Shown here: one piece after another, positions 1 through 64,000 of the stretch
Position numbering within the stretch: position 1 is the first letter of the stretch
Layout of the letters: every line of letters begins with the position of its first letter
Assembly: GCA_026419785.1 (NCBI GenBank)
Contig: JAODTK010005646.1
Location: 62,001 to 126,000 of the forward strand
Length of the DNA: 64,000 nt
Direction of reading: 5' to 3'
From: Sclerodactyla briareus
Lineage: Eukaryota; Echinodermata; Holothuroidea; Dendrochirotida; Sclerodactylidae
Program-made: the position numbers and the translations under genes
Notes under the pieces: model-generated
Databases searched by the model: none
The model's input: the letters and a program-made list of their open reading frames with translations, nothing else
Told to the model about the DNA's origin: nothing

Positions 1-620
1 AAAAACCCCTGACCTGACCAACAATAGGTTCCTGTACCCCCATAAGAAAGCTATAAAACCAAATTTCAACTTGAGCAACCAACCATTCTGGACTTAGCGT
101 GTTTACAAGGTTTCCAGAATTTGAGACTCTGTTGACCTCAGATGACCTCTGACCTGACCCCAAAACATAGGTTCATGTACTCATCATGGGGAACACAATA
201 CCAGTATGACTCCATCCATCCAGGTGGGGTCGATTATCGTGTTTTACAAGCCAATTGGCCGAAATATCGACTTTTTGAACAAATTTCTCTATTTTTGACG
301 AAATCCACACCCCTGACCTGAAACAAAACAATACTCTGGGTTCCTGTACTCCCCATAGAAGAGCTATACACACCAATTTCAACAACTTGATCTGACCACC
401 ATTCTGGACTTATCGTGTTTAACAATGTTTTCGACTTTGACCTCTAGTGACCCTCATGGAGCCCTCTACTGACACAAAAACAATATGATCATGTCCGCAT
501 CATAGGGAACACACTACCAAGTATGAGCCTGATCTACTCACACCCTGATCATTATCGTGTTTACAGCCGGCGGGTCACACACACACCTACACCACACAAC
601 CACACACCACACACACACAC
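1..620 (+). repeat. Degenerate tandem repeat, about 140-165 bp unit
   Basis: Four imperfect units start near 11, 150, 313 and 470. Each opens with a GACCTGACC-like block, has GGTTCMTGTACTC near the middle, then a TATCGTGTTTACA block. The array ends in a CA-rich tract (about 575-620). Diverged relatives with the same TATCGTGTT and CATTATGGGGA words lie near 19.6-20.4 and 21.24-21.64 kb, and on the minus strand near 57.64-57.86 kb, which also borders a (GT)n tract. Similar words are widespread in marine invertebrate genomes from my general memory. The class of element is unknown. Confidence 0.6.
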
Positions 621-1129
621 GTGACTCATATATTCCTCTGACTCGTCAAGGTATCAAAGTGAAAAAAGGCCAGCAAAATTCGACAAAGTAGAAACAAAAT
701 ACATTCCTGATGTATTCGAGAGAGACTCCAGGCCCCCGAAGTATCATCCAGTAAGAGGGAAGAACATGAGATTTCTGCCTCGCAGATTTATGCAAGAATG
801 GTCTTGTTTTACCTACTTGCCGAAGATTGTAAAAATGCAGCAGCCCATGCATCTTGTTGTTGATTTGGCTTTTTAGTAGGATATTCCAATAAGAAATAAT
901 TCGCGGTGATTCGCAATCCTTATACGCGAGGTACTGTGCTTATTTTGCCTATTAATGTTGGTTCCTTCCATTCAGAAATCTTCTCGCCCCGTGTAACCAA
1001 TACATATCTCTGCAAACTGAATAAGACACTGTTCAGGCACTGACCCCATCTCAGGTCACGTGAATTCGCAATTTCCAACATGCGTACCTGACCTGACTCG
1101 CATACGCAACATTGAAATCCTAGCATTAC

Positions 1130-1357
1130 CTTTTCTGAACAAACGGTGCATGTTGTAACCACATCAGTGTAAAGGTCGTCTGGTAATGTACAGCATTTCC
1201 TGTCTTCTTCGATTCGTGTTTCTCGATCACACTCGTCAGAGTGTCGCCACACGTCCTGGCTACGTTCTCCAGAATATGCATGGGTGCGATCAGACTGGGC
1301 CGATATACCGTCCTTGTGCCAGCGGACACTCAGCTCGTTGAAACTGCCTTGGTTAAC
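1130..1357 (-). CDS. Candidate internal exon, cysteine-rich, of the DUF4062/NACHT-WD-like gene
   Basis: A pyrimidine-rich acceptor ending TTTCACTTTCAG precedes base 1357. A donor AAAAG/GTAATG follows base 1130. The 228-bp interval is open in one frame for exactly 76 codons. The peptide starts VNQGSFNELSVRWHKDG and ends with cysteine pairs KCC and CTVC near residues 54 and 70-73. I do not recognise a domain. Its entry phase (0) does not match the exit phase I propose for the exon at 1478-1607, so an intermediate exon, another donor or a sequence error is needed to join them. The gene presumably continues left, out of the window. Confidence 0.5.
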
Positions 1358-1477
1358 CTGAAAGTGAAATTAAATCACACCCACAGTGCACTGATACGGT
1401 TTAATAATGATATGTACTGTACGCGCTGTGTGAAGGCTGGAGGACGCTCTCTCTCTCGGTGAACGGTGTGAACGCAC

Positions 1478-1607
1478 TGTGCGTCGTAAGGAGCTCCTTT
1501 GATACCATGTTTGACTTTTTCGACGTCTCTCCCGAGTATTGGACGTCTGACCATCGAGGCATAGCACTTATTTTTAGATATTATCATGTCTAGCTCGTTA
1601 GCCATCA
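1478..1607 (-). CDS. Candidate internal exon of the DUF4062/NACHT-WD-like gene
   Basis: The exon begins after TTTTAATGAG and encodes a peptide with ELDMIISKNKCYASMVRRP and GRDVEKVKHGIKGAPYD. It enters with two bases of a split codon, exactly what the upstream exon at 1715-1946 leaves (ATT T/). The proposed donor is CGCACA/GTGCGT at 1478, which is only moderately good; the frame stays open further (to about 1375). No family domain is recognised in this piece alone. It is placed in this gene by phase and by being the next open minus-strand segment. Confidence 0.45.
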
Positions 1608-1714
1608 CTCATTAAAACTAACGTTGAATAATTGTGAGCATGCATCAAAAAACTTTCATAGGAAAAATCTGCTGATGACTGTAACCCTTTCAACTTCTTG
1701 ATTTTTATTCTTAC

Positions 1715-1946
1715 AAATGAAATTGAACAGTCCTACCATGTTTCTGATCGTTTGATATTTGAAAGCCTGGACTCTGTCGTAACGTTCATCATCGACCTCT
1801 GATTTCATCTGTAGCATGTCTAGATATTCCTTGCCGCGAAGTCCTGAAGGTTCCTCCTTAGATCAGGATGACCCTGCTCCAGTGCGAGCACATTGTCCTC
1901 TTCATTCATCGAAGATACACCTGCCACACGAATTCCTTCTCTTGTA
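1715..1946 (-). CDS. Candidate internal exon of the DUF4062/NACHT-WD-like gene, one frame break
   Basis: The acceptor is TCTATTGATGTCTGAAG before 1946 and a strong donor TTTCATTT/GTAAGA ends it at 1715. The first half reads MNEEDNVLALEQGHPDL and RRNLQDFAA. The second half reads KEYLDMLQMKSEVDDERYD and QAFKYQTIRNMVGLFNF, but in the next frame. One extra base near 1840 (in GCAAGGAA) would join them. The exon starts with one base, completing the codon left by the 3321-3425 exon, and ends with one base, matching the next exon. The charged, helical composition looks coding. The single missing base may be an assembly error or a real mutation. Confidence 0.5.
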
Positions 1947-3320
1947 CTTCAGACATCAATAGAATAAATATTATTCAGTCTCATAAGGGACTCACAACAA
2001 TAAACGACATCAGTCATAGAGTTTAGGAATCAAACAATATTGTTAGTGAAGGTCACGTGGAATGGGAACTCACAGTTGTAGAATCGCTTCGAATTGCTGA
2101 AACTCAGCAATATATTGGAATTAGAGCGTGTTTGATAATCCCAGAACTCAAACAACTATGAAGGTTGTGATAATGACATACCTGTGCATTTATATCTCGT
2201 ATACTGACAGGGGACAGAACAGTTTGGGGTGGGGGGTTCCGTGATCCCTACTTCTACGAGCGCGTCCATACCAATTTTGATGTGAATGACACAACAACGT
2301 TTTGCTTTGATGTGGGGCACGGTTTGTTCTTTTTTGTTCGAGGCGTTTTATATCATTGTTCCAGATGGTGAACTATAATAAAATTAGTTTGAACCCTGTC
2401 TAATATATCAATGTATCACATAAGATCGGTCTTCACGGATTTTTTCTCCACAGGAGTTAGGTGTTTAGAACCATCACTTTCGTCTGGGCCGAATGGAAAG
2501 AATCCAGTATGGCGTCCACAACGAATACCCCTCTGCGGTTAAGTAGGCCGCAGCTTTCGCCTGTTTTTTCATACCCTCTAGTTCTTCACAGATTCTTGGC
2601 TTGAGGTGGATACGACAAAGACATCAATACCTGTACATCACTATACAGTTGTTAGTCAGTTCTGTCCCCGTAAGTAGTGGCTCTTCAAACGAGCACTGGG
2701 ATGGGTCCCCCGGTTCCCCCCCCCCCTCCCTCCCCCGGTGTATCATCATCACGGAGTAATCGATTGTTGGGAAGCGGTTCGCTCATTGGTCAGGCTCCAA
2801 TCTAGTTCGAAGCCCATCAGAAGCGGCAGGGAATTGTCCTCAGTACTGGGCGGGCAAGGCATGTCTCCTGGATTCCCACTCACCGCACGGGTATGATTGG
2901 GGACCTCGTGGGAGTGATTGTAAGAGCAATGCGCGTTGTCTCTATACTGTTTCTGACAAGTCCCTGATTTTCATGGGGGATATCTGAAACGCCTCGAGCA
3001 TGTGGAAAAGGCGCTATTTGAGCACTGAATAGTACTTGACTCACATGTCACCAAACGAAGAGTCCCAGCCGCACGTTTCGTTTGTGACCAATGTAAGTCC
3101 GGAAGATTGCTGTTATGATATCGAGTATCCGTCTGTGGATCATCGCCCATTGGTTCTTGGCTCGTTGCTTCTGTTCTGTCTGAACTTTTCAGTTCCGTCA
3201 GCTCACAGCTGAATGAGGAACTTATAGGTCAGCGAGTTTATTTATAATTGATTCTTTAAAATAATTATCTGATATATTCACATGCAAGCAGGAGTAGTGA
3301 CTAATGACTGGTTACTGTAC
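1947..3320. other. Probable intron, no feature recognised
   Basis: This stretch lies between two candidate minus-strand exons. It has a G-rich patch near 2225 and a C run near 2709-2736, but I see no repeat family or exon with good splice sites. Confidence 0.4.
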
Positions 3321-3425
3321 CTGATCTCCTGGAGGAAGAAGGCTGGTGGAATGTTATTCTCGTCTAACTTGTACCACGTGTCTATGATGTCACGACTCTC
3401 GTCGCATTCACTTTTCCGCGGCTCT
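3321..3425 (-). CDS. DUF4062-region exon (NACHT/WD NWD1-like)
   Basis: This 105-bp exon has an acceptor CGTACAG and a donor GAGATCAG/GTACAG. It encodes ECDESRDIIDTWY followed by KLDENNIPPAFFLQEI. A 'W-Y-x-x-D-E-N-x-x-P-P-x-[YF]-x-L' block is characteristic, from my knowledge of the family, of the DUF4062-type N-terminal region of NWD1/NWD2, TRANK-like and related NACHT-WD proteins, where it follows the 'G-x-x-Y-G-x-x-P-x-P' block. Both blocks are present in the right order on this strand (see 5667-5806). Entry with one base and exit with two bases fit the neighbouring exons. This is one of the two exons that identify the gene. Confidence 0.7.
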
Positions 3426-3887
3426 CTGTACGATTACGTCATAATCTTCATGGGTATCCCTTGAGGTTAAACAGTAATGAACTGATGAAGGCAAGTCGTT
3501 TTTGTATGTATGCATATATCAATTTGGTATCCGGTCAGATGGATGGGGTAGCCAGCAGAATCACGTACCCCTCTCCTTTCCCTTTCGCGCTATCTATACC
3601 ATCAAGTACCATAACAACAAACGGGCCTCGTGTGCCTCAAAATGGACTCATGGCTATGAAATAGAGTCGTTCGGGGTTGCTTATCCAACCTGAACAGAGC
3701 GCTGCCATATACCATATGTTCACATGAACATCACCTCTATTTGTCAAATTAAGATCTCAAATCACCCTTCGAAATTTCGGATGTCGAAGGCAAAATGGAG
3801 GTCCCAGGCAGGCGATTAGCGAGATTTTGTATGGTTTCAAAAAAATATAATTGAAAAAATACCGAAACGCTACGCCATGGCACTCAC

Positions 3888-3913
3888 TCCTCCATTGAAC
3901 TCTCCTGCTCCGT
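3888..3913 (-). CDS. Candidate 26-bp micro-exon of the DUF4062-like gene
   Basis: The micro-exon is bounded by CATGTTTTCAG on one side and by GGAGGA/GTGAGT on the other. It encodes TEQESSME plus two bases. It enters in phase 0 and leaves two bases that pair with the single entry base of the 3321-3425 exon to make a Glu codon. Very short exons are easy to find by chance, so the support is the coincidence of two good splice sites with matching phases. Confidence 0.45.
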
Positions 3914-4272
3914 CTGAAAACATGAGAATAAGATGTTATTGCTTACAGCAGATGTCTTCGACTTGAGTCATGAACTTCTGTTACACATAACCTGATCCTA
4001 AGGCTAACGAAACTCACTAAGTTCTATCGCCGCCAAATCATCAAACACATGGTTAAGTCATTGCTGCATATTATTATCCAGTCTCCCAAATGACTGCTAT
4101 ATATAATAGGTAACCATGGTCGACTGGAATAATGTGTCCGCCTGTCATATCTGAAAGCATGAAGGTAATGGTGATTGTATTAGTTCAGTAGTGGCCTATA
4201 CATATTTCAAGAGATGTTCTCTTATCAGAAAACCTTCTCAAAACAAAACTTGAAAGCATCTACTGATCGTAC

Positions 4273-4293
4273 CTTCATCTCGACTGTCGTTTC
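4273..4293 (-). CDS. Candidate 21-bp micro-exon of the DUF4062-like gene
   Basis: The exon runs from the acceptor TTGTTACTCCTCAG to the donor GATGAAG/GTACGA. It encodes seven residues, ETTVEMK, with phase 0 at both ends, matching the phase-0 end of the 5667-5806 exon and the phase-0 start of the 3888-3913 exon. An alternatively used micro-exon is plausible. A short exon alone would not be convincing. Confidence 0.4.
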
Positions 4294-4819
4294 CTGAGGA
4301 GTAACAATATTAAGATATTCCTCCATTTCAGAGCGTTAACGCATGAGGCAATGACCGCAGCAGTACGGCTAGTGTTACTCTGCTAGTGTTACTATTGTTA
4401 CTCTTATGTGACTATTATGAATCAACATGTCTGCTATACAAGTATTCTGTACATCATTATATGGCAACTCAAACTTCGTCACGATTTCGGCTACACTAAC
4501 CTATAATTATTATAGAGAAGCCCCGAGAGTAGGTTGTTGTCTGAAATAATGAAAATTGTCATCTTATGCGAATAATATAATAAACAACAATATAACGAGA
4601 TAGGGAATTCCTGTACTCTTGTCACTCCTATGTAGAGAAAGAATAACCCGGATTTATTCTCAAACCTCGCCCTCAGGGGCTAACCACTAAACTGGGGAAT
4701 ATTGGTCACACAGGAACCTGAGGTGAAAACAGTAAGTGATATAATTAAATTGCCTCATAGATATTCTTCAAACAATTTAAGGCGACACAAGAGACAAAGG
4801 AAAAGAAAGAAGATGCAGC

Positions 4820-5515
4820 TTGTCGATTTTGCCTTTTTTACTTATGTACATCCGTAACGAGATTTTTGACTATATGACAGATAATGCTCACCTTCGCACA
4901 TTGGCTACTGACGGCCTCCGTACTGTAATGGTGGCGCTGTCCTCTCTGTCACAATCAACCATGAGTTCACTGTGGGAAAATGAAACCCAGTCATTTAGCT
5001 GTTGTTACTTGAAAACAATAAGTTCGTTTGTGAAATTTGGTATTTTCGGCTTGTTGGTATATACCCAAACTGGCTCGCATATCCATTTATATTTACAGAG
5101 CAATCTAAGGAGTGCTCTCCACTGCAATTTACACCAGTCGAATCAGCGACGCCCAAGAGAAGGATCGAGACACGGGGTGCATATGCACCCACTCATTTAC
5201 ACCGTGTTTTGTTTCCTTGCCAAGAGCATAATCACCACCCCACTCGCGCAGACAAGATATACACACACTCACATGTTACAAATAATAGGTATACATGAAC
5301 GGCTGCCTGATAAGCTACAACCCGTAGTTGGGAAGATGGCACTCTTTCATTTTCAACTTCTAAAATGTGGGAGGCTCGACGTTCTAATTCGAACAAATGG
5401 GTCGGGAAGTGGCAGGAACGTGCAATTAGATATTAGTGATACTATTACAGTCCGGTGTATTCCACTTGCATATCAGTCTAAATATGAAATACACTGTATA
5501 CCACATACGTGTTGA
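4820..5515 (+). other. Longest open frame of the window, probably not a gene
   Basis: A 231-codon plus-strand frame is open here without a recognisable domain. Its composition is mixed, and the 3' half overlaps CACACTCACAT-type low-complexity DNA and a CTTGCCAAGAGCATAA block resembling common dispersed repeats. It lies in what would be an intron of the minus-strand gene. I list it only because it is the longest frame. Confidence 0.15.
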
Positions 5516-5666
5516 TTTGTTGTTGAAATTACCTAAGCAATATATCAATCCATTCGTATATATGTTAGAAATATCATTACCATTTCCAGTCAGGTCATTC
5601 GATTAATTTGTTTCTTGATGTCGGTGATGGGTATTGAAGTTTAATCAATGAATTAAATCTACTTAC

Positions 5667-5806
5667 TTTACTACTTTCGCGTTCCAGACGTTTCCGATTC
5701 CTTCGAGAGACTCTTGCTCCTTCCTGATGTTTCTCTAATGATATGATAGTCTTCAATACCAAATATCTGGCAGTGGCTGATATCCTAACTTCTGTCCTAC
5801 CAGTGT
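5667..5806 (-). CDS. DUF4062-region exon with one frame break
   Basis: The exon follows the acceptor CTCTTCTGAATGCAG and ends at AGTAGTAAA/GTAAGT. It opens with TLVGQKLGYQPLPD, the 'G-x-K-x-G-Y-x-P-L-P' block that in DUF4062/NACHT-WD proteins comes directly after the hydrophobic strand ending the previous exon. After the LP the frame stops, and another frame continues with ISLEKHQEGARVSRRN to the donor. The length is 140 bp, one short of a multiple of three, so one missing base explains the break. The exit phase matches the next exon. Confidence 0.6.
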
Positions 5807-6395
5807 CTGCATTCAGAAGAGTTTGAAGGAGAGTTCATTTAGGAATAATATGTAACATTCATTCTCGTAACATTAACAAATATTTGAACTGCAACACGGC
5901 AGTTCCTTATTTTTCCCCACTAATTCAGCCAATGTACTCCATGATATGAACGACAGACTACAATACTCTTGAAGTCCGTATGGAGATAGAGCAATGCTGG
6001 CGTCCAGACCTGCATTCAGATACCAGGTGCGTGTAGTCGGGCAGTCGGGTGGTCTCGCGAGCGCGTGATGGGGTCGAGTTGCTTTGCGTAATGTTGTCGC
6101 ACATACAGAACAATCAACGTAGATACGTCGAATGTAGGAGTGCATGTTTGCGGTCTGCTTATCATCAGATCACCCTTTAATATACAGATACTACAGTACT
6201 CATTGGCATTTGCCATCACAAAACCCCTTTCGAGTTTTGAACCCGCACAAAAACCTCGCGTCGTAAGTCGCACGGCTTACTGTCAGTTCAATACGGTTTC
6301 CGTGGCTACGGTCCACCAGCCCTCATGCGGTCTTCCAGAGACCGTGGGTCTAACTACAAGCTTCCGCAAGCATTGATACCGTTGCCAGTTGTTAT

Positions 6396-6420
6396 TTTAG
6401 TTAGTTAGTTAGTTAGTTAG

Positions 6421-6460
<40 letters not shown>

Positions 6461-6468
6461 AGTTAGTT
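6396..6468 (+). repeat. (TTAG)n microsatellite
   Basis: About 18 copies of TTAG, with two places where one T is lost or extra. The tract sits in an apparent intron of the minus-strand gene, just downstream of the donor of the exon at 6613-6816. Confidence 0.95.
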
Positions 6469-6612
6469 CGAGAGATAAGGATTCCAAACCTTCACGGACC
6501 CTCCAGTGAGGTAGTTTAAAGAGGTTTAGTACATCACTCAGATTCGTTTGTGTTAGTAATTTGCGTGTCACTCAGTTAGCTAGTTGTGTCTGGAAAAGTT
6601 AAGGATGCTTAC

Positions 6613-6816
6613 CATAAAGATACGTCCCTCAGAGTGGGTTTTACATCTTTTGAGTGAGTCAATACAGTTATCTGCGTGGGAGTGGTCATCTAACCACACG
6701 TCCTTCAGTCCCCAATGAAGATCCATCACCTGTAACTCATAGCCTAGCTCTCTGCAGAATGGCCGCAGCCCGCCTAGATAACCTTGTTCATAAGATCGTC
6801 CTTTCTGACTCCATAT
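6613..6816 (-). CDS. DUF4062-domain exon, NACHT/WD (NWD1/TRANK/NPHP3-like) protein
   Basis: An excellent acceptor (pyrimidine tract ending CGTCGTTCCAG) and donor (CTTTATG/GTAAGC) bound 204 bp, exactly 68 uninterrupted codons. The peptide contains LRPFCRELGYELQVMDLHWG and then KDVWLDDHSHADNCIDSLKR, CKTHSEGRIF. This matches the family pattern 'LR-x-[YF]-C-x-x-x-G-x-E-[FL]-x-V-[VM]-D-[ML]-x-W-G ... D-D-H ... C-x-x-x-[IL]-x-x-C ... S-x-G-x-x-F' of DUF4062 N-terminal regions in NACHT-WD proteins. In such proteins this region precedes a NACHT NTPase and WD40 repeats; neither is seen here, as the gene runs off the left edge. It is the strongest host exon in the window. Confidence 0.8.
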
Positions 6817-7219
6817 CTGGAACGACGGTCGAGAATAACAATAAATTGATATAGTTGATGAGTGAAAAATAGAAACGTACGTTTGATATGACAGTCCAAT
6901 GATCGAACTTATTTGAATACATCTATGAACAGTGAATACATACAAACCGTTTAGTCTCTTTATAACCAAGTCAAACATTACGGATTGTCCGTCTAATCAA
7001 CTTGCCTTGATAACTCAATTTTCAATTTGCTTCAATATTATGAACAGTTTAGTGGATGAAACGAACTGAGAATTGTCAATGACTCAACCTACAGGACACC
7101 CTTCCATCCTAGGCTATGAACAGAAGGCTGTTCCTATATTCTCGACAGATTCCGCCTAAATCAAGCTCCATTGAGCTGGGAGCTGAAGAGAACCGCTCGT
7201 AAGGCTGGATGCCAATTCA

Positions 7220-7983
7220 ACCCGCATATAGCCCCACCCTACCTGCAACGTACTGGATACTAGAAACCATCATTATGTTTTTCTTTCGACTGGAATGTAC
7301 CATCAACCATCACCAGCCAAAATCTCCTGGAGCAGGCGATGGGTCGTCTTCCGTTGTGGATGTCTCACTACCAGCCGCAGAGATGGGTGGAGGTTCCGCA
7401 TCATTCCTTGTTCCATCCAACCCTCTTACCGTGTACCTGTGCTCTGACGGAGCATCTATGCGTGAGTCCGGGATCTTGTCAGCCTCGCATTGTCATTCAT
7501 CTGAGGCTATTTGCACCTGACAAATTCACTTCTGGTATCTTGCATTTTAACGTCTGAACCGTATTCTTGTTTTGTCTCTCCCCTTCATTCCGCTCTCAGG
7601 ATCGGCTGATGGAGCACCGCAACGCCTGGAGATTGCGTCTGCTGATCTGGAGATGGGCTCACCTCGTGGTCGACCAATCTGTGTAATGGAAGGCAATTTC
7701 CCATTCTTTTCTTCGCATGAGGTTAACGCTGGGATTATCACTGGTAGACTAAATTTCCGAGGTCCATTCTTTCTTGCATGGATATTCGGTAGTGTACGAC
7801 CGTCGCTAGTGGTGATATTCCTCCCACAGTCGAAATGTTTATCAGAACATATTCCTGTAGATTGATCTCTGATCCACGAGTTTGGGGCCGACCTTGGTTT
7901 TTCTGCGTCGTAGGCTTCTCCACTTCTTTCGTTCTTAGAGTAATGAACTTCCAAAGAGAGTCTACAGCTGGCGGAGTGCCTAA
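7220..7983 (-). CDS. Possible linker exon(s), low-complexity, frames broken
   Basis: The minus strand holds several long open stretches: 7547-7954 (about 135 codons, charged), 7738-7923, and a Pro/Ser/Thr/Glu-rich stretch (SAAGSETSTTEDDPSPAP) near 7290-7400. They lie directly downstream of the exon at 7984-8184 and upstream of the DUF4062 exon. I find no clear splice sites and no domain. They could be a disordered linker exon with sequence errors, or chance. Confidence 0.25.
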
Positions 7984-8184
7984 TTAGACTGGTCTTGTCT
8001 TCATCTGTCTTGACATTTGACCTTTGGCATGCCCGGTGTCTCGTAGTATCTCCACGCCCCTGTTTATGACCGATAAACTATCATGGACGGATGATGATTC
8101 TCGCAGCTTTCGCGCCAAGGCATCATCACCCAGAATGCTCCGGTTGTCAGTGTATCGTGAAAAGAGATCAACACACGCTGGTTC
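7984..8184 (-). CDS. Candidate exon with SNARE-like heptad spacing
   Basis: A near-ideal acceptor (TTACTCTCTGTCCTACACAG) precedes 8184. The frame is open for 66 codons to TAA at 7984; a weak donor AAAG/GTCAAA at 8022 is the alternative end. The peptide begins EPACVDLFSRYTDNRS and includes ILGDDALARKLRESS and NRGVEILRDTGHAKGQMSR. The spacing 'R..L....L.R ... G.EIL......Q..R' resembles Vti1-type Qb-SNARE motifs, but the zero-layer Gln is absent. That resemblance is weak. Entry phase 0 fits the phase-0 exit of the exon at 8786-8887. Confidence 0.45.
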   Translation of the reverse strand, partial: EPACVDLFSRYTDNRSILGDDALARKLRESSSVHDSLSVINRGVEILRDTGHAKGQMSRQMKTRPV

Positions 8185-8785
8185 CTGTGTAGGACAGAGA
8201 GTAAGCTACATATTAGGTCTCGCCACACAAACATATGTGCGATTCAGTGAAAATAACCTGTCGAGCAATTAAAAATTAAAAATAATTAGACATATTCACG
8301 CCAGAAGGCAGAGGGAATACATGTCTCTTCTATTTATTTTTTATTTTTTCTGAGATGGTCACTGCAATGGGAAGCAACTTGAAGTGAGCGTATTAAGTAC
8401 AGTCACTGCGTCGGAGTTTAGGTGCCCGCGAAGCCCAGAAACCCTCAACGTTTGAACACTGTGGGGTTCAGAAACCGTCGAAGCTCCCCCCCTCTCCTAA
8501 GAACGGACCATGCCACTACATAGCAATAGGCAATAGTCATGCGGGGGAGATCAGCCTAACCAACGACCCACACGTAGATAGCCTAAGCCAGACATACATT
8601 CTTAGTGATTATAGCCATTCCAGGCTGAATACTAATAATTATCAGCAACCGAATCCTGTTTCCTCCCCGCTGATTTTGGTGACTAATTATCATAAGTAAG
8701 ACTCCGCAGTATTTCATTGCTAGAATGACTGAACGTTAAAGTTCTATGAGTTACAGGAAGAGTAGCAATAACAGCCAACATATAC

Positions 8786-8887
8786 CTGCTCCGGGACTGG
8801 TGTCTTCACGTCTTTCGTCTTGTTTTCCGATCTTAGGTCTTTCTTTTCTCGCAACCATGTCCTCTGCCTCTGCCGTAGTCTCTCCTG
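8786..8887 (-). CDS. Candidate charged coiled-coil exon
   Basis: The acceptor is TTTGTTCGTCTTACTCGGCAG and the donor CCGGAGCAG/GTATAT. The 102 bp encode 34 codons in phase 0 (QERLRQRQRTWLREKK, then DLRSENKTKDVKTPVPEQ), a highly charged, helical peptide. A second frame is also open across the same interval, so the frame choice rests on the phases of the neighbouring candidate exons. No domain is recognised. Confidence 0.45.
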
Positions 8888-9230
8888 CTGCCGAGTAAGA
8901 CGAACAAACAATCAGAGAATGAAGCTCCACATAGGTCGTGGTGTTATCATGATCGTCGCTAACAGTAACCAGTTGCCAAGGCCATAGGCGTACGGGGTGG
9001 ACGGGAAGTTGGGGGGCAGAGATTTTTTGCCCGAAAAATTGTTGAGATTACTATCTAAGCGGAGCGCCACCATCGGTTGGCGCGGAGTGAACAAGGAAAT
9101 TTCGGGGTTTTACCCCCCCCCCCCAGGTGCCCGGAACGGCAACTCATGACTCGTTCTAAGTTGTATGTATCCAACCTCAAAACACAGTTACCATTTGTAT
9201 ATCCTCGCCCCCCCCCCAAAAAAAAAGAAA

Positions 9231-9425
9231 TTAGTGGTGGCGCCAGGATTTCCCAGGAGGGGGATCCGGTGACTGACCGAAATTTCAAACACTCTCACCC
9301 TAACTCCCTATGCCAAAACCCACATTTTTGACATTTTTAAGTACCTTGAACCGGATTCTTCTCTCATTCTTTTTCCTGATAATATTTCTCCTTAATAAAT
9401 ACAAAATTCAAGAGGACTGCTCAAT
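9231..9425 (+). mobile_element. 5' end of a hAT-like element (same family as 45.4 kb)
   Basis: AGTGGTGGCGCCAGGATTTC at 9231, the G-run, and CAAAACCCACATTTTTGAC parallel the left end of the element at 45368-46101. No matching right end is seen, so it looks truncated by later insertions. Confidence 0.5.
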
Positions 9426-9468
9426 TATTAGGCAACAGTGACTGGCCTCCAATGGGTAAGTCCTGAAG

Positions 9469-9778
9469 CATGGGCGGCGCCAGGCGCTGGTTGTGGAAGG
9501 GCTGTGGGTCCCCGACGGGGGGATCTTTTCATTAGTGATCTTGTTGATAAGCTGATCTGGGGGAGGGGTCTAAGGGCTCCCCCCTCCCCTTTGGAAATTT
9601 GTGCAAACCTGAAACCCCCTAGACGCAAAATGGTACTATCCTAGTTTGATATTCTAGCATGAATTACCTATTAGAAACGTGCACGCACCTATTTTTCCTA
9701 CTTTGCTCCCCGAGGTTTCTTGCCGTTTGGGGGGGGGGGGGGGGGGGGGGCTCCTTCCTGCCACTGGGGCCGCCCCTG
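9469..9778 (+). mobile_element. Nested hAT-like MITE, about 310 bp
   Basis: Left end CATGGGCGGCGCC and right end GGGGCCGCCCCTG are imperfect inverted repeats. The flanks TCCTGAAG and CCTAAAAG may be a decayed 8-bp duplication. A run of about 22 Gs (9729-9750) lies just inside the right end. It is nested in the 8983-10717 element. Confidence 0.5.
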
Positions 9779-11127
9779 CCTAAAAGTAATCCACAAAAGT
9801 GCTTAAGAAGAATAAATAACTTTTGGATACTCTTATCTTAGAAAAGTATGTATATTCTATGAAAATGAGGCAAGTGACATCAGTAAATAGATGGACAACT
9901 CGCTGAATTCACTCACTATGCGGGTGCATGGAATATGAGGGATTTGAACTATATCCAGGATTTTTCCCGGCCGGGCAACTTCGAAATATGCCAGAGGGTG
10001 GAAACATCGTGTGAGAATCAGATAGAGGATAAACAGGAGGTAACGCGAACACTGAGACAGTGTCTTTATATTATCTATTGCATCGGCATCGGGACGCGAT
10101 GCATGCTCGAATGATCCGCAACAAGTAGCGGACACAGCCCTAACAACGAATCACTAAAAAAAAAAACAAAAAACTTCTCAAAAACAGACAGTTAGTAAAT
10201 ACCCACCAACCACGTGGGCTAAACTTCCAAATAACCTAACGTAGGCCCCCCAAAATAAAAATAGGCCCCCATTTACCAATTTTGCCGAAGACTCTTCGGA
10301 AGAGTAAAGAGACACTGAGCAAGCTGTGGTCGCTGTTCTATAAAATAAATGTTGAACTTGTGGTGTAGTAGTTGGCCGAAAATCTGACCCCGCCAAGGAA
10401 TTATTAAATGCACAACACATCGTTGGAGCACTGCAAATGCAGGATGGAATTTGTTTTTGAGGGGGGGTGTAGAGATAGTGCTAACTTGCAATCTCTTCGA
10501 TGAGTTCTTGAAAACACACGTTTTTGAACAATTTGTGGGTAAAATTAAAAGGAGTAATGGTTATAGGGTAAATTGGTTAAGGAAGATTACCCATTCGGCA
10601 GTCTTATTTGCCCGGAATAGATCGATTGATTTGCCCGAATTGGGGGGGGGCGAGGGCCCCCTCGCCCCCATCGCCCCCCCCCCCCCCCCCCCCCCCCTCC
10701 GCCATCGTACGCCTATGGGCAAGGCATAATGCGGAAAAAATGTAACGTCCATGGCATCAGCAGTTATTACTCGAAAAGCCTGGAAGCTGTAAAACTGTTC
10801 TGAGATGGTGACAACGATCATGTGATCTCGATAAAAAGTTACACCCCATTGATTCAAACTTGATAAGGACCAAGCGTCCGGCCTCATCGTGTTTATAAGG
10901 ATTTTTTCAGACTTTGCTGTCTTACCCGAGGATTCAATATGTTGCGTGTGTTCATTATGGAAAACTGCAGACCCGATAGCAGTTTCATCCATCCGAGGGG
11001 ATGCGAAAATTCAAGATATGGCCGAAAAGATCGAAATTTTACTCACATTTTCACTGAACATTACCCCCCTTTATACCGAAACATGCAATAGGGTTATGTT
11101 TTTATGACAAAATTAACAAAATCTTAC

Positions 11128-11241
11128 CCTTAGAAGAGCCACTACACGGCATTGGTCTCTGAGCTGACAGTTGGACGGTTCCTTGTCTATTAATCCCCGA
11201 GCTGAGCTGATGGGCGTACTAGTCTCGAGCTTGCCGAGATG
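11128..11241 (-). CDS. Candidate internal exon
   Basis: The acceptor CTTTTGTTTGTACTATAG and donor CTAAGG/GTAAGA bound 38 open codons including KLETSTPISSARGLIDKE and QCRVVALLR. An alternative acceptor (CATCAGCTCAG, exon start 11201) would give a phase that fits the candidate first exon at 12207-12252. The exit phase 0 fits the exon at 8786-8887. No domain is recognised. Confidence 0.45.
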
Positions 11242-11693
11242 CTATAGTACAAACAAAAGACAGGTAACTACGGTAGGAATGCGTAATCCCACCAAGTTTC
11301 TGTTAAGCTCGTGTAGTCGTAATTAAGGCAGAAGAATTAGTTCAGTTCTAACAGTGAACTTTCTCACCTCGTAAAGACATTTCTTTACAACTTCGCACCC
11401 GTTTACTCATGACTAACACCTAACTTGATTATTCCACTATTATGTGATATGATATCTCGAGGAGCAGTCGTGCCAGGTACCTGCGGCTATTGTGAGCATA
11501 ACACTACAGTTGTATATGGTTTCTGATGATCTGGGGCGTAAATCATTGTGATCTATTGCAGGGATTTTGGAATTATGTCAGGCAACTTAATGTGATTCTA
11601 ATTGCGTGAAAGTCGTTTGCTCTGCGAAATCAGTCATTACCAACAATAGCATTAGCAGTTTTGCTTCGCTAATGTCACGTTTTCGCGAGATGG

Positions 11694-11731
11694 GGCCTGA
11701 CCTGGGTTACGGCCTGACCTGGGTTACGGCC
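11694..11731 (+). repeat. 17-bp direct duplication
   Basis: GGCCTGACCTGGGTTAC occurs twice in a row, followed by a partial GGCC. It is probably a replication-slippage duplication. Confidence 0.85.
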
Positions 11732-12206
11732 CTGGAGATTGGATTGAATTGTCCTCTCAGGAACACCGAGGAGAATATGAATGGTATGTCACAGTAACAA
11801 ATCCTCCAATTATATTGTGAGTACCCACTTACGTCCCCCTGCAAGTGAGAAGAGAGGATCCTCTAATCTCGCCTATATCGCAGTCAGTGGCTGTATGTTA
11901 TGGTAATTAATATTCGTCAAACTTCCTGACTCTGAAGGTGGAAGAAATGAGCGAATTGCTAGTTTTTAACAGATAATAACAGCAGAATCCAAGAGCATAA
12001 TGGAGGGAACCGATATGTACTTCCAGGAAAATGTCACCTATTGGGTATAGTGCTCTAATCCGAATCCTGTGACTTTTACGTGCTGGTTGAATAGGGTCGA
12101 GTGAGGTGTGGTATATTATGCCGTCAATAAACCCAAGGAGTTCAAGACTTCTAATGTGCCTCTATGTGCCTGCTCACACCTTTATAGGGTGCGCACATGC
12201 ACTCAC

Positions 12207-12252
12207 TAGTGGACAGTTCGGCGGTCCAGATGGAACTCGTCCCATCTGCCAT
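12207..12252 (-). CDS. Candidate first coding exon
   Basis: An ATG at 12252 opens MADGTSSIWTAELST and is followed at once by the donor CCACTA/GTGAGT. The exit phase is 1. It would join the exon starting at 11201. The start context and strong donor are the only support; the peptide is too short to identify. Confidence 0.35.
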
Positions 12253-12356
12253 AGCGCCTGTCGTAATGGCTTAGCTTGTAAATCGTTACCCCTCTTTGAA
12301 AACGAAATCAATATATGCCATGGCTCACTATGCAATTGTCGATAAGAATAGGATGG

Positions 12357-12373
12357 GGGTGGGGGGGGGGGGG
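12357..12373 (+). repeat. G-run
   Basis: GGGTGGGGGGGGGGGGG, one of many homopolymer G/C tracts in this window. Confidence 0.9.
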
Positions 12374-13255
12374 TCTGCGAAGTAGGATATGGCTATGATG
12401 TGTAATATCCGTCAGAGGAGTTTCGGAAAACCGTTCTGCACACCATTTCTTGCTACGTCGAACTGTCATTCAACCCCTATAGCCATTACACCATATCATC
12501 ATCACCTCATTGACTGTTATATCGTGACCGTTATGGAACATCATACAACAATCAGAGTGTGGGCACGGATAGCGTTTTATTTGGAAATATCTATTTCAAT
12601 ATTAATTTCCAGCAAAACACTGTTTGTAAATTCAGCCCATGACTGATAGCTAGATGCCTAAATGACCTGTATTTGGTTTGCAGAGATAGAGACAAGTTCC
12701 GTAACACAGAAAAATAATCGAAATGAATATAATGAACGACAATGAGTAGGCCAAATTACTTGTAGTGTACGGATGCCACAATAGTGCCGTATCACATCAA
12801 ATTCATTGTATGGAATATCTCTCTAATAAAGCAATTAAACGCCCTTATTCATGAGTTGCTAGATATTTATGATTTTGTTACATTATTATACAGTTATACA
12901 GTATAATCCTTCTAAATGATCAACCTCGTTCGTAAAATTGAAAGTTTCACATTCATACCGCACAAGCCACATCCGCATCTATGGAATTATAATCCGACTG
13001 TCATATACCATCTCGCACCTGCACCTATCGCCTAGCCAAGAAACATGAAATTGTCAGCATTCAATGAGTCCCATCCAACTTACCCTAGCCTTGCGATCGG
13101 TCCCTGGGAATGACGCAGAGAGGAGCGCCGTATGTCGGGTAGCCCTAGATGGACCACATTGGCCAGCTCGGGTCGGGGGCAGCGATGACCCCGACATCTG
13201 TGGAATGATCGGAAAATATATTTGTCTAAAAAATCCCTTCACAAAAGAAAGGAAT

Positions 13256-13496
13256 CCCAGCAAGCACAAAACGTTATCATAACATTTTAAAAAAGAACTT
13301 CCAAAAATGTTTTCATAAGTTGAATCTGTTGTTATTAAAGCAAATTTAAGAAGTTTTAATAGTGTTATATTATCGTTTATAACTAATGAAATGTTGCGAA
13401 AATGTTTTGTAACATAATTATTAAACCAAAAATGATGTTGATGAAACATCAGTAAACGTTTCTGAAGTTTTAACAAACAGTGTTTGTGTTTGCTGT
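13256..13496 (+). mobile_element. MITE, CCAGCAARCAC family, copy A
   Basis: The element starts CCCAGCAAGCACAAAACG and ends GTTTGTGTTTGCTG, an inverted-repeat terminus. The interior is AT-rich with repeated AACGTT, TTTTCATAA and ATGTTGC words. Two further copies with the same ends are at 17615-17879 and 52235-52477. No coding capacity. Confidence 0.75.
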
Positions 13497-13499
13497 GAT

Positions 13500-15180
13500 A
13501 AAACAGCACGTCGAGTGTTCCACGAAGGCCTCTTTCGAGACACTAAAAGAGTTCAATACACTTTCACAAAGGTCAGGAAGAAAAAAATCATGAGTGTTTC
13601 TGCGGAATAACAGTTCTCATTGGTAAAAAGTATAATCAACCAACCACTAGCTGAGTGTAGGATGTAGGTCTGAGGGCCAGATGTTCAGAGCAGTCAGAAC
13701 AAGAGAAACATTCCACAACTGAAAAATAGCTATACGAATATTCCAGTCTTCAATTTATGTAGCACATTGAACAATGGGTAGTAGTTATCGGAAAAGATTG
13801 GGTAAATTCGAAAAATAAAATAAATGGAAGAAAAAACTGCCGTGGACGCTATAATGTCATTGACACTAATACGTGTAGAAAACTAGTTCAGTTAACGCAA
13901 CGATGACCACATTAGCGTTATTCAAAACAGTTACAAGCTTGCAGTATTGAAATGTTTAGGAGTCCATTCAGGTCTCACGTTGTTCGTTTTTTTTGTGACC
14001 GAAATTCAATATCCTCCGAGAGACATTTCATCAGCTGGGTAGTACAGGCTCAATTACAACTCCCCCCCCCCCCCCCCCCCAAAAAAATATATATATCTAT
14101 TACATACGATCCTGCCCCCATAACGTTACAAGAGGAATTCCACAATATACCCCAGTGCACTCGGCTGGAATTCGGTATGGGGTTCAGCTTCAACAATGTA
14201 TTAAATGGAAAGTACCGAAGGTCAAGTAATATTAAATAATATTGTGCAAAGATCTTGCTGAAGTAATGACGGAAGGTATTCGGAATTTGGATATAGTGAT
14301 AAGGCGAACGATTTGCGTTCTCATTTTACCGGAATAATAGGTATTCTTTCTGTGGCAGGAGGGATCAGAGCGTTTCTCTAGGAGTCAATGGTCGTTCAAA
14401 TATGACTCTATGCGTTCGATCGAGTTTTAGCCGATGCAAGTGCGCCGATAAGGCACATCAGTTATTGCAAGATCACTCCGTTACCGTCACGGGGGGGGGG
14501 GGGGGGGGGGGAACCACGGGATTAATGGAAACATGTACATTTGAACATCCCTGCTGTACCAAACGAAACGTACAGATGGTATCGGGATAGATTTCCAGAA
14601 TATCCCCAGTCATTTGTTTTATTGCAGTATGATGTTTTTACCACAGCAAGGAAAGTGGTGGTATGGGATGCAAAGCATTCTGACTTGGCGCTTGATGACA
14701 TGGCTATACCGTGAGTCTGTGCACTGTAAAAACGTCCTGCATGATCGAATTGAACAAAAATCGAATCAAATGGGCACCTGCCCAAAAAAGGAATAATGTA
14801 TGACCAGTGTTCATTTCCAAACTAACCCTTTTTTCTTAATCGCATATTCAGCGCCACCAATTCCTAAGACTTACTCGTTACAGAAAATGCATCGAGAATT
14901 TTTCTCGATGCCACTTTTAACGAGAGGTCCGAAAGTCTATTTTATGCTGTGGACTGGTCATCACTAGAGTCTGCAGATTTCGGTCTGTCGGTACACTGTC
15001 TATGTACGTATAAAGTCGCTCACTGCGGTATTCTATTCTGAAGAACTTGTTCCTGGAGGGCAGGAATGCATTTTGTTTTAATTGCATGGTATATGCTTTG
15101 GAACTAGTGTAATTGAAAAAAGTGAGTTCGATAACCCCAAATCGCAATTCGCGAGTTCCCATACTCCTTCGGTTTGGTGT
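13500..15180. other. No gene recognised; two homopolymer runs
   Basis: The stretch holds a C-run at 14062-14080 and a G-run of about 20 at 14491-14510. Short frames on both strands show no domain and no convincing splice sites. Confidence 0.4.
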
Positions 15181-15189
15181 TATTGAATA

Positions 15190-16105
15190 TTTGAGAGAGA
15201 AAAAAGAAGAACAAGAGGGCAATCCCCAGAGTTGCAGAATCTCATCGGCAAAATGTGGAACTAATCAGTTGCTTCTACCGCTGCCTTTTCGCGAGTTACA
15301 AATGGACAAAATTTATCAAAATATGTCTGCAAAACTGCTGCTTTCCCCAAAAAATATTCATATTCATAGAAATTTCAGAAAATTTACAGCATAAAAGCGG
15401 GGAACCTTGTTTTGATACCCTGTACCTTGTTCTAAAATTTGGAATCATTCAGTCCTCCCAATCTCTGATATACTGAAAACAGAACAGATTTTCGAAAATT
15501 CCTAAATTTGACCAAAATCCATTTTCCCCCTAAAAAAATCCAAATTTTGGGTATTTTTCGGCTGATTGCATGGGAAAAATTTGTAATTTGTGCCTTTTCA
15601 AATTGCTCAAAGTTGAAATCATTCAGCCCTCTAAATCAGCGAATATTTTGGAAAAATAGTTAAACATTCGTAAAAAAATGAGAAATTGCCCCAAAATTCA
15701 CTTTTTGCCTTCTAAATTCAACAATTGTGATAGCTCCCAACATAATTTGAGAACAAAGATGGGGTTGTGACTTTTCAAGTGTGTGCAAATTTGACATTGT
15801 TCAGCCATTCCAAAAAGGAGATGGAGATATTTGCGAAAACATCAAAAATCTGACGGATACGCAAACGCACACCACACACACACACACACACGCAAACACA
15901 CAAACGGACACTTTCGCGAGTGCACTTTAGTGCTGGATCACCGGCACCCAGGGGTACCCCCCCAATGGGTACCCCTCAGTGGATAGTTTGGAACCACCAC
16001 TATGATTACCATAGCAACCGTGCTATGGCAACCAGCAACAGTATATATAGGTGAAATGCAAAACTGACTACAATATCTCATCGGCCCTTCGGGACCGATG
16101 AGATA
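15190..16105 (+). repeat. Long dispersed repeat, copy 1
   Basis: This block is homologous to the minus strand of 42895-44415. Shared landmarks are AACAAGAGGGCAA with GAGTTGCAG, AAAATATGTCTG, the CACCGGCACCCA-like block, a paired GTTGCTATGG/CCATAGCAAC element, and GACTACAATATCTC with GGCCCTTCGGGAC. Within it, three imperfect units of about 170-175 bp start near 15420, 15592 and 15768 (each with CATTCAGCC or similar), then a (CA)n tract at 15870-15903. Copy 2 has only one such unit. Confidence 0.75.
16073..16103 (+). other. Hairpin with a C(TTCG)G loop at the repeat end
   Basis: CTCATCGG and CCGATGAG form an 8-bp stem around CCCTTCGGGA, which can close a cTTCGg tetraloop. The other copy (near 42920-42955, minus strand) keeps the loop but has a weaker stem. 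It may be the terminus of the repeat. Confidence 0.6.
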
Positions 16106-16109
16106 GAAA

Positions 16110-17610
16110 TGTGTGCAACCACTTTGAAATCAGGTTCAGCATACTCGTTGCAACAGGGGAATTTTGCAAAATGCTTCACATTGAGGAGGTATTTTGCAGC
16201 CAATAATTACTGCATGGTTTATATTTTCTTGATGTGTTTTAAGCGTCCATTGTTTGATGAATTCCTTTGGTATTGTTTCATTATGGCAACGGTTGAGATT
16301 AGCATCACTGGAGTCACTGCTAACAAATGTTTACCTTCTAATTGATTGAAGAAATAGAAAACCATAAACATTGGAAAAAAAAAAACTTAACACAAGGATT
16401 TAGGTTGTGTTTGATCAATTCTTCCGCCAAACATTTCGATAGATTATTTTATAGAATAGGCTATAGGCTTATCTCAAGATTAATAAATTCAACTCCAAAA
16501 CATAAGAAAAGAAACAAGAAACATGCGAATATGAAAAATAGGTAAACTTTGGATGTCAAAACTGGCTGAAAGATTCAAAAAATCCAGTCATTCAGGGCCT
16601 ATAACAATCCAATAATTAACAGGGAATTGTGGACAAAATGAACTTCCTTAATTTTAAAAAAAAAATTAATGTTCTGTGAGTGTGGACAAAATAAATTGTT
16701 GACAAAATGGCTGGATGGAATAAACATAGACAACCAAATGATGCCACTGACGGCATGCTCGTGTTACTTTTCTAGGGCCTCAGTATAAAAACTAGAAGGA
16801 TCCTGGAATACCGGCCGGATTTACATAGTGAAGGATATAGGCCTGCCAGCAGTAGCACATTCCTTCTCGGACATGTCGAGGGCTCATCGTGCATATCCAG
16901 AAAATATCCAGATTGGAGTCTTCTGAGGGCAAATTCAGCAGTAAGTTTAAATTAACTGTATTCGTCAGTGTATGGATTCATTCTATTCTTTTGGATACCT
17001 CAACCATTCACAAATTTCGTGGTATGCAGTCTAATTTACGCGTGCGAATTGTTGAACTATACTTAGGCGCTAGACATACTCTACGGACGGGGGTTTGATC
17101 AGTCACCCATCAAATGTCCACACTTTATGCTGGTGTTGATGTTGAAGAAAAATACTATACCAACACAGGTAATTGTAGGCGAAGAGAGAAGAAATGTACC
17201 TTACGGAGTTGCACCTTCTTTTTAGATATGCTTACGCTTTCAGTTCGCCCATTGAAGAAACACGTGGAATCCAGTATTGAAACTCGCGGTCTACTAGTAA
17301 TATATTACCAAACTCGTCCCAACCGGACAGTCCAAACAGGGATGGTCATTATACCATAGCAGAATCAGAGTCTCTAAATCAAACAAATCCGTGAAATATG
17401 GTCTTAATAATACAGAATCCCCGCAGGGGACAACGGGTTGTTTGGCTGCCCTGTGGCGACTGTTGAGCCGAAGCGTACCTTCTCAGCGCTGTAAGTGTGA
17501 GCGGAGATTTTATTTGTTATACTCGAGGGATTGAATAAAAACCCGTTGCCAGGGACGCAGAGTCACAAGTTCACCAAGGATGCGCCCAGGAAGGGACGTT
17601 TAAAGGGACA
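16110..17610. other. No feature recognised
   Basis: AT-rich sequence with short plus-strand frames lacking domains or convincing splice sites. It is probably intergenic or intronic. Confidence 0.4.
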
Positions 17611-17614
17611 TGAT

Positions 17615-17879
17615 CCAGCAACACAAAACGTTACCACAACCTTTTTGAAAAGAGGTTCCGAAAACGTTTCCATAACGTTAAATGTGGTGCTTTTAAAACA
17701 TTTCCATGACGTTTTGAATAGACGTTACATGTTCTCAACGTTTTGGAAATGTTATATCATTGTTATTATAACGAATGAAAATGTTGCAAAAAATGTTTTT
17801 GTAACGCAATTATTGCACCACAAAATAATGTTATTAAGACATTAGACGGATCATTTTCATAACGTTTCTGTGTTTGCTG
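17615..17879 (+). mobile_element. MITE, CCAGCAARCAC family, copy B
   Basis: It begins CCAGCAACACAAAACGTT and ends CGTTTCTGTGTTTGCTG. It is the longest copy (265 bp) and has the clearest internal AACGTT-type words. It aligns along its length with copies A (13256) and C (52235). Confidence 0.75.
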
Positions 17880-18683
17880 TAGAGATACCTCCGTCGAAGG
17901 GTGCTGTGTTGGAGTCGATGAACATAACCTATGCTATAAATGAAACCCTTTCTCGCCGCTGGGAATAACTATCCCAAACAATGCTTTGAATTCTAGCTCC
18001 AATCGATTCATGACACGCGCATGAAATATTTTGATTTCACGGAAGTGGTCAAACAAGTCTACTTAAAACAATATTCCACACAAAAGGTAGGGAATGACAT
18101 ACACACTGTTTCGGCTCACCCGTACGCCAGATTGACTGCCTGTCTTTGCTAATGCATGTCTCCCTACGTAGTCTGCATACAAAATGAACACATTTCATCG
18201 AATGCCAGAGTACTCGAATAGCGCGGAAAAATGGGTAGCAACCTGTTCGCAGCGCTGCGATGACGCTACTATGTAATATACCATATATTGAATTGGAACA
18301 TTGTGATGTTCATAACTATAATACTCGGGGGCTGATATTCAAAAGACCAAACCAAACACTAAACCAAATACAGAAATAAAGACTAATTGTAATTCTAATA
18401 ACCAAAGAATAATTCTATTCAGCTTATTCTGTTCAGTATAGAAGTATACAGTTGTGGCCCGCAAATGTTAAAATCCTAAATATTATTTGGAATAGGTCTC
18501 TACTTCTTTGGTTCGTTTCTATATAATACTTTTTCCTGTCATTTCCATCTCTGAGTGTTTCCTATGCGTATCATATGGTTTGGTTGCCAGAACTTTTCTC
18601 AGGTCTCCTTTCATTTCAATATATATTTCGAGTTGTCGTACTTTTGTTGCGCTCATGTTCATATTCGATTACTCACAAGAAGA

Positions 18684-18738
18684 ATGAATGGATGAATGAA
18701 TTAATAATGAATGAATGAATGAATGAATGAATGAATGA
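18684..18738 (+). repeat. (TGAA)n microsatellite
   Basis: Roughly a dozen TGAA units with a few changes (GGATGAATGAATTAAT) near the left side. Confidence 0.9.
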
Positions 18739-19289
18739 GCACTATACCTGGCAGACAGATCATCCCAACCCACAATCGGGAGTCAGACATAGGGCATCAT
18801 TCAGCCATTGGCCCACATTTCAGTCCAGTTGATAAATACTGTTCCGGCTCGTAGTACCCACAACATTGACGAGAACATATAGCTTTAATGATACATTATG
18901 GGTAGTCATACACGGTGGTCATGTTACCCCAGACAATGATCAATGTGGCCTACAGATGTGATAGCACGTTATCTGGGTAATTACACGCGGCATGCTGGTT
19001 CAATAACTATGTCAGCGGGTCATGGCCTGATTCCCCTACACGCGTGCCTGCGTACATGCGATCGCAGGAGACTAGACTATAGGCCCCTATCCATAGCCAG
19101 CTCGCCTCCCTGGGATGGCAGTAGCTACATTGTTACTAGGGATCGTCGATTGGGAATCTTAACTGGCGGTATAGTAAAAGGCTAGAAAACATTTCATAGT
19201 AGCTCAGTTCTGGTGTGTTTGTGTAAGGTCTCACCGTAGCCTATAAAATAATTGTCCTGTAGGCAGTTGCGTTGCTACGGCTGCCCCCT

Positions 19290-19434
19290 CAAAAGAAATG
19301 TGTATAGTCTGCATATTTTTGTGTATTTTTTCCACAATCGTCACACAATGTTGTGTAATTCCTTGAACACCACCGGAATAGGTGTGCTAGGTACACAGTG
19401 TTGTTTAAATTCCACACAACATTTTTAGATTGTA
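19290..19434 (-). mobile_element. MITE, TACACTCTT family, diverged copy
   Basis: Read on the minus strand it starts TACAATCTAAAAATGTTGTG and continues with the TAGCACACCTATTCCGG block found in the copies at 35.2, 40.2 and 56.5 kb. The far end is eroded, so the left boundary is approximate. Confidence 0.6.
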
Positions 19435-19599
19435 GGCTTATCGTGCACACCCTATAACAACACTAAATTTTGGTATCCTGATCGAATCACCCAAAATGTC
19501 GGTAACTGTCGTGGATTCTTCAGGAGGCATAAAGGTCGAACGACGCGAATGATGTCACATGTAGTTATGTTGTGAAATCATTCACGTCTTTTGCCTATT

Positions 19600-20420
19600 C
19601 TGTCTCCCTCTGTGAACTTGAATGACCTTTGACTCACTATGGGGAGCATCAATAGCCAAAATAAACAATAGAATTCAGATACTTTTCCTATGACAAATGA
19701 GTACTTCTTATTTTCATCTGTTAGAACAATTCTGATTTAATCATGTCTACACGCCTTCCGACTTGACCTCGGATGACGCGTGGGGGTTAGTTCTGACTAA
19801 CACGGAGCAACTGGAATCATGTGGAGAAAACAAGTTATCGTGTTCGCAAGCAGTGACACACACACTGGCATGGCAGCATATATTCATGCAAAACAGAAAA
19901 ACAGAAGCTTTGTCTTGATTGGCACCAAGACTTTGACAAATTCGTCCTGCTCGAACATTCAGTGTTGATGATCGTCGTTCACAACGTTCACACCGTGACC
20001 TCTGTCCCTGGCCTTAAGATGATTTTTTAGTACCTGCCTCGAACATGGTGGGGCTCATGTTACCATCATGAGGACCTCACACACTGAGTAGCCTATAAGG
20101 TCCGATCAGCTCATCTTCTATGTGGTTTCCACAAGCCGAAATTGACTAAAACCTACATTCTTCACATTTTCGTAGCCCCAACGACCACGAACCACATTTA
20201 AAATGAATGGGCTCTTGCAGTCTTCAAAGAAAGCTAAACACCAAAATTACCTTGATTATGCGAAACAGTTGAAATCATTGTGTTTACTTGTTTCCATCTT
20301 CGAAGCTCTGTGAGGGGGGCCTTCGACCATTTCCACAATAGGAATCTTGTATTCATTATGGGGAGCAAATATATCGAGCAAGCACGTTGATCTGACCTCA
20401 ACAACAAAAGAGGTTAATAC
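19600..20420 (+). repeat. Diverged relatives of the 1-620 repeat
   Basis: CACTATGGGGAGCATCA, AGTTATCGTGTTCGCAAG with following CACACACAC, CATTATGGGGAGCAAATAT and TTGACC/TGACCTC words recur at spacings like those in the array at 1-620. Divergence is high and boundaries are approximate. Confidence 0.5.
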
Positions 20421-20848
20421 ACTCACAATTATGGAGAGGAATACACTAAGTCGACAGTTCGTATGAAATTGTTTGGTAGAACAGGATGAACGCCGTATTG
20501 GAGGGACAAATGACGTGTGTCGTAAAATGCGTCGGAGGGTTTAACTGGAGTAGTCGTAGTAATATTATCAAAATAAAATTCCAACTTCGATCCGTCTTAC
20601 ATTATCTTCAGGTGACAATGTATTTTATTTCCAGTATTAAGATTGTTACAGAGCCCTACTGTTCCAGCAACTATCATGTATGCATATTTATATTAGGGCA
20701 GACGGCAGAGACTTGACAGAGTGAAGATACATACTATGGTACAAGTTTCGTCATTTCAAAGTGGCAGTTAACGATGGCAGTACTTGTAGCTGTTGTAGTA
20801 CTCTCCCGTCTCTATAGAGGCACAGGAGACACAATCATTTGTTTGACA

Positions 20849-21070
20849 TTACTTCCATCCATCCTGGAGCGCAATCTCCGTCTCCACAGACGCCAGTGAC
20901 CGGGTGGCACGTGCTGGTATCTGAACAGTGACAACTCCTCTCACATTGGCTCCGTACCGTCCTTCACTACAACGTTTCAGGGAGAAAATCATCATCAGAT
21001 GGTCCTCATTATGTATTGGGCCCGTCCACTCGCACCCAGTTGAGTTATAGTTACTCCATGTACAAGACAC
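20849..21070 (-). CDS. Gene-like exon candidate, unknown
   Basis: The minus strand is open for 73 codons with a coding-like composition, including CSEGRYGANVRGVVTVQIP and SLASVETEIALQDGW. A possible donor GGAA/GTAATG lies at the end and AG acceptors lie near 21035. No domain is recognised, and the borders are not decided. Confidence 0.25.
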   Translation of the reverse strand: MSCTWSNYNSTGCEWTGPIHNEDHLMMIFSLKRCSEGRYGANVRGVVTVQIPARATRSLASVETEIALQDGWK

Positions 21071-21090
21071 ATATCATACACAACACACAA

Positions 21091-21108
21091 CATATATATA
21101 TATTATAT

Positions 21109-21166
<58 letters not shown>

Positions 21167-21170
21167 TACA
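21091..21170 (+). repeat. (AT)n microsatellite
   Basis: About 80 bp of alternating AT with a few phase shifts (TATTAT, TAATAT). It is flanked on both sides by CACA-rich sequence. Confidence 0.95.
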
Positions 21171-21239
21171 CATACACCACACACACAACATACACGCACG
21201 ACAACTTCACAGATTCCTTGAATGATACAAGGGACCAAC

Positions 21240-21640
21240 CAGAGAGGCAGAGGGCTTAGTTTTCGTTGACTACATTGACCTTGGATGACCTTCGACCTGG
21301 AAGAAAAGCTGACACCGAAACTGTGTAATTTTCCACATTATGGGGAAAGTACATACCAAGCAGAATACTTATTCCGCCTCGTCATAGTCGACTTATCGTG
21401 TTCACAGGCCTCAATTTGCCAAAATCTTCTGTGGTCTCTACCAAATCCAACAGAGGCTCCGGTACATCCAACAAGAAACTCAAACAGTCTAAACGGCGTA
21501 AAAGCAATCATAATTATGCAATTACTTAGAACGGGCGGGAGCTTCATTCACCACCAACGTCCGAGCGACACAAAACCGGTGCTTACACACAAGGCATCAC
21601 CACATACACACGCGGACCTGCACAAGTGAATACTGTTGTG
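21240..21640 (+). repeat. Diverged relative of the 1-620 repeat
   Basis: GACCTTGGATGACCTTCGACC, CACATTATGGGGAAAGTAC and CTTATCGTGTTCACAGGCC appear in the same order as in the array at the window start. A C-run of about 21 bases follows at 21743-21764. Confidence 0.55.
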
Positions 21641-21799
21641 ACTACATTAATTATTCTGATTTCGCCAAGGCAGGGAATCTTTATTTGAACAACAATAACA
21701 ATACCATTTGCTGTAAGACACCCCTGTTTGTGAACAAGAACTCCCCCCCCCCCCCCCCCCCCCCTTCCGTGGCTTTTGGAATAGAACAAGTAATTTGAC

Positions 21800-23330
21800 A
21801 TGACCCAACATATTGGAGACTATAGGGTCCCTGTTCTTAATACAATCACTATATCAAAATATAAACTCCATCCATAGAAACTGAGAAATGTTGAATTTCC
21901 CTAAATGAATTTTATATATAATGATTTTATAGTCATTTCTTCAAAACTACTAGTTCGAGTAATTTTGAAGTAACCTTTCCAGAGTGTATCTGTGTACCCA
22001 GTCGACTATCGTGAAAACGAGCGAAAATTGACCGAACATCAATTAAATAATTTCCCAAAGTTTACCAGAAATAATCGATCCCGACAGCTTTACATTCAGG
22101 CATGATCGCAATGCCTCGCTTGCGATCAATACATACACATTTACATGGCTACATGGTCTAGCGAACAAGAGATATCATTAGAGAGAGCATCTTCGCATAA
22201 TCCAAACATCAGCTGATGTGAAGTCGGGGACGAATCTGGCCATAGAGATTAGTCTATCACTTAGAAATTATTTAAAAAACCTACAGTTTCAAACCTGGTT
22301 TACCTAACAGCGCCCTCAGTCGTTCCATCGGTCGCTGGGGTTATTCATCATGCAGGTCATGCTAATCATCCAATTTCTATGTCATTGGTATGACTCGATC
22401 AGATATCCAATTCTTGCCATTGGACTGTACACGGTCACTCCAACGATATATATATATAGAGGTGTTAAACGTAGCCAAACTCATCTCGCTAGTGTCACAC
22501 ACGTTCACCGTAATTCGACTGAGAGCATTATTTCACAGCCCAATAGGTTTACGTCAGAGATCTCTGGTATCCCCTGATATCTGCCTACCTTCAGTACACG
22601 AGGATCCTGCAAAACCAGCAGCGCAGGCACAGCCGAGAGGGTTTGGCTGACAGAAATAGGGACCCTACAGTCCTCTCCGGGGCACGGGTGCTGACCGTGT
22701 GTCCCATACACCCCCTCATCATTAACTGTAGATTCAAAGATTGAAAGGGTTCAACGACGCCTTAACACGGCTGCACCATACTGACCATATGGGGCCACTG
22801 CAAACATGTGCTATTGGAGAGTGCTACTTCGCGAAACGTGAATCAAAATTGCGCGTCAAAGCTCACACTCCTTTGCTTTGAGGGGAACTAAAATGACTGC
22901 AATTGAGATGAGAGAGGATATGTGTTTACCTTGTAGGGCCGTTCCGCAGACATAACATGACAAACGTACTGATTTAGAACATAAAAACACACAGTTCCCA
23001 CCCACAAACACAAATGATATGTAATTTAATAAAATGATAATATTGCAGAGCTATACAAATGTAGATATGATACAAAATGAGCCACATGAGGATCTCTTCA
23101 TCATTGTGGGTTAAGTGCTGAGCAGGTGGTGATCTGGATTGTGGTGACGCAATGTTTGGAGGGTCTAAGAGGTGGTTTCCCTCTCCCCATGGAAATATGT
23201 TATGTTTAAAACGTCGTTTTTAACATCAAGTACTCACATTTTTCCTCTCTTGGTAGTGTCAGTCATTGTTACCCTCACCCTATCCCTACAAATAAAGTTG
23301 CTCAATGCATTTTCAAGCGAAATATTTTCG
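21800..23330. other. No feature recognised
   Basis: Non-repetitive, AT-rich sequence. A possible hAT-like right end (GGCGCCACCTG near 23385) and a G-run at 23342-23355 lie just to the right, but no left end is found. Confidence 0.35.
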
Positions 23331-24020
23331 GTCAGAATTGATGGGGGGGGGGGGGGCACGCCACCTTCCCCCGTGGCGGCGGCGCCACCTGAAAATAGGG
23401 TAGAAAAATGAAGGTCAGCATGGCTTTGTGATCCTTCCCATGTCGTAGAAATCCGAATATGGGCAGTAACGGGCTGCCTTGGTGTACATAACTATGATAC
23501 TTTCTACCCCCCCTTCGGAATGTACGTAGGTTGCTGGCATTTTTTTTTTATAGACTCACAGTACAAGTACTAACTTCCTTCAGTGAGTTTGAATAATGAG
23601 ATAAAACCCATTGGATCCTGCCAGTAGCTAGAGGGTCCCTCTTTCAGCAAGATCGAGTTCGACAAAAGTGAGGGAGTTTTCCCTAAATCTAACATGGTCA
23701 TATACCGTAGTACCATATCGGGATCGGGCAGAGTGTGTTCATGCTTTACACTTACCATCCTCACCAGAGTCCCAGTAAATCCCACAGGACATAGGCAATC
23801 TATCAGATCATGCATTATTATCCCTCCGTTGTAAACTTCCTGTCGTAGGGATGTCACTGATGGGGGCATACGTAAAAAACCACGCTGGCATCTAAGGGGG
23901 GAAATAATCACGGTTGATCAATCATTCAGACGTAGAGAATCAACAAATCCCACACTGAACGCCACAATTTCTTCCGACTACGGCCAAGATCAGGACCGCG
24001 CAATCGACAGCGGGTGAGTG

Positions 24021-24089
24021 TGGGGGGGGTGGGGGGGGGGGGTGGTGGGGGGGGGGGGGGGGGTGATGGGGGGGGGGGGGGGGGGGGGG
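24021..24089 (+). repeat. Nearly pure G tract
   Basis: About 70 bp on the plus strand that is G except for a few T and one A. It contains many runs of three or more Gs, so it can form G-quadruplexes. Its exact length is likely to be unreliable in any assembly. Confidence 0.9.
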
Positions 24090-24846
24090 AGAGAAGGGCA
24101 ATGCGTGAAGGGGTAGGTAAAATATAGTTATAATCACGAATGATTTCGGACAAAGCATGTCTCAACGCCCTAACCTGCCAAAAACGAAGATGTAAATAAC
24201 ACGAATAGATGAATTCGGGAGAAAAAAAATTGAAGAATGGAAACGTAAATTGCAGGTTATGAATGTGGGGCCAAATAATTGGACATCAGTGAGTAGTCTA
24301 CTGCCCCCTCCTTTCTGGCGGTCTGTCAGTGCGCCTAATATATCTAGGAGGAAGTAGTGCGCCTAACATCTGCCCTAAATTTTCTCTCTGATTGTCACCT
24401 TACAGCACCATTTATCCATTACATACTGGATTGACACTATACCATTCACTTTCTGATTTATCATTTTCTTTTTTTGGGTCCTGAAGTGTTTTTTAGTGGC
24501 CTAAATTGTGGATTTTTGTGTCGCTAAGTTACTGTTCCTGACTATTTTGTGGTTTGTTAGGACAGCCTACACTTAGGCCTATTGGATTCTGGATCCTAGC
24601 TTTTTCCGACTGTCCCCATGTTATTAATCATTTGAACATGCAAGTTTCCAGGATTACAACTCTGGGATTATCTCTTCGTTTGGCGCTGCTGTTACAGCCT
24701 TTAGTGATTATCCGGTTATTCGTCTCATGTCAATTGGAATACAGGACCAAGTAAGGAACTTGAAAATTACCAGGGTTTATATTGACACAGGTTGTCGATT
24801 ACCCTGACCAGTACTTGTACATTGAAATAGAATTTAGGTTGAGCAT

Positions 24847-24873
24847 GGTGATGTGGTCCCAAACCCTGGTCCT
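24847..24873 (+). other. Degenerate 2A-like motif before the LINE endonuclease
   Basis: This codes for GDVVPNPGP. The canonical ribosome-skipping motif is D-[VI]-E-x-N-P-G-P, so the Glu is changed to Val here. 2A-like sequences N-terminal to the endonuclease are known in APE-type LINEs of sea urchins, lancelets and molluscs. Here the motif lies about 80 codons before recognisable endonuclease sequence, on the same strand. An in-frame stop lies just upstream. Confidence 0.55.
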
Positions 24874-25119
24874 GTTCCAGAGAGAACAACCTCTGTGGCG
24901 TCCCTGATCAACCGGGGGAGTCGCGACATAGTACCATCGCATTCAGCTGAGCATTGAATACAGTACCGCAGAACTGACCTTCTCACCTTCGTCCATTTTA
25001 ACGCCTTGTTAGCCAGGATGGTATGGGAATCAATCCAGTCCAACTGGGATATCCTCCAAGCGCCCGACCCACCGGGACACAAGGGAGTAATAGGATGGTG
25101 AGAACCAGGTTTGTGGATT

Positions 25120-25790
25120 CATGTTACGCTACTTTCCTGTAATGGGAACATTGATCACAATTGCAGCATTATTCGAAGCTGCTCTTTGGAATGCCGAGGT
25201 CGATAAAAATAAATACATCAATTACCGAGTTTGTATCTCGTACCACATGACCATACTTGCCCTGAGCCCGAACCTGTTAACTGGTGATCACCGCGATTAT
25301 CGTACTTGGCTGACCTTGGTTCATCTTTGGCCATCTCACAAATTTATCACCTCCTCGTCCACATAGGAAAGGTGGTTGCTCGGTGTTTGCCTCCATAGGA
25401 CGTTTTCAGTCCGTGTTGAGAAGGTACACGACTACCCAGAGTCGGTTGAATACATGAACTGTTGGTTACTGGTACGGATAAAAGACCCTTCCTCTGGTGA
25501 TCGTGTACCGCCTCCTCTGTTCAGCGAGTGGCAGGTCGAGTGCGCCACATTTTTTCAAGAATTTCCTCTTTTCTTGAGATTTTGATACTGAACAAACATA
25601 TTGGTTATTGCTGGAATTTCAACTTCATATTAACAGCCCATGACCGTGATTCGGTCCACTTTTTGTCAGAGTTGATTCGCAGCAAACTGAACCAGCTTGT
25701 TTGACTTTCCGACCCACCAAAAGAGGCATACTCTTGACCTTATGCTGACTCGTTAATCAGATAAAGTACTACCTCTCAATATCGAGTACT
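25120..25790 (+). pseudogene. LINE APE endonuclease remnant
   Basis: Recognisable pieces are HMTILALSPNLLTGDHRD (compare 'LTETWLTGDHRD'), KDPSSGDRVPPP, FFQEFPLFL, and WNFNF at about 25612-25626 where active enzymes have GDFN-x-H. The catalytic Asp is lost through a base change or deletion. At least three frames are needed to follow the domain. It continues into linker sequence near 25790. Confidence 0.75.
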
Positions 25791-25999
25791 ACTTACACTT
25801 GCCTTCGACACGCTGTTGTTTTTTGCACCTGGCAATTGGGGGGGGACAACCAAACCTTTCAAAACCAATCCTCTTTTTCGTACGTTTGAGGCATTGACAT
25901 GATCATTTATGACATGATATGCACGAATCGCATTATGTACAATCCTGCTGATAATGCCGATGTCTTGTAGAGCGTAAACATGTGTTAAAAGAATTCTTA

Positions 26000-27310
26000 A
26001 CATGCATGCTCCATTAGTTTCAAGAACAATCCCTGCTCGTCCTTGTCTCCCCTGGTTCGGCAGTGCCATCGCTGAAGCAACATCGGCGGATGGAGAAACG
26101 TTGGCGTTCTTCTGGATTAGAAATCCACCATCAATTTTCAATCCCAGCTCGAGAGAGTATCAAAACTACTCGCTCATACCAAGTCTCACTTCTATGCCAG
26201 GAACTGGAGAGCGTTGCCCCAAAGCTTCTTCAGAAGTTTCAACAATCTTCATCACTCGCACATCTAACACTCTTCCAACAGAAAATACCTCTGGATTACC
26301 TCTGGCCGAGCGTTTCTCATAATGTTTTGCCGCCCTTTGTTTTTTTGTGAGAAGACTGAAATATTATACACTTCCTAAACGCTTCTTCTGCGCCCCATAA
26401 TTAGCCAACATCGTTTTTCAAACAACGAACAGAGATTCGTGATTTTTCAGCTTCGTCAGAAGAAACGGTCAGCGATATCTCTCTCAGTCGAAGTCGACCA
26501 CTTGTGACTCGATCCGGTTCCTACTGACATCCTGAAGAATTGCAGAACCGACTCGTTCCGGTCATTACTAAACTTACTATTTAGTGGCTTACTGATGGCT
26601 AAGTTTCCGCATCACTTAAGTTCTCTCATGTTCGCCCTACTTAAGTCGGGTGGACTTGACTCAGAAAACTTAACAGAATTACCGCCCCGAACTCGCACTT
26701 ACAGTTTATAGAAAAGTCTTGGATAGAGCAATTGCTCCAGCTTCATCCTACTTCAGAAAATAACTTATTTTGCAGCGTCCATCGGCTTACATAAAACACC
26801 ACCGCTGTGAGACGGAGGCTCGTTTCGGGTAGTAAATGACGTACTCCCGGAACTTGCAGTGGTGAAGAAGCTATGCTACTTACTTTTAGATTATTCTTCT
26901 GCCTTTGACCCTATTAACCAATATATTTTTGCTTAATCGTCCTACTATAGATATGGTTTGTGCAATGCATTGAACTTGTTATCATCTTATTTGAAACATA
27001 GTCCACTGTGTTTAATCAAATAATTCTAAATCTCCGTTCAGGTGTCACCTCATGGTGTTTCGCCAGGGATCGGTAATTGCCCTCTTGTGTTCAGCTTATA
27101 TCTGCACCGCCTCCATGAACATGTTTGTATCACAATCTAAACTGTATAATGTATGCCGATGATACAGCAATTTTTTGTTCATGGATATTGTAACGGTTTC
27201 GGATTCCATCCTCAAGTTGTAGTATTGTGTCAGTGATATAAAACACTGGTCTACTTCTCATGGTTTGAAACTCAATGCCGAGAAGACAGAGAATTCACTT
27301 TCCTATAAGT
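26000..27310 (+). pseudogene. LINE linker and reverse transcriptase remnant
   Basis: Landmarks are HAPLVSRTIPARPCLPWF (about 26005-26060), RRMEKRWRSSGLEIHHQF, LDPVPTDILKNC (26508-26543), the S-N-L motif region near 26690, LLLDYSSAFDPINQ (motif A, about 26878-26920), a decayed 'GVPQGS' segment near 27060, YADDT (27152-27166), and LKLNAEKTE (27264-27290). The YADDT catalytic pair is intact, but many frame shifts and stops remove function. Confidence 0.85.
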
Positions 27311-27419
27311 TTAGACAATTCTCATAAGATTAGCTAGTGACCTATTGAATATCGTCATTGATATTGTTCCATAACTCTGTACGTAACTCGATGCACATCG
27401 ATTAAACTCATGTCATCTA

Positions 27420-28130
27420 CCATGAACGACTATTGAATCAAATATGCAAATCAGCACACTTTTGCTCTCCGTAGAATTGGTCTGTTCGTCCGTACTTGTC
27501 TAGGAAAGGTAAAGAAAGGCTAGTTCATGCTCATGGTATGTCCGTATTGGATTCTGTAATTGTCATTTATATGGTAATCCAGACTTTCAAATTAGCAGGT
27601 TACAGAGAATTCAAAATTCTGCTGCAGGTTGGTTTACTCTTACTAAGAAACGTTAGCACATTACACAAGTCTTACATGATTTACACTGGCTTCTCAGTTA
27701 AGAAACGCATCGAGTATAAAATTTGACACTTACTTTCCTCTGTTTAGCGGGGATGCTCCATCGTATCTTCAGACGTTGTTTGCCAAGGTTCGTCCCACCA
27801 GGAGTCTTCGGGCCTCTTCCCGCTGTCTTCCTGGTTCGTTCGCCTTTTGCGGTGACTAGATTTTACGGAGGCTCGTACTTTTGCGGGCTGTCTGCTTGGA
27901 CTTTGGACCGATCTCCCTAATCACCTTAACCAGTTAATGGCACTTATAGCACTTTCAAGTCTCCTTTGACGACCTATTTTTCCGAAGTGGATGGTCTGTT
28001 GATGGTCGTTGTTATTGTTTTTTTTTTTCATATTGGTTTTTCTGTACGGTCATCGCGTAGAGACTTCTCTTTGTTTGACAGTGATATGCGCTTATAAAAA
28101 ATGGTTCATTTAATTATTATTATTATTATA
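27420..28130 (+). pseudogene. LINE C-terminal region, 3' UTR and (ATT)n tail
   Basis: The phrases SVLDSVIVIYM and VKKRIEYKI correspond to 'SRLDYCNSLLY' and 'VRQRIEYKI' in CR1/L2-type proteins. The last recognisable coding phrase is near 27890. A GCGCTTATAAA block and (ATT)n follow at 28088-28130. Confidence 0.75.
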
Positions 28131-29213
28131 AAGGTAAGATAGCACAACTGTAAGGAATGACTGACTTGAGGTCAATATGTGACTCTCGAGGACGAAACAT
28201 GAAAAAGCTAAATTCCCGACTGCTTCAGTAGGACATTTACAGTTTAAACTCCCCAACTACCATCTGGCTTCATGACGACTCGAGCACGGACAACTCGGGT
28301 TGGATGATCATTACACTTGTGTGATAGTGTACAAGCTTTGATTGGAGGTTTTGGTATGGGGAACATTCATTAGGCACTCCACAACATAGTAGCGCCTTTC
28401 TCTACGTTCATATTTTTGGTATAGGCGTCCTTTGAAAATTACATGGCGCGTGTGCTTCGCGCGGGTGTGGTGTATGTGTGCGTGTTGCGTGCGCATGATT
28501 GGTTGTTTTCATAGAAATAAACACTATTCTTTTATGACGTGGCCAACTTCCAAAACTGTTATGAGAGGACGTAGTACAATTTTGTTTAGTCGAACTGACG
28601 TAACCCCTTCGCCTCACTCGAGCTGAACTTTATTATCCGTTGAAGACAGCCAAACAAATGCAGACTTCCGATGAACCAGTGGCGGGAACGGGGCATGCAT
28701 TTATTGTTTACAAACAACACCTGTATTCATCACTCCGGCCTCCAAACTGATTCTAGCATTTAACAACTTTGGTTTACCTAGCCTAAATCTTCCATTCATC
28801 TTCGGAATCACATTGGACCCCTCAATCATTCGGAGAATTGGAACCGGCAACCCTGACGGGGTTCCTATGCGGCACTTACTGGTACATTGAGTCGCATGAT
28901 CGCATGTTGACCACGCGTGCCGCCAGTTCTTGATAAACCTTCATATACACACGCCGACGCTGACGTCCAACGTTTTGTATCGGTTACAGAGCCTAACGCC
29001 GTTCGCAACTTTCTTTACACTTTCCCTTGTGGCGCGTGACAGGGGATATTGTCCCGGGTGTCCGTCCATCCAATGAAATGGCGAACAAAAAGTGGTGAGG
29101 AAGCGGAAAAACGACGATGCTTATAAGTCGTTCCGATCAACACTTATGGCTGGAATTTTTGAATATTGCCCTCTTGGTACCCTTCTGGTTCAACTAGTAC
29201 GTCCATCCTTTTG

Positions 29214-29334
29214 TCTGTATGTATGTATGTATGTATGTATGATGTATGTATGTATGTATGTATGTCTGTACGTATGTATGTATGTATGTATGTATTTAAT
29301 GTATGTAATGTATGTATGTATGTATGTATGTATG
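29214..29334 (+). repeat. (ATGT)n microsatellite
   Basis: About 25 ATGT units with several single-base slips and one TTTA interruption. The long open frames here on both strands are repeat artefacts. Confidence 0.95.
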
Positions 29335-29569
29335 CGACTCCTGATTGTGAACACAGTAATCGACCCACCTTGATGGATGAAACTCACACTCGGTTGTGAG
29401 GTTTCCAATAATGAGGACATGCTTCATGTTGTTTCCGGGTCAGGTCAGGTAATCTGAGGTCAACTGAGGTAAAAGTATTAATACCTTGTGAACACTATAA
29501 ATCCGAGTGCTCAGTTTTCGATCATCCGAAATTCGTATGCACTTTTTCATTGAAGCCCGGCGCATATCC

Positions 29570-29765
29570 AGGGGGGGGTCTGGGGCGCGCGCCCCCCGTG
29601 TAAGAGAAGAGGGAAACGGGAAAAGGGGGAAAGAAAAAGAAAAGGGAGGAGGAGAAAAAGAAAAAGAAACCGTGTCTCTGTAGAGAGAAAAAGCGGAAAG
29701 AGAAGGAGGAGGGACAAGACGAAAGGGGAGGGGATAGAAGGAATGAGAGAAAGGAAAATGGGTGA
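29570..29765 (+). repeat. Polypurine tract with G-run and palindromic GCGCGCGC start
   Basis: CCAGGGGGGGGTC and GGCGCGCGCCCCCC are followed by about 170 bp that are almost all A and G. The opening words resemble hAT-like G-rich termini elsewhere in the window. A mirror-like purine tract of this length can adopt triplex (H-DNA) structure. Confidence 0.7.
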
Positions 29766-30104
29766 TAAAAAAATGCTAGAAACCACAACACTGAAAGGAG
29801 GTAGTGCTATGTGAGTCATCTGAAACCGTGCGTAAGAATGTTCCCACAGATTCACCCGCCGCACTAGCCCCAATCTTCTGCGGTCTAATCAGTTTTACAT
29901 CATCACTTCCGATTCGGATGATAAAATATCATATTCGGCCGGAACCCGCCCTCCCCCACCCACTACAGGCTATCAGGGAAAACGTAATGGGGTTAACAAT
30001 GATTTTGGTGAATCCGCCACATACCCACTATAAGGCATTAAGTTGAATTCAATTTCGGCATAAATTCATGTTGACATCCTTTGTCGAAAGTATTGACCAT
30101 AATC

Positions 30105-30390
30105 CATGGGCGGCGATCCGTATCCTCGAGTGGGGGGGGGGGTATGTTTTGTGAGACTATCTAAGCGGAGTGGGGACACCATTGGGTTGACGCTGAGCCG
30201 GAAAAAACATACATTTTTTGGAATCTACAAACCCTCTAGAGTCGCCGGAAACGGCACTTCTCTGGTTTCAACAGGCATATACTCAGCTCTAAATAGAGAT
30301 ATCAGGTCATGAAATAATCTCATATTCAACATTCAAACTAGTTTTTTTTAAGTTTTTTTTTTGTCTTTTTTAGGGGGGGGCATGCGTTCC
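30105..30390 (+). repeat. Fragment of the CTAAGCGG/G-run repeat family
   Basis: CATGGGCGGCGATCCG, a G-run, then CTATCTAAGCGGAGTGG and CACCATTGGGTTGACGC match sequence at 9050-9110 and, less well, at 43038-43070. The left end resembles the hAT-like termini. No right end was found. Confidence 0.5.
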
Positions 30391-31723
30391 CTTCGAATTT
30401 CGAGGGCTCTCTTATATAGCCCATGGAGGTAACAGCCTCGCGTATGCTATTACAGGCCCATGCAAGTATGTGAGGTATTACATCTTTTATTCTTCATCAT
30501 AAGCAAATGTTTTTATTTATTATATCCTGCGAATTTTGTTGTTTTACAGGTTTTACGACTTTCTCGTCTCCCGCTTACGAAGTTGCACCGTCTATTCGGG
30601 TATCAAGCACACAACACCTGAGCAGGCACAGCGTGACGCCCCCCCCCCCCCCAGTTTGAATCGAGTAGCGCACTCGGGCTAAGTAAGAGCGGGGGACGAA
30701 GTAAAATGTTCACACACACACAAAAAAAACACTTCTGTCCAGTTGTAATTAGATGAATTGAGGCAACATTTTGAGGTTTGCGTATTATATTCGGATAATC
30801 TGACAAGTTCCACCATTTCAATGTCTAGCGCCCCTACATAAACTGAGGCTGTGAAAAGTTCAGGGAAGATCGGGAGTGCCCTTTTCTAACAAGCTGGGAG
30901 CCTCATAGCCCATCTTCCTGTGTAAACCCCCCCAACCGATGCTGTCCTCTCCGATCAGATATTGACAACGACCATATGATTTTTTTTTACCATACACGTG
31001 CACTGTTGAACTGCAGTATCCTTGCTATCAGACTGCTTGAATTTTTTCAGCGCGTGCTTTCTCCAGCGCTACTCTCGGAAGTTGCCTGCTCTCCTAGTGT
31101 CCATAAGCGTTTATATCATGATTGGGACGAAGAGCTAAAGTTGGGCTAATGTCCCTAAATTTTCGCTGGTAATCATGATTTTTCTCAGATGTTCTTCTGG
31201 AATCTTAAGGAAAATTGCGCACTCCGCTCGCCCGGTGCATTGTGGTATGGCGTAAGCCTGCTGAACATCTGGCTTGAAAGATTAAGCCTGGGACAACGAT
31301 TGGACCGAAGTCTGCATAATGTCACAATTTCCAACGTACGAGGAACCCTTCACTAAGTTTGGTTACCGTACTTTCCTGTTCGCGAATTTTCCGATCTAAA
31401 AAAAACTGGGGTTCCCTCTATTTCTCGCCGTGTCAAGCTTTGCCGCTCACAGTGATTTTCCGCGCCAAAAACCGACTGTTCCATTGCTAAGTTCTGGGAA
31501 TTCTTCCGTGATTAGTCCCAACAATGGCTTTAAATAAATTATGTATCTCTGGAATATAGGACCAGAAACAAGACTTCAAAGAACTGTCAACTAACATGAA
31601 AAATAAATGTCAAAGCTAACGACTTCACTCCCCTTTTGCCGATTGCTACAAACATACACACCGTCACTCGCCCAATTAAACCGCCGGCGCCGCCGTCACA
31701 TTATCCTAATTTTTACCTGGTCA

Positions 31724-32017
31724 AAGTGGCGTACCCACGAGGGGAGGGGAGTTGGGGCTCAGAACCTCCCCCCCCCCTATGACCCAAGTGATAATTTTTT
31801 TTGACACAAAAGTTTTTTTTCTTGCAGTTTCGGTAGAGGTTTTGCAGCGTTTTTCATCAAATGTTGCAGCAGCCTGTGTCTAAGGGCCCATATAATTGTA
31901 CTTATTCGGCCAAATAGAGGTGAAGCCATTAATGAGGGGCGGCACTTCCCTTGGGTTCCAAGCTCACGCCTCCCCCCCCCCCCCCCCACCCCATGACAAA
32001 TCCCCGGTACGCGCCTG
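31724..32017 (+). mobile_element. hAT-like MITE (GTGGCGTACC ends)
   Basis: It runs from AAGTGGCGTACCC to GGTACGCGCCTG, with a G-run inside the left end and a C-run (31972-31987) inside the right. It aligns with 55744-56001: ATGTTGCAGCAGCCTGTG and ATTGTACTTATTCGGCCAAA against ATATTGCAGCAGCATGTG and TTTGTACTTATTTGCCAA. The flanking octamers do not match clearly. Confidence 0.65.
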
Positions 32018-32129
32018 TGCCATTCTATTGTCTACGCTGAATGTGCCAATTAGATGAGAGCCAAAAGTCGAAATAGCGATAATAAAGTCTGGCTTTCGTT
32101 TTTTTTTTATTCCATTCCCAAGCGTGTTT

Positions 32130-32325
32130 TCCATTGCCCTGTCTCACCTTTCAATCCCTTACTTCCCTTTTCCTTCCTTCTCCTCTTTCTTCCTTTTCCT
32201 CCTACCCTCTTTCCCCTCTGCTCTCCAGTCCTCCTCTGCCTCTTTTCCTTCTTTTCCTCTTCTTTACGTTTTCCTCGTTTCACTCTTCTTTTCCTCCCTC
32301 GTTCTCCTTTTTGTCGACAGGCCAA
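32130..32325 (+). repeat. Polypyrimidine tract
   Basis: About 190 bp are almost all C and T. The reverse complement looks like the purine tract at 29590-29760. Open frames here are compositional artefacts. Confidence 0.85.
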
Positions 32326-33109
32326 AAATTTGGCCTGACGCGACCACAGTTGTGAGTGGGGTGACCAATGAGCAGTATAACAAAAAATAGTAACACGTCC
32401 GGAATTCATTTTTTCCTTCAGAATGATTCGAAATAGTTTTACCCTTTCTGATCCATGCGGATATACGGATTCCTGTTAAAGGCCCTCATCGAGCGGCCAG
32501 CCACGGGCGATTTCCACCCGACGATTAGGTGGACTCTACTCTTAGCCAGAATCGCGCCGGTGAGAGCGTCGGCACCTGTCCTGCCCATTTTAGCGGGCCT
32601 AAGTTACCCCCCCCCCCTCCTCACAAGGGCCGACTCCGAGCTCGGGCATATCCGAGTCAATCGATTGCTAAGATATTGCCAGCTCGTTTTCCGGGAGTCC
32701 TGGCTAAGACACGGTCATCACACCGGAACTTGAATACTGTATATCGAAAACCGAAGGGGTCAATAAGACCTTAATGTTTTCACTCGGAGCCCTAGTCGGC
32801 CGAGATCCGAGCGGGCTGATCCGAGGCGATCGAGTCCTTTGTATCGCTAGACACCTGACCGAAGCACCCGGTGATGATTTCATGTACGCCTACTTTCTAT
32901 AACATCAAGAACGGGAAGGTAATTAAAAAAAATCGATCGCGAGCAGCACACCCGAAAGTCATTGCTAAGGGGCCAAAAATCAAAATGTGGAATGACAGAG
33001 TAATACTTGTTCCGAAACATTTATAGATGAGGAGAGGGGGGGGGGAGTATAAATCTTCGTTCTCGAAGGCACGATATAATCGATATTTTGTAGCATTTTT
33101 CATCGTCAC

Positions 33110-35210
33110 CTGGGGATAAAATATATAAACTGATTAGGACAATAAATTGTGATGTTTCATCAATGATACTTACCCCGGTTATGTGCACACGAAAAAAACA
33201 CTCGTTATGAGATTACCAATTATCATTGGTAGTTACACCCTTGCCGACCCAATACGTATCGGGTGTCCACGTGTGATAATACAATTCATTGAAGCTACAA
33301 GGAATGGTAGAGTGTGTTGGATTATAACGTTGATCGGTTGTACAGGCAGGGCCTCGGTGAGTCAGAATAATTAAGACCTATACAAGTAGAAGAGTGCTTG
33401 TATTCATCGGATGGCCCCGTTATAGCTTCCGTACACAATTCTGTTTCCAGTTCGCGGCTACAATTCGCTAGATTTTGGTCTCGCAGTCACTGGTCGCCGA
33501 TAAACTCCACCGAGTGTCTCGCAGTTTATTTTTCGCATTACGCTAAGCTAGGCGTTTTTTCTAAGAATTTCCATAAATTCGTTCAAATCGGGTTGGTTGT
33601 AATTCAGAAGAAAGTAGCATTCTGGAAGTAATTGATTGTTCTTTCCAAACATTTGGTTCAAAATAATCGAATCAATCATTCGAACATCTGCTTCACGAAT
33701 TGAATAGGTCAATTGGTACTTCTACGGATATGATTGGCGCTGAGACAAACGGCTCCTACTAGCTAGCGAATTGTGGAAAATAATGTTGCCAACCCCGGAC
33801 CCCCGGACAATATCCACTGTCACAGCTCCTCTCAGCCGGGGGTGGGCATACTTGCTTCGGAAGAGTGTGGCAGTCTCGCCTCGTGTAAACAGTCTGCGTG
33901 GACTTGCAAAAGAAAATTTCTACAAAAAAAAAAGAAGATAAGTTGTAAGAATGAAGAAAGAATTCGTTTTGATTTAGTTGCAGTCCCGCCTTCGGGAAGT
34001 ATGAGTAGCATATAACTGAAGGTGAATTTTAATGTCATTTTGAAAACATCGGAAGACACGGCGTTACGTTTTATCGCCAGGTTCCCATCGCAATATCGGT
34101 CCAGTTGAAAAACAAAAAAACATCCATTATGAACTCCTTCCCCGCCTTGGCTGGGAAAAATTTCCTTGCCCACAAATACAATGCAGTTTCTCACGTATCA
34201 GCACTGAACAGGCGAATGTTGTAACCACGCAAATTGGAATACCAGCCGTAAATGAAATTTCGAGAAAGCTAAAATGATTAGTGATCCTTGACTCATTTCT
34301 TGATGACCTATGTGGTTGTTCCATAAATATGAGGGGCCAAGGTGTGACAACCGTTTTTTCAGCTTATTTGGGTAGACTGGTAGAGGGAAATGTACCTTCT
34401 TGGGTAAAAAAAAGTAAACACCTCTGCCGTCAGCTGTGACACAGCATAATATATAATGTCTCTGCCAAATATGACCGTGTAACAAAGGAACCAAGTTTAG
34501 TTACAGCGGAAAATGTTACAGCAAGTCAGTCTCACATTGTATAGGCCTACCAGCTTCCTGTACCAGGTGTACTGTTCCTGTGGATTCACGCATGCAACCA
34601 ATGGTATCATCATTATTAGTCATTATCCTTGAGGTGATAACAATCGTAAGGTTGAAAAACTGATTAAAAAATCATCTCTGAAAATGTGACTGGATAAAGA
34701 ATCACACGATACCCCTACGAAAATGAATGAAAACAACAACTCCAAAATCAGTCAACATAAATCCAGTGGTAGTTTCAAACAGCGAAGAGCACTTTTAAAA
34801 CGTGTAACAAAGAAACAAATTTCGGTTCAGTTCATTGTTACCACTTGTAATATAGTATTTCCCTGGTTACACTCAAAATCAAAACTACAGTCCATATTCT
34901 CCACAGTGTATGGCATATCCAATCCAATGTATACCTAGCTAAAAATTCTCACTTAATGTATTACATGTTTTAAATTGTTAAATGTTAAATTTTGGTTTCC
35001 CTTTTACACGTATAATTACGAATTTAGCGCTCCCATCATTAGGCATGCGGGAAATTCTTATCTTTTCTGCTATAACTGTTAAGTATACAGCTTGTTCCAT
35101 TTTCGTAATAAACTCTTACTTTTATTCGTTTACCGTATGCATTCGAAATATGGCAAAGTAGAGTTGACTCAATCCATATTTTAAGCCTTTTCTTTAAAGG
35201 ACGTAGTTTT
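33110..35210. other. No feature recognised
   Basis: Mixed AT-rich sequence. An open plus-strand stretch at 33183-33374 ends near a GTGAGT donor, but it has no convincing acceptor or domain. Confidence 0.35.
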
Positions 35211-35214
35211 TAGT

Positions 35215-35372
35215 AGCATTTGAGAGCAAATAGTGTTGGTAACTAGCACACCTTATGCCGGGTTGGTGTGTGTAAGAAATCACACAAATAATTTGTATGT
35301 GGATAGGTGTTGTGTACTAAAAGTTACACAGTGTCTGTGTAAATTCTACACAAATTGATTATCAAGAGTGTA
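35215..35372 (+). mobile_element. MITE, TACACTCTT family
   Basis: The right end is TATCAAGAGTGTA. The interior has TAGCACACCTTATGCC and repeated TGTGTAAATTCTACACA blocks as in the 40.2 and 56.5 kb copies. The left end is degraded, so that boundary is approximate. Confidence 0.65.
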
Positions 35373-35659
35373 CATGTTGCCCGTGACGAGGACAGGGGAC
35401 GGTCCCACCATATAAGTTGGTTTGGTTTCTGGCTCTTTTGGTTTTGTTCACTATTCGTTCAGACCGTTGGTTTCGATGGGAAGGAAGGAATTCATGGTTA
35501 TTAATGCTTTTGGGAGGAAACCAAACTCCTAGAGAATAATCCATTTTGATTCCTTGCCGAAGGCAGACAGAAGGAAATCTATGCAGTCCGCGCACCGTGC
35601 GTATGTGTGGTGTGTGTGCGTTCGAGTGTGCGTGTGTGCGACCGCCCCTTGTGTCGCCA

Positions 35660-36060
35660 CGATATCTAAAGAACGCAAGCATGTAGTAGGTTCAAATTAA
35701 GTGTGTGGGTTGGGCATTATAGGAGATTGACCCCTATTGTTTTTGGTCCCGTTCAAGGTCATTCAAGGTTCAGCAGAGCGGCAAAGTTTTATAAAAAAAA
35801 GTTGTCAGCACGATATCCACGAAAACGCAAGCATGTATCAAGATCAAATTTTGTACGCGGGGTTGCACGTATGGTGGGAATGAACCCTATTATGTTTCGG
35901 TGTTTGTCATGGTCACGGTCATTTAAGGTCACCATAGACAATCCTCCTATATCTTGGCAAACGAAACATTTTAGAGGATGCCTCCGTAAGTTGTGTTCGT
36001 CGGTGCGGCCCGAACTACAATCTGATGACCTACTTTGACCTCATTGACACCTTTGAACCT
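35660..36060 (+). repeat. Tandem repeat, about 150-bp unit, 2-3 copies
   Basis: CGATATCTAAAGAACGCAAG at 35660 and CGATATCCACGAAAACGCAAG at 35811 begin two aligned units, each with GACCCCTATT or GAACCCTATT and GGTCATTCAAGG or GGTCATTTAAGG. A third, poorer unit begins near 35951. The open frame across it is not evidence of a gene. Confidence 0.7.
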
Positions 36061-36069
36061 CGTTGGACC

Positions 36070-37530
36070 TTTTGACCCTTGTGACCATTGAGGACTATTT
36101 TTTTGTGATGACCCCCGATTAGGCTTGTTGAGACAAACCATTTAATGTTGAAATTAGACTATTGTAATACAACACTCCTCTCACAAGCTAACCATGGAAT
36201 GCACATGGGGAAAGGTCAAGAAAGCCTTAAACACTGGAATGTTGTTTTGTTTTAAACTTGACGTTTGACATTTGGCACAAAATTATTCTAGAAGGGAATT
36301 GTAATGAAAGTAAAAAAAAAGTTTAAAGTTTTTTCGTCTAGACGAATTGCATGGAGTTTCGTTATGCATAGGGAAGCCTAGATGTCGTTTGTTTGAACTT
36401 ATGACATATTTGTGGTGACCACCTTTACTCGGCAAATTTGAGGAAGGATGCTTTGTGTCATCAGAGAAAAAATGAAAGATACTAAAATGGTGCCGCGCCC
36501 CCCGCGTCATGTATAATCCCTAGGCAGGGGTATGTGATACCACGGAAGGGGCGAAGAGAATTGAAGGGAATGGATAATATTTGAGATTCCGAACCGCGTG
36601 GGCAACTTTATAGATAGGAATTTTGAGTATAAAAACCAATTAATAACTAATAGGGGGTAGTTTTTTTTGGTGGTTGGCCTTGAAGCCACTAGCCTATCAG
36701 CTATGGCAAGGAATCAGCGACACGGTTTTGTGTCTGTTTTCCCTTAAAATTTGATCGTTCCTCATACTTTTTCCCTCATATACCAGTTCTGAGGTACAAG
36801 TATATCTGCAACTGATACAATGTTTGAATGGTTGTTGCAGTTCTTTTATCAATGATGACCTGAGATATGATACTTATTTTGATCCTACGTGTATCTGTTG
36901 AAGTACTGGCCAACAATCCGAGTGGAGCCAAACGGGCAGAATTTGAGAAAGCCTCGCCTTCGTCATTTCGTGTTGCAATTTGAAGAACAAATGTTTACAC
37001 AACCGATCCTCATGCATGCTGAAAGCAACACCCCCGCCCCCCCCACAAAAAAAAACATGAAATATGCTATCGAGCTATACTGAGCTGTTTAAGTATATCT
37101 AAACCGTGATGTAACCATATTAGGTTACTTGTAAGGAGGACCATACTTACGACTACGCCCCTCCATTGAACGCCTTATACAGTCGGACCTTCTTCTACGC
37201 CCTCTGAAAAGTATTAACGAAGGAAACAATTCTCTCTTTGGTTTCCAGGTCCATCAGAGCCCGACTGGTACCCCAAAACCAGTGCCTGTGAAACCTGTAC
37301 GATCAAAGTACGTGACGTGCCCGTTCGTATCATGTCGCGAGTGGCTCACTGCCCGCTCAGCTTGACTGTAGCTGTCGCAGAAACCACGTATATACCTGGT
37401 CACAGAGAAGGCCGATTAGTCATTAGTAAGATCATTTTAACAAAGTCGTGAATTATACTGAATGGCCCAATCACGAAGTTAATGGGAGGGTGTGGGATTC
37501 ACTCACTACTTAAGCACCATCCACCCCAAA
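36070..37530. other. No feature recognised
   Basis: There is no gene or repeat I can name. A minus-strand GTAAGT site near 37147 has no clear exon attached. Confidence 0.35.
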
Positions 37531-37539
37531 AGGAAACCG

Positions 37540-37760
37540 CACAATTACCACTTTTCTGTATGACTATGAACTACATTGGTGCCTATTGAGCAATTCGAAT
37601 TCAAAATTGTTTGCCTGCACATTCAAAAGTCTCCACAATGCCCTATTGCCCCAGCTAACCTGGAAGAGCTTCTAACAATCCAAACGACCGGGCTCGCGCT
37701 CCGTTCGAATGCACCGAGAGTCCGCTCGATTGGGCGGGTAATTTCAGTGCTTTCAAATTA
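37540..37760 (+). pseudogene. Fragment of a CR1/L2-type LINE C-terminus
   Basis: LVPIEQFEFKIVCL and PANLEELLTIQTTG correspond to the LINE phrase 'LHWLPIEQRIEFKI ... P-x-Y-L-x-E-L-L' found after the reverse transcriptase domain. The segment is open for about 60 codons, then decays. No tail is seen nearby. Confidence 0.6.
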
Positions 37761-37799
37761 ATATGAAGATCATAACTGTTCAAGAAATATTTCAGTTGT

Positions 37800-40190
37800 T
37801 GATACTTTTTGCATTGTATTAGCCTATATAGTTGGGCCCATGTTCATGCGTTCAGGCATTGTCTTTGTGGAGCGCTTCGAGCATAGTCAATCGTAACTAA
37901 GCGATATAATAGGCAATTAATATCAGATTCTTATCTATATCTTACCATGTGGTATGTATGCGATCCGGATTAAATGACCCCAGCCAACAGGCACTATTGG
38001 GGTTTTATTTTTTTTTTGTTATACTCCATTTTGCGATATTACAACCTCTCATGACCAGCCTCTTACCGAGTAAGTATCTCCTACCAATGCGGAGTCCACA
38101 GAAACAGGCAATGTACAACACAGCGCTGCTGGGCCAGACCAGTGCATGCCAATAAACACAGCTATTCATTCTGAATTCGGTGTAATCTACGGGGATTAAA
38201 GCGAAAATATGACTAACGTTTCCGAGTGCATGGCGTTCAATGATAATCTGCCTTACATAGCGTGTGTTTTACACCTAGGGTATTATCGGGTTTTGTCCGC
38301 GTCTCTGTCCAGCAAGTAAACAGTTAAGTGTCAGCGTCATCTTCAAAGAGGCTAACGGGAGAGAAGAATTTGAGTGAAACCGACTCAAAAATTTTGAAGA
38401 AATCTGTGGAAAAAAAACCCTTTCTGGTGTAACTGACTGGCGCTGAAACGTCTCAATTTGCTTCAATTAACAAGTTCAAAACACCGGGACGCGAGAGGGG
38501 AATGGTACCATCAAACGCGCGCAGGAAACATCAACCAGGACAAAAACACGATTATTTCACACCATTGACTACGCAGTTACATCATATGGCTTCGCTTCGG
38601 TAAACATCGTTATGTTCAACGGCGATTTCTTTCAAACCTTCTTTTTCAGAATCTGAATGCGAACATATTGAAGGAAGAACCCGAGTTCTCTTTTTTCATG
38701 ACCGATATTAACATTAATAATGATAAATTCAATCTGTAGACATGCAGTCCTGTTCCGCTGTTTGGCAAGCTTATGCTCGGAGCGGAAATCGCGACTGAAA
38801 CATACGACTGCATAGGCAAATGCTAATAACATAATAAATGAACCGGGGCCTTATATAGCGATTATCACTGCTCTACATTTCCGAAGCGCAACAGAGAGAT
38901 GTTACCCCTAGTTCTTCGATGGACAAACTCACACTATACATGATGAATCCCTCTGTTCGATCCCCGACACGCAGGCCGCCAAGGAACTTCTCAAGCCGAA
39001 ACAACCACATGCATGCGGGCATTCCGTTCAATTTCACAATCGGTACTTCCACAGGGTACACTGGGTAGCGTTAAGTCAATCGAAGAGACTTGTTCTCTGA
39101 GAGGACTGCGTTGTAATATTCTGATGACGTTCGACCTGGATGGGGATAGGCCTAATGTACCTAATACGGTGAACACAACAACGCATATACCGATACCTAT
39201 CATTCCCCCAAACCCTCTAAAGCCCACCCCCTCCCCCGAAAAGAAAAAATCATTAAACGGCTTAACATAGCACCAGGGGTGATTCTATTGCTAGCAATAA
39301 CGAGGTCAGAGTGGTAAGGCATTGGGTTTGGGTGTGGCTACTTGGATTCAGTCAGTTCGGGATATTTGCAATCGTCTTCGTCAGGTTGGCCCGGGTGTGA
39401 GTGGATCTTCCTCTCCAGGTCCGAGGAGAGCTGGAGTTTATTGATTGTCCTTCAGAGGAGACGTAGAATGGTGGTCCCAGGAGCAGTTTGGGGAATGGTT
39501 ACACTCCGCTTGAGCTCATTTGAACAATAGTAGAGGGAGGCGGTAAGTTGATCCATGATCAAAACAGTCAGGGTTCCTTGATGAAGCCTTACTTGGCTTC
39601 CTGAACGTGAAACGAATAAAAAACAAATCACCAAGTATGTTATTTATTGGACTATCCAAACTTGTAATTCGTCTCCAAAATTAGGACAAATAGATCATGT
39701 CGAGAAACATAAAATATGTGAGAAAAACATACTGCAATTCATCATAGCATGAATACAAGCGAAGATATGTACGAAAAAAAAAAAAAAAGTTAATTATTCT
39801 TTACTGGAACTTCGAATGAAACAAGTTAGCGGATCAGGTAGTGTCGAAAGGTGAGATAGACGGCCGGGGTGACAGGGATTTGCCGTAGACCATCGCAAGA
39901 TGATTACACCCAGTGAATTATTGTGACTTCAATTTCTTATCGGGTGGCTCATTCTATACCTGCGGCAAAAAAATAGGGAGCATTGGACCTGCAGCCAATG
40001 GTTCCGCCTCATAATATAGAGTATGCTTATGAACTCGGAAACAGTAGCTGGATACAAACCTGTTCAGCCATGACGGTATAGGTCATATCAAACTTAAGAA
40101 CCGCAGAAGTTCAGGACATATATTCATTTATCAACTTCACCACTGAATGGACCTCGGTGTTAATTCAACCCGATAACTCTTGTAAAAGCT
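37800..40190. other. No feature recognised
   Basis: Contains GAAGCCTTACTTGGCTTC, a small hairpin near 39580, and an A-run near 39775-39788. No coding evidence. Confidence 0.35.
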
Positions 40191-40198
40191 AGATTCAT

Positions 40199-40320
40199 TA
40201 CACTCTTAAAATGTTGGGAATAGCACACCTATCCGATGTTGTGTATGAAGTTACACAATTATTGTGTATAATCTGCACAAATTATGTAATTGTATACAAA
40301 AACCATGTTTCAAGAGTGTA
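40199..40320 (+). mobile_element. MITE, TACACTCTT family, complete short copy
   Basis: This 122-bp element starts TACACTCTTAAAATG and ends GTTTCAAGAGTGTA, inverted ends that begin and finish with TA. A TA target is the habit of Tc1/mariner-like elements. The interior has TAGCACACCTATCCGATG and TTACACAATTATTGTGTA blocks. It has no coding capacity. Confidence 0.8.
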
Positions 40321-41044
40321 GACGCAGAAGTGGTGGGCGGCATGAATGTACTTTGAATATAATTTTGCGAGCGAGTTCGATCTTTGGAAGGATTAACACT
40401 GTGTAATAATGTTGAAGGGGCAGAAATATCTAGCAACTAATGAATAAAGACGTTGAATTACGTAATAAGGAAGATGCCGAAGAGTAATTGAATATAACTT
40501 AGATACCTTTAATGTGGTCGCGTGAACCCGCTATCCGCTGGGGGTCATGCCGCAGCCCACCCCTCATTATGGAGCCCTAACCGGATAACCTATCCCAGCC
40601 TCAGCCTCCAGTACATGACACATACACTAATAGTACTGTATAGGACTCCTAGCCACCACTTACAACGATACCGTGTCGTCCTGTACGCACAAAACGACAA
40701 AACCACGACCTCATCGTTACAGTTGATCAACATTGTCACAAAGATAAAGTTACCATTGCTAACGGAGGAAGAAAAACAAATCTAAAACGGAATAAACTTC
40801 TCCTAAATTTTGATAGCACATAATTATTTCTTCTTTAGCTGAGTGAATGATTGGTCGTACGAATTTTGTCTTTCATCGATTTTGGATACGACATCACTCA
40901 GGTTAGATGTTGTTTGGTTATTTAAACATTTGTTTGTATTGAGAAGGTATTATGACGGTTATAGAGTAGTTATATGACATCAGTACAAAATAGGCCCCTC
41001 TCCCCGTTCAGCCTGAAATTTGGAAGAGATCGATAAAATCGCTT

Positions 41045-41275
41045 ATGGGTGACCGCTCTTTGCCGATGGAATTCTTTGATTTGCAAATGATATTGTACAG
41101 CCCAATCTACTTAAAAGACAGGCATTCGGTTCCTGTGGAAATACGTGTGGTGTTCTCAAGGTCCATACTGGATACTTTATTATCTATATCATATGATATG
41201 AGGTTCCTTGGTAAGTATGCTGTAGTCCTTTTTGCAGATGATACGAAATTATTGTTCACCGTGCTAACCCACTGA
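41045..41275 (+). pseudogene. LINE reverse transcriptase fragment (FADDT)
   Basis: The frame contains YLKDRHSVPVEIRVVFSRSI, a decayed 'GVPQGSILGPLLF' block, and KYAVVLFADDTKLLF with the catalytic Asp pair at 41231-41245. The phrasing is closer to Jockey/I-type than to the LINE at 24.8-28.1 kb. It is short and isolated. Confidence 0.7.
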
Positions 41276-42079
41276 CCAATCAGGACATTTCAACGCTCCA
41301 CCGCTAGTGTTACAGCCACCAGTACGATAAACAACCTAAACAGGCTTTTGTGCCCTTTAAAGGACACATCTCGTCTTGAAGTTTCCACACCAGACGATGA
41401 AATGTGATGTTCGTTTGTTACAATCTGCAACACCTGGTGTTTTTAGATTGTGTGTAGTAATACGTCATAAAAAAACACCATGATTTTATTTGAATGTGAT
41501 ATGAAAGGAGAAGTTTCGCCTCCGCCTCCCCCTCTTTTGAGATTCGATTACGATACTCTGTCTATCTGGCAAACATTGCAAATGAAGAATTTTAAAAAGT
41601 TCAAAATTCCATCGGCACACAGCCTCGGGCAGACTCCGTCATGACAAAATAAAAAAATATTTGTGACAATAGACGTAGTGTCAATTTTGAAGCAGTTTTA
41701 TTCGAATCACAAACGGAATATAGAATATATGAACTACAAATATGTTACAACTAGATCGAAGTATACAGACGAAGGAGGTAAAACACTTTAATATGTGACG
41801 CAATAGCAAAACCCAAAAATGGCGTCGTGGTATTACCCCGCACTCAGAGCAATACCGAACAGTGACTTTGTTTACTTTATAGGAACAATCTAAGGAAAAA
41901 TGATAACCTATAAGGATAAATTTTATATGGCAGGATTACTGGCCGTGCATGATCACTGCAAATAGATTCTTCGTTAGATTCGTTCTTACCCATGTATAAG
42001 ATATCCAAAGTATCGCTCCTGGTACTTTCTGACCTCACCACATCAACTGTCCTTCTCGTGACCACTACGCTGTCTGCAC

Positions 42080-42366
42080 GAAAATATATACAGTGTCATA
42101 AAAGACCAAACACCAGCAACCTTACGGTGTTGAAAGAGAGTTTTCTTGCATATAGGTCTTTCTCTGTGGAATGCCCTTCCCGACGACCTTCGGACTCCTT
42201 CAAGAGGAAACTAACGGAACACATCTCTAAACTCTCTTTTTGATTTCTCTCCTCTTGCGTGAAGCGCTTTGAGGCTTTGCATAAAGCGCTATATAAACAC
42301 CTCTCTTTTTTATATTATATGAGTATTATTTATTATATATTATATTATGGTTATTCTTATTATTAT
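42080..42366 (+). pseudogene. LINE 3' end with AT/ATT tail
   Basis: SLWNALPDDLR is encoded near 42155-42195, followed in another frame by DSFKRKLTEHI. A GCATAAAGCGCTATATAAAC block and an ATT-rich tail (42310-42366) follow. This order is the usual end of CR1/L2-like elements. Confidence 0.7.
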
Positions 42367-42973
42367 AGGGTAAGGAATGTAATATAGGCTTCCATATACA
42401 TTTGATGGTCGAAAACGTCCGTGGTCTTTGTCAATAGGTTGGCGATTACTACAGTAGATTAGTCGCAAATGAAACTGCATTACAAGTTACACTCGCCACC
42501 ATAAAACTATGCAAATGCCACGCAATGCAACGTATTGTCAATGTTTCTATATGCACACAGCGGGGAAAATACGAACCGTTCACACGCAATCACAATTGGC
42601 CTTTATCCCATCTGATTGTGCTAACCAAAGCTATGGACTCCTTGGGTAGGTCATTTTACTGGGAACATTGGGACTTCATTTGTATACATATAACACAGAC
42701 CGTGATGTCTTGAAGGTTTGCCAGAAAGTCAGCTTTGGTCACTTATTGAGTTATTCTCGTTATCGAGAATAATCAAACCATATTAAATAAAGCGAGCGAT
42801 CTGCACTGTATCAGAAGTTGAACAAAGCTGGGTAAGGATGTTATAGTGATGGCCGATTAGACTTGGGAGGTGCTGTTCAACTAAGCTCTTCGTATTTATA
42901 TATAGAAAACAATTGTTATTATCGGGTCCCGAAGGGCCAGACGAGATATTGTAGTCACTTGCCATTTCACCTA

Positions 42974-43990
42974 CAGGGGCGTCGGAGCGTTCGAAACGTG
43001 GGGGGGGGGGACCCATCGAATACAAATGACCAACTAAGCGGGGAGTAGCGACCACCATCAGTTGCGAGGGTACACGAAAATTCAGATTTCATACCCTCTA
43101 GATCACCGGGAAAACCGCCTTGCCAGGCTCATAGCACCCATTCTATCATGTGTTGATTTGAGTAAAAAGACAGCAAAAAGTTGATCATGTGGTACTGAGA
43201 TGATTACCGAGAGATCACACATTGATATTTTTATACCTTTTCTACTCTGGCTTGTTGCGTGGGATCCAGGGAGTCTACGAACAGTCTTAGGGGGGTCGAA
43301 GGGAAGAGCCATAGGCTTACGGGACCACTCCAATTTGGGAGCAGAAAATTTGACCGGAATTTTACAAGCCGTCATCGGAAAATACCGGCGCGCGAGAACG
43401 CGCGAAACAAACTGCATGTTTACGACGCTTATCGAAAAAGTCTGCAAAAAATTCAAGGCATTCTTTCACTTTGCTTTTTCCTTCCAAATTTTCCACGAAA
43501 TTTCACCCGAAATTTCTTATATCAGAAAAAAATTTGGGGAGGGCAGTTTGGCCCCAAGGCTTCTGAATTAATCGAGTGAACGAAATTATTCGAAGCATTA
43601 TGCGCATATTTAGCCGTACAACCGCCTGGAAGAAAAACCCATTGCGCCGCAACAACATTGAGAAAATTATGCACTTTTGGCCTATGCGATTTAAAATCCG
43701 GAACTCGGTATGAAACATGGGTAATCCTTCCCTTCGGCCCTAGTCGGTCCAAGATCTCCACCTGGCGTCCGCACCTTGAATTAGTGGACTTAAGCGATTT
43801 CCAACGCGATTAGTGTTGGCGTTAGACAAAAATTGAATCAGTTAGAGTGATGCAAACGGGAATGTGCTATTATTTTTTATTACCGGTTGCGAAAAGTGGG
43901 GGGGCGGGGGGACAAACGATTATGATATCCCCCCCACTTTTGAAAGTGGGGGGGACATGTCCCCCCGTCCCCCACCGCGTGACGCCCATG
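42974..43990 (+). mobile_element. hAT-like non-autonomous element, 1017 bp
   Basis: Ends are CAGGGGCGTC and GACGCCCATG. The other copy of the host repeat (16015-16105) is continuous at this point, which supports insertion. The left interior has a G-run and AACTAAGCGGGGAGTAGCG as at 9050 and 30160; the right interior has the palindromes at 43929-43966. No clear 8-bp duplication is seen. Confidence 0.7.
43929..43966 (+). other. Two overlapping perfect palindromes
   Basis: CCCCCCCACTTT, then TG, then AAAGTGGGGGGG (43929-43954), overlaps GGGGGGACATGTCCCCCC (43949-43966). They share the G-run and could switch between two hairpins. They lie near the right end of a hAT-like element. Confidence 0.85.
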
Positions 43991-44419
43991 ATATTTTACT
44001 GTTGCTGGTGGCCATAGCAACGGTTGCTATGGTAACCATAGTGGTGTTAGGTACTCTATCCACTGAGGCACGGGTGGTGGTTACCATTGGTGGGGTAACC
44101 CATGGGTGCCGGGTGTGATCAGCAATTTGAGATTTTCTGAAAACTGTTCAGTTTTGGTTTATTATTTAGAGATTGGAGGAATGAATGGATTCAAATTAGA
44201 AGAAAGAAAGAAAAGAAGAAGGTACAACGTATCAGAACAAGGCAAAATTTCCATGAAATTGAAATTTTCTGGGAAAGTGGCGTTTTTCAGACATATTTTG
44301 AGAGATTTTGTCTATGGCAGCGCGCGAAAGGATCAAGTAGGAACAATGAATAGTTTCCACATTTGCCGTTTAGATCCTGCAACTCCGGGGGATTTGCCCT
44401 CTTGTTTTTTTTTTTTTTT

Positions 44420-45355
44420 TCTTATTTTCGAAAAGAAGATATTATTTAAATAACGTCTCTGTTCAAAAGATCTGTGACATATTGGGCTGAATAATCGTGT
44501 GGTTACTACTTTGAAGTGCTAAATAGGAAGAATGATTTCTATTTTTTGAGCTTTCCTATTCCCCATGGAATTTCCTATCCAGGTATCTTCATATTATGAC
44601 TTCATTGTTAAGAATGGCTAGTTGAACTCCCTTCACTATTTATTATGGAATCCTTTCAGCGATTCCAATTAATGGAAGTGCAGTATTGCTGACTGCTCAG
44701 ATGTACACAAATTTAAAAGATTGTTTTTCACAAGAAAACCTGGGACTGGAGAGGTGATTTTGTAATTTTGAGCGATTAGAAAAAGTAATAATCTACATCC
44801 GTTCATTAACTTCTCAACTGGAATTAAATTTTGTTCCCTTCCTTCAGTGATTCAGTTTTTTTTGTCTATTTTTATTTTTATTTACATGTCATGAAACTCA
44901 TGGAACGATGCATTTCAATTTTCAGAATTTATCTGAGAGATTCGCCGTTGTGTTCATTTTGATCATTCGGAAAATGGTTCACTAAACATCTATTCTGATG
45001 TTCATCCATAGTGCCCACTTTGGCATTATGTATGTCTGAAGGTTTGAGCGAACCACTATAGGAAGATGCAAAGATTAAAGTCCTTTTAATTCTTCATATT
45101 TGTCATCCATTGATTTATATGACAGGTGAGACTAACATATGCTTTGGCGGAATGATCACCTTTGTTAAGTTATAGTTCATCCACTGTTTTTATGTATTGG
45201 TAATTTTCAATTGTCCGAATGTAACAATTGGAATAGTACTGGTAATAAACAAAGAGAGAACCAGCGAAAACAGTAATTATAGGATTTTTTCTTCTAATAT
45301 TTGGAGGAATATCGTATCGCAAACCCGGCAAATACCGGACACTGCCGTTTACGTG
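44420..45355. other. No feature recognised
   Basis: AT-rich sequence between the long repeat and the hAT element. A T-run lies at its start (44405-44419). Confidence 0.35.
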
Positions 45356-45367
45356 ATGTCACGCTAA

Positions 45368-46101
45368 CAGTGGTGGCGCCAGATTTCCCCGACGGGGGGT
45401 CCGAGGTTCCCCCGACGGGGGGGGGGGGGGGGGGCGGGCAAGTTCCCCGACGAGCTCACCCTACCCCCTAGGTCAAAACCTGCATTTTTTCTGTTTTCAT
45501 TTTTTGAAACATTTTGTCTTGAGAAAAAAAACGAAAAAATGAATAACATGTGGAGGGCAATGTTTACTTTCAATAGCTTCCCAATCAATCAGGCGCCTTA
45601 TTAGAGTAAGAATAGGGTCAGGTATTCCCGATAACTGCACAGGAAATACCTGGTCACTGCGAATCGTGATAGCATCACCACTCTCCACAGAGGCAAACAA
45701 TTGGTGGTATACGGCAGAACGCGCATCCTCCTCCCCTAAAGAATTGTAACCTTAATTCTTGCAGGGACATTTCGAAGATATCCATTAGGCTTGTGTTTCC
45801 TATCTATATTATGCCACGATTGTATAGTCTGCAGGAAGATGGTTTACGGTGAATTTAAACTCGAGCGAGGAACTTGGCAATACTATAGAAGATAATGAGG
45901 GCGCGCGAAGCGCGCCGAAAATTTTCAGCTTCAATATAGGAATTTTCACTAAAAGAAGTTTGGAAATATATACTGTCGGGGCAAAAAGCCCTCGTCGGGT
46001 GGTACATTTTCGCGTACCCACTCGAGCTCCACTACGAGATGGGGAGGAGGGGAAAAATTCCCGAACGGGGGGGGGGGCAAGCTTCCCCGACGCCACCCCT
46101 G
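45368..46101 (+). mobile_element. hAT element with perfect 8-bp target duplication
   Basis: CAGTGGTGGCGCC at the left and GACGCCACCCCTG at the right form imperfect inverted repeats. CACGCTAA flanks both sides (45360-45367 and 46102-46109), the 8-bp duplication diagnostic of hAT transposition. G-runs lie inside both ends. The 734-bp element has no transposase but carries a gene-like exon on the minus strand (45497-45734). Confidence 0.85.
45497..45734 (-). CDS. Gene-like exon carried inside the hAT element
   Basis: After a plausible acceptor (GTTACAATTCTTTAG) the minus strand is open with coding-like composition: HQLFASVESGDAITIRSDQV, FPVQLSGIPDPILTLIRRL, IDWEAIESKHCPPHVIH. The last residues become Phe/Lys-rich, as if read into an intron; the true end may be near 45555. 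No family is recognised. It is either a captured host exon or a remnant of the autonomous element. Confidence 0.4.
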
Positions 46102-46639
46102 CACGCTAACAATATCTCCACAGTATTTCGGGAACAATTGTATATCGCCATACATTGTGCAATGCCACAGGTTGATATCGAAATGCACTGAGAAGATTCC
46201 CCCGTTGTGACGGCATGACAAAGTCATTTTCGCCCTTTTCAGGGGGCTAACAAACTGATATGCCTCCTCAATTAAGCGATCAAAAGTTGAAATGAGTCTT
46301 GTTTAATTGTGGGAACAATGAACAGATATGAGGGCCTTCGTTACAGAATGAAACCGGGATGAGGTCATAATAGGAGGTTAGAAGAGCTCGAGCGCAGCCG
46401 AGAGCTTTTCCGATTATTATGACGTCACCGATTTTAATCGAAAACAAAGCGCCCCCCGAGAGTTATCTGTTTATCATTCCTATTCATAAAATACCCATCA
46501 CCCTACTTATTTTTCACACGAAAAGTGTGATAATAATGCCTAAAAATTGTAACAAAACGTTTCAAGGAGTGTTCGAAAACCTGTGCAAGCTACACGCGCG
46601 CGTGCTACTTGTACATCGCCTATAGTGTTTTCCCCTCCC

Positions 46640-47400
46640 CTCACCTCACCTCTCCCAGCTTCTCCCACTCTTGTTACTGTGGGGTTCCTGCCGCCCGGAC
46701 CATCCTTCTTCAAGTACACCTGTCGTAGGCGTCGTCCTCATCGGCATTAATCCTTCCCATATCTTCCCTTGGGCAGTCCCTCCACCTCCTTTTCGCTCTA
46801 ACCCCTCTTCCGTTTCCCTGGTGTATTCCATCTTCCATTACTCGCCTGCACACATGGCTATACTAACCGAGCCTCGCTTTGCCTGCATCTACCGCTCATC
46901 GGTTCCCTCCCAGCGACTCTCCGTACCTCTTCATTTCTCACTGTATCCTTTCTTTCAGCCCCAGCATTCATCTATCCATTTTCATATCTGCTACATCAAG
47001 CTTGATTCCTGCCTCTTAGTCAGGGGGGTTGTTTCCATACCGTAGAGCGAGCTGGTTTGCACCGAAAATTTAGGATCTTTACCTTACCCGGTCTGGGGAC
47101 ACTTTCTCGTCGCCCTCTAATAATGCACTCATCTTCTTCCAGATTATTCCGCCTGATTGTGCTCGTCTATTGCCTCACAGTCCACATGCCTCCGCTCTCA
47201 AATGGTTGCTCCAAGGTGGTATTTTTAATTCTGTCACAGTGGTATGCTGTCCGTGCCAATTTTAGTGCTGTCCCGGTGTTACCGTGGCAGCACATATGCT
47301 CTGTCTTCTTTGTAGAAACTTTAATTCCTCTTTCCTCCAGGTCTGTACACCATTTACTCAGATCCTTTTGTAAATTAATCGGTGGTCTATCATGTTTGCG
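46640..47400 (-). pseudogene. RTE/Jockey-type LINE C-terminal fragment
   Basis: Read on the minus strand, LSKWCTDLEERGIKVSTKKT (near 47390-47325) is the region after the reverse transcriptase active site. Further on come KRQESKLDVA-like, RKDTVRNEEVRRVAGREPM and AKRRWRDCP-like phrases, in the order seen in many 'endonuclease-reverse transcriptase' proteins. Several frame shifts occur. The catalytic domain is missing. Confidence 0.7.
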
Positions 47401-47757
47401 ACGGCTAAACGCGTCAAATTGCTCGCGCGCGTTTTACTTTTATTTGTGCGCGTATACGTAACGTAGGCAATTGCTTGTCGCGCGCTCCTCCTTATTTGGC
47501 CAGCCGTTGTTTAGTATTGGTAGTTAATAACCGGGTATATTTTATTTTACACTCTAATGCTACCAACATAGGTCCCGGGTATTCACTGAATGTCAAAAAA
47601 TACCTTATACACATTGAGCATCGAGTGACAATTCAGTCAGATTGTTTCAGTGCGGTATACCGAGAGTTTGTTGTTACAGTACACGGCGAAATGAATCTTA
47701 TCTAAAATGTTGAATGATGTTATGGCTGATGACTGAAATCACTGAACACGCACCTCT

Positions 47758-48078
47758 CTAGTTGAAATGATCTGAATATTGGGAAATACAGGTACTATAT
47801 TTGTTAACGCTTTCTCTCGAATAGGGGGGTAATTCAATCTTATGTTCCTGCCAGCACACAAACCATTTAAAATCAGTCCCTCTATATCTTAGAATAATAG
47901 CTGCTGCCGTTGGTATATATGGGGGAGCTTTTATGACCGCGGTACTAGTGACTGTACTTTCGCAAAGTATTGGAGCTCCCGGAAAGACCCAGATTGACAT
48001 TCCTCCAGACTCGCTAACAAGGAACTGATCATTCCTAATATGATCTACCAGCTTTTTTTTTTTAGCTGTACGGGACAC
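47758..48078 (-). CDS. ZU5-like domain segment
   Basis: The minus frame is open for about 106 codons. NDQFLVSESGGMSIWVFPGA, ESTVTSTAVIKAPPYIP and ELPPYS followed by CISQYSD match the ZU5 pattern 'GG-x-L ... [FI]-P-P-G-A ... V ... P-P ... [LI]-P-[YH]-[SC] ... Y-Q-x-S-D'. ZU5 occurs in UNC5, ankyrin, PIDD and many invertebrate death-domain proteins. A run of 11 As lies just upstream in this strand. It may be an exon of the TRIM-like locus, a separate gene, or a decayed copy. Confidence 0.45.
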   Translation of the reverse strand: MSRTAKKKKLVDHIRNDQFLVSESGGMSIWVFPGAPILCESTVTSTAVIKAPPYIPTAAAIILRYRGTDFKWFVCWQEHKIELPPYSRESVNKYSTCISQYSDHFN

Positions 48079-48139
48079 TGATAACCTCCTCTCGTTGAAT
48101 TGTCATCAAACCAAGGAGGTGTCAATGACAGGCATCATT

Positions 48140-49471
48140 TATTAAGGCGTAGCACCCTTATTTCGTTGCTCGTCCCAAGATGTGGCCTGTATGCTATATA
48201 GCATATTATTAGGTCTTCCCGTTTTCTGGAGAGATATTCTGCTAGGGGCGATCGAATTATCAAATGATACTTTTACCACATATGAACAATCATTAACTAG
48301 CACGCTTCTTCCATTTTTACCAAAAACTGGAGATAACACTGTTAACTTGCGTTAGACCGACGTCAACGTCACCGACTTCGATGTTGACACGGTCGTTGAA
48401 AGGGGTAAACTGTAAAATTACTTTCGGTACATGTGAGAGTATAACTTGTTTTGGGAAAACCACACATACCCAATATATTCACCATCGTGCGAATTCAAGA
48501 AGATAAATCTCACTGGTTTCCGGCCTCTAGCACAGTCCACCTTCCCCAGTGCCACCTCGGTTGGGACCTCTCTCTGAAACGACACGGACTCTTTTCCACT
48601 TAATTAATCTTGAACTCGCTAGACCATCGACGTAACTTTCCTATTCTGCCCTTCCAGTATGTTCTCCGGAACCATCATCTTGAAACTCGTTATTCCCGTA
48701 CCGGATCATCAAGAGTCACCCTGGTGGCCAGCATGCTTAGCAATGGATTCCAAGTCAAGATCTTTCTTCTCCTCCAATTCCCTGAGAATGTCCATTCTTG
48801 CGTCTCTGCACCTGGCAACTTCGCCTGAAGCTCTACCCTTGTCCTCCTCTGATAGATCGTATGGCCGTGCCCCGCCGCTTTCGTTCATGTCTACTTCCTC
48901 TGCTTGTACGGTTTCAGTAACACACCACACACCAGCCTTTTGCGTCTTTTATTACATCCCATCCCCACTATTTTCGGCTATGGCAATAATCAGATAATGG
49001 CTTGAGCTATTTCTCCCATGATGGGTTGCAACTCATCTATCTTTCGTATGGCCGTCTTACCCACATCCTCCACCTCGTGGTTCGAGTCATGGGTAGAACG
49101 ACACTCGTCGCATAGCAATAACGAACATGATGCACGAAACAGTTAATCTCCTCACTATGTAATTGACACTCACTCCTTCGTCTGCTGGCTTCTGTTTTGA
49201 CATCTACCGAGTCCGCTCTGTCACTGGAACTCACAAGTGAATGGAGGGCAAAATTTGTTGGGAAGTCGTCAGCGAGGCCTGACGGTGGTGTCTGGATGTC
49301 TTGGCGGCAGAGAGGACAGGCGGTGCGACGTCTTCAGCAGGTCTCTCAGACAGTCTCTAAAAAACAGAATGCTATGACCGCATGTGATCATCTTTGGGTG
49401 TTTAATCTGCCCACACATACTGGACAGATTAGAGCGTCTGGAAGGGAACCACTGCCACCAGAGGACGCCAT
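48140..49471 (-). pseudogene. TRIM-type RING and B-box E3 ligase locus with frame breaks
   Basis: ATG at 49471 opens MASSGGSGSLPDALICPVC, the first RING cysteine pair. After one frame shift PKMITCGHS and RDCLRDLL follow, then in another frame TACPLCRQDI completes the C-x2-C end. DFPTNFALHSL and DRADSVDVKTEASRR precede a B-box (CQLHSEEIN, then LLLCDECRSTHDSNHEVEDV), again with a shift. A coiled coil (MDILRELEEKKDLDLESI) follows. The C-terminal part (about 48620-48140) is faint, possibly filamin-like. TRIM proteins are ubiquitin ligases, many in innate immunity. At least three frame breaks suggest a pseudogene or base-call errors. Confidence 0.75.
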
Positions 49472-49580
49472 GACAGCTACCGAGTTCCTGTATAAAAATG
49501 AACATAATGCGATATGTCAACATTCACGAAGAGATAACTGATATAATATATATACAACATGTATTATATATATATATATA

Positions 49581-50049
49581 TACTGATGTAAGGTTGGCGT
49601 ATCGGCATATACGAAATATTGAGAACTAACACTCACTTTGTGCAGAGAGAGATTTCTCTATGCCAATGAGGTTCGAATCCCAGGTACTGGCACCTTGCCT
49701 TTTGAACGAGGGAAAGAACTTTGAAGAAACTGGGTACGAACGGGATTCGAACCCGCGACCTTGTGCTTAACGTGCACACTCGCTCTACCTCTGACTAATC
49801 GTACTACTCCACAGGTAGAAGCAAGTCAGCGGTGAACGAATACTAGCTCGAACCAGCTTTCCTCAAGGACGCCGCCAATTGAAGACTCTGCCACATACAA
49901 TTACTGATGTAAGGTTGGCGTATCGGCATATACGAAATATTGAGAACTAACACTCAGTTTTCCTCAAAGTCTTTCCCTCGTTCAAAGAGGCAAGGTGCCA
50001 GTACCTGGGATTCGAACCTCCATTGGCATAGAGAAATCTCTGCACAGAG
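49581..50049. repeat. Composite of direct and inverted repeats
   Basis: A 55-bp direct repeat (TACTGATGTAAGGTTGGCGT and onward) occurs at 49581-49635 and 49902-49956 with no or very few differences. Each copy is followed by a roughly 93-bp arm (49636-49730 and 49957-50049), and the two arms are inverted relative to each other. The arms contain TTCGAATCCCAGGTACTGGC. A tRNA-like sequence lies between. An (AT)n tract adjoins on the left. Confidence 0.85.
49731..49806 (-). tRNA. tRNA-like sequence (degenerate, Asn-like anticodon)
   Basis: On the minus strand the ends GTACGA and TCGTAC pair as an acceptor stem. GCGGG-TTCGAAT-CCCGT forms a good T arm, and TGTGC-ACGTTAA-GCACA an anticodon arm with GTT (Asn) at 34-36. 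Base 33 is C instead of T, and the D arm (TTAGTCAGAGGTAGAGCG) appears to have lost one base. It is most likely the head of a tRNA-derived SINE or a tRNA pseudogene, not a working tRNA. Confidence 0.5.
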
Positions 50050-50059
50050 TTGTTGGAGT

Positions 50060-51510
50060 CTAGGAGAGGAGGAAAATGGTTGAATTATACTCAATACCCA
50101 ACGTGCGTCAAACCATGCTTCTTATGTAAATTTATAAAGTGAACTGAAGTATCATTTCCACCAGTTTTTTTTACCTACTTTTGGCCTAACTAATTCAATA
50201 TAACACAGAAATATTTAGATTAGAGGTTGATTTTGATCCGACCCTGTATGTGATCTTGGAGAAACTATACTGAAGGATTAATAGTCAGGGGCGAACACAA
50301 ATGTTATCCATACTTTTAACATTGCACTTTTTACTGCTGCAAATGTTCAAATGTTGCCAGATACCGACAATTTTGGAAGTCCCGGCCAGGAAATCTCTAA
50401 ATGGGTTCCATTGGGTTTAAAGTATTAATTGGGGAGAGGTATCTACATCGAAGGACTTTAAAAATGCTCTGATCGGATTTTTTCGAACTTTCAGTAAAAC
50501 CTTCCAACAGAATACTGTTTCGTAGCCATCCCTTCCTTATAACACCAGTTAACGTAATTGAGATTAACCATGGATCACTCTTACTGAAGTATCTTCAACC
50601 TCAGACGGAGCGGAAGCCTGAAGATAACGATGTGGGTGATTCGGTGTCGCGTTATAGAATGGTTGGTTGGCATCAACTGTGATAGCAGAGTAACAGCGAG
50701 TGCCCTGTTCGGCATACTTCACTTCCCTTCGCATCTCAGGGAGAATGTATCGCTGATGCCAGCTCCTCTTCTTTCTCATCATAAATGACTGTCGGCACCG
50801 ATCCAAGTATAAGCCTCAAGATACTGTCAAGCAAACGCCACCTCACACGCCCTAGATGTCATCATATATAACCTAATATAAATCGGATTCCGCAAACTAA
50901 AATACTTACCAATACCACGCCTATTCTTAAAAAAAAAACTGCAATCTTGAATCTTGCTGAGTTCCTTGTTTGCTGTAAATTAACCGGAGTTCAGAACTAC
51001 AGTCGAGGATTTCCTATGACCGCAATGTGGTAATAATGGCCAAATCTGTAACATGGCTAAGTTTTGTAGCCTCTTGTATGTTGATTGGGTAGGTTAATAT
51101 GCGCAACTTAAATGAAGTCTGACTATAGCCCGGATGCACTGAGTTTATCTAAATTGAACAAATGCACCTACAAAGTAAACGCTGCCCGAGGACCGCGTAT
51201 GATGAGAGTGACGAAGTTCGATGACAGTCACGAGTTCATTCATCCCTGACCTTGAAATACACACTATGTGTTAGCGTACACCCCTTGCGAGCCGAGCATG
51301 AGGCGGGGTGCCATTCAAATGCAACTTGCTTTTCTCAACACAACACAACACAAATCACTCTGGCTGTACAGAACGACGGAGGCCTGAACACAACCACTCC
51401 GGCGGATACCGCACCTTCTCTGCACGCATTGTTCATGGCTGTCACCTCGCCGAGCGAAAGATCCCACAAAAATACTACAACATGTGATAACAAAACAACC
51501 AGACTGATGA
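50060..51510. other. No feature recognised
   Basis: No repeat family or exon that I can support. A minus-strand GTAAGT near 50905 has no attached open exon. Confidence 0.35.
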
Positions 51511-51522
51511 ATGGCTTACGCA

Positions 51523-51735
51523 CAGAGTGGCGGTAGGGGTCAGAACAGTCCCACCTCCGACTCATGTGATTGATAAATGTTTAACACGAAAAACATTTGT
51601 TTATTGAATTTTGCAACAGTATGTGTCTAGGGACCATGAATTGTATCTATTTGCCAAAAGAGGGAATCGGGATATAAATTAGGGCGAATCTGCCTTGGGT
51701 CCCCTCCCCCTCGACATATCTCTCAGTACGCCACT
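51523..51735 (+). mobile_element. hAT-like MITE, diverged copy
   Basis: CAGAGTGGCGGTAGGG at the left and AGTACGCCACTG at the right are the ends. The interior AATTTTGCAACAGTATGTG and AATTGTATCTATTTGCCAAA aligns with the copies at 31724 and 55744. Flanking octamers no longer match. Confidence 0.6.
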
Positions 51736-52234
51736 GACGCTGATTAGCACAGAAAGGATAGCAACAGTATGTATGTATGTATGTAGTATGTGTTTGTATA
51801 ACACCTCTGCCGTCTCCGTGTAACTCAGTATCGCGGAATTGTGCCTAGATGTATTAATTGGCGCATATTTCTAACGCGTTACGACGGGGGAAAACCAATC
51901 GCATCGGGATAATTTGACAATTCTGAGTAACTTGCTGCATGAACGTTTTCGGGTTTACTGAACTTGATTTTCTTTTATATGAACACTAATCCAGTCCGGT
52001 GAACTTGAAGGTTCCAGGCGCAGTTACTCCAAATGCATCAAGTTATCCCAAATGCGTTGGGTTTTACAGTGTTATAGGCCAATGCGCACCTTTGTGCAAG
52101 AATTTCTCTCATAGAGAAACACTAGAAAATAATCCGAACAAAACCGATTTTATGCAAACGAACAACCAAAAAAAAAACACATTATTGGAGGTGAGGTCTG
52201 ATGGGGCACTTCTTCTTTCTTGGTGGATGTCAAC

Positions 52235-52477
52235 CCAGCAAGCACAGAACGTATCATAACATTTTCAAAAGGGCTTTTGAGAAATGTTTTCATAACGTCA
52301 ATGTTATTTTATTGAACCACCTTATGACGTTTCCAATGGACGTAAAATGTTTCATACGTTCTAATTATGCTATATCACCGGATAAAATGTTGCAGAAATC
52401 CTTTTATAATGTATTATTACACCACAAATAACGTTCCTAAAACAATGGACAGAACAATTCAATTTGTGTGTTTGCTA
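52235..52477 (+). mobile_element. MITE, CCAGCAARCAC family, copy C
   Basis: It starts CCAGCAAGCACAGAACG and ends AATTTGTGTGTTTGCTAG. It aligns with copies A and B, including ATAACATTTTCAAAAG and AAAATGTTGCAGAAA segments. Confidence 0.75.
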
Positions 52478-52778
52478 GAAATACTGACTCACGTGACGAC
52501 AGGAGGAGACAGAAATAAATCTTTTGGCCACCGTTTTGAGACAGTTGGGTGAAAAGGTTCCTATAACCACTGCTTCAACTGCTTTCAACTACTACTCATG
52601 CAAGACCTTTTTAGCCTCTTCATTGACGCACACACTAAGTTTTAGCCTCTCTATTGACGTACACAGTTAAGAATCCCCCAGTGAACAGAGACATGGACTA
52701 CTAGTCAACTCAGCACTAATCATGGCACTCTGATTAGAGAAACTGATTACCAAACCTTGACTGTTCATTTTTTCAGCC

Positions 52779-52978
52779 AGCAGGATTTGAATCCAACCGA
52801 CCTTGATTCGTTCCTTAAAACAAATGATGCCCAAACACGCCAGCAAAATGTCAATCAATTCGATTATCACAAATCTTTCTCGAGGATGTTAGATAATTTC
52901 CAATGTTTCTTAGAAATGGCACACTCTCTCCTTGCGACATCAGGCGTTGCTCCAGCCAACGACGCTGTCCTGATTTGA
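52779..52978 (+). CDS. Candidate terminal exon, unknown protein
   Basis: A strong acceptor (GACTGTTCATTTTTTCAG) is followed by 66 open codons and TGA. The peptide is polar and helical: DLNPTDLDSFLKTNDAQT, QNVNQFDYHKSFSRML, CFLEMAHSLLATSGVAPAND. It enters with one base. I do not recognise it, and no matching upstream exon was found on this strand. Confidence 0.35.
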
Positions 52979-53579
52979 ATTCATCTCATTTATTCAAAGA
53001 TATAGAAAAAACAACATTGTGGCACATAGACTTATCATAAATTAACTGCGGAGGCAATGGCAGCGTAATGCTTGTAACTATAAGAAGTGAAAATCACCGT
53101 GCGCGCTACACCGATGTGCAAGCAATCGCATCTGTATGTGTACATGTCCAGCAACAAGAGCTCGTGTTTCTCTAACTTTTTATTGCATGAAATCTGGGTA
53201 GACAAATTCAAGACAAAGCAACCTGCATGTGCAAAGTGCCAGTATGTGTGCATGTAGTATTTATGGAAGGTGAACAATCGCCTCCCAGCCCGGGTAGGGG
53301 GTATTCTGACTTCTAAGCTATAGGTAGAGCGACTGGTGCCAGAAGTCGTTGCACATGTCTCGCACGTAGACATCACAAAGTGTAAAAACATGACATATTG
53401 CATAGTTTGTTTATATCCCTCATTCTACATAGCAGCGTCAACACAGTATAGGCACGTTATCGTTATATATTGCCGGGGCAGATATGGCCTAGGTGCTGTT
53501 TTTTCTGTCGTTGTAGCAGTGTGCTCTTTTTATTCGCGTACAGTGACGGCGCTCTGCTCGAATTGAAACAGCAGTGACT

Positions 53580-53849
53580 CTAATCTATTTTTTCTATTTT
53601 ACTTCTCACAACTTTTTTGCCATTGTTGAAATGTATGTACATATATACTCCTGTCCGCACCTCGGAATCCTGCACGGATTCTGGGAGGTCTAGGACTCTC
53701 CTGATGATGTGGGCACTTCCGAGGATAGCTTGTTTGACCAACTGCTTCAGGTTGTGCTTTCCTGGAATTCTTAGTAGATGGCCATCCAGGTTGAAGCTCA
53801 CTGCCCCCGAGCGCGCACCGATCACTACTGGAACCACCTCTGCCTTCAC
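53580..53849 (-). pseudogene. Fragment resembling a retrotransposon-associated C-terminal domain
   Basis: The minus frame reads MKAEVVPVVIGARSGAVSFN, GHLLRIPGKHNLKQLVKQ, AILGSAHIIRRVLDLPES. I recall 'VVPVVIGALG ... IPG ... AxLGTAxILR+VL' phrases from C-terminal regions of non-LTR retrotransposon proteins and their fragments in invertebrate genomes. That is a recollection, not a verified match. The fragment is nearly unbroken and lies directly beside the LINE 3' tail at 53868. Confidence 0.5.
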
Positions 53850-53867
53850 ATCCCACAGCCTTTATCA

Positions 53868-54830
53868 TTTTTTATTATTATTATTATTATTATTATATAA
53901 AAAAGGAAAAAAATATTATTATTATTATTATTATTAAAACTTGTATAGCGCAGATACCCAGAGAAGACTGAACAACGCGCTTCACAAGTGAAGTAGGAAG
54001 AAAATAGGGAAGGTTTTCAGTTTTATACGCTCGAAAAGATTCGACCGGAGCAGCATGCAGCTCTCATTTTCCGGTGCAGACTATCCCAGAGCTTTGGCGA
54101 CGTACTTGAGAACGACATATCACCGGAGTGAGATCGAGTTATCGTTTGGCGCAGGTTCAGTGGATGTGATGAACGGCAGATTACGACCAGGTCGGTATGG
54201 TTCAATTAGATCACATAAGTAAGTTATCTGATTCCCGTGAACAAACCGAGAGGTAAGCAGCAGTACCGTGGAGGCGATACGCTCTACAACAGGCAGCCAG
54301 TCCTTGAGAATCTGGCTGATGCGATCCCTTCTCCCCTTACCAGCAATCAGCCGGGCGGCACTATTTTGGACCAGTCGGAGTCTATGAGTCTGGTATGAAG
54401 TAATCACATAAAGCAAGGAATTTCCATACTCGAGACGGAAGTCACGAACGAATGAACCATTTGTTCAGAATTGGACGTGTAAGATATTTCTTATTCTTAT
54501 ATTTATTTCTAAGATGAAAATAGCCGGCACTAATAAGAACATTGTTATGATTTCCATAGATATATTACTATACCACTTATTACTATAAGTACATACCAAG
54601 GTCACGGACTGAATCAATCAAATTAATCTGCAATGATTAAAACAAACATATTTCGATTGTGGTCCTTGGAACCAGATACGATGGATTCAGTTTTATTGTC
54701 AGTGAGACAAAGCATTGAAGAATTCATCCAACCACGAATATCTGTAAGACAATTCTCGATGGTATCTGAGTAATGAGAGTTACCCCATTCCCTGCATAGA
54801 GGTTTCAATAACACACTCGTATCCCCGTGA
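53868..54830 (-). pseudogene. CR1/L2-like LINE, 3' part, with (ATT)n tail
   Basis: On the minus strand: NCLTDIRGWMNSSMLCLTDN and KTESIVSGSKDHNRN (after the catalytic motif), a shifted VHSFVTS segment, RLRLVQNSAARLIAGKGRRD, WLPVVERIA, TYLCDLIEPYRPGRNL, SPKLWDSLH, then GCGCTATACAAG and a (TAA/ATT)n tail at 53868-53936. The C-terminal part is long and fairly intact, so this insertion is younger than the one at 24.8 kb. The catalytic part is absent or unrecognisable. Confidence 0.8.
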
Positions 54831-55299
54831 GTTCACGTATATGTAATTCACTGAGATACGTACGAGCATAACTTGACGAAAGCCAGCTGATTCAAAACGA
54901 AGGCACAGGAGAACATGAATAATTCGAATATACAATTCAATCGCGTTGCCGAAGAAGAACACCATCTTGGCATGAAATTTGCCATCACGGAGCGATCCAG
55001 AGCTTATCAATGTGTAACTCGAACTAGAGGGGGCTGTCAAAGGAATGTATTATAATATTCTGACAAAATGCCAACCATGTTGTCCAATTCAAATGTCAAT
55101 ATAACACTATTGTTAGTGAGGGCGCTGTTAGGACATAGTGAACGGCTCCACGCTGACTTCACTTCTGTATAGGCCTTCAGTACAGCATGCTCGGGGCCTG
55201 TTATGGACATAGTAGATGATGCGGTTATAGTACGATAATGTTCATAGAATCATCTCTCACTTTTGTACCTTCCGGCATCCTACTATCTCGGCATTGTAC

Positions 55300-55730
55300 T
55301 ATCCAACCTGTATCTCAGGCTTGTATTTTAGTGATGGCCATGGACGCAGAAAATGTCTAGACACGTACATAATCATTGTGAAGCTGCTCTGCACGCAATT
55401 ATGTGATTTGGACATCCGTCAATACCTTGATCAGAAGGCTACTACTATACTGATCCACGCATTTGTTACATCTAGATAAGATGCCGGTAATTCTGTTCTG
55501 TTTGGAATTCCAACAGTTTAATTGACACGGTCAGCGAGTCCAAACATGGCTGCACGACTTATCCTCTGCGTTTTGAATTCCTTCGACCAACCTATCTAGC
55601 TATAGGGTAATTAACAGCCTTGCTCCTGATTTCCTGGCAGAGCTTCTGCAACACCAGTTGGTTGGTATCGATTAGGATTCTGGTAGATGCGCACTGCCTC
55701 GGAAGAATTTCTATGGTTGGCTACACTAAC
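55300..55730 (+). pseudogene. CR1/L2-like LINE fragment
   Basis: IRQYLDQKATTILIHAFVTS at about 55415-55474 matches the LINE phrase 'IRKYLDQKAT..LIHAFVTSRLDY'. Frame-shifted remnants follow (NMAARLI, LAPDFLAELLQHQ). An (ATT)5 near 56385-56400 could be its tail, since a hAT MITE (55744-56001) now lies between them. Confidence 0.65.
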
Positions 55731-55743
55731 CGTACTCCCTGAT

Positions 55744-56001
55744 CAGCGGCGTACCCAAGGGAGGGGGGGGGGGTGTTCGGAGGTCAGAACACCCCATGTG
55801 GTCGATCAATTTTCAAACAAAAACTTATTTGCAGTTAGAAGCTTTGCAGCTGTTATTCAGTAAATATTGCAGCAGCATGTGGGCCCATAATTTGTACTTA
55901 TTTGCCAATATGGAGGGTGAGGCCATTTATGAGGCGCACTTTGCTTGGGTTCCGACCGCAACCCCCCCCCCCCCCCAAGACAAATTCTCGGTACGCGCCT
56001 G
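55744..56001 (+). mobile_element. hAT MITE with perfect 8-bp target duplication
   Basis: It runs CAGCGGCGTACC to GGTACGCGCCTG, 12-bp imperfect inverted ends. TCCCTGAT flanks both sides (55736-55743 and 56002-56009). A G-run and a C-run lie just inside the ends. It is the best-preserved member of the group with 31724-32017 and 51523-51735, and appears to have inserted into LINE-derived sequence. Confidence 0.9.
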
Positions 56002-56535
56002 TCCCTGATCCTAATTCCCAGACCTAACAAGGATATATTCAGCCTACAGTGAATAACCACAGCCAATCAGGAAATATCTCCTGAAGCAGTGCGCATCAGT
56101 TGGAATGAAAAATGTTTCAATATTTGAAGATCCTCGGATGAGGTAGAGCGGCATTACCAGAAAGAACTTCACCAGAAAATCAGATTGCTATTTCTGATGT
56201 CACAAAAAGCCGATCTTTCTCTTTGCGATCCTCAGTCTCTCTCTGCTTCTGGTTTCGGGGCGGTTATCTCTGTGGAAGGAAGAATGTTAAGAAACTGCAT
56301 TTATTCAAATCGAGTCCACAAAAATAGTATTCCAATCAGACCGTATCGAGCTACTGCGACCACTCCTCATGTAGCCATTAGAATGTATTATTATTATTAT
56401 GATATCATGTGACAGTGATAGTGATTACACAGGCCAAAACGCACCAGATTACACTCGAAGGCCTCTAAGTTTAGAAACGTCTCTGCTCCCAACAACTGTC
56501 AGAGAATATTTCCCCGCTAATTGCACATTTCTTGC

Positions 56536-56737
56536 TACACTAATAAAATGTTGTGTAGGATTCACACAACACTGTGTAAGTAACACACCTATCCAGGTGT
56601 TGTGTAGGAAATTTAACAACATTGTGGGGAGGCTGTGTGAAAAAAATGCACAGATTGTGCAGATTAAACACAATGTTTGTGTGATTTCTACACAACACCG
56701 GGATATGTGTGCTAGCACACAACAATTTAAGAGTGTA
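56536..56737 (+). mobile_element. MITE, TACACTCTT family, longest copy
   Basis: It starts TACACTAATAAAATGTTGTG and ends AATTTAAGAGTGTA. The interior has four or five imperfect inverted blocks of the type TGTTGTGTAGGATTCACACAACA, with TAACACACCTATCCAGG. It lies 29 bp before the minisatellite at 56767. Confidence 0.8.
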
Positions 56738-56766
56738 CGTCGCCAGGCGTCACCTGGTTGACGTTA

Positions 56767-57030
56767 GCATATTATACGTCGACCCCTGTCATATTATACG
56801 TCGACCCCTGTCATATCATACGTCGACCCCTGTCATATCATACGTCGACCCCTGTCATATCATATGTCGACCCCTGTCATATTATACGTCGACCCCTGTC
56901 AGATTATACGTCGACCCCTGTCAAATTATACGTCGACCCCTGTCAGATTATACGTCGACCCCTGTCATATTATACGTCGACCCTTGTCAGATTATACGTC
57001 GACCCCTATCATATTATACGTCGACCCCTG
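56767..57030 (+). repeat. 22-bp minisatellite, 12 copies
   Basis: The unit is TCATATTATACGTCGACCCC plus TG, repeated 12 times without spacers, then a broken 13th (TCAGATTTTT). Variation is confined mostly to positions 4-8 and a few C/T changes. Each unit carries a GTCGAC palindrome. Since 22 is not a multiple of 3 and the unit lacks stops, all three forward frames are open and give the same 22-residue repeating peptide in three registers. Confidence 0.95.
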
Positions 57031-57542
57031 TCAGATTTTTGTTCCCCCCTTCCAAGCATTCGATGGGCAGTTCTTGATTCACGCCGATTCACTCAAGACG
57101 AACATACATCCCACGTGATATCCAAACTATTATTGTATCGACATATCATATCGTATTATATATATCATGCGCAACACCACATGGAAATTATAAAATGTTT
57201 TTTGTTTTGTATAATATATTCACAGTCGTATTGAAGAGTGACATTCTCATAATTTATATAGAATATAACATATTTTAGCTCTACAAATTCAAGCTGGTTG
57301 CAAGTGGCGGATCAGAGGCTTTACCTGTTTACAAATATACTATTTCTGTTGCCGCATTAAAAATATATTCCATATTTAACTAACTAGCGAGCAAAATAAG
57401 ACTGAAAAGATATCAAGCTCATGTTTACCTCATGCTGTAATTATGTTCCTGTTTAAATTCTTTCTCCTGTGAAAAAGAACAGAAACGGTTGGTCAAAACT
57501 TCTGAGTGCAAGTGCAAGTGAGGGGAATGTATGCTGCTAGGA

Positions 57543-57544
<2 letters not shown>

Positions 57545-57591
<47 letters not shown>

Positions 57592-57638
57592 CGCGCGTGT
57601 GTGTGTGTGTGTGTGCGTGCGCGCGTGTGTGTGTGTAG
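57545..57638 (+). repeat. (GT)n with GCGC interruptions
   Basis: About 94 bp of alternating purine and pyrimidine, with GTGCGTGCGCGCGTG twice. It is a classic Z-DNA-prone tract. Confidence 0.95.
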
Positions 57639-57639
57639 C

Positions 57640-57870
57640 TTATATTAGGGACTACAAGAACCCTACTTCCGGTGTAGATTGAGGGTCACGTTTTGTAGAG
57701 AAAAGGGGGGAATTGTGATCAATTTCTATTTTTGGCCAATTTCGTCTCGAGAACACAATAACCCAGCCCCTACCCGGATAGACTAAGCCCATATTGGTAT
57801 ATGTTTGTCCACTGTAATGCGTACACGAACTCTATTGTTCTGGGGTCAGATGTAAAAACGAAGTCTGTAA
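57640..57870 (-). repeat. Minus-strand copy of the 1-620 repeat family
   Basis: On the minus strand, CTGACCCCAGAACAATAGAG, GTTCGTGTACGCATTA, ATTGTGTTCTCGAGACG and AATTGGCCAAAAATAG follow the order of the units at 150-300. It ends at the (GT)n tract, mirroring the CA-rich end of the array at 575-620. Confidence 0.6.
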
Positions 57871-58189
57871 ACCTTGTAAACATGTTAAGTTGACAATGCT
57901 TAGCGTTTTAGGTCAGGTTCTTTCAAGGAATCACCAAACCTTTCGGCTTTCTGGTTTTGTCCTACCATCACATACATAGGTCAAACATCTGCGGTACAAC
58001 GCTTCAATTAACACTGAATGAATATAACTGAGACATTGCAACGCATTGTAAACTAAACATCGCCTGGCAGGTAAACCGCCAACGCATATATACCCACTTT
58101 CGATCAATCAGAGGGTGACATTATTCCCTTGTGTTTTTTTGTGTTTTTTTTTTATCAGAAGGAGATTTATGACCCATATAGATGGGAGG

Positions 58190-58800
58190 TTGGTTCCAAT
58201 GCACACACAATGCTCCGAAATATGCAAATGTCAAATCTGCCAAAATAATTAATTTCGTAAAAATTCAAATTGGTCGCCGGGTGGGGTCGTATGAGGCGAA
58301 AATTAAACGAAACGCGCAAATAAGCGAAAAACTCAAATTTCGCAAAAAAAAAAATCCAAAATGCCCCCTTCGGGGTTCGGCAACGCCCACTGTTTCAGCC
58401 ATTCCAAAATTTCATCATGCGATCATGTGAGCGATAAAAAAAAACTGTCAAATTCGTGGAAAAATGAATTTCGAAAAAATCAAAATGGCCGCCTGGTGGG
58501 GTTCTATGGGGCGAAAACAAAAGTTGGTCTTTAAAAACGATCACCACGCCAACTTAATGACCCATTCAGATTATCATCAGAAGATCATGTGTGCAAAGTT
58601 TCGTATGAATCCGACAAGGCACTTGGGAGTTTTTTGTACGAACATTATCATTCAGTTCCGTTTAAAATCCTAGATGGCTGCTGCCAGAGTGGTGCACTGA
58701 TGCCCACATTCGAACTCATCCGAGTTTTGCAAGTGCGAACATGTGTGCAAAGTTTCGTGTCAGTCGGACATTGCGTTAGAGAGTAATTGCATTCACACGA
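58190..58800 (+). repeat. Degenerate tandem repeat with AAAATGGCCGCC-like core
   Basis: TCAAATTGGTCGCCGGGTGGG with ATGAGGCGAAAA (58265-58300), TCAAAATGGCCGCCTGGTGGG with ATGGGGCGAAAA (58480-58516), and a third block near 58665 (AAATCCTAGATGGCTGC) start three related units. CATGTGTGCAAAGTTTCGT occurs at 58585 and 58740. Several short frames here are artefacts. Confidence 0.6.
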
Positions 58801-58974
58801 TATTCTTCCTGCGGCGCGCAGCGGCGGCGGCGGTGGAGACGACGCTGCCAAAAACCATAATATCCCCGAATGGGGATATAATAACTGTCACATGTGTCTT
58901 ACGTTTTGTACATATTCTTCATGAGAGATTTCTCGTCCGTACGCATCCTGTCAGGAGAAAAACAATATGAGAGA

Positions 58975-60050
58975 AACATTAGTTTCAGATAGTGGCATGT
59001 CATAAACTAGAAGAACTACACCAAATTTCTGAACCAATATTCAAATTCGGCCTCCCAGTGAAGTTTGTATTTCCTCGTATTTTTTGTTCTTGTCTGTACC
59101 AGGTTCGAGCAGCTCACATCTCCGAAGTTGTTCAATTAGTAGCATCAAAAACTAATTTTGTTTAAATCGTATTAGCAGAATGAAAAACAAACGAGAAACA
59201 TTTCACAACCTTTTTGGGTGAACGATTTGAGTTGGGTGGTCTCATTGGCACTTCTTGCCAATGGCAAATATGAACAGCTTATAAACGATTTCATGACATA
59301 GTGGAAGAAAATTGCTTACGTGCCATAGCCCCGACTGCAGATTGAATAGTCCGAAACTAGTGCTCGACCCATTCCATTCCGACCATACTGAAAGACCAAA
59401 TAACAGTTGATGTGGATATGCAGATGGGAGGAAAAACCAGGGAAGACCAGTTGGTCAGTTTATGTTCCTTATACTAGTGGTTCTAGCTGTTGCTGTTCCG
59501 TGCAGTTTTGATTATCGAGAGAACCCCAAGACCCAGCTGGACTGACGTTTTCACGAAAGTCATTCAGCGTGAAAAAATCTGACCACATTTGTCGGGTCAT
59601 TTGATCTAAAATGAAAGAGGCCACTGTTATTTTCCTTTAGTTTATATTTTTCGCTCTATCTCGGCTCAGATTCGGTCTGTTATTTGCTTTTGGAAGATGA
59701 ATGATCGTCTCGTGCAATCATGATATTGGGTTGTGTACATTTTGATCAGAGGGTGTGTAACCCTATGCTAAAATGCTATATACACTTTTGAGTGACGGCA
59801 AATCAAATTTTTCACAAGTCCCGCAGGAATAAAACACATTTGTACAAAATCTAATGTAGAGTACTATTATGATGAAACAAAGCCTGGTCTTGAATTTTAT
59901 TTTGACAATAACCTTACTGACTTCAGACTGATTCGATTTTCAGTAAATCCAGTATCCTGAAAAACTCTATGGCATTTCGAATGGAGGCTCTTCAAAGACA
60001 AAACCGTTATAGAAGGTTTCGCCCTCCAATATCATGGTATGGAGCTTCTC
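58975..60050. other. No feature recognised
   Basis: Unique AT-rich sequence. No exons or repeats that I can support. Confidence 0.35.
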
Positions 60051-60059
60051 TTCCTGATT

Positions 60060-61040
60060 TTTAGACTTCATATCATGCGATTACAGAACTATCAGCATAA
60101 TGAGTCATCCAGGTAAGGTTATGCTTCGTGTCACCTCAACCGAATAAATTCCAGATCGGAGAAGATACTCGCGGGAAAACAAATAGTGATTTGGGGGCGG
60201 TTCGTATATAGTCGACACTTATCCCTCACTGCAGAAACAATGATCATAAAACATTCTCACCATCAACGAGACCTTCTCCACAACTTCATCGACTACCAGA
60301 AGGCTTATGGCAGATCTTGGCATGATGACATGTGGCATGTCCTCAAGGCTTCAACATTGAGAAACTACTTTTCCAGGTCATTGGAGGCAAATTCAAGAAG
60401 CACACTCTAGTAGGTCGTACTAATCAAGAATCACTAGGGCATTTCTTCGAGACAACTATTGGTGTCAGTGGTGCCTACTTTTCATGGTGAAAATCGGAGC
60501 TAACATCAAAGCTCAAACTATCACCAGCTTCTCCAGCTTCAAATAACATGAAGCGACTCTAATCAAAGATAGCACCATCCTTCGAATCACTCGTTATTTC
60601 CATCCTACTCTACAGTTGCGAAATCCGGACGCTTCTGGCAAACAGTGAAAGAAGAATTCAAGCTTTGAGACAACGTGCCAGAGAAAACTGTCTTTTTCGT
60701 ATGAGCCGACTGATTATGCATACAACATGATCCTTGTGAGTCCATAAGAACCACTCCTCGCTATAGTGAACTAACACAAACTAGCTGGTTTCAACGCGCC
60801 ACTTGATACAACAGCCTCTCCTTCGAAGTACCGTTGGAGGCGGACGCAACCGAGGTCGTCGAAGATGAGCATGGACAGATAGACACAAACACTGGAGAGG
60901 TTCAACGCTGCTGAAAATACCTAACAAGGCTGATGAATGACCAGCTTGGTCAGTTGGTGGGAAATGCCAGCTTTGGAACTCAAGTCTCTCCGACGACTTC
61001 CATAGTCATGGGACTGAGTGAGAATTACCAACTTGACTGA
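60060..61040 (+). pseudogene. RTE/Jockey-type LINE reverse transcriptase fragment
   Basis: YRTISIMSHPGKVMLR near 60080-60125, then HHQRDLLHNFIDYQKAYGRS (motif A, 'FIDF-KKAFDRVW' type) in 60258-60320. Further on come LVISILLYSCETWTLLANSE-like sequence near 60595-60640, GGGRNRGRR at about 60836-60865, and a final SHGTE near 61005-61020. This order and the 'SHGTE' stop are typical of endonuclease-reverse transcriptase LINEs. It is heavily frame-shifted. Confidence 0.75.
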
Positions 61041-61212
61041 AACCATCGTTGTCCGTAGTCAGCCAGTGCATCGCATGTGAAATATAATAGAGAAACAATC
61101 CGTATGTGCCACCCATAGTTAAGCCACGTGGTCCGAGACCAGGATATAAAGGAACTGGATTCTTTTCATAATTATATTTCCATCCATCGTGACAAAGAGG
61201 ATGAAATCATTT

Positions 61213-61419
61213 TTAGAACACAATCCTCTTACCTTTTACATTATTTGACTTCATGTTGGACGGTATGGAACCTGATGAAAGACTCTCTGGTAACAGGCAA
61301 CCAGTGAATCTGAGAACATACGAAGATATTAAAGAGCAAGGAACAAAACCGCGCGTTACATTCATAATCATGCTCAAATAGTTATCGACAAGGAGCCAAC
61401 CGCCAATGGGATGGAGCAA
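61213..61419 (-). pseudogene. Possible short LINE C-terminal fragment
   Basis: Minus-strand sequence encodes NVTRGFVPCSLISSYVLRF and, shifted, IHWLPV, resembling the 'HI-x-P-V-L-x-x-LHWLPV' phrase of CR1/L2 proteins. It is short, with no tail. Confidence 0.35.
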
Positions 61420-61939
61420 TATCCGGCCCCAACCTATCCACTAGGACATACTGCTCCTTGAGCACATCGATATGCCTACTAATGCTTGGAGAGACCTTGT
61501 GTCATACATGTGTCATGGTGGATGCATATACATGGCCAAAATTATTTTGGGCTCAGCTGGCCCGACTAACAGACTAGTTGTGGCATTCCATCATAATGGC
61601 AGATCAGGGCGATGGTGGCATACTCAGTTACGTGTATTGTGATGTTTCTTATCAGGTTTCGTGACCTTTTCTAAATTTCTAATGGAGCTGTTCTTCACCT
61701 TATATCAATGCCCCAATTTCATCTGTAGCATCTTCGATGTTCGTCTTTGATGTTTGTCCTTAAGTTATTTAAGTTTTTAGTATGAACCGACCCCTGGCCT
61801 TCCGGCAGTGGGTCAGCGGTTCTCTAACCACGTGATTATACGTTAGGTTCGGAAAGCTAGGAAATAGCAGAAATGCTAGAAAGCTGAAAATACTATTAAT
61901 TGGTTGCCTTAGTAATCTGCGCAGTGATATCGTACTTAC

Positions 61940-62147
61940 AAGACTTGCTGTAGGGTCGTGATTCTTGTAAATACCTAAAAAGGTCAACTAATGTCTCAGT
62001 GTTTATGATCCGGTTATATTTCCTGTAGCAGATGTGGATGATCTTGACTGACGATACAGGTGGCATGGTTACCCCACAGCGCAGATGAAGTATCCCATCA
62101 GCGATCTCCTTGAAGGAATCGATCAGTCGTAGACACGGCACTTGGCT
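61940..62147 (-). CDS. Exon 2 of an unrecognised gene
   Basis: The acceptor is TCTTAAAATCTTTCAG and the donor AGCAAGTCTT/GTAAGTAC, both strong. The 208 bp read SQVPCLRLIDSFKEIADGIL, HLRCGVTMPPVSSVKIIHIC and NTETLVDLFRYLQES without a break, entering in phase 0, which matches exon 1. An alternative acceptor at TTACTGCAG (about 62189) would hit a stop in that phase. The helical composition could be a death-fold-like or other small helical domain, but I recognise no family. Confidence 0.65.
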
Positions 62148-62796
62148 CTGAAAGATTTTAAGAGATTGCGCAGATGATTGCGACATATCTGCAGTAATTC
62201 AGGCTACAGCTGACAGGTCTTTGTGTCTAATGCTGAGTATTGCCGGTAACCAGTAAGTAGGCTATGTCTGTCTGTCTATACGGCACGGTTCCACACGACA
62301 CATACACCATACACAGTATAGCTTGAAGCATCACTCTACATGAAATGATCGACACCTGAGACTATTTTTTTTCAAGGACTCTTAAATAACATGATTTTAA
62401 TGAACGGATTCGTGGGATGTTTTCTTATTGCAATTACTGAGAGCATTTCCATTAGCAAGATCCTAGCCTGGATTCTGTCAAGTTTAAATATGGTACATAT
62501 CACTATATCACCAAATTAGGAGGTGTTGGACTTGAAATATTCCCACATATCATTGTAAAGATAACACGTTGATTAGCTCAGTCAAAGAACTTGTTATCAA
62601 GGTACTGCAAATATGGAACTATTTGGGAGCCTGAATGGCGGGTGAGTGCGGGTGAATGAGTGACGGTGGGGGTGGATGCATTGGTATGAGTTTATAGATC
62701 CAAATCCCGATTGTAAACATAGAGGAAGCGTACGGTGCTTCAATAAACCAGCAGCACATTAGGCCTAATCTGGTTACGTAACAATGAATGACTCAC

Positions 62797-62907
62797 GTCA
62801 TAGGTTGAAGACTTCTCTATCATGTCTGCCAGTGACTCTTGCTGAAAATAACTGTCAGAGTTGTTGAGAACTACAGCTGCTATGCCGGAACCTTTCTTGT
62901 TCGCCAT
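62797..62907 (-). CDS. Exon 1 of an unrecognised gene, with start codon
   Basis: ATG at 62907 in the context ATAAATGGC starts MANKKGSGIAAVVLNNSDSY, followed by FQQESLADMIEKSSTYD, and the donor CTATGAC/GTGAGT ends it after 111 bp (phase 0). Joined to exon 2 it gives about 106 codons. Later exons must lie further left, across the LINE fragments at 60.1-61.4 kb. Confidence 0.6.
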
Positions 62908-62919
62908 TTATAGTCTGTC

Positions 62920-63930
62920 TTCAATCTCTGAACGCCAAATCTTCAAGTAACATTATTAATGGTAGGTTTAAGAAAAGCAGCACTTGTGACTGCATGAGTG
63001 GTATACACAGAGGCTGCATTAGCTGGTAACACTTTGAACCCTGACAGGTATAGGCTATTTGCAACAGATACAGTTTAACGGTAGCCTAGCTACCGTTCAA
63101 GCGCAGATCTATACAGTGGCTTCCCACAAAAACTGTAATACTTCATTTATTTGTTTAAGAGTTAACAACCACAACGAGTGTGATCCTATGTAAAATACAA
63201 CATAAGAGACTCCATAAGAACGGATTCCTCTATGAGAAGTGGAAGTCGTCCTGGCTATCTGCAAACAGTCTGAAACACTTCAACACTAACTTCTATTGCG
63301 TTGAAAACTACCGAACTCCAGTATATTCATGCAACAACTTAACATGAACAGTAACATGTAGCGTGCACCACATAAATGTCTACATTACTCGAACTATGAA
63401 TCGTCTCATCTGTCGCGTTTAGGGCGCTGTCAAATACAGCATAAACCTATCCACACCTACAAATCAACACTTGGCAACAGCTAGGATCATATGTATATCA
63501 TGGGACGGTAACATGTACCGCATAATCACTTCGATGGCTGTTATTTGCTCTATATGCCACATATGCCATTCTATATGATAGGGAAATCACCAACTATAAC
63601 TGTATTGACTGCAAGTGGACTTTAACCCGTTTGACCCAGTATCCGTATTCAGATAAACACGGCAATGGATAATATATACAGAATGCTCTATCACAAACAG
63701 AACACCTCAGATACCATGCTTGGCATGTTTTTCTTGACAATATCAGAAACGAGGCCTTTAACAAAGCTATTACTATTAATCTCGCAACTAAACGCTCACA
63801 GATATGAATATTTGGAACTCTGTTGGACCTACACTTCATTCCACCCATAGACATTTGTGTTGTTCATTCTATTGGTAGGTTCGATAATATCAGCCGCCAG
63901 TGACAGATATGTTATTCAATAATGGTATTA
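62920..63930. other. Presumed upstream region, nothing recognised
   Basis: This lies 5' of the minus-strand gene starting at 62907 and may hold its promoter. I see no TATA box at a convincing distance and no repeats I can name. Confidence 0.35.
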
Positions 63931-63939
63931 ATAGGCCTA

Positions 63940-64000
63940 CCTTCGAATTTATAGCGCGTTTCAGATGGGAATCCCATCTCTAAGCGCCACACGATTATTA
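63940..64000 (-). mobile_element. 3' end of a LINE cut by the window edge
   Basis: On the minus strand, TGTGGCGCTTAGAGATGGGA followed by CATCTGAAACGCGCTATAAATT resembles the GCGCTATA-type 3' UTR ends of the CR1/L2-like elements at 28.1, 42.3 and 53.9 kb. The body would lie to the right, outside the window. Confidence 0.5.

Follow-up and report, generated by a model that had tools for sequence, protein, structure and literature searches.

Probable N-terminal exons of a large NWD1/NWD2-family gene, with a broken reading frame, in the holothurian Sclerodactyla briareus

The window analyzed here is a stretch of 64 000 nucleotides of Sclerodactyla briareus DNA, comprising positions 62001-126000 of contig C2889 (contig position = window position + 62000); the searched genome has 319 Mb in 3171 contigs. 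On the minus strand near its left end there is a series of small exons carrying DUF4062-like motifs, and the gene runs on beyond the window, with the parts from the P-loop onward lying at 53.5-59.2 kb of the contig. The order read is DUF4062 (TIR-like fold), a linker, a NACHT-type P-loop NTPase, a winged helix of the NWD1 type, a helical stretch and a probable WD40 part. The exons within the window are collected in Table 1.

Table 1. Exons and candidate exons of the gene within the window (window positions; a slash in a sequence marks a splice boundary)
Feature	Position	Strand	Sequence, borders and basis
Probable end of first DUF4062 exon	7243..7272	-	FLVSSTLQ; donor CAG/GTAGGG; motif search (1 of 6 matches, picked for its donor) and three-frame reading
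Exon	6613..6816	-	DMESERTIL and MNKV in two further frames, followed by YLGGLRPFCRELGYELQVMDLHWG...RIFM; acceptor CAG/ATATGG, donor TTTATG/GTAAGC
Exon	5667..5806	-	TLVGQKLGYQPLP, followed in two further frames by QIFGIEDYHIIRE and LEKHQEG...SSK; acceptor CAG/ACACTGG, donor AAA/GTAAGT
Exon	about 3321..3421	-	PRKSECDESRDIIDTWYKLDENNIPPAFFLQEI, carrying DTWYKLDENNIPPAFFLQEI; end GAGATCAG/GTACAG; acceptor is one of three adjacent AGs
Tentative exon	3050..3190	-	KNQWAMIHRRILDIITAIF; by eye only
Further candidate exons of the sequence-only reading	1478..1946	-	SKEEPSGLRGKEYLDM... and others; three-frame reading
Exon overlooked by the sequence-only reading	1130..1357	-	VNQGSFNELSVRWHKDGISAQSDRTHAY, then HILENVARTCGDTLTSVIEKHES and LYTDVVTTCTVCSEK/GTAATG, with frame changes; by eye

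An earlier, sequence-only reading had proposed a split gene of DUF4062/NACHT/WD type here, marked by the blocks CRELGYELQVMDLHWG, GQKLGYQPLP and DTWYKLDENNIPP. All three are present on the minus strand in the order proposed, with usable splice sites alongside. The exons at 6613-6816 and 5667-5806 lie where it had put them, and they join in phase 0/0 as GRIFM/TLVGQKLGYQPLP. The outer edges were misplaced. The piece at 7243-7272 contains VSSTLQ, which we take from the family pattern to be strand A of DUF4062 ahead of DMESER, and the gene accordingly begins to the right of 6816. An alternative strand A, ISSTF at 11934-11951, was set aside because the 7243-7272 piece has the better donor. At the other end an exon at 1130-1357, assigned to the gene by eye on the family pattern, had been missed; the exon that follows it is the P-loop exon outside the window, at about 58.97-59.13 kb of the contig. 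The exons that had been proposed within 1478-1946 could not be placed in the family and are without profile support in the two ORFs scanned (1656-1862 and 1375-1608, neither with a Pfam match); ORF 920-1369, which covers 1130-1357, likewise had no Pfam match. By eye, exon 6613-6816 changes frame twice close to its beginning and exon 5667-5806 twice in its interior, which exceeds the single added base that the sequence-only reading had allowed for each of 5667-5806 and 1715-1946.

Taken singly, the exons of the window gave no match to the family. None of seven window ORFs scanned matched DUF4062 at E ≤ 1, a PDB search with single window exons gave nothing useful (one match, to cathepsin K, at 0.63), and a scan of the whole genome with the PF13271 profile found none. 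Exon 6613-6816 is its own sole match in the genome (two candidates scored). The N-terminal pieces joined in frames chosen by hand with the family in mind matched DUF4062 weakly (E = 6.6e-4, 20.3 bits, below the cut-off of 24.7), and a two-exon peptide made without choice of frame gave 0.23 and 12.1 bits.

The gene continues to the left of the window. The P-loop exon is found about 10 kb downstream, and about 13 kb downstream there are two in-phase exons that match HTH_NWD1. Among the 66 minus-strand ORFs scanned in the left flank, of 72 listed at a length of at least 40 aa, one matched this profile (E = 4.7e-12, 46.3 bits, cut-off 27). The preceding exon ends AAT G/GTAGGA and the HTH exon starts CAG/CT, so that the two are in phase, and the joined product of 167 aa matches HTH_NWD1 (PF25469) at 6.2e-13 and 49.2 bits against the same cut-off of 27. 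Genome-wide, PF25469 was found at this locus only (two candidates scored), with one TGA upstream inside the match; the HTH piece gave nothing useful against the PDB. The P-loop exon FCGRSDIIEDIKSYILSESRQPLVLHGESGAGKSS plainly contains GESGAGKSS, with AAA_16 at 6.8e-5 and nSTAND1 at 8.1e-5, both below cut-off, NACHT at 0.084, also below cut-off, and NPHP3_N at 0.058. By eye, on family patterns, we further read a Walker B-like LFLILDG, the piece VKLVISSLEEDG, and a helical stretch with YHHVIADYFMGEWAGKRKPY, FEWMLMKLKATS and ELRLLSDALHLS. The proposal of a DUF4062/NACHT/WD-like gene was right, and the gene is of the NWD1 kind; the P-loop and winged-helix exons expected to the left of the window are indeed there. 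For the WD40 exons expected with them there is a candidate motif read by eye, ALSSDG, LLAATAYR and DDTFKLWDYED, spread over changing frames, but the WD40 profile had no match in 98 further single-frame ORFs of the left flank (117 listed, overlapping between loci). Among the Pfam matches listed at E ≤ 0.1 for ORFs of the left flank there was none to TPR.

Is there another such gene in this genome? Searching with the HTH peptide gave a second, weak place on contig C2980 (28% identity, E = 0.004, reading through two TAG codons), and in direct comparison with one ORF there the identity was 33% over 66 aa (E = 8e-4). The DNA of C2980 scores 0.0047 with HTH_NWD1, and its Walker B exon scores 0.0028 with AAA_16 and 0.003 with NPHP3_N, all below cut-off. 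Ten peptides of the window gene were then compared by tblastn with 13.5 kb of C2980 and with five control stretches of equal size. The matches on C2980 lie on one strand and follow the same order as in the window gene: the 56-aa core of exon 6613-6816, here ex2 (3.5e-6; best control 0.48), ex4 from exon 3321-3421, a weak match (0.025; best control 0.33), the P-loop piece (0.024; best control 0.61) and the HTH peptide (7.5e-7; best control 0.65), with in-order helical matches at 0.004 for the helical piece and 0.18 for the second (best control 0.35). The best control match for any of the ten queries was 0.048, for the helical piece. One of these queries, joining ex2 and ex3, gave 5.9e-6. Three of the ten queries had no in-order match on C2980 (TLVGQKLGYQPLP, the first piece of 1130-1357 and the third helical piece), and TLVGQKLGYQPLP alone had none there that beat the controls. 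Over the longer matched pieces the two genes share about 29-41% identity. Judged by these matches, C2980 holds a second, diverged gene of the NWD1/NWD2 family, presumably closer to NWD2 in its motifs.

These comparisons bear on the objection that unrelated short ORFs have come to resemble the family to a trained eye. The failure of single window exons to match the family is what such an accident would give, as is a joined DUF4062 query whose frames were picked with the family in mind. Yet the HTH_NWD1 match is independent of any choice of frame, and the paralogue matches are collinear, with ex2 far above its controls; we regard chance resemblance as extremely improbable. The gene belongs to the NWD1/NWD2 family, a known group of STAND NTPases; in itself it is ordinary rather than a new system.

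What does the broken reading frame represent? The frame changes occur inside exons; by eye the conserved blocks have no stops of their own, and stops appear where the frame changes. Similar faults occur elsewhere in the assembly. A search for actin gave 16 matches, 12 of them in three clusters, and two of the three clusters change frame within a continuous stretch: that on C1260 covers model residues 229-410 through three frames with one TGA, and that at 267-270 kb of C2792 covers residues 239-410 through two frames, while the cluster at 243-249 kb of C2792 has no break. One (C2088:1624-1959) of the four actin matches outside the clusters has four stops. For some of the actin matches the listed open frame is 462 to 805 aa long. 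In the gene on C2980 the frame shifts repeatedly over a stretch of 0.5 kb. BLAST comparison of repeats in the retrieved DNA, leaving out alignments below 120 bases and non-satellite pairs on the same contig less than 3 kb apart, gave 0.42 gap openings per mismatch for interspersed repeats (86 alignments) and 0.52 for satellites (298 alignments), where the alignments overlap and are not independent; in neutral DNA the ratio is nearer 0.1-0.2. Tubulin gave no clear sign: among seven matches, none of the four over the cut-off had stops, and one of the three under it held three. Since neither these four nor the two HTH exons, unbroken over about 0.5 kb, are affected, the errors are not everywhere.

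The same observations may be read as an NWD1-family pseudogene in decay, with breaks that are real in the organism. The many frame changes in exons 6613-6816 and 5667-5806 and at 53.57-54.34 kb of the contig favor this, as do the unbroken tubulin matches over the cut-off and a density of slips that differs much between parts of the window gene. But the conserved blocks appear intact by eye, with stops at the frame changes rather than within the blocks, the splice sites are kept, the two HTH exons are in phase, and similar slips occur in two of three actin clusters and in the C2980 paralogue. Decay is a minority reading, though one with some weight. Because the faults are shared with two actin clusters, the C2980 gene and the repeats, the breaks in the frame probably arose in assembly, which we consider markedly likelier than a pseudogene; the gene is thus probably functional in the animal itself. 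The sequence-only reading had ascribed the lack of a long frame to small exons, and this is half of the explanation; frame slips, probably errors of assembly, also cut the gene. Taken together, these exons very likely make up the N-terminal (5′) portion of a single large gene of NWD1/NWD2 type on the minus strand, its frame probably broken in assembly.

The closest likeness is to NWD1 (QUI-1 in C. elegans), with a DUF4062-like N-terminus, a P-loop NTPase and HTH_NWD1 in the same order on one strand; the window gene differs in its frame slips and in a probable WD40 part seen as broken motifs. NWD2 (T05C3.2 in C. elegans) has the same order of parts. In both TEP1, the vault NADase, and NPHP3, DUF4062 adjoins NACHT, the order also read here, but the window gene has the NWD1-type winged helix in contrast to TEP1, and differs from NPHP3 in the poor NPHP3_N score of its P-loop exon. 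If the protein behaves as others of the STAND class, the resting form would hold ADP, binding of a ligand or partner by the WD40 part would release it, exchange for NTP would drive NACHT-mediated oligomerization, and the DUF4062 domains thereby clustered at the N-terminal side would act as scaffold or effector.

Might the domain be an enzyme? There is a glutamate in QIFGIEDYHIIRE after the GQKLGYQPLP block, presumably, from family patterns, near the place expected for the catalytic residue, and it might be the catalytic one; however, it was read by eye in a stretch where the frame is uncertain. The DUF4062-NACHT order is also that of TEP1, and one study reports DUF4062 to be a TIR-like NADase fold, which in human TEP1 cleaves NAD+ through E1008 (PMC13174449). 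Two things stand against an active NADase of the TEP1 kind. One is the NWD1-type winged helix; the other is that in the same study the human proteins NWD1, NWD2 and NPHP3, once purified, left NAD+ uncleaved whereas TEP1 cleaved it. On the latter ground a scaffold or sensory role like that of Nwd1 and QUI-1 seems likelier than NAD+ cleavage. Nwd1 is reported to bind Paics and to affect purinosomes (PMC7186558), and QUI-1, named in another study as the NWD1 orthologue of C. elegans, is reported to function in sensory neurons (PMC8871372). Both of these studies of close relatives are neuronal; the sequence-only reading had mentioned immunity for some proteins of the family. We consider it improbable that the domain in the window retains the catalytic glutamate and is an NADase gated by NACHT, in contrast to inactive human NWD1, and equally improbable that the gene encodes an active NADase of the TEP1 kind in place of an NWD1-like scaffold.

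Our analysis shows that a conserved gene was correctly caught where a gene finder would probably miss it in a noisy assembly. It is a warning that in the Sclerodactyla briareus assembly the lack of long frames does not mean a lack of genes. Two NWD-family genes are added for this genome and, with DUF4062 reported as a TIR-like NADase fold (PMC13174449), the question arises of NADase activity for NWD1 outside mammals.

A second NWD-family gene is found on another contig of the assembly, C2980. Its parts run in the same order as those of the gene in the window, with which it is collinear, and its reading frame is broken, as is that of the window gene. Judging by its motifs, it seems closer to NWD2. 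Among the actin matches, used as a yardstick for frame slips, some on G000:C2792 and G000:C1260 are listed with an open frame that exceeds the length of actin itself (462 to 805 aa), perhaps reflecting runs of N.

Shifted self-alignments of the satellite on C2889, the contig of the window, are ~78% alike and contain very numerous one-base gaps, in contrast to the 22-bp repeat, which has none. This is the pattern that an unpolished stretch would be expected to give. The interspersed repeat matches the contig at 235.6-236.9 kb (~76%), and the open frame containing LHWLPVRTRIDLKFLL looks similar to LINE reverse transcriptase.

Positions of the repeats, the second gene and the open frame
Feature	Location	Remarks
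Interspersed repeat	window 1-528	extends leftward past window edge
TTAG microsatellite	window 6397-6468	between two exons of window gene
22-bp tandem repeat	window 56768-57037	12.3 copies, 93%, no indels
Tandem satellite	G000:C2889:134947-144573 (L010, L011)	~10 kb
Second NWD-family gene	G000:C2980:427963-440465 (L031, L030)	
Open frame	L012:400-981
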